Assembly (NCBI RefSeq): GCF_937129525.1
Contig: NZ_CAKZNK010000154.1
Span: 1-49,268, forward strand
Reading direction: 5' to 3'
Origin: an uncultured Chloroflexus sp.
GTDB lineage: Bacteria; Chloroflexota; Chloroflexia; Chloroflexales; Chloroflexaceae
DNA: 49,268 bases
Shown here piece after piece: positions 1 through 49,268 of this stretch. The notes below the pieces were generated by a model. It was not told the DNA's origin and did not search any database. It saw nothing but the letters and a program-made list of their open reading frames with translations. The translations under genes and the position numbers were made by a program. Position 1 is the first letter of the stretch, and each line of letters starts with the position of its first letter.

Positions 1-74
1 ATCGGCTATCGGCTATCGGCTATCGGCTATCGGCTATCGGCTATCGGCTATCGGCTATCGGCTATCGGCTATCG
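1..74. repeat. ATCGGCT heptamer tandem repeat
   Basis: Ten exact head-to-tail copies of ATCGGCT (1-70) followed by a partial ATCG (71-74). The array reaches the window edge, so its true length is unknown. Read on the minus strand it supplies the last codons and the stop (55-57) of the adjacent membrane-protein gene. Confidence 0.95.
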
Positions 75-1572
75 CCTGCGCCAGTCTCCGCCGGAACTGG
101 CGCAGCCATGTGCCGAGTTGACGCCATTCCTTTCGATCGGTGGAACGACGCGCGTAGGCAGCGCGGTGATACGCTTCGGTGAGCGCCTCTAACTCGGGAC
201 TGCCTTCTGGCAATTGCTTCGTGATCATCGCAGCGAATTCAGCCGGTGTCTGCGAGGGATAGCGTCGGTAGCCGTAACGGGCAGCTTCGCGTAGCGCAGT
301 GTGATAACTGGTGATTGCTATATCCGTCAACCTGACCTGTTTAGTGGTCGGTTGGCGTCGCTGATTGGCGACTGGCTTTCGCCGGTATCGCCACCGCCCA
401 AAGCGCCATTTCCGCAGCGCCATTACGAACTGCTCTGACCAATGCTGAAATTGATCAGCTACGTTGTGCATCCATTCCTGACGCCGAATGATTGTCCAGA
501 ATGCCAGTCCGACCAGCAATAACATACAGATCCAGAAGATGATTCCAGCCCAGATGAACGGTTCACTCTCTGGCGGCGCTGCGATGGCAGGCGGTTGCAG
601 TGGCTGAGCCGGGGCTATGTCGGAATTCTGAAACCGGTCAAGCAACATCAACAGGAGCAGGGGGAGGAGCGCGATCAGACTTGCCAGCCCGATGAAGAAG
701 AGGGCGAGGATGAGTGTAATCAATAAAATGATACTTGCCAGAACCAGCATCGTCTCGCGCCATTCGGCTGGTATCAGGGAAATCTGTTGTCCGGGGAGAG
801 ATACTGCAAACAGGATGATCAGTCCGATCACTACTATACTGATCCGGCTCCAGTGCCGATTCAAGTCAGAAGAGATTTCGGCCTCTTCGCTCTGCCAATC
901 GGCCAGACGCGCCCGTTGTTGCGCAAGCATGATCAGGATGAGACCACCACCCAGATAGATCGCCATGATGCCTGTCGCAGTCCATCCCAAACCGGACGGG
1001 ATCTGTTGCGGATCGAAACTCAGGGCCATCACCAGCCCACCCCAGATAACGCCGCGGCTGATCGCATCGACTGCTGCCTGTCGCCGCGCCACGGCGTCGC
1101 TGCGGTAGAACAGTAAATCCAGACTCTGCAAAGGTGTCTTAAGGGGTGGGTTAGGAGTGAGGGCAGCGATGGCAGCGATCCCGCTACGGCTGAGAATGGC
1201 GACGAACAGCAGGGCAAACAGGCAAAACAGGAAGGGAACGTCGAATGCAGCCAGCGGATCGGGGATCCACGTTGCGATCGCGGTGATGCCGTTCATACCC
1301 TGGCCAAGCGTGGCTACAATCCGGGCCAGCGCCACCAATCCAAACACCTCGGCAGCGAGATAACGCGCTGCGCCACCATGGGTTTCGTGCAAGCCAGCCA
1401 CCATGCGGCTACGCAATGCAATTGCTTCCAGGCTCACCAGCACACTGGCGCCGCTCAACCAGATCGATTGCCAGTCGGTATGCGCAGAAACCCGCTCGCT
1501 CAGCATGGTTAGCGGGAGCGTAATGAGGATGGCGATGATGAATGCCGGGCCAAGAAGTGATGGTTGGGTCAT
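55..1572 (-). CDS. multi-pass membrane protein with C-terminal DUF4129 domain
   Basis: A protein of about 505 residues. The N-terminal two thirds contains about nine hydrophobic segments, including a very Leu/Ile-rich pair around residues 250-310. A Pro/Ala-rich loop, one further membrane helix and a basic Arg/Trp-rich cytoplasmic stretch follow. The last 90 residues (tyrosine/arginine-rich helix, then SQTPAEFA and a LTEAYHRAAYARR-like end) match the DUF4129 pattern found at the C-terminus of transglutaminase-like and other membrane proteins; no transglutaminase domain is present here. An upstream in-frame ATG at 1629 exists, but the ATG at 1572 starts directly before the first hydrophobic helix. 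The stop codon lies inside the heptamer repeat, which encodes the final residues. The gene is divergent from the PBP gene. Its biochemical role is unknown; a cell-envelope function is an inference from DUF4129 proteins elsewhere. Confidence 0.75.
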   Translation of the reverse strand: MTQPSLLGPAFIIAILITLPLTMLSERVSAHTDWQSIWLSGASVLVSLEAIALRSRMVAGLHETHGGAARYLAAEVFGLVALARIVATLGQGMNGITAIATWIPDPLAAFDVPFLFCLFALLFVAILSRSGIAAIAALTPNPPLKTPLQSLDLLFYRSDAVARRQAAVDAISRGVIWGGLVMALSFDPQQIPSGLGWTATGIMAIYLGGGLILIMLAQQRARLADWQSEEAEISSDLNRHWSRISIVVIGLIILFAVSLPGQQISLIPAEWRETMLVLASIILLITLILALFFIGLASLIALLPLLLLMLLDRFQNSDIAPAQPLQPPAIAAPPESEPFIWAGIIFWICMLLLVGLAFWTIIRRQEWMHNVADQFQHWSEQFVMALRKWRFGRWRYRRKPVANQRRQPTTKQVRLTDIAITSYHTALREAARYGYRRYPSQTPAEFAAMITKQLPEGSPELEALTEAYHRAAYARRSTDRKEWRQLGTWLRQFRRRLAQAIADSR

Positions 1573-1694
1573 TGCGATGGTATCCGTTTTTGCACACGTG
1601 CCAAAACCCGATAGCGCAGGTTGTCGCATCAGTGTAAAGGTATTGTACTCGATCGTATTTTCACCTGCTCATCAGGTACGATGTTAGCTCATCG

Positions 1695-1703
1695 TGCTAT
1701 ACT
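1695..1703 (+). promoter_or_regulatory. extended -10 promoter candidate for the PBP gene
   Basis: TG-C-TATACT (TG at 1695-1696, TATACT at 1698-1703) is an extended -10 hexamer about 78 bp before the chosen ATG at 1781. No good -35 is seen, as is usual for extended -10 promoters. Confidence 0.4.
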
Positions 1704-1780
1704 ACCCGCGACGCCTGCGCCGGCGTTATGTTGTGATCTTTTGCATCGAGTGCATCTATGCGCTGCGTGTTAAGGATAGT

Positions 1781-4741
1781 ATGATTCGTTTACGTCGTTT
1801 GCATGCTCATGGTCGCAATGGCCGCAATGGTCGCAATGGTCGCCGCCATGTGCCTCCTCGTTTACTGCGCGGCAGGCCGGTGCCGCCTCCAGTTGCCGGT
1901 CGCTGGATCATCAATGTCTTGCTGGCTGCGCTTGGCTTGATGGTTGTTGGGCTGTTCGCTCTGGTCGGGCTGGCATACAACGCCTATGCGCAGGTGGCCG
2001 AGAGTCTGAAGCCGCGACTGGCTTTACTCGATAACCGCGAGCTGTTTGAAAACTCGCGCATCTTTGATCGGAATGGCGAGCTGCTCTACGAGTTCTTTGA
2101 TACTGGCAAACGCACCAAAGTCTCGATTGACGAGATTAGTCCGCTTCTCATTCAGGCCACTATCGCTATCGAAGACAAAACCTTCTACACCAATCCCGGT
2201 ATCGATCTCGCCGGAATTGTGCGAACCCTGATCGACAGTCTGCGCGCAGGTGAAGAGACCGGAGGCGCTTCGACGATCACCCAGCAGGTGATTAAGAATA
2301 GCGTGTTGACGCCGGAAGAGCGACTGCCGGAGCGTCGCTATGAACGTAAACTGAAAGAGATCATTCTGGCTCAAGAGCTGGATCGGATCTATACCAAAGA
2401 TCAAATTCTTGAACTGTACCTGAACGAGAATTTCTACGGCAATCTGGCCTACGGCATTCAAGCGGCCAGTGAGGTCTATTTTGGCGTGAGCGCCGCCGAT
2501 CTTGACCTTAATCAAGCTTCACTGCTGGCCGGGTTGCCCCAGTTGCCATCGGTCTATAATCCGGTGAACTATCTCGAGCGCGATGAGCAGGGTGGCTATT
2601 TGCCGCCGGTCTACGTCGGTGATAACTGGCTCGATCCAAATGCCCGTCTCCCTGCTAACACGCCATTACCCCGTGTTCGGCAAGTGGCTGTGTTGCGTCG
2701 CATGGTCGAAGATGGATATGTAACTGAGGCGCAGGCTCGTCGCGCGTTGGCTACGCCACTCCGTTTCGCGCCGCAGGAGGCGCCGCTCAACGCACCTCAT
2801 TTCGTCTTCTATGTGCGTGACCTGCTTCTGCAACGCTACGGTGCCCAGATTGTGTATGGTGGCGGATTGCGTATCACCACCACGCTTGATTTGCAATTGC
2901 AACGTATGGCGCAGGCCGCAGCCTTCGCCCGCATTACCGAGCTGGAAACGCGAAATATCCACAACGCTGCGGTAGTGATTATGCAGCCGAACACCGGCCA
3001 GATTCTGGCTATGGTCGGTAGCATTGATTACAACGCGGTCAAACCTACAACAACACCCGGCGAGTCGGGGAATGTGCTCGATGGACAGGTCAATGTGGCG
3101 ACCCGTGAACGTCAACCCGGTTCGGCGCTCAAACCATTTACGTATCTGGCGGCAATGGAACAGGGTATGACGCCGGAGACTGTCTTGTGGGATGTGCCAA
3201 CTGAATTTCCCACCGGTACCGGTGATTGGTACGCGCCACAGAACTATAACGGTCAGTGGAATGGACCAATCCGGATTCGCACGGCGCTGGCTAATTCGCT
3301 CAATATGCCGGCAGTGAAGGCGCTAAAATTTGCCGGGATTGACTATACGATTCGGTTGCTCGAACGAGTCGGTATTCGCACCGGTCTTAAGCGCGGCGCC
3401 GATTTTTACGGTCTGTCGTTGACCCTTGGCGGGGGCGAGGTGTCGCCATTGGAGCTGACTACAGCCTATAATACGCTTGCCAGCGGTGGTCGCTACTTTG
3501 CGCCGGTAGCGATCCTCGAAATTACCGACTCGCAGGGCCGCGTATTGGAACGTTTTAGCCAAACCCCTGGTGAAGAGGTAGTCGATCCGGCTTTGGTCGC
3601 GATCATTTCAGACATGCTCAGTGATGACCGCGCCCGCCAGGCGATCTGGGGGCTTAATAGTCCGTTGCGGTTAAGTCTGCCTGCCGCAGTTAAGACCGGC
3701 ACAACCAACGATTGGCGGGATGCGTGGGCCGTTGGCTATACGCCATTCGTTACTGTCGGCGTCTGGACAGGCAACAACAATAATGAACCGACGGCGCGGG
3801 TAGAGAGTTTGACCGGCGGCGGGATTATCTGGCGCAATGTCATGGAGAGCATCTTCCGTCTGATAGCCGAGGATGAACGCTACCGTGAACTCTTCACCGC
3901 TCCTTTCCCCAATAACGAGCTACCGACCGAGTTTACATTGCCAGAAGAGGTTGAGCGTCGTCCGATCTGCGAATTGCCTGGCCCCTTCGGCGGCTACCGT
4001 GAAGAGCTGTTTACCCGCGCAATGCTCAAGCAGTTGGAAGAAGCGGCATTGCTGAACCCCACGCCGACTGCCGGTGTTGTCGGTCAGGTTGCGATTGAGG
4101 GTCTCTGCTCGGCGTATGATAAGGTTATCGTAGTGCGTATTCCCACTCCCGAAGAGTGGACGAGCACCGGTGATCTGCGGCCCAATCCTCCGCTACCACC
4201 ACCGACCGATCCCAAGGAGTCGCCGCCAGCGCAGGATCTGAGTGCTCTGATCGATGGCGCGTATTGTCGTCCGGCGCCTGAGGCTGCTTATCCGCCTGAG
4301 CTGGTACGCGAGATCTATCTATGGAAATTGCCACCGCCCGATCCTAATGAGAAGGTTGAGTATAAGTGGCGTGGTGGCGATGCAACCGTCTCGCTGAGAT
4401 ACGAAGATCTACCTGAATGCACTGAGGCAATGTTCCAGCCACCCATTCCGGTGCCGCCGGTTGAGGGGGCAATCCTGATGCCCGATTTGCGTCGGTTAGG
4501 AGAAAATCAGGCTAAGGATGCGCTGGCGTTGCTGGGAATTGATCCCGCTCGGATCTACGTCGATTATCAAGGGCCGGATCGAGCCGGAGAGGACTATTAT
4601 CGGTATGGGCCGTATGTAGTGTTGAGTTCACTGCCGGCGGCAGGTGAATGGATTTTGCCCGATACTACGATTGTGCTGGGCATTCGCGCGCCCGATCCGG
4701 AACCGGCACCAGCGCCCGAATCACCGCCACCAGAAGAGTGA
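1781..4741 (+). CDS. class A penicillin-binding protein (glycosyltransferase/transpeptidase) with PASTA domain
   Basis: A bifunctional peptidoglycan synthase of about 986 residues, anchored by one N-terminal membrane helix (around residues 45-70). The GT51 domain shows the catalytic Glu region IAIEDKTFY (E131), GASTITQQ and LYLNENFYG. The transpeptidase domain has the nucleophile motif SALK (S448), SLN (S506) and KTGT (K638). The C-terminus is Pro-rich and ends in one PASTA-like domain (MPDLRRLG to TTIVLGI). The cytoplasmic N-terminus carries four NGR repeats. An ATG at 1694 is in frame, but the ATG at 1781 follows AAGGAT at 1772-1777, leaves a normal short basic N-terminus, and lies downstream of the likely promoter. 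It polymerises and cross-links cell-wall glycan on the outer face of the membrane. The family call is secure; the paralogue name is not. Confidence 0.95.
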   Translation: MIRLRRLHAHGRNGRNGRNGRRHVPPRLLRGRPVPPPVAGRWIINVLLAALGLMVVGLFALVGLAYNAYAQVAESLKPRLALLDNRELFENSRIFDRNGELLYEFFDTGKRTKVSIDEISPLLIQATIAIEDKTFYTNPGIDLAGIVRTLIDSLRAGEETGGASTITQQVIKNSVLTPEERLPERRYERKLKEIILAQELDRIYTKDQILELYLNENFYGNLAYGIQAASEVYFGVSAADLDLNQASLLAGLPQLPSVYNPVNYLERDEQGGYLPPVYVGDNWLDPNARLPANTPLPRVRQVAVLRRMVEDGYVTEAQARRALATPLRFAPQEAPLNAPHFVFYVRDLLLQRYGAQIVYGGGLRITTTLDLQLQRMAQAAAFARITELETRNIHNAAVVIMQPNTGQILAMVGSIDYNAVKPTTTPGESGNVLDGQVNVATRERQPGSALKPFTYLAAMEQGMTPETVLWDVPTEFPTGTGDWYAPQNYNGQWNGPIRIRTALANSLNMPAVKALKFAGIDYTIRLLERVGIRTGLKRGADFYGLSLTLGGGEVSPLELTTAYNTLASGGRYFAPVAILEITDSQGRVLERFSQTPGEEVVDPALVAIISDMLSDDRARQAIWGLNSPLRLSLPAAVKTGTTNDWRDAWAVGYTPFVTVGVWTGNNNNEPTARVESLTGGGIIWRNVMESIFRLIAEDERYRELFTAPFPNNELPTEFTLPEEVERRPICELPGPFGGYREELFTRAMLKQLEEAALLNPTPTAGVVGQVAIEGLCSAYDKVIVVRIPTPEEWTSTGDLRPNPPLPPPTDPKESPPAQDLSALIDGAYCRPAPEAAYPPELVREIYLWKLPPPDPNEKVEYKWRGGDATVSLRYEDLPECTEAMFQPPIPVPPVEGAILMPDLRRLGENQAKDALALLGIDPARIYVDYQGPDRAGEDYYRYGPYVVLSSLPAAGEWILPDTTIVLGIRAPDPEPAPAPESPPPEE

Positions 4742-4913
4742 ACGAGTGTTTGCCGTCGTTGTGGATTCTTCAGGGGCGGGATGCTGCTGACGGGTTTGAG
4801 TTATGAGCACTGGTTGCCTGTGCTGTCGGCAGAGTGTAACTTTTCGTCGATTCTATGCATCGTATTTCACGGGTAACCAGTTTCTCACACCATCCAGATG
4901 ATGGGGTACGGGT

Positions 4914-6257
4914 ATGAAACAGATTGTTGTGATCGGTGGCGGTCCGGCGGGAGTTGAGGCAGCAGTGGCCGCCGCCCAGGCTAACACACAGGTGACCTTG
5001 ATCAGTGAGGGGCCGATCGGTGGCCGCACCGGTTGGGATAGTCTGTTGCCGAGCAAAGTGTGGCTGCACGTCGCTGAAGTTGCGGCTGAGGTCGCTCATG
5101 CGAGTGTGGCAGGAGTGACGAGTCATGGCGCGCAAGTAGATCCGGTGGCAGTGCTAAATCGAATCAAGCAGGTTGCCGGTCAGTGGAGTGAGCGCGAGAC
5201 GCAACGTTTGCGCGCTGCCGGCGTGAAGGTCATCAATGGCGTAGCCGCGTTTAGCAGTCCTCACGAGTTGATTGTGCGCAGTGATGACAATCAACAGGCC
5301 TTGACTGCCGATGCGGTGATTATCGCAACCGGTTCAGTGCCGCGCTTCCCGCCAACGATGAAGCCTGATGGCCAGCGGATTATTGCGCCGCGCTTTGCCA
5401 GCCATCTGAGTGCGCTACCGCCGGATATGATCGTCATCGGTGGCGGTCCGACCGGTAGTGAGTTTGCCTCACTCTTCAGCCGACTCGGTGTCAAAGTAAC
5501 GTGGCTGGTGGGGTTACCTGGAGTGTTGCCGATGTTTGACCCGGCTGCTGGCGCGGCCCTGGCTGAGGCGATGACGGCTCAGGGGGTGGCGATTCACCAG
5601 GTTGATGTGACCAGCGCCGAACGAACTGAAGATGGCGTTGTGGTGACCGCGACTGATGGCACGACCTATACCGCTGCAATGGCCTTCCTGGCGATTGGGC
5701 GGGTTCCTGATCTGAGTCGCCTCAATCTTGCTGCTGCCGGGGTGCCGGTAGATGCCAACGGCCAGGTCACGGTGGATAGTTACGGACGCACAGCAGTGAG
5801 CCATATCTTCGCAGTCGGTGACGCCGCTGGTGGGCCGATGCTGGCCAATCGCGCGTTGGCCCAGGCCTGGGTGGCCGGTCGGACTGCTGCTGATGTCCCC
5901 ACGCCGGCCTATTGCCCATACACTGTGGTCAGCGCGGTCTATACGGTGCCAGAAATTGCCCAGGTTGGAATCGTTACCGGTAGTACTGATGAGCTACAGC
6001 GCGCGCGTGCCTCATATGCCGTGTCACTCAAATCGTATTTAGCAAATACGACTGAAGGGTGGATCGAGTTAACATTCGATCCAACCAGCCGTCAGATTCG
6101 TGGTGGCGTTGCTGTGGGCGCGCATGCAGCCGATCTGCTGGCGCCGGTAGCGCTGGCAATTCAAACCGGTGCGACCCTCGCCGATCTGTCGGCTATCTTT
6201 GCCGCATACCCGACGCTCAGTGAAGCAGTGTTTGCCGCAGCGCGGGCGGCAGCCTGA
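4914..6257 (+). CDS. pyridine nucleotide-disulfide oxidoreductase family flavoprotein lacking the redox cysteines
   Basis: A protein of 447 residues with the full fold of dihydrolipoamide dehydrogenase/mercuric reductase: FAD-binding GGGPAG at residues 8-13, a second Rossmann motif IGGGPTG near residue 175, the FAD motif FAVGDAAG near 300, and a C-terminal dimerisation domain. The active-site CXXXXC is absent: in the GG(x)10K loop the cysteine positions are Thr39 and Leu44. The C-terminal catalytic His of the HPT...E dyad is replaced by Tyr432 (YPTLSE), with Glu437 kept. It therefore should not reduce lipoamide or glutathione. Relatives lacking these cysteines, such as mycobacterial LpdA, act as NAD(P)H:quinone reductases, so a quinone or other one-step acceptor is a reasonable inference. 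It lies 172 bp after the PBP gene, with no obvious functional link. Confidence 0.85.
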   Translation: MKQIVVIGGGPAGVEAAVAAAQANTQVTLISEGPIGGRTGWDSLLPSKVWLHVAEVAAEVAHASVAGVTSHGAQVDPVAVLNRIKQVAGQWSERETQRLRAAGVKVINGVAAFSSPHELIVRSDDNQQALTADAVIIATGSVPRFPPTMKPDGQRIIAPRFASHLSALPPDMIVIGGGPTGSEFASLFSRLGVKVTWLVGLPGVLPMFDPAAGAALAEAMTAQGVAIHQVDVTSAERTEDGVVVTATDGTTYTAAMAFLAIGRVPDLSRLNLAAAGVPVDANGQVTVDSYGRTAVSHIFAVGDAAGGPMLANRALAQAWVAGRTAADVPTPAYCPYTVVSAVYTVPEIAQVGIVTGSTDELQRARASYAVSLKSYLANTTEGWIELTFDPTSRQIRGGVAVGAHAADLLAPVALAIQTGATLADLSAIFAAYPTLSEAVFAAARAAA

Positions 6258-6302
6258 TGAGGGCGATCACGCGATAACGATGGCGCAGGCGCGCAGGGCA
6301 GG

Positions 6303-6321
6303 GCTGTCGTTTAGCGACAGC
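6303..6321. terminator. hairpin between convergent genes
   Basis: GCTGTCG-TTTAG-CGACAGC forms a perfect 7-bp stem in the 75-bp gap between two convergent genes. No U-run follows, so terminator function is only likely. Confidence 0.45.
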
Positions 6322-6332
6322 TCGCACTGCCG

Positions 6333-7625
6333 CTATGAATCACGTTGTGCCTGCGCCATCTGATGGCCGGGTTCCACTGCCATTCGCCGCAGTGCTCGCA
6401 TCAGCAAAGTCAAGAGCACCAGCAACCCCAATACCCCATACTCAAGTATTGGCACGCGCAGCACATCCGGCAATCGGCGCCACTGGCGCCGCGCGCCGTA
6501 ATAGCTCAAGACCGAAGCGGCATAGGCAGCGCCAATGCTCCACCGCGCTCGCGCCGGCAGATTGAGGCCGTGCATCTGGTTCATCACGAACATTGCCAGC
6601 AGACTGAAGGTAAACATTGCGCCTAACCCGCTGCGCTTATAGAGGGTAGAAACGACTGCGTGTGGCAAGACCATCATCTCGAGCGCTAATGTCCAGCGCG
6701 GATCGCGATGGGCATGGGTGTAGAGTAACGCCGACTGCACAAAGAGTAAGAGCGTATGGAAGAGACCGGTGTAGTGCAGCGGTTTAGGATCGATCGGGTG
6801 ATACCAGAAATTGTAGGTTGCGGCCCATGAGAAGATATAGCCGTGAAAGCGACGGGCAAAACGCACCAATTCCGCCGGTGGCAGCACCTTTCGGCTACCG
6901 AAAAAGAGACCTCGGCGCGGCGCTTCAAGGGCTAAGGTCATCATCAGAATAAACGAGACCGATCCCAATGCGCTGCCCTCTGGCACATCGCGAGCCAATC
7001 CGTCGTAGGTATAACGGGATTGGAGATAGTGCAAAAGAACGCCGCCAGCATTGACCGCCAGCGCGATCCAGTTGAGCCGGCGGAGATCGGCGGTGTAGCG
7101 CAGGCGCTGACGCTGACCGGCATAGACACAACCCCAAATCGCCAATTGATGCGCCAGATAACCGCTCCAGGCCAGCCAGCGTTGAGCCGGGTGCGGATTG
7201 GCTGCAATCCACCGGTAATCACCATGCCGGCCACTGTATTCGATGTACTGTTCTGGCGCTCGCCCCACCAGCGCCGCCGCACCGACCGCAGCGGCACACG
7301 TCGCGATCGCCGGCCCCAGCAGGTCGTGAGCGTTTGGTGGGGCCGGCGCATCTTCTTGATCGCCTTCGACCCACCGGACATACCGTTGCAATGACCAACC
7401 GGTCACGGCTGCGCCTGCTGCTGCGGCCAGCCCGCTGACCAGTGCCCGCCAGGGATGACGACGCGGATCGGCAGCCAGCCCGGCACAGGCTGCGCCTGCT
7501 GCGCTGACCAGCGCCAGCCCAAGACCGGGGCGCTGCCCACGGGCGACATCGAGCCAAAACATCGCCGCCATCGGATTAAAGAGGGCTGCGCCTGCAAGCG
7601 CATAGTTCGAGCGTGGATTGCTCAT
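6333..7625 (-). CDS. multi-pass membrane protein of unknown function
   Basis: About 430 residues with roughly ten hydrophobic segments. I do not recognise the family. Visible features are an Ala/Gly-rich N-terminal pair of helices, a central soluble-looking stretch with RHGDYRW and HPAQRWLAW, a helix containing NAGGVLLHYLQSRYTYDG, the aromatic/His-rich segment FHGYIFSWAATYNFWYHPID, then HTLLLF and YTHAHRD, and the C-terminal MFVMNQMHGL. The several conserved-looking His and aromatic residues near membrane ends could bind a metal or a quinone, but that is speculation. The start at 7625 is fixed by AGGAGG (minus strand, 7632-7637) six bases upstream; a longer in-frame ATG at 7676 has no such site. 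Single gene, convergent with the flavoprotein gene. Confidence 0.75.
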   Translation of the reverse strand: MSNPRSNYALAGAALFNPMAAMFWLDVARGQRPGLGLALVSAAGAACAGLAADPRRHPWRALVSGLAAAAGAAVTGWSLQRYVRWVEGDQEDAPAPPNAHDLLGPAIATCAAAVGAAALVGRAPEQYIEYSGRHGDYRWIAANPHPAQRWLAWSGYLAHQLAIWGCVYAGQRQRLRYTADLRRLNWIALAVNAGGVLLHYLQSRYTYDGLARDVPEGSALGSVSFILMMTLALEAPRRGLFFGSRKVLPPAELVRFARRFHGYIFSWAATYNFWYHPIDPKPLHYTGLFHTLLLFVQSALLYTHAHRDPRWTLALEMMVLPHAVVSTLYKRSGLGAMFTFSLLAMFVMNQMHGLNLPARARWSIGAAYAASVLSYYGARRQWRRLPDVLRVPILEYGVLGLLVLLTLLMRALRRMAVEPGHQMAQAQRDS

Positions 7626-7775
7626 TGCCGGCCTCCTGCTTGGCAACGATCGGTCTTGCGGATGAACATGAGACACTACGCTCTGCGGACATCATCCCTC
7701 GTCAGGCGCACACCCTTACGCTGTGGCGTTGGGGATGGACATCAATGAATCATAATATGTGCAAAACTCTGACAT

Positions 7776-7784
7776 ATCATACCA
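7776..7784 (-). promoter_or_regulatory. extended -10 promoter candidate (TGG-TATGAT)
   Basis: On the minus strand TGG followed by TATGAT (hexamer 7776-7781) lies about 150 bp upstream of the membrane-protein start at 7625. The same TGG-TA..AT form occurs upstream of several other genes in the window. No clear -35 is seen. Confidence 0.4.
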
Positions 7785-7863
7785 TGCCTGTTAGTGTGGC
7801 GAAAAGTTGAAACTTCGAAAGTTAAGAATATACTATGGTTGGTAAATATTTGACTACTCAGAT

Positions 7864-7892
7864 TTGACAGAATGGAAGATGCCTCGTAGGAT
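7864..7892 (+). promoter_or_regulatory. sigma70-like promoter upstream of the amidohydrolase gene
   Basis: TTGACA (7864-7869), a 17-bp spacer, then TAGGAT (7887-7892). The predicted leader of about 160 nt would contain both palindromic repeats before the ATG at 8063. Confidence 0.55.
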
Positions 7893-7922
7893 GAGGCGCT
7901 GTGGTGAAATAAAACGCCGATA

Positions 7923-7962
7923 GTAGAGACGTTGCACTGCAACGTCTCTACTGCAACGTCTC
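7923..7962. repeat. perfect palindromic intergenic repeat, GTAGAGACGTTGCA type
   Basis: A 14-bp arm GTAGAGACGTTGCA (7923-7936) and its exact inverse (7938-7951) are separated by one base. An extra direct partial copy TGCAACGTCTC follows at 7952-7962. From memory, very similar palindromes are dispersed between genes in cyanobacteria and Chloroflexi, so this is probably a non-autonomous repeat element. Confidence 0.85.
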
Positions 7963-7977
7963 AACCTCCTGATTCAA

Positions 7978-8002
7978 AGGGGTACGGCACCGCCATGCCC
8001 CT
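7978..8002. repeat. imperfect GC-rich palindrome next to the GTAGAGACG repeat
   Basis: AGGGGTACGGC (7978-7988) and GCCATGCCCCT (7992-8002) are inverted copies with two mismatches (wobble in RNA). It resembles the GTAGGGGC-type dispersed palindromes of Chloroflexi and sits 15 bp from the previous repeat, giving a clustered repeat patch. Confidence 0.55.
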
Positions 8003-8062
8003 ACGCCGGGACAGGCAGGGTGTGCGGGATTCGCCAACGCGATAACTGACGAGAGGAACGCA

Positions 8063-9670
8063 ATGACCACGATGGTACTCTATAACGGCCCGATCTACAC
8101 CCTCAATCCGGCTCAGCCGGTGGCGCAGGCGCTGGCAATTCGCAACGAACAAGTTTTGGCCGTTGGCGATGAAGACTCAGTGCGAGCTGTGGCCGGGCCG
8201 CAGATTGAGCCGATCGATTTGCAGGGACGGGCTGTCGTGCCGGGTCTGACCGATGCGCACGTTCATGTCGTCTTGTACGGTCTGGCGCGCCAGGAGGTGC
8301 GGCTTACCGGCTGCCCTGATCTTGCCACTGCGCTGGAACAGATTGCTGCTACTTCGCGGCGTCTTCCGCCAGATGCCTGGTTGCGTGGCAATGGTTGGGA
8401 TCATACCCTCTGGGGTGGACGCTGGCCTACCCGCGCCGATCTCGATCGCGTGTGTCCGGATCGACCCGCCGTTCTGTGGCGCAAGGATGGCCATTCACTC
8501 TGGGTTAACAGCCGCGCGCTCGCCCTGGCCGGCATTACCGCAGCAACCCCCGATCCTGATGGTGGTCAGATCCAGCGCGATGAGCACGGCGAACCAACCG
8601 GTATCTTGCTCGAAGCGGCGATGGAGCTGGCGCGAACTATTGTGCCGCCGCCGACCCGCGCTGAGCGTCTCGCTGCGCTCGAGCTGGCAATCGATGAGGC
8701 GTTGAGTTACGGTCTCACCGGTCTGCATGTGCCGCCATCAACTGATCCATCTGATGGCTCGGACACACTAATCGATCTGCAAGGTGCCCGCGCTGCCGGC
8801 AAGCTCAAGCTGCGCGTTCTGATGCATATTGCCGGAGCGCAGCTCGATCATGCTATTGCGCTGGGGCTACGGAGCGGCCTGGGTGACGACTGGCTCCGCA
8901 TCGGCGGATTGAAATTGTTTGCCGATGGTTCGCTCGGTTCCGAGAGCGCCCACATGCTGGCGCCTTATGAAGGTCGCAATCATACCGGCATTGCTGTCAT
9001 TCCACCTGCCGAAGTGAAAGCGATTGTGGCGCGGGCCAACGCTCACGGTATCAGTGTTGCGGTTCATGCGATTGGCGATGCTGCCAATCGCAGCGTGCTC
9101 GATGCCATTTCCGCTGCCCGCCTGACTGCTGCCCGGCTTGCCTTCCCTAACCGGATTGAGCACGCTCAAATCCTCGATCCGCGCGATATACCACGTTTTG
9201 CCGAACTCGGAGTCATTGCCTCAATGCAGCCGATCCATTGTATTGCGGATATGGCGATGGCTGAACGGCTGTGGGGTGCGCGTTGCGCAACCAGCTATGC
9301 CTGGCGTAGTCTCCTCAATGCCGGCGCAACGCTGGCCTTTGGCTCTGATGCACCGGTTGAAACGCTTGATCCGTGGGCAGGTATCCACGCTGCTGTAACC
9401 CGTCAAACGACTGATGGCAAGCCGGAAGGTGGATGGTATCCTGAGCAGCAACTAACTGTCGCTGAAGCATTAGCAGCCTACTGTGTCGGCCCGGCGTTGG
9501 CCGAAGCCGCTGCCGAGCGCAAAGGGCGATTGATTCCTGGCATGCTGGCCGATCTGGTTGTTTTGAATGGCGATCCGTTCCAGGTGCCGGCAACCGCTCT
9601 GCATACCTTGCGCGCTGATCTGACGATAGTGGGTGGGCGCGTGATGTTTGAGCGTTCGAGTCAGGTCTGA
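8063..9670 (+). CDS. YtcJ-like metal-dependent amidohydrolase
   Basis: A 535-residue amidohydrolase-superfamily enzyme (YtcJ / N-substituted formamide deformylase branch). It starts with the small beta-sandwich typical of the family (residues 1-58), then the metal-binding DAHVH motif (H66, H68). Further motifs are GLKLFADGSLGS (a Lys/Asp-containing strand), a mid-barrel His in AVHAIGDAAN, RIEHAQ, and the late metal-binding Asp in FGSDAPVE. The end, LADLVVLNGDPF, is the usual return to the beta-sandwich. AGAGGA precedes the ATG by about seven bases. Hydrolysis of an amide, carbamate or cyclic amide is expected; the substrate cannot be read from sequence. The Fsr-like exporter gene begins 78 bp downstream and is probably co-transcribed. 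Confidence 0.9.
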   Translation: MTTMVLYNGPIYTLNPAQPVAQALAIRNEQVLAVGDEDSVRAVAGPQIEPIDLQGRAVVPGLTDAHVHVVLYGLARQEVRLTGCPDLATALEQIAATSRRLPPDAWLRGNGWDHTLWGGRWPTRADLDRVCPDRPAVLWRKDGHSLWVNSRALALAGITAATPDPDGGQIQRDEHGEPTGILLEAAMELARTIVPPPTRAERLAALELAIDEALSYGLTGLHVPPSTDPSDGSDTLIDLQGARAAGKLKLRVLMHIAGAQLDHAIALGLRSGLGDDWLRIGGLKLFADGSLGSESAHMLAPYEGRNHTGIAVIPPAEVKAIVARANAHGISVAVHAIGDAANRSVLDAISAARLTAARLAFPNRIEHAQILDPRDIPRFAELGVIASMQPIHCIADMAMAERLWGARCATSYAWRSLLNAGATLAFGSDAPVETLDPWAGIHAAVTRQTTDGKPEGGWYPEQQLTVAEALAAYCVGPALAEAAAERKGRLIPGMLADLVVLNGDPFQVPATALHTLRADLTIVGGRVMFERSSQV

Positions 9671-9748
9671 TGCAGAGGTTCGTACTCGCGATGGCTCAGC
9701 GCTATAAAAACGATTGCGCAACTGTTGCAGAGAAAGGAATGACCATCC

Positions 9749-10957
9749 ATGTGGCGAAATCGGGTCTTTACGGCGGTTGTTGGCGGCCACTTCATGGTTG
9801 ATGTTCTGAATAGCGTCGGTGCGGTCTTGCTAGCAGTGCTGGCCAAACCACTCGATCTCAGCAATCAACAGATCGGTCTGGCGCTGACCGTTTATACCCT
9901 GCTTGGCGCTCTCTCACAACCGCTCTTCGGCTGGATTGCCGACCGATTGCCGGGTCGCAAGCTCCAACTGGCTGCGCTCGGCGTAGTGTGGATGGCTCTC
10001 TGTTACATCGGTGTAGCGCTGGCACCCAGTTGGACGGTGCTGTTGCCATGTTTCTTGCTCGCTGCCCTGGGCAGTGGACTGTTCCACCCAATCGGCACTG
10101 CCAGCGCCGCGGCTGCCGTGCCCGATAAACCGGCCAGCGCCACGGCCATCTTTTTCTTTGGCGGGCAGGCCGGTTTCGCAGTTGGGCCATTGCTGGCCGG
10201 ATTTACGCTGGCTGCTGCCGGCGCTCCGGGTATCATGCCGATGGCTTTGGCCGCCAGTGTGCCGGCAATCGTGTTGCTACTGGCTCAGCCGACTGCGCGG
10301 AGTCGGCGCGCTACTCGCGCTCCAGCTTCGAATGCGCCGCAGGTTTGGACGACGCTGGCGATTGCGATCTTGCTCGCCTTTATCGCTCTGGTCGTGGTGC
10401 GCTCGTCGATACAGGCAGTGTATCAGTCGTTTCTTCCCAAATTGTTCAGCGATCGCGGATGGGAACCCGCTGTCTATGGCGCTCTGGCCAGCGTGTTTAT
10501 GGCAAGCGCAGCAGTGGGCAATGTCCTGAATGGCTGGATGGCCGATCGGTTTGGCATGCGGGCGGCGACTGTTTGGCCGCTCATCCTGAGTGTGCCGGCT
10601 GGACTGGCCTGTTTTCTGGCTACACCATTGTGGGCAATTTTCATTGCCTGCGGTCTGGCCGGCATGCTGGTCGGGGGTCAGCACAGCATCCTGGTGGTGC
10701 ATGCCCAGCGCATGCTGCCGGTCAGGCAAGGGCTGGCTTCAGGATTGATCCTGGGCTTTACCTTTGCGACCGGAGCGATTGGCACCTGGCTGAGTGGTAT
10801 GCTGGCCGACGTGATCGGGTTAGAGATGGTGATGATCGGAGTAACCTTGCTCGGTTTACCGGCGGCGGCACTCGCCTTGACCCTACCCGGTCGCACTCGT
10901 TCAGTTGTGACCGAGCCGGCATCAGCAACGGTAGCAGCGCCATCACAGGGAGACTAG
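9749..10957 (+). CDS. MFS transporter, fosmidomycin-resistance (Fsr)-like
   Basis: 402 residues with 12 predicted membrane helices in two halves. The N-terminal HFMVDVLNSVG, the loop GWIADRLPGRK between helices 2 and 3, and GSGLFHPIGTA in helix 4 match the Fsr branch of the major facilitator superfamily, inner-membrane drug/proton antiporters. The second half has the repeat loop NGWMADRFGMR. An AAAGGA motif about 10 bases upstream supports the ATG at 9749. The preceding gene is a YtcJ-like amidohydrolase, so the pair may process and export, or import, one compound; this is an inference from proximity only. Confidence 0.85.
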   Translation: MWRNRVFTAVVGGHFMVDVLNSVGAVLLAVLAKPLDLSNQQIGLALTVYTLLGALSQPLFGWIADRLPGRKLQLAALGVVWMALCYIGVALAPSWTVLLPCFLLAALGSGLFHPIGTASAAAAVPDKPASATAIFFFGGQAGFAVGPLLAGFTLAAAGAPGIMPMALAASVPAIVLLLAQPTARSRRATRAPASNAPQVWTTLAIAILLAFIALVVVRSSIQAVYQSFLPKLFSDRGWEPAVYGALASVFMASAAVGNVLNGWMADRFGMRAATVWPLILSVPAGLACFLATPLWAIFIACGLAGMLVGGQHSILVVHAQRMLPVRQGLASGLILGFTFATGAIGTWLSGMLADVIGLEMVMIGVTLLGLPAAALALTLPGRTRSVVTEPASATVAAPSQGD

Positions 10958-11029
10958 GGCAAATTGTTCCGCGCTGCGCGGTTGCGGCATTTGGCAATGG
11001 TTGCTATGCCAGCATTCGATAAGACAGCT

Positions 11030-11035
11030 TATAAT
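11030..11035 (+). promoter_or_regulatory. -10 hexamer TATAAT upstream of the oligoendopeptidase gene
   Basis: A consensus TATAAT lies 47 bp before the ATG at 11082 in the 124-bp gap. A matching -35 at normal spacing is not obvious. Confidence 0.45.
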
Positions 11036-11081
11036 AAATAGTATCATCTCACTGAAACGGTGGGCTTAGAAAGGAACTGTA

Positions 11082-12890
11082 ATGACAGTGACGGCTAACA
11101 ATGTCCCTACTCGCGCCGAACTACCGGTTGAGTATACCTGGGACCTAAGCCAGATCTTTGCCGATGTGACTGCCTGGGAGCAAGAGCTGAACGCCGTCGA
11201 GCAGCGCGCCCATGAGCTGGCGGCGTTGCAAGGCACGCTGGCGCAGGGGCCAGCGCAGTTGCTAGCAGGGTTGACGTTGCGCGATGAGGTGGCGCGTCGA
11301 TTGTATGCATTGTACGTCTACGCAATGCATTTGAAAGACAGCGACGGCACTAATCCGGTTGGGCAAGGCCTGGCCGAGCGTTCTAGCAGCTTTGCGGCGC
11401 GCATACAGGCAGCGTTGGCCTTTATCGAACCGGAGATTTTGACCATTCCCGCCGAGACAATTGAATCCTGGCTGGAGTCTACTCCTGATTTGCAGGTCTA
11501 CCGCTACGAACTTGAGAAGCTGAATCGGCAGCGCGCGCATATTCGCTCGGCAGAAGTTGAGCAGGTGATGGCGGCGTATAGTGATGTGGCGCGCGCGCCA
11601 TACGCGACGTTTTCAATGCTGACCGACTCGGATCTGCAATTTCCCACGGTCGAGGATGAACACGGTCAGCCGGTGAAGTTGTCGCATGCCCGCTACGGTC
11701 GGTTGCTCGAGAGTCCGGATCGACGGGTGCGGCGAGATGCATTTAAAGGTTACTATAGCGCATTTCTGCCCTTCCGTAACACGATTGCCACCACGTTAAG
11801 CGCGGCGATCCGCACGCACGTGATCGAAGCGCGATTGCGCAATTATGGATCTGCTCTTGAGGCGGCACTGTCTCCAAACGAAATTCCGGTTGAGGTTTAC
11901 CACAACCTGATTGCGACAGTTGAGGCCAATCTGCCACGCTTCCATCGCTACCTGTCGTTGCGGCGGCGACTGATGGGGTTGGATGAGCTGCATTTCTACG
12001 ACCTCTACGTGCAGCCGGTACCCGATGTTGAGCTGACCATTCCTTATCAGGAAGCGTGCGACCTGATGCGCGCCGCCTTTCGTCCGCTTGGGGCCGAGTA
12101 CAGTGCGGCGCTCGAGCAGATGTTTACCCGGCGCTGGATCGATGTCTACGAGAATGTGGGCAAACGAAGTGGCGCCTACAGTGGTGGTTCGTATGGCACA
12201 CCGCCATACATCTTGCTCAACTACCAGGATCGGTTGCGCGATGTCTTCACCCTGGCCCACGAGTTAGGCCACTCGCTGCATTCATATTTCACCCGCGCCA
12301 CCCAACCGTTTGTGTACGGCAACTACACAATCTTTGTCGCCGAAGTGGCCTCGACGCTGAACGAGGCGCTGCTTACGCACCATCTGTTGCAAAGTGGCGC
12401 TGATGAGGCGCTGCGGCGGCGCCTGCTGGCTCAACAGATCGAGGAGATTCGCGGTACCATCTTCCGGCAGACCATGTTTGCCGCATTCGAGTTGTGGATG
12501 CACGAGCGGGCCGAGCGCGGTCAGCCATTGACTGCCGATGTGCTTAGCCAGCACTATCGCGATCTGGTAGCTCGTTATCACGGCCCTGAGCTGGTGATCG
12601 ATGACGAACTGGCTTATGAATGGATGCGCATTCCCCACTTCTACTACCAGTTCTATGTCTACCAGTATGCAACTGGTATCTCGGCAGCGCTGGCGCTCAG
12701 CCGGCAAATTATCAATGAGGGCCAACCGGCGATTGAGCGCTATCTACGCTTCTTGCGCAGCGGTTCGTCGCGTTCGTCAATCGAGTTGTTGCGTGACGCT
12801 GGCGTCGATATGACCTCGCCGGAGCCAATTCAGGCGGCAATGGATACCTTTGCCGATCTGGTTGATCAACTGGAAGCGATTGCAGGGTAG
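11082..12890 (+). CDS. pepF: oligoendopeptidase F (M3B family zinc peptidase)
   Basis: A 602-residue cytoplasmic metallopeptidase that cuts short peptides. The zinc site AHELGH has H393, E394 and H397; the third ligand is expected in the following FVAEVASTLNEALL helix. The N-terminus (EYTWDLSQIF) and the helical alpha-lobe are typical of PepF, as is the C-terminal YQFYVYQYATGISAALAL segment with the substrate-binding Tyr/His region PHFYY. The length equals the family norm of about 600. AAAGGA eight bases before the ATG supports the start. It is followed by a strong hairpin terminator shared with the convergent ABC gene. Confidence 0.95.
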   Translation: MTVTANNVPTRAELPVEYTWDLSQIFADVTAWEQELNAVEQRAHELAALQGTLAQGPAQLLAGLTLRDEVARRLYALYVYAMHLKDSDGTNPVGQGLAERSSSFAARIQAALAFIEPEILTIPAETIESWLESTPDLQVYRYELEKLNRQRAHIRSAEVEQVMAAYSDVARAPYATFSMLTDSDLQFPTVEDEHGQPVKLSHARYGRLLESPDRRVRRDAFKGYYSAFLPFRNTIATTLSAAIRTHVIEARLRNYGSALEAALSPNEIPVEVYHNLIATVEANLPRFHRYLSLRRRLMGLDELHFYDLYVQPVPDVELTIPYQEACDLMRAAFRPLGAEYSAALEQMFTRRWIDVYENVGKRSGAYSGGSYGTPPYILLNYQDRLRDVFTLAHELGHSLHSYFTRATQPFVYGNYTIFVAEVASTLNEALLTHHLLQSGADEALRRRLLAQQIEEIRGTIFRQTMFAAFELWMHERAERGQPLTADVLSQHYRDLVARYHGPELVIDDELAYEWMRIPHFYYQFYVYQYATGISAALALSRQIINEGQPAIERYLRFLRSGSSRSSIELLRDAGVDMTSPEPIQAAMDTFADLVDQLEAIAG

Positions 12891-12905
12891 GATTGCCTGA
12901 CAAAC

Positions 12906-12937
12906 AAGCATGGCCGCGCCCATAAGCGGCCATGCTT
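12906..12937. terminator. bidirectional hairpin terminator
   Basis: AAGCATGGCCGC (12906-12917) pairs perfectly over 12 bp with GCGGCCATGCTT (12926-12937), with an 8-nt loop. T-rich tails flank it on both strands. It lies between two convergent genes. Confidence 0.85.
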
Positions 12938-12947
12938 TCTGATGTAG

Positions 12948-13991
12948 TTACCTGCCACACTCGATCCCGCGCGCGCGGTAGTATTCATCCACCGCATCGG
13001 TTAACAAGACCGTGTTCGGATCGATACTGGTTTGCAACACCCCCAGCGAACGCAACAATTCCGCTTCTTTGGCCCAGAGCTGACGGTCACTAGCGCCCAC
13101 GCACTGCGCGCCGATGCCGTAACGCAACAGTTTGATCGTTTCGGTGGCTTCAAACTCAAGATGACCGCGGTCGAAGTCGGGGCTGCGAGCGAGAATGATG
13201 TCGATTGCCGCTGCCGGATCGGTTAGCGCCTCTTCCCAACCACGCAGCGTTGCCTGTACGAAGGCGCGTACCGTGTTAGGGTTGTTGCGCGCAAATTCAG
13301 CAGTGGTGAAGAGAACATCACCCATCAGCTCGACCCCGTAATCACGGGCGACGATCAGCTCAATATCGGCGCCGGCGGCGCGAGCTGTGTAGGGCTGGTC
13401 GGTTGCATAAACCGGCCAGACATCGGCCTGTCGTTCGAGGAAGGGGGCCAGGCTGTAATCGCCGGGTATCTCGTTGACGCTGGCCGGATCGACACCGGTT
13501 GCTGCCAGTAAAGCCCGGTATTCGGTCTCAACATTATCGCCGTAGAACATACCAACCCGCCGACCAACGAAGTCTTGCGGCGAGCGAATCCCGCTGTCAC
13601 GATGCACCATAAAAGCCACCGGACTGGCCTGAAACCAGGTTGCCAGCGCGACAACTTCGATGCCCTGTTCGCGGCTGATCAATACCGTATCGGCACCGGT
13701 GCTGCCAAAGGTATCGGCGCCGGTAGCTACCAGTGGCAGCGGCACAGCGTCTGGGCCGCCGGGCAGGATTGTCACCGAAAGGCCGGCGTCACGGTAGTAG
13801 CCGCGCGCTTCGGCAACCAGATAGCCGGCAAACTGAAATTGCGGCAGCCATTGTAACCGCATCGTGACCTCAGTGACTTCAGGCGCATTGGTAGTAGCCG
13901 GCGTGTTGGTGGCCGGGTTTGTACTGGCACAGGCGGTAGTAAAAGTAAGTAGTACTACAATAAGTAGAATAAAAAGATGACGACGCGCCAT
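12948..13991 (-). CDS. ABC transporter substrate-binding lipoprotein, NMT1/THI5-like (ThiY/RibY type)
   Basis: About 347 residues. An N-terminal lipoprotein signal (LLIVVLLTFTTACAS, lipobox Cys) is followed by a Thr/Ala/Pro linker and an NMT1/THI5-like binding domain starting VTMRLQWLPQFQFAGYLVAEARGYY. That opening, the GADTFGSTGAD loop and VGMFYGDNVETEY match the binding proteins for hydroxymethylpyrimidine (ThiY) and, in Chloroflexi, riboflavin (RibY). The first ATG (13997) is only two bases from GAGAGG (minus, about 14000-14005); the second ATG at 13991 has better spacing. It lies 29-35 bp downstream of the permease gene and is surely co-transcribed. Thiamine precursor versus riboflavin cannot be decided here. 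No THI-box or FMN riboswitch was found upstream of the operon. Confidence 0.85.
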   Translation of the reverse strand: MARRHLFILLIVVLLTFTTACASTNPATNTPATTNAPEVTEVTMRLQWLPQFQFAGYLVAEARGYYRDAGLSVTILPGGPDAVPLPLVATGADTFGSTGADTVLISREQGIEVVALATWFQASPVAFMVHRDSGIRSPQDFVGRRVGMFYGDNVETEYRALLAATGVDPASVNEIPGDYSLAPFLERQADVWPVYATDQPYTARAAGADIELIVARDYGVELMGDVLFTTAEFARNNPNTVRAFVQATLRGWEEALTDPAAAIDIILARSPDFDRGHLEFEATETIKLLRYGIGAQCVGASDRQLWAKEAELLRSLGVLQTSIDPNTVLLTDAVDEYYRARGIECGR

Positions 13992-14026
13992 AACCATAAC
14001 CTCTCATCACATTGCACCACGCCACG

Positions 14027-14800
14027 TTACCGATCTCGTTCCCAATAGACGACGATGCGTTCGAGCCAGAGAAAGCAGCCGTGGAGGGCTAGCGCCAATC
14101 CGGCGGCGGCAGCAACCGCAGCAAACGCGCGATCGGTGGCCAGCCGGTAAGTTGAGGTGGTGATCAGGTAGCCGAGACCCTGACCGGCGCCCGACAGTTC
14201 ACTGACCAGGGCGCCGATGACTGCCAGCGCGCCGGCAACGCGCAGGCCGCTGAAGATGAACGGTAACGCTGCCGGCAGGCGGAGCAGTCGAAAGATTTGC
14301 CATTGCGATGCGCCATACGCTTGCATCATTGCCAGTTGTTCCGGGGCGGGGCGGCGCAGGCCGCTGATGGCAGCGATCAAGAGCGGAAAGCTGGCGAAGA
14401 GTGCCGCCATAGCGGCGCGAGGAGCCAGACCACTACCGAGCCAGATGGTGAGCAGTGGAGCCAGTGCGACTGATGGCAGGCTTTGACCGAGCAAGACCCA
14501 CGGGTAGAGCGCATCTTCGAGTGGACGGAGGAAGAGAAATGCGATCGCCAGCATGAACGCCATGAAGGCTCCGATGGCAAGACCGATCAGCGCCGCGTTG
14601 GCGGTTGCAAGCGTGTGATAGGCTAAGCGCACCTCTGGTTGGAGGGCAGCGGCTACCACTCGCGACGGTGGCGGTAACAAATAGACAGGAATGCCGGCAG
14701 CCGGCAAACCCCATTCAAGCGCGACGAGAATGGCAATTCCGAGCAACAACGCCGGTCCAATGCGACGGATCAGGTTGTGTGGCGTGATATGTCTTTCCAT
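14027..14800 (-). CDS. ABC transporter permease (ThiX/RibX/SsuC type)
   Basis: A 257-residue permease of the binding-protein-dependent inner-membrane family. It has six predicted helices and an EAA loop (EQLAMMQAYGASQWQIFRLLRL) between helices 4 and 5 for ATPase contact. First gene of a two-gene operon with the NMT1/THI5-like lipoprotein. No ATPase gene lies next to it, so it must borrow one encoded elsewhere; this ATPase-less arrangement is known for ThiXY and RibXY systems. A weak AAGG (minus, 14805-14808) precedes the ATG. An extended -10 (TGG-TAAGAT, 14809-14817) sits so close that transcription could begin almost at the start codon. Confidence 0.85.
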   Translation of the reverse strand: MERHITPHNLIRRIGPALLLGIAILVALEWGLPAAGIPVYLLPPPSRVVAAALQPEVRLAYHTLATANAALIGLAIGAFMAFMLAIAFLFLRPLEDALYPWVLLGQSLPSVALAPLLTIWLGSGLAPRAAMAALFASFPLLIAAISGLRRPAPEQLAMMQAYGASQWQIFRLLRLPAALPFIFSGLRVAGALAVIGALVSELSGAGQGLGYLITTSTYRLATDRAFAAVAAAAGLALALHGCFLWLERIVVYWERDR

Positions 14801-14808
14801 AGCGCCTT

Positions 14809-14817
14809 ATCTTACCA
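14809..14817 (-). promoter_or_regulatory. extended -10 (TGG-TAAGAT) of the ABC operon
   Basis: TGG followed by TAAGAT on the minus strand, hexamer at 14809-14814. The predicted transcription start would fall within a few bases of the permease ATG, so the transcript could be leaderless, or the element could be fortuitous. Confidence 0.4.
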
Positions 14818-15213
14818 TGAAGCGAGCGGGAAGATGGCGGATCCACTGCGATGAGCGTGAGAGGGCATTTCGCCGTCTGTTTGATGGAAAGCAGGTTTCG
14901 CGCAATGTAAGATACTCGCGTTAGCGGGCCTGATGGTAACGAGACGTTGCGGAATTGGTCTTTCATCATCGCTCGCTATCATCGGGCATTTGTCAGTCGA
15001 ACCGTTACCTGGGGTGGTAGGTGTATTCGTCGTCAATGAGTTCGGAAGCCGGGGGAAAGCTGCTGTTGCAGTGGTCGCGACAGTTCGTTATTGGATCTGT
15101 CACCTGCTCTGGCGACCTCCTGCCGCTTCCGGTCTCCCCATCCCTGTCGCTCTTCAAGGCGATGCCCATCCGTTGCCAAAATTGCCCTTTTCGGTCATAC
15201 TTGCGCCGGAAAC

Positions 15214-15233
15214 AACTGCCAGAGCAGGCAGTT
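15214..15233 (+). promoter_or_regulatory. hairpin just upstream of the amylosucrase ribosome binding site
   Basis: AACTGCC-AGAGCA-GGCAGTT forms a 7-bp stem, eight bases before GAGGGAG (15242-15248). It could influence translation or stop upstream transcription. Confidence 0.35.
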
Positions 15234-15252
15234 TGCTAATTGAGGGAGCAAT

Positions 15253-17205
15253 ATGTACGAAGGTGAGCGCACTCAACGCGAAGCAGCGCGTTCGTTAGCG
15301 CGGTTATTACCGCGAGTGGCGCAAGCGTTTGCCGATGCCGGCGGCAGTGCTGATGATTGGACGGTATTCGAGCAGCGCTTGCGTCGGGAATGGCCACGTC
15401 TCTTTGCATTGTTACTTGGCTTGTATGGGACGCAGTACGACTTCTTCTATCACCTCGAGCAATTATTGCTGGCGATGGCGCAGAGCTGGTGTGAGCGACC
15501 AGTCTGGTTGAAGCAGCGCGATGCTGCTCGTGAGGCAGATACTGAATGGTTCCAATCTGAGCGCATGATGGGTGGTGTGCTCTATGTTGATCGCTTCTGC
15601 GGCACGCTAAACCGTTTGCGCGAATTCATTCCTTATTTTAAAGAGCTAGGCTTCACCTACCTGCACCTGATGCCACTGTTTGAAGCGCCGGAGGGCAACA
15701 ACGACGGCGGCTACGCAGTCAGCAGTTACCGGCGGATCAATCCGCAGATCGGCACAACTGCGGAGTTAGCCGGGCTGGCGCGCGAACTTGACGCAGCGGG
15801 AATCAGCCTTGTCCTGGATTTTGTGTTCAACCACACCTCCGACGAGCATGAATGGGCACGGCGGGCGCAAGCCGGTGATCCCGATTACCAGGAGTTCTAC
15901 TTTCTCTTTCCCGATCGTTCAATGCCCGACGCATACGAACGCACCCTACGCGAAATCTTCCCGACCGTGCGTCGCGGCAGCTTCACCTGGCGGCCTGATA
16001 TGCAGCGCTGGGTTTGGACGACATTCAACAGTTTTCAATGGGATCTCAACTATGCGAATCCGGCAGTATTTCGAGCAATGGCCGGCGAGATGCTCTTTCT
16101 CGCCAACCTGGGAATAGCCGTACTGCGACTCGATGCAGTGCCGTTCATCTGGAAGCGGTTGGGTACCAATTGCGAGAATCAACCCGAAGCGCACCAGATC
16201 ATTCAGGCATTCAATGCGATTGCCCGCATTGCTGCGCCGGCACTCCTCTTCAAATCTGAGGCGATTGTGCATCCTGACGATGTACTCAGCTACATCAGCC
16301 CGTGGGAATGTCAACTCTCATACAATCCACTGTTAATGGCGCTGTTATGGGAATCGTTAGCAACCCGTGAAGTCAAGTTATTAGCCCATTCACTCAGCCA
16401 TCGGTTTCGCTTGCCGGCGGGATGCGCCTGGATCAACTACCTGCGTTCACACGACGATATTGGCTGGACGTTTGACGACAACGATGCGCGCGCAGTGGGG
16501 ATCGATCCGTGGGGGCATCGCCAGTTTCTCAACACCTTCTACACCGGTCGATTCCCCGGCTCATTTGCCCGCGGTTTACCGTTCCAGGAGAACCCTGATA
16601 CCGGTGATGCGCGGGTCTCTGGCACGCTGGCCTCGTTGGCCGGATTGGAACAAGCGTTGGGCAGCGGCGATCCAAACCAGATCGACATTGCTATTCGGCG
16701 CATCCTGTTGCTGCACAGCGTGATCCTGAGCATCGGCGGCATTCCACTGATCTATGTGGGTGACGAAGTGGGCACACTCAACGACTACCGCTACGTAACT
16801 GACCCGACCAAAGCCGCCGATAGCCGGTGGGTTCATCGTCCTAAACGCAATCAGGCGGCGATGGATCAGCGCCACGACACAACAACGGTGGCCGGCAGGA
16901 TTTTCGGGGAACTGGTGCGGCTCATCCGTCTGCGCGCACAGTTGCCGGCGTTACGTGATGGGGGCATGGAGATCGCGCGCAGCGAAAACCGGCATGTGCT
17001 GGCCTATGTGCGGCAAAGCGGTTCACAGCGCGTATTTGTGCTGGCGAATTTCTCCGAGTATTCGCAAACGATTGCCGGCAATCTCCTGCGCATGTATGGC
17101 CCAGGCAACGAACTCTTCGATCTGGTTGGCGAGCGAACGGTGTCGGCAAACGAGGCACTGATATTGGCGCCGTACCAGTTTGTGTGGCTGACACCCGAGC
17201 GCTAA
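15253..17205 (+). CDS. amylosucrase-like GH13 alpha-glucan transferase
   Basis: A 650-residue glycoside hydrolase family 13 enzyme, close in length to amylosucrase (about 636). Such enzymes build alpha-1,4-glucan from sucrose and release fructose. An N-terminal helical domain (residues 1-100) precedes the (beta/alpha)8 barrel. Conserved regions are [15 protein letters not shown] with nucleophile D294, the acid/base Glu in KSEAI (E336), and the transition-state Asp in RSHDDIGW (D401 after H400). The B' domain insert before the end of the barrel ([10 protein letters not shown] to [14 protein letters not shown]) is characteristic of amylosucrases rather than plain amylases. GAGGGAG at 15242-15248 supports the ATG. 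Single-gene unit. A sucrose hydrolase or isomaltulose-forming variant cannot be excluded. Confidence 0.88.
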
Positions 17206-17220
17206 CGCTGCCCGGCGCCT

Positions 17221-17248
17221 CGCTGCGCGTCAGTGATGGCGCGCAGCG
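17221..17248 (+). terminator. hairpin after amylosucrase gene
   Basis: CGCTGCGCG (17221-17229) pairs perfectly with CGCGCAGCG (17240-17248) across a 10-nt loop, 15 bp after the stop codon. No U-run follows. Confidence 0.5.
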
Positions 17249-17418
17249 GGGGTATTGTACAGGCTTTACCGAAGCTAATCACCTCATAATCGACGCGACC
17301 ATATCATCTTTCACCAAACGTTCCCTATAGTTGATAGGCTTCTGCGCATACGGAACGCGAGAAGGGTGTGCCACTTTAACAGTAATTGCGCATGTTGAGA
17401 TTATATGGTTGTGTTAGA

Positions 17419-17447
17419 TTGACTCTGGCATTCTATAAGCATAGAAT
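17419..17447 (+). promoter_or_regulatory. sigma70-type promoter of the PAS-STAS gene
   Basis: TTGACT (17419-17424), an exact 17-bp spacer, and TAGAAT (17442-17447): each hexamer is one base from consensus. Transcription would start near 17454, leaving a leader of about 228 nt. Confidence 0.7.
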
Positions 17448-17487
17448 AGCACTGAAGATTTTATCGTTTTCCTGTCTTCGTCTCTCA

Positions 17488-17527
17488 GTTACGCAAGCCG
17501 TGGCTGGTGACAGACAGCTTGCGCAAC
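17488..17527 (+). promoter_or_regulatory. stem-loop in the PAS-STAS leader
   Basis: GTTACGCAAG (17488-17497) and CTTGCGCAAC (17518-17527) pair over 10 positions with one mismatch, with a 20-nt loop. It lies wholly inside the predicted untranslated leader. Confidence 0.4.
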
Positions 17528-17681
17528 GGGTTCATTCAACGTAAAGCTGTCTCTTCATATACAAGCGCGCAGGCAGGATGCGTGTCAGTACCCGGAGTCT
17601 GGGTTTGTGTTTTGAGTGTTGTTGATTGCGAATGATCGCGGCTCTATTCATCGGCTACCAGATACCCTTACGAGGTTGTTT

Positions 17682-19292
17682 ATGACAGATGCTGACACGT
17701 TAGCTCACGAAGTTGATCGCCTGCGCGCCCAAATTGCTATCCTGGAGGAACAGGTTGCCTACTGGAAAAACCTGGTCGATACGTCCAATGCGCTGATCGT
17801 CGATTCGGCAGCAGATGGCTCAGTCCTCTACCTCAATTCAACTGCGCAACGAGTCTTTCAAACAACGCTGCAAGAAAGTGTCGGTACGTCGTTGTTTGCA
17901 GTGATTGTGGAAGAAGATCGTGAACGAGTGCGGCAAGCATTCTATGAAGCGATACGCTTGCGATCGACTCACCTTACACTTCAGTGTCGGGTACAATCAC
18001 CGCGCGGTAGTGAGTTTCAGGGATTGTGGTCAATTGTATTGCGTTATGATGCAGATGGGAACTATGCTGGCGCATCGGCTACAGCGTATGATGTGGGGCC
18101 GGTCGGGCAAGCGCGACGCGAGGCAGAGGCTAGTCGAGAGATGTTACAGTTGGTCATCGATAGTTTGCCGCAAGCGGTGTTTTGGAAGGATCGCGACTCG
18201 CGCTATCTGGGCGCGAACCGGCGCTTATTGGCGGATGCCGGATTGAATTCGTTGGATGAGATTGTTGGCAAGACCGATGACGAATTACCTTGGGCCGAAC
18301 AGGCGCCTCTCTATCAGGCGGATGATCGGGCTGTCATGGAGCATGGGCCAAAGTTGCGCATTGAAGAGCCGTTGACACGCGCCGATGGATCGCGCATCTG
18401 GCTGCGCACCGACAAATTACCGTTGATGCGAGATGGTGAGGTTATCGGTGTGCTGGCGATATATGAAGATGTGACTGAAGCACAGCAGCGTCTGGCGGAA
18501 TTGCGAATCTTTAAAGCGCTGGTTGATAATGCCTCGGATGGTATTATTGTCGCTGATCCCAATTCTCAGATTGTATATGCCAATGCGGCAATGGCAGCAA
18601 TGTTAGGCTATCCATCGCTGACCGGTATGGATGCGATGCAGATCGTGCATCCTGACTCACTGTCACAATTATCTGTCTTGACCAGGAGCGTGTTGCAGGG
18701 AACGAAAGTAAATCAGGAGTTCCGTTATTGCCATCGCGATGGTTCGACAGTAGTGATGAATACATCAGGGATTGCGATCTTTAACGAACAAGGTCAGCCG
18801 ATCGCGTTTGCATCGATTAATCGTGATCTCAGCGAACAGTTGTACCTGGAAGAACAACGCCGTCGCATGCAAGAGCAGATTATCGAAGCGCAACAGGCAT
18901 TGCTGCGAGAGTTGAGCACTCCATTACTACCAATTGCCGATCAGGTCATCGCAATGCCGATTGTCGGTTCCATTGACAGCAATCGTGCCATGCAGATTAT
19001 GGAAACCCTGCTAGAAGGGGTTGCACGTTTTGCCGCGCAAACGGCGATTCTTGACATTATCGGCGTCCAGATAGTGGATACGCAGGTAGCAGGAGCGTTA
19101 ATCCGGGCAGCGCAAGCGGCAAAATTACTGGGGGCGCAAGTTATCATTACCGGTATCAGTCCCGAAGTGGCGCAAACGTTGGTGTCTATTGGCACTGAAT
19201 TGACCGGTATGGTTTCAAAACCCAATTTGCAAGAAGGTATTGCATTTGCGCTGCGCCGACGCAATGGTAACGCAGGCGCGCGCAAGTTATAA
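17682..19292 (+). CDS. PAS-domain sensor with C-terminal STAS domain (RsbR-like)
   Basis: About 536 residues: a short N-terminal coiled coil, three PAS domains (about residues 30-150, 155-275 and 280-395, with the second starting after SREMLQLVIDSLPQAVFWKDRDS), a linker helix (EEQRRRMQEQIIEAQQ) and a STAS domain (about 415-530). The STAS domain is of the RsbR/stressosome type: it keeps the second phosphorylatable Thr (VDT, T467), but the first site, normally Thr in DITGV, is Ile460 (DIIGV). No RsbS, RsbT kinase or sigma factor gene is adjacent. It probably senses small ligands or redox state and controls a partner-switching complex. The start at 17682 follows GAGG at 17672-17675; an in-frame ATG at 17616 lacks such a site. 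It has its own promoter and a 3' hairpin terminator. Confidence 0.85.
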   Translation: MTDADTLAHEVDRLRAQIAILEEQVAYWKNLVDTSNALIVDSAADGSVLYLNSTAQRVFQTTLQESVGTSLFAVIVEEDRERVRQAFYEAIRLRSTHLTLQCRVQSPRGSEFQGLWSIVLRYDADGNYAGASATAYDVGPVGQARREAEASREMLQLVIDSLPQAVFWKDRDSRYLGANRRLLADAGLNSLDEIVGKTDDELPWAEQAPLYQADDRAVMEHGPKLRIEEPLTRADGSRIWLRTDKLPLMRDGEVIGVLAIYEDVTEAQQRLAELRIFKALVDNASDGIIVADPNSQIVYANAAMAAMLGYPSLTGMDAMQIVHPDSLSQLSVLTRSVLQGTKVNQEFRYCHRDGSTVVMNTSGIAIFNEQGQPIAFASINRDLSEQLYLEEQRRRMQEQIIEAQQALLRELSTPLLPIADQVIAMPIVGSIDSNRAMQIMETLLEGVARFAAQTAILDIIGVQIVDTQVAGALIRAAQAAKLLGAQVIITGISPEVAQTLVSIGTELTGMVSKPNLQEGIAFALRRRNGNAGARKL

Positions 19293-19385
19293 TAATTGAG
19301 AAAGCGTTTGCAAGCGTGAATTCCGCTCGCTGATTGCGGTAGCATTGCAGCGCATTTGACGCGAAAACGGGCGCTTCACCGACTG

Positions 19386-19407
19386 ATGCGGCAGACCTCT
19401 GCCGCAT
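19386..19407 (+). terminator. hairpin terminator after PAS-STAS gene
   Basis: ATGCGGCAGA (19386-19395) and TCTGCCGCAT (19398-19407) form a perfect 10-bp stem with a 2-nt loop, followed by TGTTGT. Confidence 0.65.
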
Positions 19408-19459
19408 TGTTGTCTACCTGAGCGCATTGTCTGCTGCGTTGTCAGCACGATAGGGTCAC

Positions 19460-19473
19460 AGAAAGGAGGTGAT
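19460..19473 (+). promoter_or_regulatory. unusually long Shine-Dalgarno sequence for rtcB
   Basis: AGAAAGGAGGTGAT matches the complement of the 16S rRNA 3' tail over 14 consecutive bases. It fixes the start at GTG 19478 (eight bases after AGGAGG) rather than the GTG at 19469, which lies inside the motif. Confidence 0.85.
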
Positions 19474-19477
19474 ACCG

Positions 19478-20794
19478 GTGAAAGCAGCGCAGTTACTGTC
19501 CGATTACGCCGATCATCCCGCGTTTCGCGCGATGTGTCGTATGGCGAAGCAGTTGATGAAAGAGGGGGTCGATCCGGTGTCGGTGCGGCAAGAGGTAGCC
19601 AAACAATATGGCCCGCCGCCGGCGGCTTTGCGCCTGCGTGATCAGCCGCAGCCGCTGAAGATTATTGGCGAGCATCTGGTGGAGCCGGGTGCGATTGAGC
19701 AGATCCGCACTGCTTTGCGGTTGCCGCCGGCCATCCGCGGCGCGTTGATGCCCGATGCTCATCAGGGGTATGCGTTGCCGGTCGGCGGGGTGATCGCGTA
19801 TGACCGCGCAGTCGCGCCGTATCAGGTTGGGGTCGATATTGGCTGTCGGATGCATTTGTCAATCCTGGCCGGTTTGACGCCGGCTGATGCGCAGCGTGAC
19901 CGCCAACACCTGCTCGATACCATCAGTCGAGTCACCGTGTTCGGGATCGGTTCGCCTAAGCGTCCGGTTGCCGATCATCCGATTTTGTCTGATTCGCGCT
20001 GGCGAGCAACGAAGCTGCTCCGGGAATTGCACGAACTGGCAAAGCTACAAATCGGTACGTCTGGCGGCGGTAACCATTTTGCCGAGATCGTGATCGGTGA
20101 GTGGCTCGCCGATGGGAAGTCGTTCGTTGGTTTGCTCACCCATAGCGGTAGTCGTGGCGTAGGCGCGAAGATTGCTAACTATTACGCCGAACTGGCCGAC
20201 CGCGAGACGGCAAGGGTTGCCAGGGGCATTCCTCGCACGTATGGCTGGTTGAGCACGGAAACCGAAGCTGGCCAGGAGTATTTGCTCGCGATGCGGTTGG
20301 CCGGTGATTTTGCCCGCGCCAACCACGAGGTCATTCACGCGCGCTTTAGTAAGGCGTTGGGCGTCTCGGTGGAGAAGGTGATCGAGAATCATCACAATTT
20401 TGCCTGGGAACGTCCTGATGGAACGATCATTCATCGCAAAGGCGCGACGCCGGCTGAAGCCGGGGTGTTGGGAATCATCCCCGGTTCGATGGCAACGGCA
20501 AGCTATATCGTTGAGGGTCTGGGCAACAACGCAGCCCTGGCCAGCGCTGCTCACGGGGCCGGTCGCCGCTTCAGTCGCTCGGAAGCGCGGCGGACGATTT
20601 CGCCGCAGATGGCTGCGGCGGTCGCGCGCGAAGCCGGTGTGCTGGTGCGTGGTCTGGCCGTCGATGAGTCACCGCTTGCTTACAAGGATATCGAAGCAGT
20701 GATGGAAGTGCAGGTCGCCGCTGGCTTGATCCGCCCGGTTGCTCGCATGCGTCCTCTGGTAGTGGTGATGTCGGGTACAGTTGGCGAAGACTAA
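19478..20794 (+). CDS. rtcB: RtcB-family RNA-splicing ligase
   Basis: About 438 residues with the signature motifs of RtcB, the GTP- and Mn-dependent ligase that joins 2',3'-cyclic phosphate (or 3'-phosphate) ends to 5'-OH RNA in tRNA splicing and RNA repair. Visible are MPDAHQGYALPVGGV, the metal ligand in GVDIGCRM (C123), GGGNHF, THSGSRGVG, ENHHNFAW, and HGAGRRFSR with the His that is guanylylated in the family (H359). The C-terminus (YKDIEAVMEVQVAAGLIRPVARMRPL) is also typical. The start is GTG, set by an exceptionally strong ribosome binding site. Single gene; its partner RtcA or archease is not in the window. A long hairpin terminator follows. Confidence 0.93.
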   Translation: MKAAQLLSDYADHPAFRAMCRMAKQLMKEGVDPVSVRQEVAKQYGPPPAALRLRDQPQPLKIIGEHLVEPGAIEQIRTALRLPPAIRGALMPDAHQGYALPVGGVIAYDRAVAPYQVGVDIGCRMHLSILAGLTPADAQRDRQHLLDTISRVTVFGIGSPKRPVADHPILSDSRWRATKLLRELHELAKLQIGTSGGGNHFAEIVIGEWLADGKSFVGLLTHSGSRGVGAKIANYYAELADRETARVARGIPRTYGWLSTETEAGQEYLLAMRLAGDFARANHEVIHARFSKALGVSVEKVIENHHNFAWERPDGTIIHRKGATPAEAGVLGIIPGSMATASYIVEGLGNNAALASAAHGAGRRFSRSEARRTISPQMAAAVAREAGVLVRGLAVDESPLAYKDIEAVMEVQVAAGLIRPVARMRPLVVVMSGTVGED

Positions 20795-20799
20795 CGAAT

Positions 20800-20834
20800 C
20801 ATCCCCTCTCCTGTTCAGGACAGGGGAGGGGATG
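20800..20834. terminator. bidirectional hairpin terminator
   Basis: CATCCCCTCTCCTG (20800-20813) and CAGGGGAGGGGATG (20821-20834) form a 14-bp stem with one wobble and a 7-nt loop, between the convergent rtcB and phasin-like genes. Confidence 0.75.
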
Positions 20835-20854
20835 AAGGGACAAGGTGCTGTTCA

Positions 20855-21403
20855 TTACTTCTTGTCGATCGCCCCGTTGACAATGCCCATCATCACTTTG
20901 CCCAGTTCGGCCTGCGCTTCGATCACCCGCTGCATCGCTTCTTGCCAGCTCTGCATCACCTTCTGTACCTGTGCGCTGTCCCAGCCGCGCATCATGTTGG
21001 TCGGATCTGACTTCTTGAGCATATCGAACCAACCCTCGATGAAGCGGGCCTGGCTCTCGTTGAAGTTGCGGGTCATCTCCAGCACCTGCCGGCTCCACTC
21101 GACGACTGCCGTCGGCGAGACCGGATTGAGACCTGGCACTGCCGGCATGCCCGGCACGGTCGGCATTGTCGGCATATTGACGCTGTTGGCGGCAACCGTC
21201 TCGGCCCAGAGCCGGGTTAGCTCAACCTGCGCTTCCAGCGCCTGCTTGACCGTTCCACGCCAGCTATCGACGGTCTTTTGCCATGCCTCCGGGCTTTGCG
21301 GGGCAGCCATGTATTGCATCGACGCCATCCAGCTTTCCCATACCTTCTGCTGCGTCCCCGTCCACATCTTGATCATGTCGTTTGCTTGCTTTGCCCAGTC
21401 CAT
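20855..21403 (-). CDS. phasin / PHA-synthase-subunit-like helical protein
   Basis: About 182 residues, almost wholly amphipathic helix rich in Trp, Met, Gln and Glu, with a central Pro/Val/Met linker (about residues 78-95). Helical segments before and after the linker look duplicated: SW...(E)AQ(V)EL occurs near residues 45-65 and again near 150-170. This composition fits phasins or PhaE-type subunits that coat polyhydroxyalkanoate granules. The family call is by overall character, not a diagnostic motif. The start at 21403 has GGAGG (minus, 21408-21412) five bases upstream; the ATG at 21415 is part of the ribosome-binding region. It is divergent from the HMG-CoA lyase gene, consistent with acyl-CoA metabolism, but no PHA synthase is in the window. 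Confidence 0.6.
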   Translation of the reverse strand: MDWAKQANDMIKMWTGTQQKVWESWMASMQYMAAPQSPEAWQKTVDSWRGTVKQALEAQVELTRLWAETVAANSVNMPTMPTVPGMPAVPGLNPVSPTAVVEWSRQVLEMTRNFNESQARFIEGWFDMLKKSDPTNMMRGWDSAQVQKVMQSWQEAMQRVIEAQAELGKVMMGIVNGAIDKK

Positions 21404-21571
21404 TGGAACCTCCATTCAGCGTCATCCGCTGTCTTCCCCTGATTTGTGCCGCGCGTTGTGCGGGTCTGTTGTCAGGGTAGAGGAATAGGTTACACTAGAG
21501 TTACTAATCCGTTTCGATGCAACTGTTTGCGCGGCAAGAGAGTTACAGCCCCATGCGAATGTAATGAGGTT

Positions 21572-21610
21572 ATGGTATACCATTTGACAGAAGTGAAGCG
21601 TCTCTCTACC
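21572..21610 (+). promoter_or_regulatory. promoter candidate with adjacent 12-bp palindrome upstream of HMG-CoA lyase
   Basis: TTGACA (21584-21589), a 15-bp spacer and TACCAT (21605-21610). Immediately before the -35 is the perfect palindrome ATGGTATACCAT (21572-21583), a possible operator. The short spacer makes the promoter call weak. Confidence 0.35.
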
Positions 21611-21677
21611 ATACTGACAAGTCCACGAACTTGTGTATCTTTGCATCTTTGTGTCACCTGTTTGAAGGAGGTCGATG

Positions 21678-22628
21678 ATGACCATCATGGAGATTGCCGC
21701 GCTGCCGCGCTTTGTGCATATTCGCGAGGTGGGGCCGCGTGATGGTCTGCAAAATGAGCCGGTGATCTTGAGCACAGCCCAGAAGGTGAAGCTGATCGAT
21801 ATGCTGGCGGATACCGGCTTGCAAGCCATAGAGGTAGGGGCGTTTGTGCGTCCGCAGCAGGTGCCACAGATGGCCGATACCGAGGCCGTCTTTGCCGGGA
21901 TCGCTCGCCGTTCAGGTGTGGTTTATAGCGCGATTGCGCCAAATGTGATTGGGGCGCGCCGCGCGCTTGCCGCCGGCGCGGACGTGGTGCAGGTTTTTTT
22001 GAGCGCCAGCGAGAGCCATAATCGCAGTAATGTCAATATGAGCATCGAGCAGTCACTGGCGCAGGTGGCTGAAATGGCGGCGCTAGTACATAGCGCCGGT
22101 AAGCCGTTTGATGCAGTGCTGTCAGTGGCATTTGGGTGTCCGTTTGAGGGTGATGTGCCGGTTGAGCGCGTGCTCGATCTCTGTCAGCGGTTGCTCGATT
22201 TGGGCGCTGAGCAGTTGACGCTCGGTGATACGACCGGCATGGCCCACCCGCTGCTGGTGCAAGAGGTGGTGCGCGCCTTTCGCGCCCGCTTTCCGCGACA
22301 ACCGCTGCGGTTGCATTTGCATAGCGCGCGCGGGGCCGGTCTGGCTAACCTGCTGGCCGGGTTGCAGTTGGGCATCGATCTGTTCGATTCGAGCATTGGC
22401 GGAATCGGCGGCTGCCCATTCGCTCCTGGCGCGCCCGGCAATCTCTGCACTGAAGATGTGGTGCATCTCTTGCACGAAATGGGAATTGCAACCGGCTTGA
22501 ATTTGCCGGCTTTGATGGCAACGGCCCGCGAACTCGAGCGGATGTTGGGTCACGAGGTGCCCGGTCAGACGATTAAAGCCGGGATCTGTAAACATTTGCG
22601 TGATCGAGGTGATAGTTCGCTGTCATAG
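21678..22628 (+). CDS. mvaB: hydroxymethylglutaryl-CoA lyase
   Basis: About 316 residues forming a TIM barrel of the DRE-TIM family, which cleaves HMG-CoA to acetoacetate and acetyl-CoA in leucine breakdown. Diagnostic residues: VGPRDGLQNE near the N-terminus (Arg/Asp for metal and substrate), SVAFGCPFEG, LGDTTG, HLHSARG (metal-binding His pair) and the mobile catalytic-Cys loop GGIGGCPFAPGAPGN (C246). GAAGGAGG at 21664-21671 suits the ATG at 21678 better than the one at 21675. An SDR gene follows within 55 bp and is probably co-transcribed. A related citramalyl- or methyl-branched acyl-CoA lyase activity is possible in an organism with unusual acyl-CoA pathways, but the Cys loop favours HMG-CoA. 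Confidence 0.9.
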   Translation: MTIMEIAALPRFVHIREVGPRDGLQNEPVILSTAQKVKLIDMLADTGLQAIEVGAFVRPQQVPQMADTEAVFAGIARRSGVVYSAIAPNVIGARRALAAGADVVQVFLSASESHNRSNVNMSIEQSLAQVAEMAALVHSAGKPFDAVLSVAFGCPFEGDVPVERVLDLCQRLLDLGAEQLTLGDTTGMAHPLLVQEVVRAFRARFPRQPLRLHLHSARGAGLANLLAGLQLGIDLFDSSIGGIGGCPFAPGAPGNLCTEDVVHLLHEMGIATGLNLPALMATARELERMLGHEVPGQTIKAGICKHLRDRGDSSLS

Positions 22629-22683
22629 CGAGGGCGCTTCGCCGTGGATTGCAAAGGGGCGTTGTGACCACTGGAGAGTAGAT

Positions 22684-23466
22684 TTGGATCCGCGTCATCG
22701 AGTGGTGATTATTACCGGCGCTTCGAGTGGCATCGGCGCGGCAACTGCGCGTTGTTTTGCCGCAGTAGGCGCGCGATTAGCCCTGGCGGCTCGTTCGGCA
22801 GATGCGCTGACGCGGCTCGCGGCAGAGTTGCCGCAAGCGATTGCTGTGCCGACCGATGTGTCCGATCCGGCGGCCTGCGCTCGCCTGGTCGAGCAGACGG
22901 TAGCTACCTATGGCGGAGTTGATATTCTCATCAACAATGCCGGTATCGGTTTGACCGGGCCGGTGACCAGTCTGGCTCGCGCCGATCTCGAACGGGTGCT
23001 GGCTGTCGATCTGCTCGGCCCGATCTGGTTGATTCAGGCGGTCGCGCCGGTGATGCGAGCTGCCGGGCGGGGACAGATCATCAATGTCTCGTCGGTGCTG
23101 GCAGTGCAGCCGTTGCCCTACCTGGGGGGCTATGCCGCAGCAAAAGCGGCGCTTGAGCAGATTAGCAATGCGTTGCGGATCGAATTGCACGGTAGTGGCA
23201 TTGTGGTGACGGTGGTGCGCCCCGGCACAACTCGCACTGCGTTCAATCAGCGTCGATTGGGAAGCGGACGCGAGCGGCGGTGCATTGCCCCGCCTGGAGT
23301 GCCACCGGAAGCCGTCGCTCGCGCTATCTTGCGGGCAGCCCGCACTGAGCCACGGCTGGCCTACGTGAGCTGGATCGATCGGCTCGCCCTCCTGGCCGGG
23401 AGGCTGGCACCTGGGCTGATTGATGCCGTGTTGGCCCGCGCGTTCGGATGGGAAGAGCAGCGGTGA
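22684..23466 (+). CDS. short-chain dehydrogenase/reductase
   Basis: About 260 residues, classical SDR length. TGASSGIG (residues 11-18) binds NAD(P), NNAG stabilises the fold, and the catalytic set is Ser (INVSS), Tyr and Lys in YAAAK. I chose the TTG at 22684 because GGAGAG (22673-22678) lies five bases upstream and the protein then begins directly before the first beta strand. An in-frame start at 22600 would overlap the HMG-CoA lyase gene and add an unusual N-terminal tail. The substrate is not predictable; the neighbour suggests an acyl-CoA or keto-acid step. The C-terminal hydrophobic tail (RLALLAGRLAPGLIDAVLARAF) might attach it to membranes. Confidence 0.82.
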   Translation: MDPRHRVVIITGASSGIGAATARCFAAVGARLALAARSADALTRLAAELPQAIAVPTDVSDPAACARLVEQTVATYGGVDILINNAGIGLTGPVTSLARADLERVLAVDLLGPIWLIQAVAPVMRAAGRGQIINVSSVLAVQPLPYLGGYAAAKAALEQISNALRIELHGSGIVVTVVRPGTTRTAFNQRRLGSGRERRCIAPPGVPPEAVARAILRAARTEPRLAYVSWIDRLALLAGRLAPGLIDAVLARAFGWEEQR

Positions 23467-23551
23467 GGCAGGTCGATCCGCTGGCAGAGATGGGATATTC
23501 AGCAAACTCAACCCACAGCTCAATCACGCTTGACTCTGGTTGATCACTGCA

Positions 23552-26500
23552 ATGATGAATGGAGCAGCCTTGTCGTCTTCACCTCAAGCTTTCTTGCGCC
23601 AGCCGGCACTCGATCCTGATGGTCGCCAGCTTGCCTTCGTCACTGCCGGCGATGTCTGGCTGGTTTCAATCGACGGCGGTACTGCCGAACGGTTGACAGC
23701 GCATCCGGCGCGTCATTATGGGCCGCGGTTTAGTCCTGATGGCCGCCAGTTACTGTTTGCTGCCGGACGCGATGGCGCCGGCGATCTCTATGTGCTCGAT
23801 CTCGATGGTGGCGCGCCGCGTCAGATTACCTTTCAGGATGAACCGTGCTATCCCGAAGATTGGGCCGATGATGGCAAAGCAGTCTTCTTTTCCTGCGATA
23901 TGGAGCAGATGGGTTTTGCAATCTATCGGGTGAGCGTGTACGGCGGGACGCCGGCGCCGATCTATCTTGAACCGTATGAACAACTTGACCAGGCTGCCGT
24001 GTCTCCCGACGGCCAAACCCTTGCGTTCGTCAATCGGCGCGAACGATGGTCGCGGCGAGGCCCCCACCCATTCTCGCCTGACGAGATCTGGCTAGGGCCG
24101 ACTCGGCCTGATTATCAGGCATTGCGGCAACTGGCCGGCCCGTTTGGTGAACGATTCCAGTACGCCGGCAAACTGGGCTGGCCGCTCTGGGCACCCGACG
24201 GGCGGGGGATATATGTGGTGTGCGATTGCGACGGTCACGAGAATCTCTGGTATCTCCCGCTTGACGATGGCGTGCCACGCCAGATTACCTGCTTTCGCGG
24301 TGGCCGGTTACTCTTTCCGGCAATTGCCCGCCGCGCCGGCACGATTGTGTGTGAACGTGGCGATGGACAGTTGTGGCGGATCGATCCTGTCAGTGGCGAT
24401 GCTGCTCCCATCCCGATTCGGGTGCGGATCGATATCAAGCGCACGCCTGTGCGGATCGAGCACTGGAGCAGCGGTTTCAGCGAGGTTCGGCTCAGTCCTG
24501 ATGGCAAGAAAGTGGCGCTGGTGGCGCGTGGCGATGTCTTTGCCGATTTTGCCGATAAAGAGACTGATCGGGAATTGCGCCAGGGGCCGGCGTTTCGCAT
24601 CACCAATACTCCCGCTCGTGAATGGTCGATAACGTGGACCCCCGACTCGCGCAATCTGCTCTACCTGTCTGATCGCAATGGCGAAGTAGAGCTGTTTCGA
24701 TACGATTTTGAAACCGGTAGCGAGGTCCAGCTTACCCATGATGGCAGGCCTAAACTCTTGCCGCGCATCGCTCCTAATGGCAAAGCCATCGCCTATATAC
24801 GAGATAGGATGGTCATCGAATTGCTGGAAGAGTCAGGTGCCCAACCGCGTGAACTCTGTCGGGCGCGCTTCACTGTGGCTGCGGATCTCTGCTGGTCGCC
24901 TGATTCTCGCTACCTTGCCTTCATTGCCCAAGATGACCGCCTCTTCAGCAATGTCTACATTGTGCCGGTAGCCGGTGGCGAGCCGCGTCAGATCACCTTT
25001 CTCAGTAATCTGGGTGGCGGTAATCTAAGCTGGTCGCCTGATGGTAGCTTTATCATTTTCACGACCGAACAATACCGGCTGGAAGCGCAGATTGCGCGGG
25101 TTGATCTGCGCCCACCGCCACCTGTCTTTCGCGAGACAATATTCGAGCAGTTGTTTAAAAAAGGCGAGAAAGAGAACAACAAAACCGATCATCGATCTGA
25201 CCAGGAGAAGCCGGCGGTGGTCAGTGAGCCGATCGTATATGAAGGCATCGAACGACGACTACGATTGCTCACGCCACCACAGATGAATGCAATCGCCGGC
25301 CCGATCAGCCCAAACGGAAAAGACCTGCTCTTTCTGGCCTCTGTTGCCGGCAAAGTTGATGTCTGGACAATGCCGCTCGATGAGCCACGGGCCGATGAGC
25401 CACCGCGTCAGTTGACCGCTAATGCCGCGCATAAAAGCTGGTTGCAATTCGCGCCCGATGGGCGGAGCTTCTACTATCTCGAAGACGGTCAGCTTGTGGT
25501 GCGTCGCTTTCCCAGTGGCAATGAGCCAAACCGATTATCGTTGCGGGCCGAAGTAGAAGTGGATTTTCACCGCGCGAAAGAGCAGATCTTCACCGAGGCG
25601 TGGCGCGAGTTACGCGACAGCTTCTACGATCCAACCTTCCGCGGCCAGGATTGGCAAGCGGTGCGTGAACGGTTTGCGCCGTTGATCGGCGCTGTGCAGA
25701 CCACCGAAGAGTTGCATACGCTGATCAACCTGATGGTTGGCGAATTGCAGGCTTCGCATCTTGGGAGCGGTTTCTACGGTTGGGAGAGTGACGATGGCTT
25801 TATCGGTATCATCTTCGCGGTCGAGCCGCTGTTGCGCGAGAGTCGGCTAGTGGTGGAACGGGTGTTGCCCGACGGCCCGGCGGCGCTGGCGTCTGAGCCG
25901 CCGCGTCCCGGCGAGGAACTGGTGGCGGTCGAGGGAACGCGCCTGAGCGCAACCGTTTCGTTGCACAAACTCTTGTTGCGCAGTGCTGGTCGGCGCGTGC
26001 GATTGACATTCCGCGCTGCCGATGGCAACGAGCGCGATCTCGTCGCGCGTCCGATTAATGCCGAAGCCTACAGGCGTCTGCGCTATCGGGATTGGGTTGC
26101 GACCAATGAACAGTACGTGCATCGGATGAGCCGCGGAAAGCTGGGGTATGTCCACATCGAGGAGATGAGCTATGCAGCCTATCAGCAGTTTCTGGTCGAT
26201 CTCGATGCCGAGACGCACAGCAAAGCAGGCGTCATTATCGATGTGCGGTACAATAGCGGCGGCTATACGGCCACGTTCGTGCTCGATGTGTTGATGCGAC
26301 GTTCAGCGTTACGGAGTGGATTTCGCGATCTCGGCGTGACCGATGCCAGCCATCTGGCCGGCAATCGCGTGCTCGATCGACCCACGGTGCTGGTAACCAA
26401 TGAACGCTCGGCCAGTAACACCGAGATGCTCAGCGAAAGTTACCGACGGTTGCGGTTGGGGAAGGTAGTAGGGCGACCGACGGCTGGCGCAGTCATCTGG

Positions 26501-26713
26501 ACGTACCGCATCCAGTTGCTCGATGGAGCCTGGCTGAGGCTACCGCAATTCTATGTGGTCACGCCAGAAGGGGAAGATCTGGAAGGTCGTGGTCGTCCGG
26601 TTGATGTGGAGGTTGCGCGCCCCTTAGGTGAATGGGCACAGGGACGGGATCGACAACTCGATGTTGCCGTGGCAACGCTCCTCAAAGCAGTGCGACGACG
26701 CAAAGAGCGGTAG
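23552..26713 (+). CDS. tricorn protease homologue (S41 family)
   Basis: About 1053 residues. The first two thirds is a pair of beta-propellers built from PD40/WD40-like repeats (recurrent SPDG, DGxxLxF and PRQIT), followed by a helical cap, a PDZ-like domain (GFIGIIFAVEPL to LTFRAADGNE) and an S41 core. Catalytic residues by comparison with archaeal tricorn: S735-H736 in QASHLGSG, nucleophile S955 in ERSASNTEM, and E1011 in GEDLEGRGRPVD. It would be a large cytosolic complex that degrades oligopeptides from upstream proteases. A charged linker (about 530-555; Lys/Glu/Asn/Asp-rich) separates the propellers. No strong ribosome binding site is seen: two adjacent ATGs (23552, 23555) and a TTG at 23540 are possible starts. 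It probably works with peptidases such as PepF encoded earlier in the window. Confidence 0.9.
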   Translation: MMNGAALSSSPQAFLRQPALDPDGRQLAFVTAGDVWLVSIDGGTAERLTAHPARHYGPRFSPDGRQLLFAAGRDGAGDLYVLDLDGGAPRQITFQDEPCYPEDWADDGKAVFFSCDMEQMGFAIYRVSVYGGTPAPIYLEPYEQLDQAAVSPDGQTLAFVNRRERWSRRGPHPFSPDEIWLGPTRPDYQALRQLAGPFGERFQYAGKLGWPLWAPDGRGIYVVCDCDGHENLWYLPLDDGVPRQITCFRGGRLLFPAIARRAGTIVCERGDGQLWRIDPVSGDAAPIPIRVRIDIKRTPVRIEHWSSGFSEVRLSPDGKKVALVARGDVFADFADKETDRELRQGPAFRITNTPAREWSITWTPDSRNLLYLSDRNGEVELFRYDFETGSEVQLTHDGRPKLLPRIAPNGKAIAYIRDRMVIELLEESGAQPRELCRARFTVAADLCWSPDSRYLAFIAQDDRLFSNVYIVPVAGGEPRQITFLSNLGGGNLSWSPDGSFIIFTTEQYRLEAQIARVDLRPPPPVFRETIFEQLFKKGEKENNKTDHRSDQEKPAVVSEPIVYEGIERRLRLLTPPQMNAIAGPISPNGKDLLFLASVAGKVDVWTMPLDEPRADEPPRQLTANAAHKSWLQFAPDGRSFYYLEDGQLVVRRFPSGNEPNRLSLRAEVEVDFHRAKEQIFTEAWRELRDSFYDPTFRGQDWQAVRERFAPLIGAVQTTEELHTLINLMVGELQASHLGSGFYGWESDDGFIGIIFAVEPLLRESRLVVERVLPDGPAALASEPPRPGEELVAVEGTRLSATVSLHKLLLRSAGRRVRLTFRAADGNERDLVARPINAEAYRRLRYRDWVATNEQYVHRMSRGKLGYVHIEEMSYAAYQQFLVDLDAETHSKAGVIIDVRYNSGGYTATFVLDVLMRRSALRSGFRDLGVTDASHLAGNRVLDRPTVLVTNERSASNTEMLSESYRRLRLGKVVGRPTAGAVIWTYRIQLLDGAWLRLPQFYVVTPEGEDLEGRGRPVDVEVARPLGEWAQGRDRQLDVAVATLLKAVRRRKER

Positions 26714-26746
26714 ATGCGCATTCGCTGCAAGGTTGTCGATCGACAG

Positions 26747-26752
26747 TATAAT
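26747..26752 (+). promoter_or_regulatory. -10 hexamer TATAAT before the TIM-barrel isomerase gene
   Basis: A consensus TATAAT in the 159-bp gap after the tricorn gene, about 120 bp before the ATG at 26873. No convincing -35. Confidence 0.35.
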
Positions 26753-26872
26753 GGGAAGTACAATGAAAGAAACCCGAATCGGCTTGTGGACGGAAGAAAA
26801 AAAGTTCCTTTCTCACGCTATCCGGTCTCATTTGCGCCCAAACCGATGTGGCGCGGAAAAGAGAGGTTGAAG

Positions 26873-27643
26873 ATGTCGACCCTTGCACCCCTTCGCTTCT
26901 CAGTCTGTCTCGATATGATCTTCACCGATCGTCCGTTTGAGCAGCGACTTGAACATATTGCCGATTTGGGCTTTCGCGCCTACGAATTCTGGACGCGACG
27001 GGGCAAAGATATGAATATCACCATCGCTTTGCAGACAGCGCTACGGCTGCACTGCGTGGCGATTGTGGGTAGCGAAGCAGCGCCGAACGATCCCGATCAG
27101 CGCGCGCAATTTCGTGATGAGATTACCCGCAGCGCTGCGCTGGCGGTTGACCTGGCCTGTGATAACCTGATTGTGTATGGCGGGGTCACGCGGCCTGACC
27201 TTGATTACACCAGTCAGCGTTCATGCCTGATCGAGGCGCTGCGCGAAGCAGCCGAGACGGCGGCTGATGCCGGCTTGAATCTGCTCCTCGAGCCGCGTAA
27301 CCAGATTGATCACCCGGGGAGCTTTCTCTGGTCGTCAGATGAAGGTTTTGCTATTGTGCGCGAAGTCGGTCAGCCGCGCGTCAAATTGTTGTTTGATTGT
27401 TATCACCAGCAGATCAGTGAAGGCAATCTCACCAAACGCATTCTCGCCAACCTTGATCTGATCGGTCATATCCACGTGGCCGATGTGCCCGGTCGTCACG
27501 AACCCGGCACCGGCGAGATTAACTACGAGCATATTTTTGGCATCCTGCGCGAACACGCTTATAGCGGCTATGTCGGTCTGGAATACACACCACGGATCGA
27601 CTCTGCGGCCAGTCTGCGCGCAGTGCGGATGATGGGGCAGTAA
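26873..27643 (+). CDS. hydroxypyruvate isomerase-like / sugar epimerase TIM barrel
   Basis: About 256 residues, the usual length of Hyi/xylose-isomerase-like TIM barrels. Seen: RFSVCLDMIF, DLGFRAYEFW, EPRNQIDHPG with the metal-ligand Glu, LLFDCYHQQISEG (Asp and His ligands), HIHVADVPGRHEPGTGEINY and a final GLEY Glu. This set closely follows hydroxypyruvate isomerase, which interconverts hydroxypyruvate and tartronate semialdehyde in glyoxylate metabolism. The start is fixed by GAGAGG (26861-26866) six bases before ATG 26873; an in-frame start at 26714 lacks one. It has no glyoxylate carboligase or tartronate semialdehyde reductase neighbours, so a related keto-sugar isomerase is possible. 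Confidence 0.8.
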   Translation: MSTLAPLRFSVCLDMIFTDRPFEQRLEHIADLGFRAYEFWTRRGKDMNITIALQTALRLHCVAIVGSEAAPNDPDQRAQFRDEITRSAALAVDLACDNLIVYGGVTRPDLDYTSQRSCLIEALREAAETAADAGLNLLLEPRNQIDHPGSFLWSSDEGFAIVREVGQPRVKLLFDCYHQQISEGNLTKRILANLDLIGHIHVADVPGRHEPGTGEINYEHIFGILREHAYSGYVGLEYTPRIDSAASLRAVRMMGQ

Positions 27644-27738
27644 TGCGGGCTGCTGCGTGTTTTGTCATATGTGGCTGATACCATTCTCACGGTAATCGTA
27701 CTTGATATCATCGTTGTCTAGCTAACGTGGGGAAGGTG

Positions 27739-28365
27739 ATGAATAACTTCTGCCGAATTGGTGTCTTCTACGATGGTTCCTACTTTTCCTATGCGCAGGC
27801 ATATTTCTACAATGAAAAGAAGGTTGGCTGGCTCTCCTTCACACCGTTCCATCGCTTGATCGAGCAATTTATCAGCAGCAAAGAACAGCGCTACGCGGCG
27901 CACCGGATCGTGTATGCGAGCTGGCATCAGGGACTCTTTCCGCCATCACAGACCAACGAAAAACAATTTCAGGTTGAGCGCAATCGCCATATCGACTTGA
28001 TGCATGCCGGTATCGAGCCGAAGTATGTGCCGATGTCGCCAAACGGGCACGAGAAGGGGGTCGATGTATCGCTGGCTATTGATGGGATGGAACGGGCCAT
28101 CGAGGGCAAGATTGACGTTGCAGTGCTGGTTTCCGGCGATGGCGATCTGACGCCGCTGACCCGATCGCTCATGAAGCACGGGGTGCGGGTGGCGGTGTTC
28201 TATTTCGAATATGACTCGTCAGCGCGCAATAGCCGGATCAATGGCCGTTTGCTGAATGCCTGCAATTACTCATTTAATGTGAACAGTCTTGAGAATGATC
28301 CCCGGTATGCCGCAGTCTTCCAGAGCCTGTTTCGTCAACCACAAGCGGTAGCGGCGAAGAAATAG
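27739..28365 (+). CDS. NYN (PIN-like) domain protein, LabA/DUF88 type
   Basis: 208 residues. The NYN-domain acidic residues are visible: D12 in VFYDGSYF, Asp in KGVDVSLAID, and D134/D136 in VSGDGD. They would hold metal in a PIN-like RNase fold. RIVYASWHQ and HIDLMHAGIEPKYVPM are typical of the LabA-like group. The C-terminal 40 residues look unstructured and lack an OST-HTH/LOTUS domain. The start is ATG 27739, with GGAAGG directly upstream; an in-frame GTG at 27727 is less likely. Single gene. An RNA-processing role is inferred from the family; the substrate is unknown. Confidence 0.82.
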   Translation: MNNFCRIGVFYDGSYFSYAQAYFYNEKKVGWLSFTPFHRLIEQFISSKEQRYAAHRIVYASWHQGLFPPSQTNEKQFQVERNRHIDLMHAGIEPKYVPMSPNGHEKGVDVSLAIDGMERAIEGKIDVAVLVSGDGDLTPLTRSLMKHGVRVAVFYFEYDSSARNSRINGRLLNACNYSFNVNSLENDPRYAAVFQSLFRQPQAVAAKK

Positions 28366-28509
28366 GCCGGCGCCAGCGGGGGGATGTGTGCATTGCGCAG
28401 GCGGCTTTCGCTCTCGTTCCGCACAACGTCTGAGCGCATTCAAGCCAGGTAGCGAAGGTAAGTTGTCACGCGGGGCTGTCATCCCGTGATGCTGCCCTGC
28501 GCAATCGCG

Positions 28510-29124
28510 TTACTCGACTCCTTCGAGTGTCCGCGCATCCAGTAAATGCCCCATTCGCAACTGCTTTGTCAGCAGATACGGCGCGCTATAGGCATTGGCC
28601 GGGGCCTGTAACGGTACCCGTTCGCGCACAACGATACCGTGGCGTTCGAGGCCGGTAATCTTGGCAGGATTGTTGGTCAGCAGTCGTGTCGTTGTAATAC
28701 CCAGATCGCGCAAGATGGCGGCGGCAACGCCATAGTCGCGCATATCGTCGGGGAGACCCAGCGCCCGATTGGCGTCAACGGTATCAAGCCCTTGCTGTTG
28801 CAGCGCGTAAGCGCGAATCTTGTTTACCAGCCCGATCCCGCGCCCTTCCTGTCGCAAATAGAGCAAGACCCCGCGGCGTTCGTGTTGGATGGCTGTTAAT
28901 GCCGCCGCCAATTGCTCGCCACAGTCGCAACGGTGCGAACCGAAAATGTCACCAGTCAAACATTCAGAATGAAGCCGAACCAGTATTGGTTCCGACCCGA
29001 CCAGATCGCCGCAGGTGAGCGCTACCTGCTCTCTCTGGTGGGCATCGAGATAGACGACAATTTGGAAGTCACCGAACTTTGTTGGCAAATGTGCTATTGC
29101 TGCGCGAGTGATCAGTGTTGTCAT
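28510..29124 (-). CDS. ribA: GTP cyclohydrolase II (riboflavin synthesis)
   Basis: 204 residues, the length of stand-alone RibA. It opens the imidazole ring of GTP to start riboflavin synthesis. The zinc ligands are C55, C66 and C68 in HSECLTGDIFGSHRCDCG. Other motifs are YLRQEGRGIGL (catalytic Arg/Gly loop), RDYGVAAAILRDLG and LLTNNPAKI. It lacks the RibB domain often fused to it. The start at 29124 overlaps the stop of the upstream MFS gene as ATGA, so translation is probably coupled; GAGGC lies six bases upstream. Other rib genes are not in the window. Confidence 0.93.
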   Translation of the reverse strand: MTTLITRAAIAHLPTKFGDFQIVVYLDAHQREQVALTCGDLVGSEPILVRLHSECLTGDIFGSHRCDCGEQLAAALTAIQHERRGVLLYLRQEGRGIGLVNKIRAYALQQQGLDTVDANRALGLPDDMRDYGVAAAILRDLGITTTRLLTNNPAKITGLERHGIVVRERVPLQAPANAYSAPYLLTKQLRMGHLLDARTLEGVE

Positions 29125-30335
29125 GACAGAGCCTCTGAATCTTCGGAAGAGCGAAACATACGCGGTGGGGATGGCGTCGGTCGAGCGAGCGCAATCAGGC
29201 TGATCAGCCATGCGCCGGTAAGCAGCACGCTACTGCCGAGGTAGGGAGCGGTAGGGCCAAAATAGTCGAAGCTGATGCCAAAACCAGCCGGTCCGAGCAG
29301 TAACGCGAGACTGATCAGTGCCTGCATACCGCCAAGTACTGCGCCCTGGCGACCAGATCCAGCGCGGAGCGAGACCAGGCTGGTGATGGCAGGCACAGCC
29401 AACCCCATCCCAATCGCGAGCAGCGCTGCCGGTGGGAAGAGCATCCAGCCAGACTGTTGGATCAGTCCGACGAAGGCGAAGGATAATGCCATCAGACCCA
29501 ATCCACCGCCGGCCAGACCGGCTTCGCTAAAACGTGGTTGTAACCGCCCGACGAGCACACCCTGGGTGAACGCAGCGCATAATCCAACAAACACAAACAG
29601 GAGAGCGTTTTGCGCTGGTCCCCAGCCAAACCGGGTTAGCGTGAAGAGCGCAACATTGCTTTGCAGGCCGGAAAAGGCAAGATTGAGCAGCGTTACGGCA
29701 ATCAGCAATGGGCGCACAGTCGGAAGCTGAAGCGCCGTCAGTGCCGGCGCAAGCCAGTTGTGAAAGCGAATCGGGTGGGAGCGGCGGCGCGCTGGTGGCA
29801 ACGATTCGGGCAGCGCGATTGTGGCATAGAGTGCGTTAAGGAAGGCAATACCTGCGGCCAGGAGAGGTGGCAGCGCCAGACTGTACTGGCTGAGGAAACC
29901 GCCCATCGCTGCCCCACCGATCAGCCCCAGACCAAATGCCGCCCCCAGCAAACCCAGGCCGCGTGCCCGGTCGTCAGGCCCGGTCACATCGGCGATGTAG
30001 GCTTGAGCTACCGGCATACTCGACCCGGCAGCGCCGCTGATGGCGATTGCTAACGCCAGCATCGGCAATGAATTGGCCAGCGCCAGCCCCAGATACGCGA
30101 CGGATGAACCAAACAGACACCCCAGGATCACTGGTCGTCGGCCAATCCGGTCGGAGATCGTTCCCACCAGTGGCGCCACCAGCAGTTGCATCGCTGCGTA
30201 AAGTGAGCCGAGCAGGCCGACGATGGTAGCGTCGCCAGACCATGCCTGTACCATGAAGGGTAATAACGGCATGATTAAACCGTAACCCAGCATATCAACC
30301 AGTACCGAGCCGGCGACGATGTAGCGATGGCGCAT
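29121..30335 (-). CDS. MFS transporter of the drug:H+ antiporter-1 (TetA-like) family
   Basis: About 404 residues with 12 predicted helices. Helix 1 has VDMLGYGLIMPLLPF, the helix 2-3 loop has GTISDRIGRRPVI (the MFS signature), and AQAYIADVTGPDDRARGLG in helices 4-5 is typical of TetA/multidrug relatives. GGAGGAG (minus, about 30344-30351) stands nine bases from ATG 30335; a TTG at 30341 is closer but less likely. The gene overlaps ribA by ATGA, which hints at a link with flavin metabolism, perhaps export or import of a flavin or an antimetabolite; this is only context. A 33-bp near-perfect palindrome lies about 120 bp upstream. Confidence 0.85.
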   Translation of the reverse strand: MRHRYIVAGSVLVDMLGYGLIMPLLPFMVQAWSGDATIVGLLGSLYAAMQLLVAPLVGTISDRIGRRPVILGCLFGSSVAYLGLALANSLPMLALAIAISGAAGSSMPVAQAYIADVTGPDDRARGLGLLGAAFGLGLIGGAAMGGFLSQYSLALPPLLAAGIAFLNALYATIALPESLPPARRRSHPIRFHNWLAPALTALQLPTVRPLLIAVTLLNLAFSGLQSNVALFTLTRFGWGPAQNALLFVFVGLCAAFTQGVLVGRLQPRFSEAGLAGGGLGLMALSFAFVGLIQQSGWMLFPPAALLAIGMGLAVPAITSLVSLRAGSGRQGAVLGGMQALISLALLLGPAGFGISFDYFGPTAPYLGSSVLLTGAWLISLIALARPTPSPPRMFRSSEDSEALS

Positions 30336-30451
30336 CGGCAACGTCTCCTCCAGGCTATCTATGACAGAATGTCTTATCGCGCGTCTGCGCGGTCATCGTT
30401 GGCGCAATCTGCGCTATTGGTGCGTTCCCCGCTGGCCTACGATATTCCGTT

Positions 30452-30485
30452 GATGCTGTATACAGATGTCATCTGTTACAGCATC
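30452..30485. repeat. long near-perfect palindrome between acyltransferase and MFS-ribA genes
   Basis: GATGCTGTA (30452-30460) and ACAGATG (30462-30468) are mirrored by CATCTGT (30470-30476) and TACAGCATC (30477-30485), giving 16 paired positions with one bulged base and a one-base centre. It covers the stop codon of the acyltransferase gene. No U-run follows, so it is either a terminator without tail or an operator. Confidence 0.7.
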
Positions 30486-31374
30486 ATGCCTGCATCGCCT
30501 GCTGCATCAGACGGTGAGCAATCGCCAGGACTGCCGGACGAAGGCCGGTAGTGGCCGTCAGCATTGGCCCAAACTGCACGCGCACCGGCGCAGTGGCAAG
30601 ATGTGGCCACAGTACCTGCACGATAGCGGCCAGCCACTGCCGTTCAGCCGGATCGCGGCGCAGGCGGGTCAGAGGATGGCGGAGCGCAGCCGGCGCCTGC
30701 ACATCACTCACGATGGCCGTCACGACAGGCACGCCCGGCGCTAATCGTCCGAAGAGATCGAGGCTGCTCGACCAGGCCGACAGACTGGCAGTTGCCGCCG
30801 GATCGCGGGCCGGATCTGGCTCGATCTGTCCGGCAGGAAAGGTCAGGATGGCTCCGCCCTGTTGGAGATGGCGAATCGCGACCCGGATCGCAGCCATTCG
30901 ACTCAGCGGTGTCGTACCGACCGGAATGATGGCGGTAGCAGTGTTGGGTAGCGCGCGCAGCAATGGTCGCGCAATGGCGATAATGCGCAAATCGGCGCGG
31001 CCAAGGGCTGTAATCAGCGCGGCAGCGTCGAGCAAACCGGGATGGTTGGCGACTACAAGCAGCGGCCCATGACGTGGCGGCAACGGGCCATCGATGCGCA
31101 GACCGGGCGCAAATCGGGAACAGATCCACTCGCTACCAGCCGGCAATCCCGCGCTTGCCACCATGTGATCGAACATCAGTAACTGACGGGCAAACCGGCG
31201 CGCTGCTGGCCGGGAGAGCACCGTGACAATGCCGCCAAGCCATGGTGGACGGCTGATCCCAAAGCCTCGCAAGATGTCAGCCGTATTGAGCCAGATCAGA
31301 TCGGCGAGAGTATCCGAAGGTAAACGCTGCGACAGTGAGTCGCAGCGACGGTGACAAACAGTAACAGTAGCCAC
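30484..31374 (-). CDS. PlsC-like glycerolipid/lysophospholipid acyltransferase
   Basis: 296 residues. The acyltransferase motif I appears as NHPGLLDA, with Gly in place of the usual Ser/Thr, followed by motif III FPAGQIEPD. The IARPLLRALPNTATAIIPV stretch matches the region around motif II. It probably acylates a lipid or polyol at the membrane surface, though no clear transmembrane helix is present. The start is GTG 31374. No strong ribosome binding site is visible. An extended -10 (TGG-TATGAT) sits about 56 bp upstream. Divergent from the 2Fe-2S protein gene. Confidence 0.78.
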   Translation of the reverse strand: MATVTVCHRRCDSLSQRLPSDTLADLIWLNTADILRGFGISRPPWLGGIVTVLSRPAARRFARQLLMFDHMVASAGLPAGSEWICSRFAPGLRIDGPLPPRHGPLLVVANHPGLLDAAALITALGRADLRIIAIARPLLRALPNTATAIIPVGTTPLSRMAAIRVAIRHLQQGGAILTFPAGQIEPDPARDPAATASLSAWSSSLDLFGRLAPGVPVVTAIVSDVQAPAALRHPLTRLRRDPAERQWLAAIVQVLWPHLATAPVRVQFGPMLTATTGLRPAVLAIAHRLMQQAMQA

Positions 31375-31429
31375 GATAGATACTTAAAACCTGTAAGGTT
31401 GAGTTGCGATCGATTAACGCTGTATTTGT

Positions 31430-31438
31430 ATCATACCA
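31430..31438 (-). promoter_or_regulatory. extended -10 (TGG-TATGAT) before the acyltransferase gene
   Basis: Minus-strand TGG followed by TATGAT (hexamer 31430-31435), 56 bp upstream of GTG 31374. No clear -35. Confidence 0.45.
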
Positions 31439-31502
31439 CTACTTGCCAAAAAATCGCGGTACAATTAAGGATGCATACCCTTTCCAATAGAGGAGCATGG
31501 CT

Positions 31503-32114
31503 ATGACGACAGTCACGATCAACGATGTCGAGATGGAAGCGCGACCTGGCGAGCGCCTCCTCGACATTGCCCGGCGCAACGGCGCTCACATCGGCTTCGT
31601 CTGCGATGGCACTGGTTTCTGCCAGACTTGCAAATTGAAGGTACTTGCCGGTAGTGAATCGCTCAATCCACCGACTGAACTTGAGAAGACCTGGATTCCC
31701 GAGCAACGGTTGCAAGAGGGATGGCGACTGGGATGTCAGGCGGCAGTGCGAGGTAGAGGGCCGGTTGTTGCCCTGACGAACGCCGAAGAGCTACGACGGC
31801 AGACGTTTGCCGTGTTCAATCCACCCCCAGGGACGAATGTCGCCGATAATGTCAGTGCCCTCACCCGAAACATTTTGCAACAGAACATCGATCAGATTGC
31901 CGGTTATCCGTTCAATATGCTCAACGCTGTGAGCAGGATCGGTCTGGGCCGACTGATCAATCCCTGGCAATCGGTGGAACGCTTCAATCAGTGGCTATCC
32001 GACACAGCAAAAGTCATCGATCAAACTCTACGCTCCCCGGTTCCGGCGCCATCCGCTGACCCGCTCGATCGGGTGCGGGCAGCGGCGGCTGACGCGCGGC
32101 GAGCCAGCGAATAA
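31503..32114 (+). CDS. 2Fe-2S ferredoxin-domain protein with extra C-terminal domain, possible chlorosome envelope protein
   Basis: 203 residues. The first 95 form a plant/adrenodoxin-type ferredoxin with cluster ligands C34, C40, C43 and C78 (CX5CX2C...C; FVCDGTGFCQTCK and RLGCQ). The remaining 108 residues are not ferredoxin: an amphipathic helix-rich stretch (ALTRNILQQNIDQIAGYPF, NAVSRIGLGRLINPW, VERFNQWLSDTAKVIDQ) then an Ala/Pro-rich tail. The chlorosome envelope proteins CsmI, CsmJ and CsmX of green sulfur bacteria, and as I recall CsmY of Chloroflexus, combine such a ferredoxin with a lipid-associating domain, so a chlorosome redox-control role is attractive but unproven. ATG 31503 is seven bases after AGAGGAG; the ATG at 31497 is too close. 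Confidence 0.7.
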   Translation: MTTVTINDVEMEARPGERLLDIARRNGAHIGFVCDGTGFCQTCKLKVLAGSESLNPPTELEKTWIPEQRLQEGWRLGCQAAVRGRGPVVALTNAEELRRQTFAVFNPPPGTNVADNVSALTRNILQQNIDQIAGYPFNMLNAVSRIGLGRLINPWQSVERFNQWLSDTAKVIDQTLRSPVPAPSADPLDRVRAAAADARRASE

Positions 32115-32125
32115 TCGATCCTGCT

Positions 32126-32173
32126 GTGATGCAGAGTGGTGAATTTGTTCCATCCAGCGCTGCTCTGCATCAC
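32126..32173. terminator. hairpin between convergent genes
   Basis: GTGATGCAGAG (32126-32136) and CTCTGCATCAC (32163-32173) form a perfect 11-bp stem with a 26-nt loop, just after the ferredoxin-domain gene and before the end of the PIG-L gene. Confidence 0.6.
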
Positions 32174-32194
32174 GACAATATCTCAGTGGTACGC

Positions 32195-32929
32195 CTAATT
32201 TTCCACTCGATGGAACACCTCGGCCAGTGGCACGCCAAACGCTTCTCCCCGCTCAGCAGCCCACTGGCGTACCATGGCAGCCAGTTGCGTCTGATCGGTT
32301 CCTAATTGAGAAACGTGACAGCGCAACGCAGCCAGCTTCTGTTCAATCGTCGCGCTAATATCAACCGCCAGATTCACGACCGGCGCGCCCATTACAAACA
32401 GTTCACGAACGCGCGATGGCGGGTAACCCTCGGCAAGCAATTCGGGGAAATCCCAGCTATTCTGCGCTGCCGGATACACGGCGGCTAAGGTTGCGTTGGC
32501 AGCAGCGAGATGGTCGGGATGAAATCGCGGAAGGGAGTACTGCGGCGTCCAAACCCGATCAGGAGACTGACAAACGACGCGCTGGACCCGAATTCGCCGA
32601 ATCTGGCGCACAATATCGCGGCGCAATTCGAGGGTTGGTTGTAGCATACCGTCAGGGTAATCGAGGAAGACGACCTCTTTCAAGCCAAGAATGGCAGCAG
32701 CCGCTTGCTGCTCGGCTTTGCGAATGTCACTGATTCGCCGACGGGCCTCTGGACCGACATCGGTCGCATCATCAGGGCCGCCACTACTGCCATCGGTGCA
32801 GATCACGAGCGTAATCTCCCACCCCTCTGCTGCCCAGGCTGCCAGAGTGCCGCCACAACCAAACTCTGCATCATCAGGGTGAGCTACCACAACCAGGGCA
32901 GTCTTAGGGGTTGATGTATCGTTGTCCAT
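32195..32929 (-). CDS. PIG-L/LmbE-family deacetylase
   Basis: 244 residues of the zinc-dependent N-acetylglucosaminyl-deacetylase-like family. The metal motif AHPDDAEFGCGG (H17, D19, D20) and a later FHPDHLAAA provide ligands and the catalytic Asp. Relatives deacetylate GlcNAc-inositol, bacillithiol or mycothiol precursors, or sugar-linked antibiotics; the substrate here is open. ATG 32929 has AGGAGGAG directly upstream on the minus strand, so a longer frame to 33019 is rejected. A TGTTATC/GATAACA inverted repeat lies 21 bp upstream of the start and may be an operator. No thiol-biosynthesis partners are nearby. Confidence 0.88.
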   Translation of the reverse strand: MDNDTSTPKTALVVVAHPDDAEFGCGGTLAAWAAEGWEITLVICTDGSSGGPDDATDVGPEARRRISDIRKAEQQAAAAILGLKEVVFLDYPDGMLQPTLELRRDIVRQIRRIRVQRVVCQSPDRVWTPQYSLPRFHPDHLAAANATLAAVYPAAQNSWDFPELLAEGYPPSRVRELFVMGAPVVNLAVDISATIEQKLAALRCHVSQLGTDQTQLAAMVRQWAAERGEAFGVPLAEVFHRVEN

Positions 32930-32949
32930 GTCTCCTCCTGGTAGTATTG

Positions 32950-32972
32950 TGTTATCTGATGTTAGGATAACA
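32950..32972. promoter_or_regulatory. inverted repeat upstream of the PIG-L gene, possible operator
   Basis: TGTTATC (32950-32956) and GATAACA (32966-32972) are exact 7-bp inverted copies with a 9-bp centre, 21 bp before the start codon. Confidence 0.4.
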
Positions 32973-33042
32973 TACCTTGTCGGTATCGATCTGTTCGCTG
33001 TCTGGTATGTCAGCCTCACGTCTCAGGTGACATTCCAATCAG

Positions 33043-33071
33043 TTGACGCCAAACTCAGACTCGGATATACT
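33043..33071 (+). promoter_or_regulatory. sigma70 promoter of tRNA-Lys
   Basis: TTGACG (33043-33048), an exact 17-bp spacer and TATACT (33066-33071). The tRNA begins 10 bp after the -10, as expected for a stable RNA gene. Confidence 0.85.
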
Positions 33072-33080
33072 ACCAGAGGC

Positions 33081-33155
33081 GGGCCGGTAGCTCAGCGGTA
33101 GAGCACCTGACTTTTAATCAGAGGGTCGTGGGTTCGATCCCCACCCGGCTCACCA
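33081..33155 (+). tRNA. tRNA-Lys (anticodon UUU), CCA encoded
   Basis: A complete cloverleaf of 75 nt: acceptor GGGCCGG with CCGGCTC (one G-U), D arm GCTC...GAGC, anticodon loop CTTTTAA (anticodon TTT), T arm GTGGG-TTCGATC-CCCAC, discriminator A, and a genomically encoded CCA at 33153-33155. It has its own promoter and a U-tailed terminator, so it is a single transcription unit. Confidence 0.97.
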
Positions 33156-33161
33156 GCTCAG

Positions 33162-33198
33162 GTAGCCTGATGTCGTTTCGGCATCAGGCTGCTTTTTT
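33162..33198 (+). terminator. intrinsic terminator of tRNA-Lys
   Basis: AGCCTGATG (33164-33172) pairs with CATCAGGCT (33182-33190), extended by a wobble and a G-C pair, followed by six T residues (33193-33198). Confidence 0.93.
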
Positions 33199-33634
33199 GT
33201 TGTTGACAAATTGATAGAGACATGTAGGGCGGCAAATGCAGGAGTAGGGGCTGAGCGGGTTTAGGTTCGGCGCCTTGGGCAATAATCTTCGCGCCTCGAT
33301 CAATTCCTGCTGTAAGGCATAAAAATGTTGGATAGGGCAAACGCTGAGTCTTTTTTGGCGTGATATTCCGATCTTGCAAAGCGAGATGTGATGTGTGGCC
33401 CCTGGCGGGCAGGCGAGTCACATCGATCACTCATCAAGAGTATGCCATCATTTTGCTGAATTTGAGATCAAGTGATGGAAGAAAGGGCAAGAGAACAGAG
33501 GTGGTTCCTGGCTGGAAGGACATACTTTTCGTAAAAAGTTTGAAAAATTGGATGACGGCGCATCTGCGCAGAGGAGTTTCTTGTTGTGAAATGTGCTCGT
33601 TCGTGATTGGCTAAAGGTGAAATATTCGCTGTCA
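33199..33634. other. gene-poor DNA between tRNA-Lys and a copy of its 3' end
   Basis: About 436 bp with no convincing coding sequence, more AT-rich and with poorer codon structure than the neighbours. It is bounded by the tRNA gene and by an imperfect duplicate of the tRNA 3' end (33635-33660), the arrangement left by an integrated element that has decayed or been lost. Confidence 0.55.
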
Positions 33635-33660
33635 GGTTCGATCCCTACCCGGTTCACCAG
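33635..33660 (+). pseudogene. tRNA-Lys 3'-end fragment (att-like remnant)
   Basis: The 26 bases here match 33131-33156 of the tRNA-Lys gene at 24 positions (both differences are C to T), covering half the T arm, the acceptor 3' strand, CCA and one following base. The 5' half of a tRNA is missing and the local T stem is broken, so this is not a functional tRNA. Confidence 0.8.
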
Positions 33661-33668
33661 TTTAGACT

Positions 33669-33694
33669 GACTGGAGGCAATATCGCCTCCAGTC
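33669..33694. terminator. perfect hairpin after the tRNA fragment
   Basis: GACTGGAGGC (33669-33678) and GCCTCCAGTC (33685-33694) form a 10-bp stem with a 6-nt loop. It lies between the tRNA fragment and the end of the convergent DUF2085 gene, and could serve either. Confidence 0.75.
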
Positions 33695-33721
33695 GGTTTG
33701 CTGTACACGCGGCATTACCGT

Positions 33722-34570
33722 CTACCAGCTTTCACTGGCAAAGCGGAACAGGGCCAGACCGCCGGCAAAGAGGATGGTTGGCGCAAGGGCCAGACATGCC
33801 GGCAGTCCAAGCTGCTTGAGACTGAAGACGCGCCGTCGATAGCCAAGCAGCGCTGCCATCACCATGGTAAAGATGGTGAAGATCTCGCTCATAATACCGG
33901 CTACGCCGAAAAGCGCCAGCGGCCAGTAGAGCAGGGCAAGCCCGCTGTGAGCGAGAAGAATGAAGAGACCGTTCAAGACCAGCAAACCGCCAAAGTCGCT
34001 CCAATCAAGCACGGGACGCTCTGGTTCTGGATTGCTGCGGAGTGTATGGTTGAAGACCCACAGGATAAGTGGGGTGATCGCGATACCGAATAGTGCGCCT
34101 GTGATTGTGCGCACATCGTTGCGCGGCAGGTAGAAGTAGGTTTGCCCCGTATCTTCAAGCACCGAATTCACGCCATCGACGAGCATCGTCAACACGCCTG
34201 CGCCGAGTGTGACCAGCAACGATAGCGGAGGGAGTGACGCGGCGCGGCTGTGTCCGCGCAACCAGAGGTAGAGCAGGCTGATCAGAAAGCTACTGTAGAT
34301 GCCGAGATTGCGCGCGCAGAGTGGCAGTGGTTGCTCACCCAAAAAGATGAGGTGTTTTTGCGCAACCAGACCATGCACGGCGGCGTACAGCTTCCATTCG
34401 AGGTCGGCGCCTGGCCAGAGAACGAAGATAAGGATCAGCGTAGCAAGCAGAAACAAAAAAGCAAGACCCCAGACTCGTTCCGCTCTGGTTGGCTGTCCTG
34501 CTGCTATGCGGCGGGCTGCAATTCGCTGGCGGGCCAGTTCCAGGATTTCTTCAGGCGATGGCTGGTTCAT
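33722..34570 (-). CDS. DUF2085 membrane protein
   Basis: 282 residues, about seven predicted helices. The segment LPLCARNLGIYSSFLISLLYLWLRG carries the C-A-R-x-L-G-I-Y core of DUF2085, a conserved membrane domain of unknown function found in many anaerobes and Chloroflexi. A cytoplasmic N-terminal helix (PSPEEILELARQRIAARR) precedes the first membrane segment. The gene ends 28 bp from the hairpin at 33669-33694. No obvious ribosome binding site stands before the ATG. Its role is unknown. Confidence 0.75.
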   Translation of the reverse strand: MNQPSPEEILELARQRIAARRIAAGQPTRAERVWGLAFLFLLATLILIFVLWPGADLEWKLYAAVHGLVAQKHLIFLGEQPLPLCARNLGIYSSFLISLLYLWLRGHSRAASLPPLSLLVTLGAGVLTMLVDGVNSVLEDTGQTYFYLPRNDVRTITGALFGIAITPLILWVFNHTLRSNPEPERPVLDWSDFGGLLVLNGLFILLAHSGLALLYWPLALFGVAGIMSEIFTIFTMVMAALLGYRRRVFSLKQLGLPACLALAPTILFAGGLALFRFASESW

Positions 34571-34880
34571 ACGCTTGGCGGTGATAGCGCGAATGATTAT
34601 CGATGATTGTTACTATGATAGCCGGATTGTTCGCGCTCTGGCAAGTGGCGGCTGTTGGACTGGCATGCAGCTTGTGGCGTTGCTGCGTTTCGGCTGCGTT
34701 TTGCGGTTGAGATGGTCTTGGTTGCAGCGGTAGCCGGCTTGATGAGTGCGAGCAGCTAAAACCGCACTGCTTGCCGGCACGTCGTTAACCTCGCGTCAGG
34801 TGGCGAACGCAAACGAGCTATCGCCATCCGGCATTGTGCATCGTCGCTCGGCTCTGTCTTCCGGTTACGCACCTCGCAGC
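34571..34880. other. intergenic region, nothing recognised
   Basis: 310 bp upstream of the DUF2085 gene and downstream of the zinc-ribbon gene (both minus strand). A possible AT-rich -10-like segment lies near 34600-34620; otherwise I see no repeats, hairpins or genes. Confidence 0.5.
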
Positions 34881-35441
34881 TCAGGGGAGCTTGCCCATCC
34901 GTCGCCAGCTCTCAAGCAGGATACTCAGCCCGATCAGCAAAAGCAGACCGGGGAAGAAGAGGCGTGGCATGAGGAAGAGAAATCCCAGGCCAAACAACCA
35001 GATTGCGTTGCGAATGCCGCTGATCAGAGCGCCGCGCTGGAAGTGGACGATTAGCTGAATAATGCCGAGGAGCATCAGTATATTCGGCCAAACTGCCAGC
35101 GGTAGCCGGAGGAACAGCGGGATAAGCAAGGCAGCGCCAATCAGCAGGAAAACAATACCTGCTTCATTCCCGCGCGAAGCTGGTTGTGGTTGCGGCGTTG
35201 GCGCAGTTCGCGCTTGAGAGCTGGGCGCCTGCGCAGATCGGGCATGGATCGGTTCACCGCAGTAGACACAAAAGCGGGCATAGCGCGGATTGACAAATTG
35301 ACAATGCGGGCACGTGATAATCGTATCGGCGCTGGCCGGCAATTGAACAGTTTCACCGGTATTTACCCGAACTGCTGTGCCGCATTCGATGCAGAAGCGA
35401 GCATCATTGGGTAGTCTGGTTTGACATTGTGGACAATGCAT
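34881..35441 (-). CDS. double zinc-ribbon membrane protein
   Basis: 186 residues. Two zinc ribbons occupy the N-terminus: CPQCQ...FCIECG (about residues 3-22) and CPHCQ...FCVYCG (about 44-63). A Ser/Ala/Pro/Gln-rich linker and about three hydrophobic helices (from about residue 95) follow, ending in a basic tail. ATG 35441 is preceded by AAAGGAGAG; an in-frame ATG at 35462 is less well placed. Such zinc-ribbon/membrane fusions are common in Chloroflexi and usually uncharacterised. Confidence 0.78.
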   Translation of the reverse strand: MHCPQCQTRLPNDARFCIECGTAVRVNTGETVQLPASADTIITCPHCQFVNPRYARFCVYCGEPIHARSAQAPSSQARTAPTPQPQPASRGNEAGIVFLLIGAALLIPLFLRLPLAVWPNILMLLGIIQLIVHFQRGALISGIRNAIWLFGLGFLFLMPRLFFPGLLLLIGLSILLESWRRMGKLP

Positions 35442-35644
35442 CACGCTCTCCTTTTCGCTCACGCTCTGAGTGCAGGCGCGCAGGCATTCATGCGGTGCTC
35501 GTCAGATTAAGCCAAACGGGTGAACATGATTGTAGCAATAGTCTGGTTTGCTACCATTAAAACTGATTGTGCTACCCTGCGACATTCTCACTCTCTTGCG
35601 CAGTCTTGCGTGAATTTCCTGCTGATATGACGCAACCATTTCAA

Positions 35645-36958
35645 TTATGGTTGCGCATACCGGCGCAAACAGGCCAGAGCTTCGCGTTGCATAAGAGTCG
35701 GCGCATTGTCCAGAGATAATTCGCCAATCGTTGCGCTGTAGAGAAACGACTCGACACCGAAGATGGCGCAACGAGCTGCCGGGGTTGGCGGCAAACCGGG
35801 GGCGGTGGCGGCGTGAGCGGCGGCAGCGGCGCGGGCCGGATCGGTCTGGATGCTTTCATCGGTGAGCAAGGCGCGCAGAGCCGGCAATCTACCCAATGCA
35901 GCGCTGAGGCGGAGCTGCACTGCCGGCTGGTAGAGGGCTTCCAGCAGGCCGGCAATATCATCGGCATCGGCTTGCCCGGCACGATGACGTATGAGCAGGC
36001 TGCCCCCAATTAAGGGGCGGGCCGGAGTGCCGTTGAAGGCCGGCAATGGCGCGATGTTGACCTGAAACGTATCACTGATTGCCCGGTACGTTGACCATGC
36101 CCAATCGCCATCGATAGCATATGCCGCAAATCCCTGCGCCAGCAGCCGTTGACCGCGCGCGTAACTGTCGCCATTGCGCGGCGCTGCCCGATAAAGTTCC
36201 CGCAGCAGGTTGAGCGTTGCGCGCATCTCTGGGGTGTCGAGCGTTGGTTCGTTGCCATCAGGGGTGGTGAATGCGCCGCCGGCAGCATACAGCCACGGCG
36301 CCAACCAGCGCGCTGCGCCCCAACCCTGCACAAACCCGGCCCGTTCGGATGTGCGCGCGGCCTGTGATAAAGCTACCAGCTCGGCGGCAGTATCCGGTGG
36401 TGTCCGGTCAGGCTGATAAAGCAGTATCAGCATATCTTGCGCAGTCAGTGGCGCACCCCACAACGCATCATTGCTGCTGGCGAGCGCGCGCAATCCCGGC
36501 AAGAGGTCAGTGGGCAAGTCGGTTGCCAGCGGCGCTAGCGTTTCAGCAGCCAGCAGGCCGACCAGCGCTTCTTGATCGGCCCAGATCAGATCGGGCGGAG
36601 GCAGGCCGAGCAGTTGATCGGTTGCCAGACCGATCAGCAAGCCATCGGGGTCGCGTGGCACGATCGTGAGTTGCAGACCGGCGCTTTCGGCAGCGTTGCG
36701 CAATTCGGCGGCAACGACCGGTTGCGCCTCTTCTCCTTCGGCCAGCCAGATTGTCAGGCGACGCGCAACTGGTGTCGCCGTTGGGACGCTGGTGGCGGCA
36801 GGCATTGGGGTCGCCGTGGGCGCTGCGGTCATCGTAGGCGCTATCGTCGCGGTAGGCGCTGTCGTCGCCGTGGGAACCGGCGTTGGCGCAGCGCAAGCAG
36901 CGCAGATCAACGCCGCGATGCCGATCAGCACCGCGGCGCGGGCAATGCGAGCACTCAC
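35645..36958 (-). CDS. sugar-binding-type extracellular solute-binding lipoprotein
   Basis: About 437 residues. A lipoprotein signal (VLIGIAALICAACAA, lipobox Cys) leads into a low-complexity Thr/Ala/Pro linker of about 50 residues made of TATxAPT-like repeats. The binding domain starting RRLTIWLAEGEE belongs to the family 1 (maltose/multiple-sugar) periplasmic binding proteins; DLIWADQEALVGLLAA and AYAIDGDWAWSTY are typical. The GTG at 36958 follows the dps stop by four bases and has AGGGAT upstream, so it is preferred over an ATG at 37018 that would overlap dps. No permease or ATPase genes are next to it, so it is an orphan receptor or uses a distant transporter. Confidence 0.8.
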   Translation of the reverse strand: MSARIARAAVLIGIAALICAACAAPTPVPTATTAPTATIAPTMTAAPTATPMPAATSVPTATPVARRLTIWLAEGEEAQPVVAAELRNAAESAGLQLTIVPRDPDGLLIGLATDQLLGLPPPDLIWADQEALVGLLAAETLAPLATDLPTDLLPGLRALASSNDALWGAPLTAQDMLILLYQPDRTPPDTAAELVALSQAARTSERAGFVQGWGAARWLAPWLYAAGGAFTTPDGNEPTLDTPEMRATLNLLRELYRAAPRNGDSYARGQRLLAQGFAAYAIDGDWAWSTYRAISDTFQVNIAPLPAFNGTPARPLIGGSLLIRHRAGQADADDIAGLLEALYQPAVQLRLSAALGRLPALRALLTDESIQTDPARAAAAAHAATAPGLPPTPAARCAIFGVESFLYSATIGELSLDNAPTLMQREALACLRRYAQP

Positions 36959-36962
36959 AACG

Positions 36963-37454
36963 TTATCCCTGCAAATGGGCCTCGAGGAACCAGAGATCTT
37001 TGTCGATTGCGCGGGCAATTTCGGTGAGCAGATCGGCGGTAGCCTGATCGCTCAGCTCGGCGGCAAAATCGATAGCCTGGCGGGTCGTCTTGCCATAAGC
37101 GGCAAATCGGTCAGCCAATGCCGCAACGTGAGCCAGGCCATCGGTAATGTCAGAAGGGTATTCCGGCAAACGCGATGTTGTTGCCGCCATGCGCGCTGTG
37201 CCCATTGCCATGCCGCCGAGTGCGGTCACTCGCTCGGCCAGCAGATCAACAAATCCGCTCAATTGTCCGGCCAGCTCATCAAACAGTTCGTGCAGTTCCA
37301 GGAACTGCGGCCCCTTGACATTCCAGTGGGCCTGTTTTGCCTGACTCATCAGATCGAAGGTGTCGGCCAGTTGCTGGTTGAGCATCGCAATTAACGAACG
37401 ACGTCGCTCAAGCGGTATGTCGATTCGAGTGGCAAATTCGGTCGTCTGAGCCAT
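36963..37454 (-). CDS. dps: Dps-family ferritin-like protein
   Basis: 163 residues, the normal Dps size. Dps dodecamers oxidise and store iron and protect DNA under stress. The ferroxidase site region is intact: QAHWNVKGPQFLELHELFDE (His, then Glu/Asp residues), with TDGLAHVAALADRFAAYG and the C-terminal DLWFLEAHL also typical. The N-terminal tail is short with few Lys, so direct DNA binding is uncertain. AAAGGAGGT lies five to six bases before the ATG. A promoter with an extended -10 is upstream. The lipoprotein gene follows after four bases. Confidence 0.92.
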   Translation of the reverse strand: MAQTTEFATRIDIPLERRRSLIAMLNQQLADTFDLMSQAKQAHWNVKGPQFLELHELFDELAGQLSGFVDLLAERVTALGGMAMGTARMAATTSRLPEYPSDITDGLAHVAALADRFAAYGKTTRQAIDFAAELSDQATADLLTEIARAIDKDLWFLEAHLQG

Positions 37455-37533
37455 TGCATACCTCCTTTATTTCATTCCTCTGCCGATCCGCAACGTCGCG
37501 GTCGGTAAAGTTGAAATTCACCTCAGTGCTTTC

Positions 37534-37563
37534 ATCTTACCAGAGTCGCAGTCGTTGTGCCAA
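37534..37563 (-). promoter_or_regulatory. dps promoter with extended -10
   Basis: On the minus strand TTGGCA (37558-37563), an 18-bp spacer ending in TGG, and TAAGAT (37534-37539). The predicted leader is about 75 nt. Confidence 0.6.
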
Positions 37564-37657
37564 TCGGCGGATAGGGTAAATAAGTCCGGATACCGAATTC
37601 TATGGCCGATCATATCTCTACGGAATCGATATAACACCGGTGGCTGCGCCTGCGTTG

Positions 37658-37699
37658 TCATTGGCTGGCGCGTGATGTAGCGGTGATTGCAGCCAATGA
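37658..37699. repeat. 10-bp-arm inverted repeat
   Basis: TCATTGGCTG (37658-37667) and CAGCCAATGA (37690-37699) are exact inverted copies with a 22-nt loop, isolated between two divergent genes. Function unknown. Confidence 0.6.
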
Positions 37700-37932
37700 T
37701 TCTGGGTCAGGCAGTGTATCGGCTACGGCGCATTAGCGCCAGATTGCTCGAGTTGGGATACATTGCTTTCGAATGACTGCGCGTAGAGAAGCAGTAACGC
37801 ACTGGCGCCTGTCGCGATTGCTTGCCGCATACGTTTCGCTCGAGCAGAGTTGTGTTACCATGCCAATGCCTGAACAACGAAGGCGCAGTGCCTTTGTTCC
37901 CACACAAGACATCTTAAGCGCGGAGTTTGAGC

Positions 37933-38898
<966 letters not shown>

Positions 38899-38964
38899 CA
38901 TGGGCTAACATGGATGGAGAGTATCCTGTTAACGGATATGCGCTCGCAACGGCACATATTTCTC

Positions 38965-41900
38965 TCAATCGGTCAATAACCGTTTGCCTTGCGAATGCAT
39001 AATCAGCGGCCACACCTCATCGGCAGGCACTGGCTGCGCGATCAAGTATCCCTGCAACACGTCGCAACCCATACTGACGAGTGCCGCGCGTTGCTGCTCG
39101 CTCTCAACGCCCTCAGCGATCACGGCGAGGCCGAGACTATGGGCCAGATTGACAATTGCGCGCAACAAGGCCCGGCTGTTGGTCACCACATGACTCTGTT
39201 CATCGATTGCGCGCACAAACGCCTGGTCGATTTTGAGCGCATCGAGGCGAAGCTGACGCAGATACGCCAGCGATGAATAGCCGGTGCCGAAATCATCGAG
39301 CGCAATCCGCACGCCCATCTGGCGCAACTGATCGATCTGGCGCGCGGCGTAGATCGGGTCATCGAGCATGACGCCTTCGGTAATTTCGAGTTCGAGGTAC
39401 GGCGCAGGGAGACCGGTCGTATTGAGGACAGCCGCCACTTCGGCAACGAATTCTGGCCGCAGCAACTGACGCGCCGAGATGTTAACGCTGATGCGCAGCA
39501 GCGGGTACCCGGCCTGATGCCAGGCCATGACCTGCCGGCACGCCTCGCGCAAGACCCAGGAGCCAAGCTCAATAATTAAATCGCTCTGTTCTGCAATCGG
39601 CACGAACTCACCAGGTGGAATCGAGCCGCGTTGCGGATGATTCCAGCGCACCAGCGCTTCGACGCTGGTGATCGTCTCGCTGACCAGATCGTATTGGGGC
39701 TGGTAATAGACTGCTAATTCATGACGTTCAATGGCGCGACGCAATTGCGCTTCGAGCGCGAGGCGGGTATGAGCGCGGCGACTGTGTTCAGGCCGGTAAT
39801 GGAGAAAGCCGCTGCGTTTGAGTTCCTTTGCGCGGTGCATCGCGCTATCGGCGTTTTTGAGCAGCGTTACCACATCGACCCCATCGCGCGGAAACAGGCT
39901 GATGCCAATGCTTGCGGTGAGGCGTAATTCTTGCCCTTCATGGACGTATGGCGTCTGAAGTGCATCAAGCAGCCGTTGTGCGGCAATATCCGCCAGGCGG
40001 GCGTCGGGCAGATCGGGCATCACCAGCAAAAACTCATCGCCCCCCATGCGACCGAGGGTGTCTTGCGGTCGAACACATGCCGCAAACGCTTGACTGACAT
40101 GCTTGAGAAACCGGTCACCGATGGGATGCCCTAACGAGTCATTCACCTGTTTAAACCCATCGAGATCGATAAAGAGCAGCGCGACACTATGACGTCGTTC
40201 GCGCGCATCGCGCAGCGCCAGTTCGATCCGTTCTTGCAACAGATGGCGATTGGGAAGGCCGGTCAGCGCATCGTAGCGCACCTGATAGTGCAGTTGCGCG
40301 TTGAGCTGGGCATGTTCGGCGATGAGGTAGAAGAGTTCGGCAGTGATGCGCAGCAAGGATTGATCACGCTCATGCATCCAGCCGGTTTGCGGGCACAAAA
40401 TGATGAGGGCGCCGTTGGTGTTGCGCAGCGGCCAGACCCATCCACGCTGCACACCATACTGGTGGAACTGTTCCCAGAAACCGTGCAGTTCGATGAGATG
40501 CGGCGGCGACTGGTGGTGTGCGATCAATGTCGGGACACGCGCCGCAATCTGCCCGGCATCTTCAGCCAACCGTTCGCTCCACGCTGCGGCCTGATTGCCA
40601 ATGCCAACCCAGACTAACCAGTGCGGTCGTTGCCGTTCAATCAGATTGACCAACCGTTCGAGTATGGCAGTCGTCGGCGCGTGTTGCAACAGAAGGGCGA
40701 GAATCTCGGAACGGTCATGTTCGAGGAACGTTGTCAGCTTTTGAGCGCTAATATCACGATGGAGCGCAATATAGTGCGACGTCTGTCCGTGTTCACCCGT
40801 TACAGGTGAGAGGCTCAGATCGACCCAAATGGGTTCGCCGGCACGGGTGTAGTACAAAAGTTCTAACCGTATCGGTTGGCGTTGTTCCATCGCCTCCCAC
40901 AGCGCGGTCAGCGCTGCCGCATCGGTGGCCGGGCCGTGAAGAATGCGGAGACTCCGCCCGATCAGTTCGTTGACCGCGTAGCCGGTCAGGCGGCTACACG
41001 CTGCGTTCGCGTAGCGAATGAACGGGCCAGGCGCGTGGATTGGTTCGGCATCAAGAATCAACACCGCGTCATTGGTCTGTACCACCACTGATTCCAGCAA
41101 GCGCAGACGCTCTTCGGTATACTTGCGCGCGGTGATGTCGCGCGCGACAATCAAGGTGCCGCCGTTTGCCAGCTCATCGTGGTAGAGTGGATCGATGCTC
41201 ACGTCAACGATCAGTTCGCGTCCGTCAGGCAGCCGGTGAATCATTTCGCCCCGCCAACCGGCGCCGTTTTGCGCCGGTGACGAAGCGCGCGGGTGCGGCA
41301 ATTGCTCGGCAGTAAACAACACGCTCAGCGGTTGATTGATGACCGCTTCCGGTCGAACGCCGTACAGATACGCAGCCATATCGTTCAGGTACATGATGGC
41401 GCCGCTACTGTCGGTGACAATCACCGCTTCACTGATTTGCGCTAATACCCGCGCTCGCACATTGAGCTGCCGCTCTGCTTCCAGCCGATCGGTAATCTCA
41501 TACCCGATACTCAAGACCTGCCATTCACCAAAGCTCTGGATGAGCGTACCTTGCACCTCGACCACGCGCATCACCTGATCGCGAGCGTAAATGCGGAAGC
41601 GCGCCGGCGTGAGTGTTCGTTTCTCGCGCAACTCCCGACGACGCTGCCAAAAGAGATCGTGTTCTTCGCCGGCGAGAAACTCGGTGAGCGGGCAGTTGAT
41701 AAGGTCAGCCGGATCGTCCACGCCAAAGATACGCGCGCCGGCGGGGTTGCAGTACCGAATCACGCCTTCGGGAAAACTGCTGATCATAATCAGCATTGGC
41801 GCCAGGTCAAGCACCTGCTGATGACGGCTTTCGCTCACTCGCAGCGCATAATCGGCTGCGAGCGGCGCCGTCACGTCGCGCCCGCTGACAATAAATCCCT

Positions 41901-42264
41901 CAATTGCGCGATGATGCAGATAGTTACAGCAACACAGCTCGAAGATGCGCCAACCACCTTCAGCGTGGCCCAAACGAGCATGCACCCGCCTCGGTACACA
42001 TTGACCGGCTTCCAGGCGCGCCAGTTGTGACTGCAATGCGTGGTGATCGTCGGGATGCACCAGATCGGAAAAGGAGCTGTGGAGTATTTCTGCAGGTGTG
42101 TAGCCGAGCAGCGAGTGAACTGATGGGCTGGCGAAGCGGATTGTGCCATCGGTGGCTACGACCAACACAATTTCAGTGAGATGCTCTAACAGCGCATCGA
42201 GCAGTGGTGCGGTGGTTATACCGTTGAGAAGTGTCGGTTGATCGGGTACATGATTGTCAGTCAT
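38965..42264 (-). CDS. multi-PAS diguanylate cyclase/phosphodiesterase (PAS-GGDEF-EAL)
   Basis: A 1099-residue soluble signalling protein. About four PAS domains (roughly residues 20-125, 146-255, 265-370 and 385-505; one contains FYTAE-like VLFTAEQLP) precede a GAF-like region (about 520-650), then GGDEF (about 665-820) and EAL (about 840-1085). GGDEF is intact at about 740-744, and a product-inhibition RXXD site (RPQD) lies five residues before it. The EAL domain is also complete: E869 in EALVRW, VNISARQL, ELEITEG, DDFGTGYSSL, LKIDQAF and AEGVE. Both making and breaking of cyclic-di-GMP are therefore possible, controlled by the PAS sensors. No membrane segment is seen. The ribosome binding site is weak. 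Confidence 0.93.
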   Translation of the reverse strand: MTDNHVPDQPTLLNGITTAPLLDALLEHLTEIVLVVATDGTIRFASPSVHSLLGYTPAEILHSSFSDLVHPDDHHALQSQLARLEAGQCVPRRVHARLGHAEGGWRIFELCCCNYLHHRAIEGFIVSGRDVTAPLAADYALRVSESRHQQVLDLAPMLIMISSFPEGVIRYCNPAGARIFGVDDPADLINCPLTEFLAGEEHDLFWQRRRELREKRTLTPARFRIYARDQVMRVVEVQGTLIQSFGEWQVLSIGYEITDRLEAERQLNVRARVLAQISEAVIVTDSSGAIMYLNDMAAYLYGVRPEAVINQPLSVLFTAEQLPHPRASSPAQNGAGWRGEMIHRLPDGRELIVDVSIDPLYHDELANGGTLIVARDITARKYTEERLRLLESVVVQTNDAVLILDAEPIHAPGPFIRYANAACSRLTGYAVNELIGRSLRILHGPATDAAALTALWEAMEQRQPIRLELLYYTRAGEPIWVDLSLSPVTGEHGQTSHYIALHRDISAQKLTTFLEHDRSEILALLLQHAPTTAILERLVNLIERQRPHWLVWVGIGNQAAAWSERLAEDAGQIAARVPTLIAHHQSPPHLIELHGFWEQFHQYGVQRGWVWPLRNTNGALIILCPQTGWMHERDQSLLRITAELFYLIAEHAQLNAQLHYQVRYDALTGLPNRHLLQERIELALRDARERRHSVALLFIDLDGFKQVNDSLGHPIGDRFLKHVSQAFAACVRPQDTLGRMGGDEFLLVMPDLPDARLADIAAQRLLDALQTPYVHEGQELRLTASIGISLFPRDGVDVVTLLKNADSAMHRAKELKRSGFLHYRPEHSRRAHTRLALEAQLRRAIERHELAVYYQPQYDLVSETITSVEALVRWNHPQRGSIPPGEFVPIAEQSDLIIELGSWVLREACRQVMAWHQAGYPLLRISVNISARQLLRPEFVAEVAAVLNTTGLPAPYLELEITEGVMLDDPIYAARQIDQLRQMGVRIALDDFGTGYSSLAYLRQLRLDALKIDQAFVRAIDEQSHVVTNSRALLRAIVNLAHSLGLAVIAEGVESEQQRAALVSMGCDVLQGYLIAQPVPADEVWPLIMHSQGKRLLTD

Positions 42265-42345
42265 AAACTGGCCAGATCGGGTGTGGATCGTTTGCCGCTG
42301 CTGCTAAGTATACCGCGTTTACTGCAGAGCGTTGCAATGATAATG

Positions 42346-42372
42346 AAAAAAGCCTGCCGGTGGCGGCAAGGC
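42346..42372 (-). terminator. intrinsic terminator of the small membrane protein gene
   Basis: On the minus strand a GCCTTGCCG/CGGCAGGC stem (one bulged T, 4-nt loop) is followed by six T residues (complement of 42346-42351). Confidence 0.85.
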
Positions 42373-42403
42373 GTGAACGACAGGGTTCAGCGACCAATCG
42401 GGA

Positions 42404-42823
42404 TCAGGTGAAAAGTTGCCAGACATCAAACCCAAGTGAAAAGAGGATGATAAAGAGAATAACACTTGACAGCGGGAGCATGTCGAAACGACGAGGGTGA
42501 CGGGTTTGCCAGAAATAGCGCAGACTGCGCACCAGCATGGCAATGGCCAGCAAATCAAGCAAGACGACCAGCGGCAACGAAATGTCGGTAGTCAGCCCGA
42601 TGAGCGGTAAGACGATCGGCAACAAGACGTATTGCAACGTACAGCGGGTGGCCGAAATGAACAACGAGAGACTGAAAGCGCGTTCGCCTGGTGTTGCCGG
42701 CACTACGTCGTCAATTGCGCTATCGTCAAGATCTTCGTCGGCAGACTGCAGCGCCGCCGGTTGCGGTGGCAGGAAAAGAAGCCGATCAAACATGCGATCA
42801 AGCGTGTCGGTGATGGCAGACAT
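42404..42823 (-). CDS. small membrane protein of unknown function
   Basis: 139 residues: an acidic, soluble N-terminal 50 (DEDLDDSAIDD), then three predicted helices (TLQYVLLPIVLPLIGL, LPLVVLLDLLAIAMLV and SVILFIILFSLGF) split by a basic loop RYFWQTRHPRRFD. I do not recognise the family. The ATG at 42823 is about nine bases after AAGGTGG. It has a strong promoter and its own U-tailed terminator, so it is an expressed single-gene unit. Confidence 0.7.
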   Translation of the reverse strand: MSAITDTLDRMFDRLLFLPPQPAALQSADEDLDDSAIDDVVPATPGERAFSLSLFISATRCTLQYVLLPIVLPLIGLTTDISLPLVVLLDLLAIAMLVRSLRYFWQTRHPRRFDMLPLSSVILFIILFSLGFDVWQLFT

Positions 42824-42864
42824 AGGCAATTACCACCTTGCGCTAATTTCTTCCTTGCTTTGTC

Positions 42865-42892
42865 ATTATACCAGCATTTGCTGCCATATCAA
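42865..42892 (-). promoter_or_regulatory. strong extended -10 promoter of the small membrane protein gene
   Basis: On the minus strand TTGATA (42887-42892), a 16-bp spacer ending in TGG, and consensus TATAAT (42865-42870), about 42 bp before the ATG at 42823. Confidence 0.75.
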
Positions 42893-43064
42893 AACGGTGT
42901 CGTTTCCTCCACTGACGGAGATATATCAGATCAGGTTGGGGTATACTGAGCTTAGCGAAGCAATATCGCTGGCAAGCGCATGCATCGTCGGCCAGATTGA
43001 TGCGCGCGGTAACCCACAGATGTTGCTGGTCTGGCTTGTGGTAATATCGACCTGTTTTTACATT

Positions 43065-43073
43065 TGGTAGAAT
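43065..43073 (+). promoter_or_regulatory. extended -10 (TGG-TAGAAT) giving a possible leaderless transcript
   Basis: TGG at 43065-43067 and TAGAAT at 43068-43073. The expected start of transcription coincides with the ATG at 43081, and no ribosome binding site is present. Confidence 0.5.
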
Positions 43074-43080
43074 CTGCTCT

Positions 43081-43593
43081 ATGCAACACCTCAAAAGTGT
43101 CATTGCGCTCGGATTGCTTCCACTTGCCGGCTGGTGGTGGTTTGAAAGCAATGTCTTTATCACAGCATGGCTGCTCGGCCATAGCGAAGGCTTTCAGCGG
43201 TTTGTGATCTGGATGATCTCAACGTTGCAAAGCAGTGGCTATGTGACGATCATTGTTCTCGGCGTAGTGTATCTCCTGTCCAGTCTGATCGAGCTAATCT
43301 GGTGGCCGACGGGTGGCATGGCAAAGCGCTGGGGCGTCACGGCGGTGATCTTCTGGCTGGTGGTGGTGGGCTTGGAAGCGATTGGCATTTTCAACGGCTA
43401 CAGTGTGCGCTACTTCGGCATGTTTGCAGTCGATGGCCAACCGCCGCCCGAGTGGGGGCTTTGGTTGAGTGGCGTGCCGCTGGCGTTGCTGTTTGCTGCC
43501 GGCCCTGAAGGTGTGATCCGGTGGGCGCTGATCACGATCGCTACCTGGTCACGCCAGATCTTCTTTCGCCAGGCGCCGGCGCGCGAAGGGTGA
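43081..43593 (+). CDS. small Trp-rich membrane protein of unknown function
   Basis: 170 residues with four predicted helices (about 5-32, 52-75, 85-105 and 127-147). Trp and Phe are concentrated at helix ends (GWWWFES, ELIWWPTGG). The loop after helix 3 contains YSVRYFGMFAVDGQPPPEWG, and the C-terminal tail is basic (RQIFFRQAPAR). No family recognised. There is no ribosome binding site before the ATG, and the -10 element is placed as in leaderless genes. Two hairpins follow the stop. Confidence 0.68.
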   Translation: MQHLKSVIALGLLPLAGWWWFESNVFITAWLLGHSEGFQRFVIWMISTLQSSGYVTIIVLGVVYLLSSLIELIWWPTGGMAKRWGVTAVIFWLVVVGLEAIGIFNGYSVRYFGMFAVDGQPPPEWGLWLSGVPLALLFAAGPEGVIRWALITIATWSRQIFFRQAPAREG

Positions 43594-43598
43594 CGGCT

Positions 43599-43614
43599 CA
43601 ACCGGTGCCGGTTG
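43599..43614. repeat. short palindrome after the stop codon
   Basis: CAACCGG-TG-CCGGTTG, seven paired bases (eight with flanking T/A), 6 bp after the membrane-protein stop. It precedes a stronger terminator hairpin. Confidence 0.5.
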
Positions 43615-43638
43615 ACAACCGCCGCGCCACCGACCAGA

Positions 43639-43665
43639 TCAGGGCGAGACACGGTCTCGCCCTGA
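43639..43665. terminator. bidirectional terminator hairpin
   Basis: TCAGGGCGAGAC (43639-43650) and GTCTCGCCCTGA (43654-43665) are a perfect 12-bp stem with a 3-nt loop, between convergent genes. Confidence 0.8.
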
Positions 43666-43679
43666 CAGGCGCCTGACTG

Positions 43680-44195
43680 TTAATTCTCTTCCTCTCTGGT
43701 GAGCTGTTCAGGAATCAACCGCTCGACAATGACGACATCGCGCCAGCGGCCATCGAGGCGGGCATGTTTTTCGTAGATCCCCACTTCGCGAAAGCCAACC
43801 GATGCCAGCATCGCCCGACTGGCGGTATTCTCAACGAACACCCGTGAAAGCAACTTCCAGAAGCCGGCGCGGGCAGCAGCTTCGATCAGCGCCAGCATGG
43901 TGAGGCGACCGATGCCGCGTCCTCGCCATTCCCGCTCGACATACACCGAGAACTCGGCGATGCCGGCGTAGCACGCCCGCGTCCGGTACGGGAAGGTGGC
44001 GGCAAAGGCGACGATCTGGTCGTTGACCACCGTGACTACAATCGGGAAGCGGTTGCCAAACCATTGCGCCACCTCGTCGGCAGTGCGCATGCGTGTTTCA
44101 AAGGTGGCAATGCGGTCGGCAATGCCCTGATTGTAGATGGTGGCAATCGCTGCCGCATCAGCCGGTGTGGCCAAACGGGTGAATACACTGCTCAT
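43680..44195 (-). CDS. GNAT N-acetyltransferase, phosphinothricin/arsinothricin-acetyltransferase-like
   Basis: 171 residues. The acetyl-CoA loop is WRGRGIGRL (R/QxxGxG type), and IYNQGIADRIATFET, RTRACYAGIAEFSVYV and GFREVGIYEKHARLDGRW are close to the Pat/ArsN1-type phosphinothricin acetyltransferases. It would acetylate a small amino compound in the cytoplasm. The gene starts inside the end of the AcuI-like gene (ATGA overlap at 44192-44195), so translation is coupled and the two are one operon. Confidence 0.85.
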   Translation of the reverse strand: MSSVFTRLATPADAAAIATIYNQGIADRIATFETRMRTADEVAQWFGNRFPIVVTVVNDQIVAFAATFPYRTRACYAGIAEFSVYVEREWRGRGIGRLTMLALIEAAARAGFWKLLSRVFVENTASRAMLASVGFREVGIYEKHARLDGRWRDVVIVERLIPEQLTREEEN

Positions 44196-45184
44196 CGGTT
44201 GACATCCACTACCACCCGCCCGCGCGTCTGGGCATTGGTGATCTGCTCGGCGTAGGCCGGTAGATCGGCAAACGGGATAACGGTTGTCATTCGGTCAAGA
44301 AGATCTGGCGAGAGATCGCGCGCCATGCGTTCCCAGGCCCGTAGCCGTTCCTCGCGCGGCACCATCACCGACTCGACACCGATCATCGTTACCCCACGCA
44401 GAATGAACGGGTACACCGTAGTGGTAAACTCGGCTCCGCCGGCGTTGCCGCAGATCGCAACCGCGCTCCGCATCGCCATCGAGCGCAACACTCCGGCGAG
44501 TACGGCTCCGCCAACCGTATCAACGGCGCCACCCCAGCGTTCGCTTTCGAGCGGACGACCGGGCGCACTCAGTACGTTCCGGTCAAGAATGCCGCTAGCG
44601 CCAAGTTCGCGCAGATATGCCTCTTCGTGGGGGCGACCGGTGGCAGCGATCACCTTGTGACCGGCTTTTGCCAGTAAGGCGACGGCGACGCTGCCAACGC
44701 CGCCGGCAGCGCCGGTAACCAGCACTTCGCGGTCGGGAATGAAGCCGTGACGTTCGAGAGCCAGCACGCAGAGCATCGCAGTGAACCCTGCTGTACCCAG
44801 CGTCATCGCATGCAGCAGGCTCATTCCTGTCGGTAGCGGCACCAGCCACTCGCCTTTGACACGGGTATACTGACTATAACCACCCCAATGTCGCTCGCCA
44901 ACTCCCCAACCGGTGAGGATAACCTCATCGCCGGGCCGGTAACGCGGATCTGCCGATTCGACGACGGTGCCGGCGAAGTCAATTCCCGGCGCGAGTGGGC
45001 TCGCGCGCAAAATTTTGCCTTTGCCGGTAATCGCCAGGCCATCTTTGTAGTTGAGCGTCGAATAAGCCACTTTGACTAACACCTCGCCAGAGGGGAGTGC
45101 GCTTAACGGCAACTCGCGGAACTCGACTCGCCGGCCATCAGCTCCTTCTTCCACGACCAGGGCGGTAAAGCGTTCTTCGCTCAT
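44192..45184 (-). CDS. acuI: AcuI/YhdH-family acryloyl-CoA reductase
   Basis: 330 residues of the zinc-free medium-chain reductase family. STLNYKDGLAITGKGKI, PLAPGIDFAGTV and GWGVGERHWGGYSQY are signature segments of YhdH/AcuI, which reduces acryloyl-CoA to propionyl-CoA with NADPH. The Rossmann motif is TGAAGGVGSVAVALLAKAG. ATG 45184 has AAGGGAG upstream; the frame continues to 45298 without support. A near-consensus promoter lies 46 bp upstream. In a Chloroflexus-like host it may detoxify acryloyl-CoA leaking from 3-hydroxypropionate metabolism (inference). It overlaps the downstream GNAT gene. Confidence 0.88.
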   Translation of the reverse strand: MSEERFTALVVEEGADGRRVEFRELPLSALPSGEVLVKVAYSTLNYKDGLAITGKGKILRASPLAPGIDFAGTVVESADPRYRPGDEVILTGWGVGERHWGGYSQYTRVKGEWLVPLPTGMSLLHAMTLGTAGFTAMLCVLALERHGFIPDREVLVTGAAGGVGSVAVALLAKAGHKVIAATGRPHEEAYLRELGASGILDRNVLSAPGRPLESERWGGAVDTVGGAVLAGVLRSMAMRSAVAICGNAGGAEFTTTVYPFILRGVTMIGVESVMVPREERLRAWERMARDLSPDLLDRMTTVIPFADLPAYAEQITNAQTRGRVVVDVNR

Positions 45185-45229
45185 CGGTATGCTCCCTTGC
45201 TGCTGTAGCGCTTGTCTGCTGTACTGTCG

Positions 45230-45258
45230 ATTATAATAAATGCAGATGCCTTTGCCAA
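45230..45258 (-). promoter_or_regulatory. sigma70 promoter of the acuI-GNAT operon
   Basis: On the minus strand TTGGCA (45253-45258), an exact 17-bp spacer and consensus TATAAT (45230-45235), 46 bp before the ATG. Confidence 0.8.
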
Positions 45259-45435
45259 ACCGGGTAGCTGTGGTAACATCAGGCGTCAGGATATGCATCT
45301 GGTGCGGTAGCTGTCAAGATTTGTTTGTATGTCTGGCAGCGCTGCAAGTGTATGAGCTACGATACAACGGTCGCTACCTGATCAGGAGCAGTTTAGTCCG
45401 TTGCCTGTCCTGACCGCATCACATTCGGAGTCATT

Positions 45436-46179
45436 ATGATCCATGCACTTGATCACGTCGTTATTCTTGTCGAACATCTACCGTCGGCAGTGGCCGCGTA
45501 TACCGCAGCCGGTTTTGTCGTTGCTCCTGGTGGTGAGCATGCCGATGGCGCAACTCATAACGCGCTGATTAGCTTCCCCGATGGTACCTATCTGGAGTTG
45601 CTCGCCTTTCGGCGCGCTGCGCCCGAACACCGCTGGTGGCGACATGTGGCCGCCGGGCCGGGGTTGATCGATTTTGCCCTGCTGCCGACCAATACCACTA
45701 TTGCAGTCGCCGCCGCTGCCGATCGCGGTCTGATGATGAACGGCCCGGTTCCCGGTGGTCGTATCCGACCCGATGGGTTGAGTCTGGCCTGGGAAACGGC
45801 GTGGCCGCCGAGTCCTGATCTGCCGTTTCTCTGCGGCGATGTGACCGACCGCGCCTTTCGCGTTCCCGATGCCGATTTTTGGGGGCACAGTAACGGTGCG
45901 CGCGGGATTGCTGAGGTGATCGTGGCTGTCACCGATCTGGTGGCTAGCGCCGGACGGTATGCTGCTCTGCTCGGCATCACGCCGCAGGCTGCTCCCGCTG
46001 AAGCGCGCATTCCACTCGGTGAAAGCGCAATTGTGTTGCGCGGTCCCGACTCTGGCGACCAGCAGGTGCTCGATCGACTGGCGCGGCGCGGTGAAGGGAT
46101 CTGCGCAATCACGCTGCGCGGCCTGAACTTTCCCGATCTTTCTGCGACGTTGGGGGCAGCGATTATGGCTGCGCAATAA
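45436..46179 (+). CDS. VOC-superfamily (glyoxalase-like) protein
   Basis: 247 residues. The N-terminal LDHVVILVEHLPSAVAAYTAAGFVV is the first beta-alpha unit of a vicinal-oxygen-chelate domain with a metal-ligand His (H7), and GTYLELLAF supplies the Glu of the same half. The second half (GIAEVIVAVTDLVASAGRYAALLGI to GICAITLRGLNF) repeats the fold but lacks obvious metal ligands, as in the Glyoxalase_3-like group. The reaction is not predictable. GGAG lies about six bases before the ATG. Single gene, divergent from acuI. Confidence 0.8.
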   Translation: MIHALDHVVILVEHLPSAVAAYTAAGFVVAPGGEHADGATHNALISFPDGTYLELLAFRRAAPEHRWWRHVAAGPGLIDFALLPTNTTIAVAAAADRGLMMNGPVPGGRIRPDGLSLAWETAWPPSPDLPFLCGDVTDRAFRVPDADFWGHSNGARGIAEVIVAVTDLVASAGRYAALLGITPQAAPAEARIPLGESAIVLRGPDSGDQQVLDRLARRGEGICAITLRGLNFPDLSATLGAAIMAAQ

Positions 46180-46262
46180 ACGCTTTACACATCAGTAGTG
46201 AGAGTAGTGAGGTTTGCATTCATTTTGTTTCAAGACCCGACCCTCACTAACCAGCTTTCATC

Positions 46263-47540
46263 ATGTCAAACGATTTTGACCATTTTAGCCAGCGAGTGCG
46301 CGCCGAGCGCGGCAATTTTTTTGATCGCGAACGTTCGATCACACTGGTGCGCGCGCCGGGATGGGTTGATCTGTTCGGCGGTCTGGTCGCCGACACCGGA
46401 CTTCTCTCATTGCTCTGGCCAACCGGAGGCGGGGTACTGGTTGCGATCCAACCTGATCCCGAACCGATCATCCGGTTTCGGGTTGGTCAGCGCACCGACT
46501 CGATCCCCTGCACGGCGCTCTTTCTGCCCGGCGGGCCGCGCGAATATGCTGACGCGGTCGGCGAGATTGATCGCCATCAGCCGCCGCGCAGTCCATGGTG
46601 GGGGCCGGCGCTGATGGCATGGGTAGCCCTGATGCGGGAAGAGTTTGTCCGGTTTGGCGGCGGCGCTCGCGTCATCCTTCAATTTAGTGACACTTCGGTC
46701 CCGGCAGCCAGTGTGATTGTGGCGGTCGCGCAGGCCCTTGTCACCGCTTACAGCATTCACGTAGCGCCGCGCGAGCTGGCAATCACCTGCGCCGAAGGGT
46801 TAGTTCGGCTGACCAACCGCGGCGCCGAACTGCCTGGAACACTGGTCGCGGTGAGCGCTCAGGCTGGCGAAGCGATGATGGTGAACGCGCGCGCGGCCCA
46901 GATCGCCAGCAGCGTCCATCTCCCGCCTGGCTGCGCAGTATGGACGATACGGGCAGGCGATGAGCCGCGTCAACCATTGGCGCGAGTGCGTTCGGCGTTA
47001 GCCCGCATTGATCAACTCGTGAGCGAGAGCAAGGCCGAGGCGACCCTGGCCGATCTTGGGATCAGAGGCGTGCTTCATCATTTGCGTTATCAGTTGACGG
47101 AAACGATCTTTGCTGGTGAGCGTCAGCCTTCCGTAACACTGACAGCGCTGGCCACGTTTGCGTTAGCCGAGCATCAACGATCCAGAATCGGCCTGGCGTT
47201 GTTACGCGCCGCCGCCAACCGCATGCAACGCGAGGATGATCTGCGTCTCACAGGCGAATTGTTGACCCAAAGCCATTGGGAACAGGCAGCACTGGGATTA
47301 ACCGATCCGCATGCCGATGCACTGGTTGACCGGCTTGTTTCACCGGCCATCTTCGGAGCGCGTCAGCCGGTGGCGACCACACAGGCTACGCTGGTAGTGT
47401 TTGGTCGCAGTGATGCCGATGATGAGGTGCGACGGGTTGCCGCTGACTATCACGCTACCACCGGCTTGCCGGTCAGCGTAACCGGTGGCAGTGTAGCCGG
47501 GGTGAGCGTGTCCGGGGTGCGAAGCGGAGGACACAACTGA
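46263..47540 (+). CDS. degenerate galactokinase-like GHMP-family protein
   Basis: 425 residues. The N-terminus VRAPGWVDLFGGLVADTG (about residues 29-46) aligns with the galactokinase signature APGRVNLIGEHTDYN but has lost the Glu-His-Thr-Asp sugar-binding residues. Where a Pro-x3-GlySer-Ser-Ser-Ala phosphate loop is expected there is only DTSVPAASVIVAVAQA. A galactokinase-like two-domain layout persists. It is therefore probably not an active sugar kinase and may be a regulator, or an enzyme with a new substrate. No ribosome binding site precedes the ATG, so the start is less certain. The zinc-ribbon protein gene follows after 34 bp. Confidence 0.65.
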   Translation: MSNDFDHFSQRVRAERGNFFDRERSITLVRAPGWVDLFGGLVADTGLLSLLWPTGGGVLVAIQPDPEPIIRFRVGQRTDSIPCTALFLPGGPREYADAVGEIDRHQPPRSPWWGPALMAWVALMREEFVRFGGGARVILQFSDTSVPAASVIVAVAQALVTAYSIHVAPRELAITCAEGLVRLTNRGAELPGTLVAVSAQAGEAMMVNARAAQIASSVHLPPGCAVWTIRAGDEPRQPLARVRSALARIDQLVSESKAEATLADLGIRGVLHHLRYQLTETIFAGERQPSVTLTALATFALAEHQRSRIGLALLRAAANRMQREDDLRLTGELLTQSHWEQAALGLTDPHADALVDRLVSPAIFGARQPVATTQATLVVFGRSDADDEVRRVAADYHATTGLPVSVTGGSVAGVSVSGVRSGGHN

Positions 47541-47574
47541 CACCTGATCGGTGCCCTCGCCAGGAGTTAACGAT

Positions 47575-48636
47575 ATGTCGCATCCACACTATTGCGCGCA
47601 ATGCGGTTCGCCGGTGGCAGCCGATGAGCGATTTTGCCCTCATTGTGGCGCGCGGATTCCGGAACTACCGCTACCGGTCATGCCACCGTTACCGCCGGCG
47701 CCGGCCAGCGTCGCGCCGCAGCGCACAGGTAGCAAGATCGCGATCTGGATTGCAATCGGGCTGATCGGGCTGGTTATTGTGGGTGGGGGCATTAGTTTCG
47801 CGTTGACGAATCGTTCTGCGACAACAGCGAGTCCATCCACTGCAACTGCCACGCTGCGCCAGCCGGAAACTGCGACCGGCGTACCGCAGCCATCGGCCAC
47901 ACCGCTAAGCGGGGTGATCGGCCAGCCAACTCCGATAGGCGCTGCTGCGCTGGCCCGCGCGACGCAAGCGCAGACTGCACAGGCTCAGGCCCTGCGCGCT
48001 CCTACACAAACTGCACAAGCCCTTACTCAGACTGCACTGGTCATTGAAGCTGAAGTGAATGCGCTTTTTGCCGAGTCCCGGCGCGTGTTTTACGATGAAT
48101 TCATCGATAACCGCAACGCCTGGTTTACCGGCATCTTCCAGGAGATCGAACTCGATCTGATCGAAGACGGCGTGTTTAAAGTGTTCTGGACTGGCAAAGG
48201 CACATCATATGAACTCTACGAACTCAGCTCATTCACCAATTTTATCAGTGAGGTAGATTGTCGTATCGCGCGCGGTGGCGGCGATGGCAGTTGTAGTCTG
48301 GTCTTTGGGCATCGCCGTGATACCGGTTTTTACAAGTTTGAATTCTTTATCGACTACTACCGGCTCTTTACCGTTCCGATTGAAGGCGAGCTGGTGACGC
48401 TTGCCGAAGGCGATCCTCGCCAGTTCACAACCATAGGTGAGATGAACCGGTTGCGTGTCATTCGCCAGGGTGACCGGATTCGTTTATTTATCAACGGTGT
48501 TCTGGTCGGTGACCTGCGCGATACCACCTTTGCCGCCGGACGCATCGGGGTTTCGACCACATGCTATCGCGATGAAGGTGGGGTTGAAGTCCACTTCGAT
48601 AACTTCGCGATCTGGTCACTGCCGGATGGTTCATGA
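47575..48636 (+). CDS. zinc-ribbon membrane-anchored protein with LamG/DUF1080-like exterior domain
   Basis: About 353 residues: an N-terminal zinc ribbon (YCAQCG...FCPHCG, about 7-27), a Pro-rich stretch, one membrane helix (about 52-76), a Thr/Ser/Pro linker, AQTAQA-like repeats (about 125-160), and a C-terminal beta-sandwich-like domain (about 172-353; VFYDEFIDNRNAWF to VHFDNFAIWSL). The last part resembles concanavalin/LamG or 3-keto-disaccharide hydrolase-like folds that bind carbohydrates; catalytic residues are not identifiable. ATG 47575 is eight bases after AGGAG. The ribbon would lie in the cytoplasm and the sandwich outside. Confidence 0.78.
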   Translation: MSHPHYCAQCGSPVAADERFCPHCGARIPELPLPVMPPLPPAPASVAPQRTGSKIAIWIAIGLIGLVIVGGGISFALTNRSATTASPSTATATLRQPETATGVPQPSATPLSGVIGQPTPIGAAALARATQAQTAQAQALRAPTQTAQALTQTALVIEAEVNALFAESRRVFYDEFIDNRNAWFTGIFQEIELDLIEDGVFKVFWTGKGTSYELYELSSFTNFISEVDCRIARGGGDGSCSLVFGHRRDTGFYKFEFFIDYYRLFTVPIEGELVTLAEGDPRQFTTIGEMNRLRVIRQGDRIRLFINGVLVGDLRDTTFAAGRIGVSTTCYRDEGGVEVHFDNFAIWSLPDGS

Positions 48637-48688
48637 TCGCCCGGCGGCTCGATGGCATCGTTAACAGAAACAGCGAGGAGGTGACATA

Positions 48689-49147
48689 GTGGAGTCTCCT
48701 TTTCCCCATCTTCTTGAGGAATTTATCGTTGTCAATGCGCCGATGGCGCAGGTCGAGCGCGTGATGACTGAGCAATCACTCATGCAACGCTGGATGTCGC
48801 TGGCGGTTCGGTTCGAGCCACTCGATGGATGGCGATTCGACGTGGGCGCGCCATGGCGGTTGCAGCTCACCGGCCTTGGCCCGCTCCTTGAAGCCGGTTA
48901 TGTGGTGGCCGATCGGCGGCCCGGACTGGTATTGTGGGCGTTTGATGGCTTCTGGGAGGGATTTGATGCCTGGCAGTGGTTGCCGTGGCAAGGTCGCAGC
49001 GATCAGACCCTGATCCACAACCGAATCGAATATCGCTTGAAGGTTCCCGGTCTCGATCTGATCTGGCCGTTGACTATCGCGCCCCTGATGAAATTCGATG
49101 CCGGCGTTCAGATGAAGCGGTTGCAGCAGGTATGTGAAGAACATTGA
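48689..49147 (+). CDS. SRPBCC-like lipid/polyketide-binding domain protein
   Basis: 152 residues of START/SRPBCC-like character: EEFIVVNAPMAQVERVMTEQSLMQRWM is the first strand-helix unit and the long C-terminal helix (PLMKFDAGVQMKRLQQVCEEH) closes the pocket. Trp-rich central strands (LVLWAFDGFWEGFDAWQWLPW) would line a hydrophobic cavity. The start is GTG 48689 after GAGGAGGTGA. Probably co-transcribed with the zinc-ribbon gene 52 bp upstream. Ligand unknown. Confidence 0.78.
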   Translation: MESPFPHLLEEFIVVNAPMAQVERVMTEQSLMQRWMSLAVRFEPLDGWRFDVGAPWRLQLTGLGPLLEAGYVVADRRPGLVLWAFDGFWEGFDAWQWLPWQGRSDQTLIHNRIEYRLKVPGLDLIWPLTIAPLMKFDAGVQMKRLQQVCEEH

Positions 49148-49268
49148 TCACATATGCGCGATGTGCTCCATGTGTTAGTGGAAATCTGCACTATATTATA
49201 TCATTATACGGTTGCGACTGATACCAAACTGCCCTGAATGCCTGACGCCATAGATACCGTGTTCGCAG

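Follow-up and report, generated by a model that had tools for sequence, protein, structure and literature searches.

An orphan tRNA-Lys 3' end near a tRNA insertion site in an uncultured Chloroflexus, possibly the relic of a lost integrative element

Integration of a mobile element at the 3' end of a tRNA gene gives, in the available text of PMC4383910, a regenerated tRNA, an island and a displaced fragment of the gene. It follows that a fragment displaced in this way should have the old chromosomal flank behind it, and that element DNA should come after the tRNA. At the locus described here the 3' end of a tRNA-Lys gene is found a second time, as an orphan tail, and the two copies lie 504 bp apart, start to start. 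The preliminary description of this DNA suggested that they may be the attL and attR sites bracketing a lost or eroded element, and named a decayed second tRNA gene as the alternative. We ask whether the copies are such a pair and, if they are not, where the orphan tail has come from. The window is the whole stretch of DNA that was analysed, 49,268 nucleotides of a draft genome in 157 contigs; its sole tRNA gene is the tRNA-Lys(TTT) at this locus, which ARAGORN and the RF00005 model both report as intact. Throughout, G-numbers denote genomes and L-numbers fetched loci.

The two copies, their flanks and their surroundings

The repeat stands as it had been described: the bases at 33131-33156 recur at 33635-33660 with 24 of 26 identical, and the identity is 87% when the alignment is extended to 31 nt. 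With a uniform base composition, the probability of 24 or more matches in 26 is 6.7e-13 per position, and as only about 6.6e-8 such matches are expected over both strands of the window a chance origin of the repeat is excluded. When up to two mismatches were allowed, no third copy was found in the 4.48-Mb host genome. The claim that the second copy has no 5' tRNA half is also borne out, the best local alignment upstream of the tail scoring 6, a value matched by 946 of 1000 shuffled sequences, and neither ARAGORN nor the Rfam model calls a tRNA at the tail. An open reading frame on the minus strand (33448-33708) overlaps the tail and is without a Pfam match, so that the tail does not lie inside a conserved protein domain. 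The features of the locus are collected in Table 1.

Table 1. Features of the tRNA-Lys locus, with positions counted in the window
Feature	Position	Strand	Basis
Promoter-like site of the intact tRNA, TTGACG-17-TATACT	33043..33071	+	Only such site in 32900-33800; shuffle mean 0.8, weak alone
Intact tRNA-Lys(UUU), CCA encoded; holds repeat copy 1 (33131-33156)	33081..33155	+	70.3 bits, RF00005
Terminator hairpin of the intact tRNA; family (ancestral) 3' flank	33160..33194	+	-25.9 kcal/mol, 0/200 shuffles; homologous to 7/28 related flanks
Decayed C-terminal end of HEPN-like accessory gene, with in-frame stop and gaps	33197..33387	+	Alignment to L121 and L124
Orphan tRNA-Lys 3' end, nt 51 to CCA; repeat copy 2	33634..33659	+	Alignment to the intact gene
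Hairpin 3 nt past the orphan CCA, unlike the ancestral terminator	33663..33700	+	-29.1 kcal/mol, 0/200 shuffles; best of 28 flank scores 11, equalled by 6/300 shuffles
DUF2085 membrane protein paralog, between the two blocks	33722..34570	-
Zinc-ribbon gene, first of a block syntenic elsewhere in congeners	34881..35462	-	Synteny comparison

The flanks of the two copies provide a direct test of the att interpretation. The bases that follow the CCA were compiled for 31 copies, which come from 30 loci and account for 31 of the 48 rows matched in genomes other than the window's, and 28 of these copies had the 60 bases needed for scoring. The flank of the intact gene matches seven of the 28 (L185, L170, L040:6815, L033, L183, L038 and L037), with scores of 17-33 that none of 300 shuffles reached in any case. 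Its best scores are with other genera (33, 30 and 27) and, among the four congeners that have the locus, it clearly matches L033 only (26). For the flank of the orphan tail none of the 28 related flanks gave a match at this 0/300-shuffle level. The order expected after integration, with the old flank behind the displaced fragment and element DNA behind the tRNA, is therefore not the order found. Since it is the proximal flank that matches those of the family and the distal flank that does not, the terminator behind the intact tRNA is most likely the ancestral one and the insertion site is most likely empty today. An inexpensive way to tell a genuine att pair from tRNA relics of other kinds is to compare the flank of the tRNA 3' end with that of the fragment.

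The hairpin that had been reported after the second copy is present, and none of 200 shuffles is equally stable. It lies 21 nt beyond the stop codon of the convergent DUF2085 gene, is not called as a terminator by terminator prediction, and may serve either the orphan tail, in the manner of a trailer, or the DUF2085 gene.

The DNA between the copies had been characterised as AT-richer and non-coding. The former is correct (GC of 0.475 vs 0.578 for the window) and the latter holds only in so far as coding sequence has decayed there, part of the interval aligning to the C-terminal end of a HEPN-like gene. This segment has 75% identity over 73 nt to L121 and aligns in two colinear pieces to L124; in 200 shuffles the alignment scores of 43.9 (L121) and 53.6 (L124) compare to shuffle maxima of 39.7 and 43.3, respectively, and the HEPN match itself has an E-value of 0.0033, short of the curated cut-off. 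At the four loci with the HEPN-like gene, the alignments for G044 and G008 beat all 200 shuffles and those for G045 and G041 do not rise above them (65 and 108 of 200 shuffles, respectively, scored as high). Either the relic belongs to the G044/G008 lineage or the match is weaker than its best score suggests. The gene was detected in four of 41 genomes of the family and is thus regarded as accessory; PADLOC gave no match to it as a known defence protein. When the remaining ~245 bp of the interval were compared to the DNA downstream of the HEPN-like gene, nothing rose above shuffles at any of the four loci. No integrase lies between the tRNA and the tail, where the largest reading frame touching 33158-33634 has 90 amino acids and three reading frames are without a Pfam match. 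A known phage or plasmid piece was considered for the interval and rejected: among the matches listed (20 of 147 phage and 20 of 131 plasmid records), only query bases 1-69, the end of the tRNA, are covered.

Upstream of the repeat, the gene order MFS - acyltransferase - ferredoxin - PIG-L - tRNA-Lys is conserved in four of seven congeners, and the genes on the 3' side of tRNA-Lys differ in each of these four. An intact tandem tRNA in all relatives, which would have told against an element, is not what the congeners contain: in the 19 kb fetched for each, all four show a single tail-pattern match and a single tRNA-Lys, and none has an intact second tRNA-Lys at the equivalent place. In G001, G002 and G005 no PIG-L match exceeds 51%, and neither the tail pattern nor the anticodon-arm pattern revealed a tRNA-Lys(UUU), two of these assemblies being 99% complete. 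Three of the best tRNA-like matches to the locus in this group are tRNA-Met, and either the same stretch is absent from all three drafts or the locus has changed in the group.

Downstream, the DUF2085 gene stands between the PIG-L/tRNA-Lys block and the zinc-ribbon/MoxR block, two blocks that do not adjoin each other in the stretches fetched from congeners. The seven congeners have only distant copies of the DUF2085 gene (42% or less), with up to 72% in other genera of the family (G047); the gene is spread through the family and we think it unlikely to be mobile cargo. ARAGORN found no tRNA in eight fetched loci around its relatives. The DNA past the stops of these relatives showed no clear match, with L255 scoring 18 (2 of 200 shuffles as high) in a comparison where coding ends were included in both stretches. 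Seven congener stretches fetched around the zinc-ribbon gene, of which L116 spans only ~350 b past that gene, contain neither the DUF2085 gene nor the tail.

tRNA-Lys(UUU) as an insertion site in Chloroflexaceae

The suggestion that integrases use the 3' end of this tRNA is confirmed by the relatives, and insertion at tRNA-Lys(UUU) has occurred repeatedly in Chloroflexaceae; among the titles listed in literature searches, none concerns a tRNA-Lys island in this family. One case is Ca. Chloroploca asiatica B7-9 (G010), in which the contig with the intact tRNA-Lys (C48) stops 36 bases past the gene. Both ends of a second contig, L041 (E1, 17,193 b), carry the tRNA-Lys 3' end plus the same 36 following bases, and a PF00589 integrase (7e-23) lies beside one end. 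A third contig, L040, holds a 6.8-kb integrase element, E2 (L040:1-6839); at its start lie a tRNA-Lys 3' end and the integrase (4e-24), the element's own DNA follows the CCA here (L040:23), and 6.8 kb further on there is a second copy and then the ancestral terminator (L040:6815). From the contig ends, the order appears to be tRNA - E1 - E2 - chromosome, with two integrase elements in tandem. E1 encodes FtsK-, ParB-, DnaB- and NlpC/P60-like proteins, and one protein encoded by E2 belongs to a phage-type replication family. The contig coverages are 843 (E1), 273 (the E2 contig) and 81.5 (the tRNA contig), and the genome coverage is given as 86.3x in the available text of PMC6180586. As its coverage is ~10 times that of the genome, E1 is probably multicopy, either as free circles or as a long array.

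Integrase genes also adjoin tRNA-Lys in G017 (at two loci) and G051, and in G054 the C-terminus of an integrase adjoins a tRNA-Lys 3' copy. At least three integrase lineages are found at tRNA-Lys or its tail copies, namely the E1/E2 type together with G054, the L186/L188 type and L187; the L186 and L188 integrases are 70% alike, and L187 and E1 are distant from both and from each other. Absence of the fragment from every insertion boundary, which would have told against the involvement of an element, is thus not the case for the tRNA-Lys 3' end in general. The exact 25-mer of the orphan tail gave no match in a scan of the GTDB r220 contigs, from which the window's own genome may be missing. 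The three PF00589 genes of the host genome, all on other contigs, were rejected as a source, with 43% or less over a short stretch to the tRNA-Lys integrases compared and no tail copy in the 3.5 kb around each. In four loci from four genera (L171, L172, L180 and L189) a similar 3' flank (TCCACAC...) was noted by eye after the tRNA-Lys CCA, with partial copies in two of them; this flank is perhaps one widespread element family.

Ten partial copies of tRNA-Lys were found in the relatives and nine were counted, that in L174 being inside a reading frame and a probable chance match. Eight of the nine begin at nt 28-35 (L041:17 is bounded by the contig end) and the ninth, in L181, at nt 46. The window's copy, from nt 51, is shorter than all nine. 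Five of these tail-only copies lie in integrase-bearing elements, four in G010 (two each in L040 and L041) and one in G054 (L180). For the other four there is no match in the fetched locus to an integrase profile that was built from only two integrases, and by this measure tails can arise or persist without an integrase, most clearly in L181 (G021). In this genome, Chloroflexaceae bacterium SM2_1_1, the remnant is a 30-base tRNA-Lys 3' end (L181:5896-5925) and the next gene resembles, by eye, the one that comes after the intact tRNA-Lys of L182. In G021 a search allowing up to three mismatches gave no anticodon arm of tRNA-Lys(UUU), the nearest full-length match being a tRNA-Lys(CTT), and G017 has two intact tRNA-Lys(UUU) genes. 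The relic in the window is itself of little weight; what is useful is the hotspot, with its several integrase lineages and one element at a coverage so far above that of its genome.

Origin of the orphan tail

The tail differs from the host's own tRNA-Lys at nt 51, 63 and 70. It agrees at 25 of 26 positions with those tRNA-Lys variants in which A51 pairs with U63, and at 23 of 26 with the host's gene, which argues for a foreign or lost variant and against a recent copy of the present gene. In the set of 39 tRNA-Lys sequences (one of an initial 40 was dropped as its CCA was missing), 36 have G51-C63 and all three distinct sequences with U63 have A51; the set is biased, some of its members having been retrieved by a pattern in which most positions of the 3' end are fixed. 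The source of the tail, on these base differences, was probably not the host's own tRNA-Lys. Other tRNAs of the host were rejected, the best of 44 distinct ones being tRNA-Lys(TTT) itself at 23 of 25 and the next tRNA-Tyr at 20 of 25, as was, on sequence and by eye, the tRNA-Leu(TAA) that lies beside the zinc-ribbon block in G003 and G006. A degenerate pattern found four viral contigs, with every match inside an intact tRNA-Lys gene. One viral contig of 121 kb (IMGVR_UViG_3300025646_000012, L193) has 17 tRNA genes in the 9.4 kb fetched, one of them a tRNA-Lys(UUU) in which A3 pairs with U70.

We tentatively favour the explanation that the orphan tail is a dead relic of a tRNA-Lys variant, brought by an integrative element that was later lost or scrambled, and that it does not belong to a surviving att pair. 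In such a scheme the element would bring an attP copy of the tRNA 3' end together with its own trailer hairpin, and the element would later be lost, or scrambled by rearrangement, to leave the relic tail. The tail would then have no present function, except possibly as a second, imperfect target for an incoming integrase. An element is slightly favoured as the origin because relatives have elements inserted at this tRNA, because five of the nine tail copies lie in elements and because accessory debris adjoins the tail. That the orphan CCA is followed by DNA of its own, as at L040:23, with an unrelated hairpin 3 nt beyond it, and that the tail is nearer to the A51-U63 variants than to the host's gene also count in favour of an element.

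Several observations count against it. Neither an integrase nor any other element gene survives near the copy, and a tail on the far side of the ancestral terminator cannot be the product of simple integration and excision. The left boundary at nt 51 is unlike that of eight of the nine relatives' copies, and four of the nine have no integrase match by the two-integrase profile. The proximal flank is clear in only one of four congeners, which leaves some room for a flank that was itself carried by an element. Furthermore, no element with the exact tail was found in the GTDB r220 contigs scanned, the viral matches to the degenerate pattern all lie in intact tRNA-Lys genes, and the HEPN-like alignment beats all shuffles at only two of four loci.

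A decayed second tRNA-Lys gene comes close behind as a real possibility. Here the tail would be what is left of a paralog with a terminator hairpin of its own, the 5' two thirds of which were deleted and the tail of which has been drifting. The strong hairpin so near to the orphan CCA does resemble a tRNA trailer terminator, and A51 and U63 form a pair, as these positions do in working tRNAs; the pair of intact genes in G017 and the locus in G021, a 3' remnant alone without a match to the integrase profile, are likewise in keeping with such a history. The upstream DNA, however, has no trace of a 5' half and no second promoter-like site lies in 32900-33800, each of the four congeners with the locus has but a single match to the tail pattern, and the edge of the tail, inside the T stem, is sharp and unlike a gradual decay.

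That 33131-33156 and 33635-33660 are the attL and attR of one eroded element, of which 0.5 kb remains between them, is disfavoured and we consider it unlikely. The order, the orientation and the end of the gene are correct for this, with a 3' fragment downstream of the tRNA, and the AT-richer DNA with a decayed accessory gene between the copies at a site that is a hotspot in relatives is what such an element might leave. A proximal flank that is clear in one of four congeners only, and that scores higher with other genera, also fits. The ancestral terminator, however, follows the proximal copy, where in Chloroploca it follows the distal-most (L040:6815), the 0.5-kb interval is without an integrase, and the copy, starting at nt 51, is shorter than the nine tail copies of the family. 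The reading of the repeats as a bracketing attL/attR pair, as first proposed, is thus not supported.

We regard as improbable a rearrangement, or an assembly join, of the PIG-L/tRNA-Lys and zinc-ribbon/MoxR blocks, with the tail coming from a third place that is not seen; the blocks do lie apart in the stretches fetched from congeners, each of the four congeners with the locus has different DNA 3' of the tRNA and the draft is in many contigs, but the junction is well within a 49-kb contig with the DUF2085 gene between the blocks, so that a chimaeric join is not needed, and a rearrangement by itself leaves a tRNA-Lys tail unexplained. Least probable of all is that the tail is a live alternative att site, at either copy of which an integrase with a crossover in the T stem could recombine; it would then be a decoy target through which elements could come and go while the sole tRNA-Lys(UUU) gene stays untouched, and a 504-bp cassette would be cut out if the two copies recombined with each other.

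Comparison with known systems

The locus can be set beside three known systems. The work on partial non-canonical tRNA genes of prokaryotes, in the available text of PMC9897764, takes as its starting point archaeal sequences listed as tRNA genes by tRNAscan-SE, whereas the tail in the window is called by neither ARAGORN nor Rfam; its subjects are likewise pieces of tRNA genes, and the integration of genetic elements is named there as one source of them.

The tRNA-gene islands collected by Islander, as far as the available text of PMC4383910 describes them, resemble the locus in having a tRNA with a 3' fragment downstream in the same orientation, and in the hotspot tRNA with tyrosine integrases in relatives. 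The integration subsites distinguished there, the anticodon site 'A' and the T-stem region 'J', would cover both the relatives' copies and a boundary like that at nt 51. An Islander island has its integrase between the two ends and spans 2-200 kb; in the window 0.5 kb lies between the copies, there is no integrase and the ancestral flank is on the wrong copy.

A third comparison is with E1 and E2 of Ca. Chloroploca asiatica B7-9 (L041 and L040). Their copies run from nt 35 (41 nt), with an integrase adjacent and the ancestral terminator after the last copy, and in these respects they are unlike the window; they share with it the same tRNA, copies that end in CCA and element DNA after the CCA.
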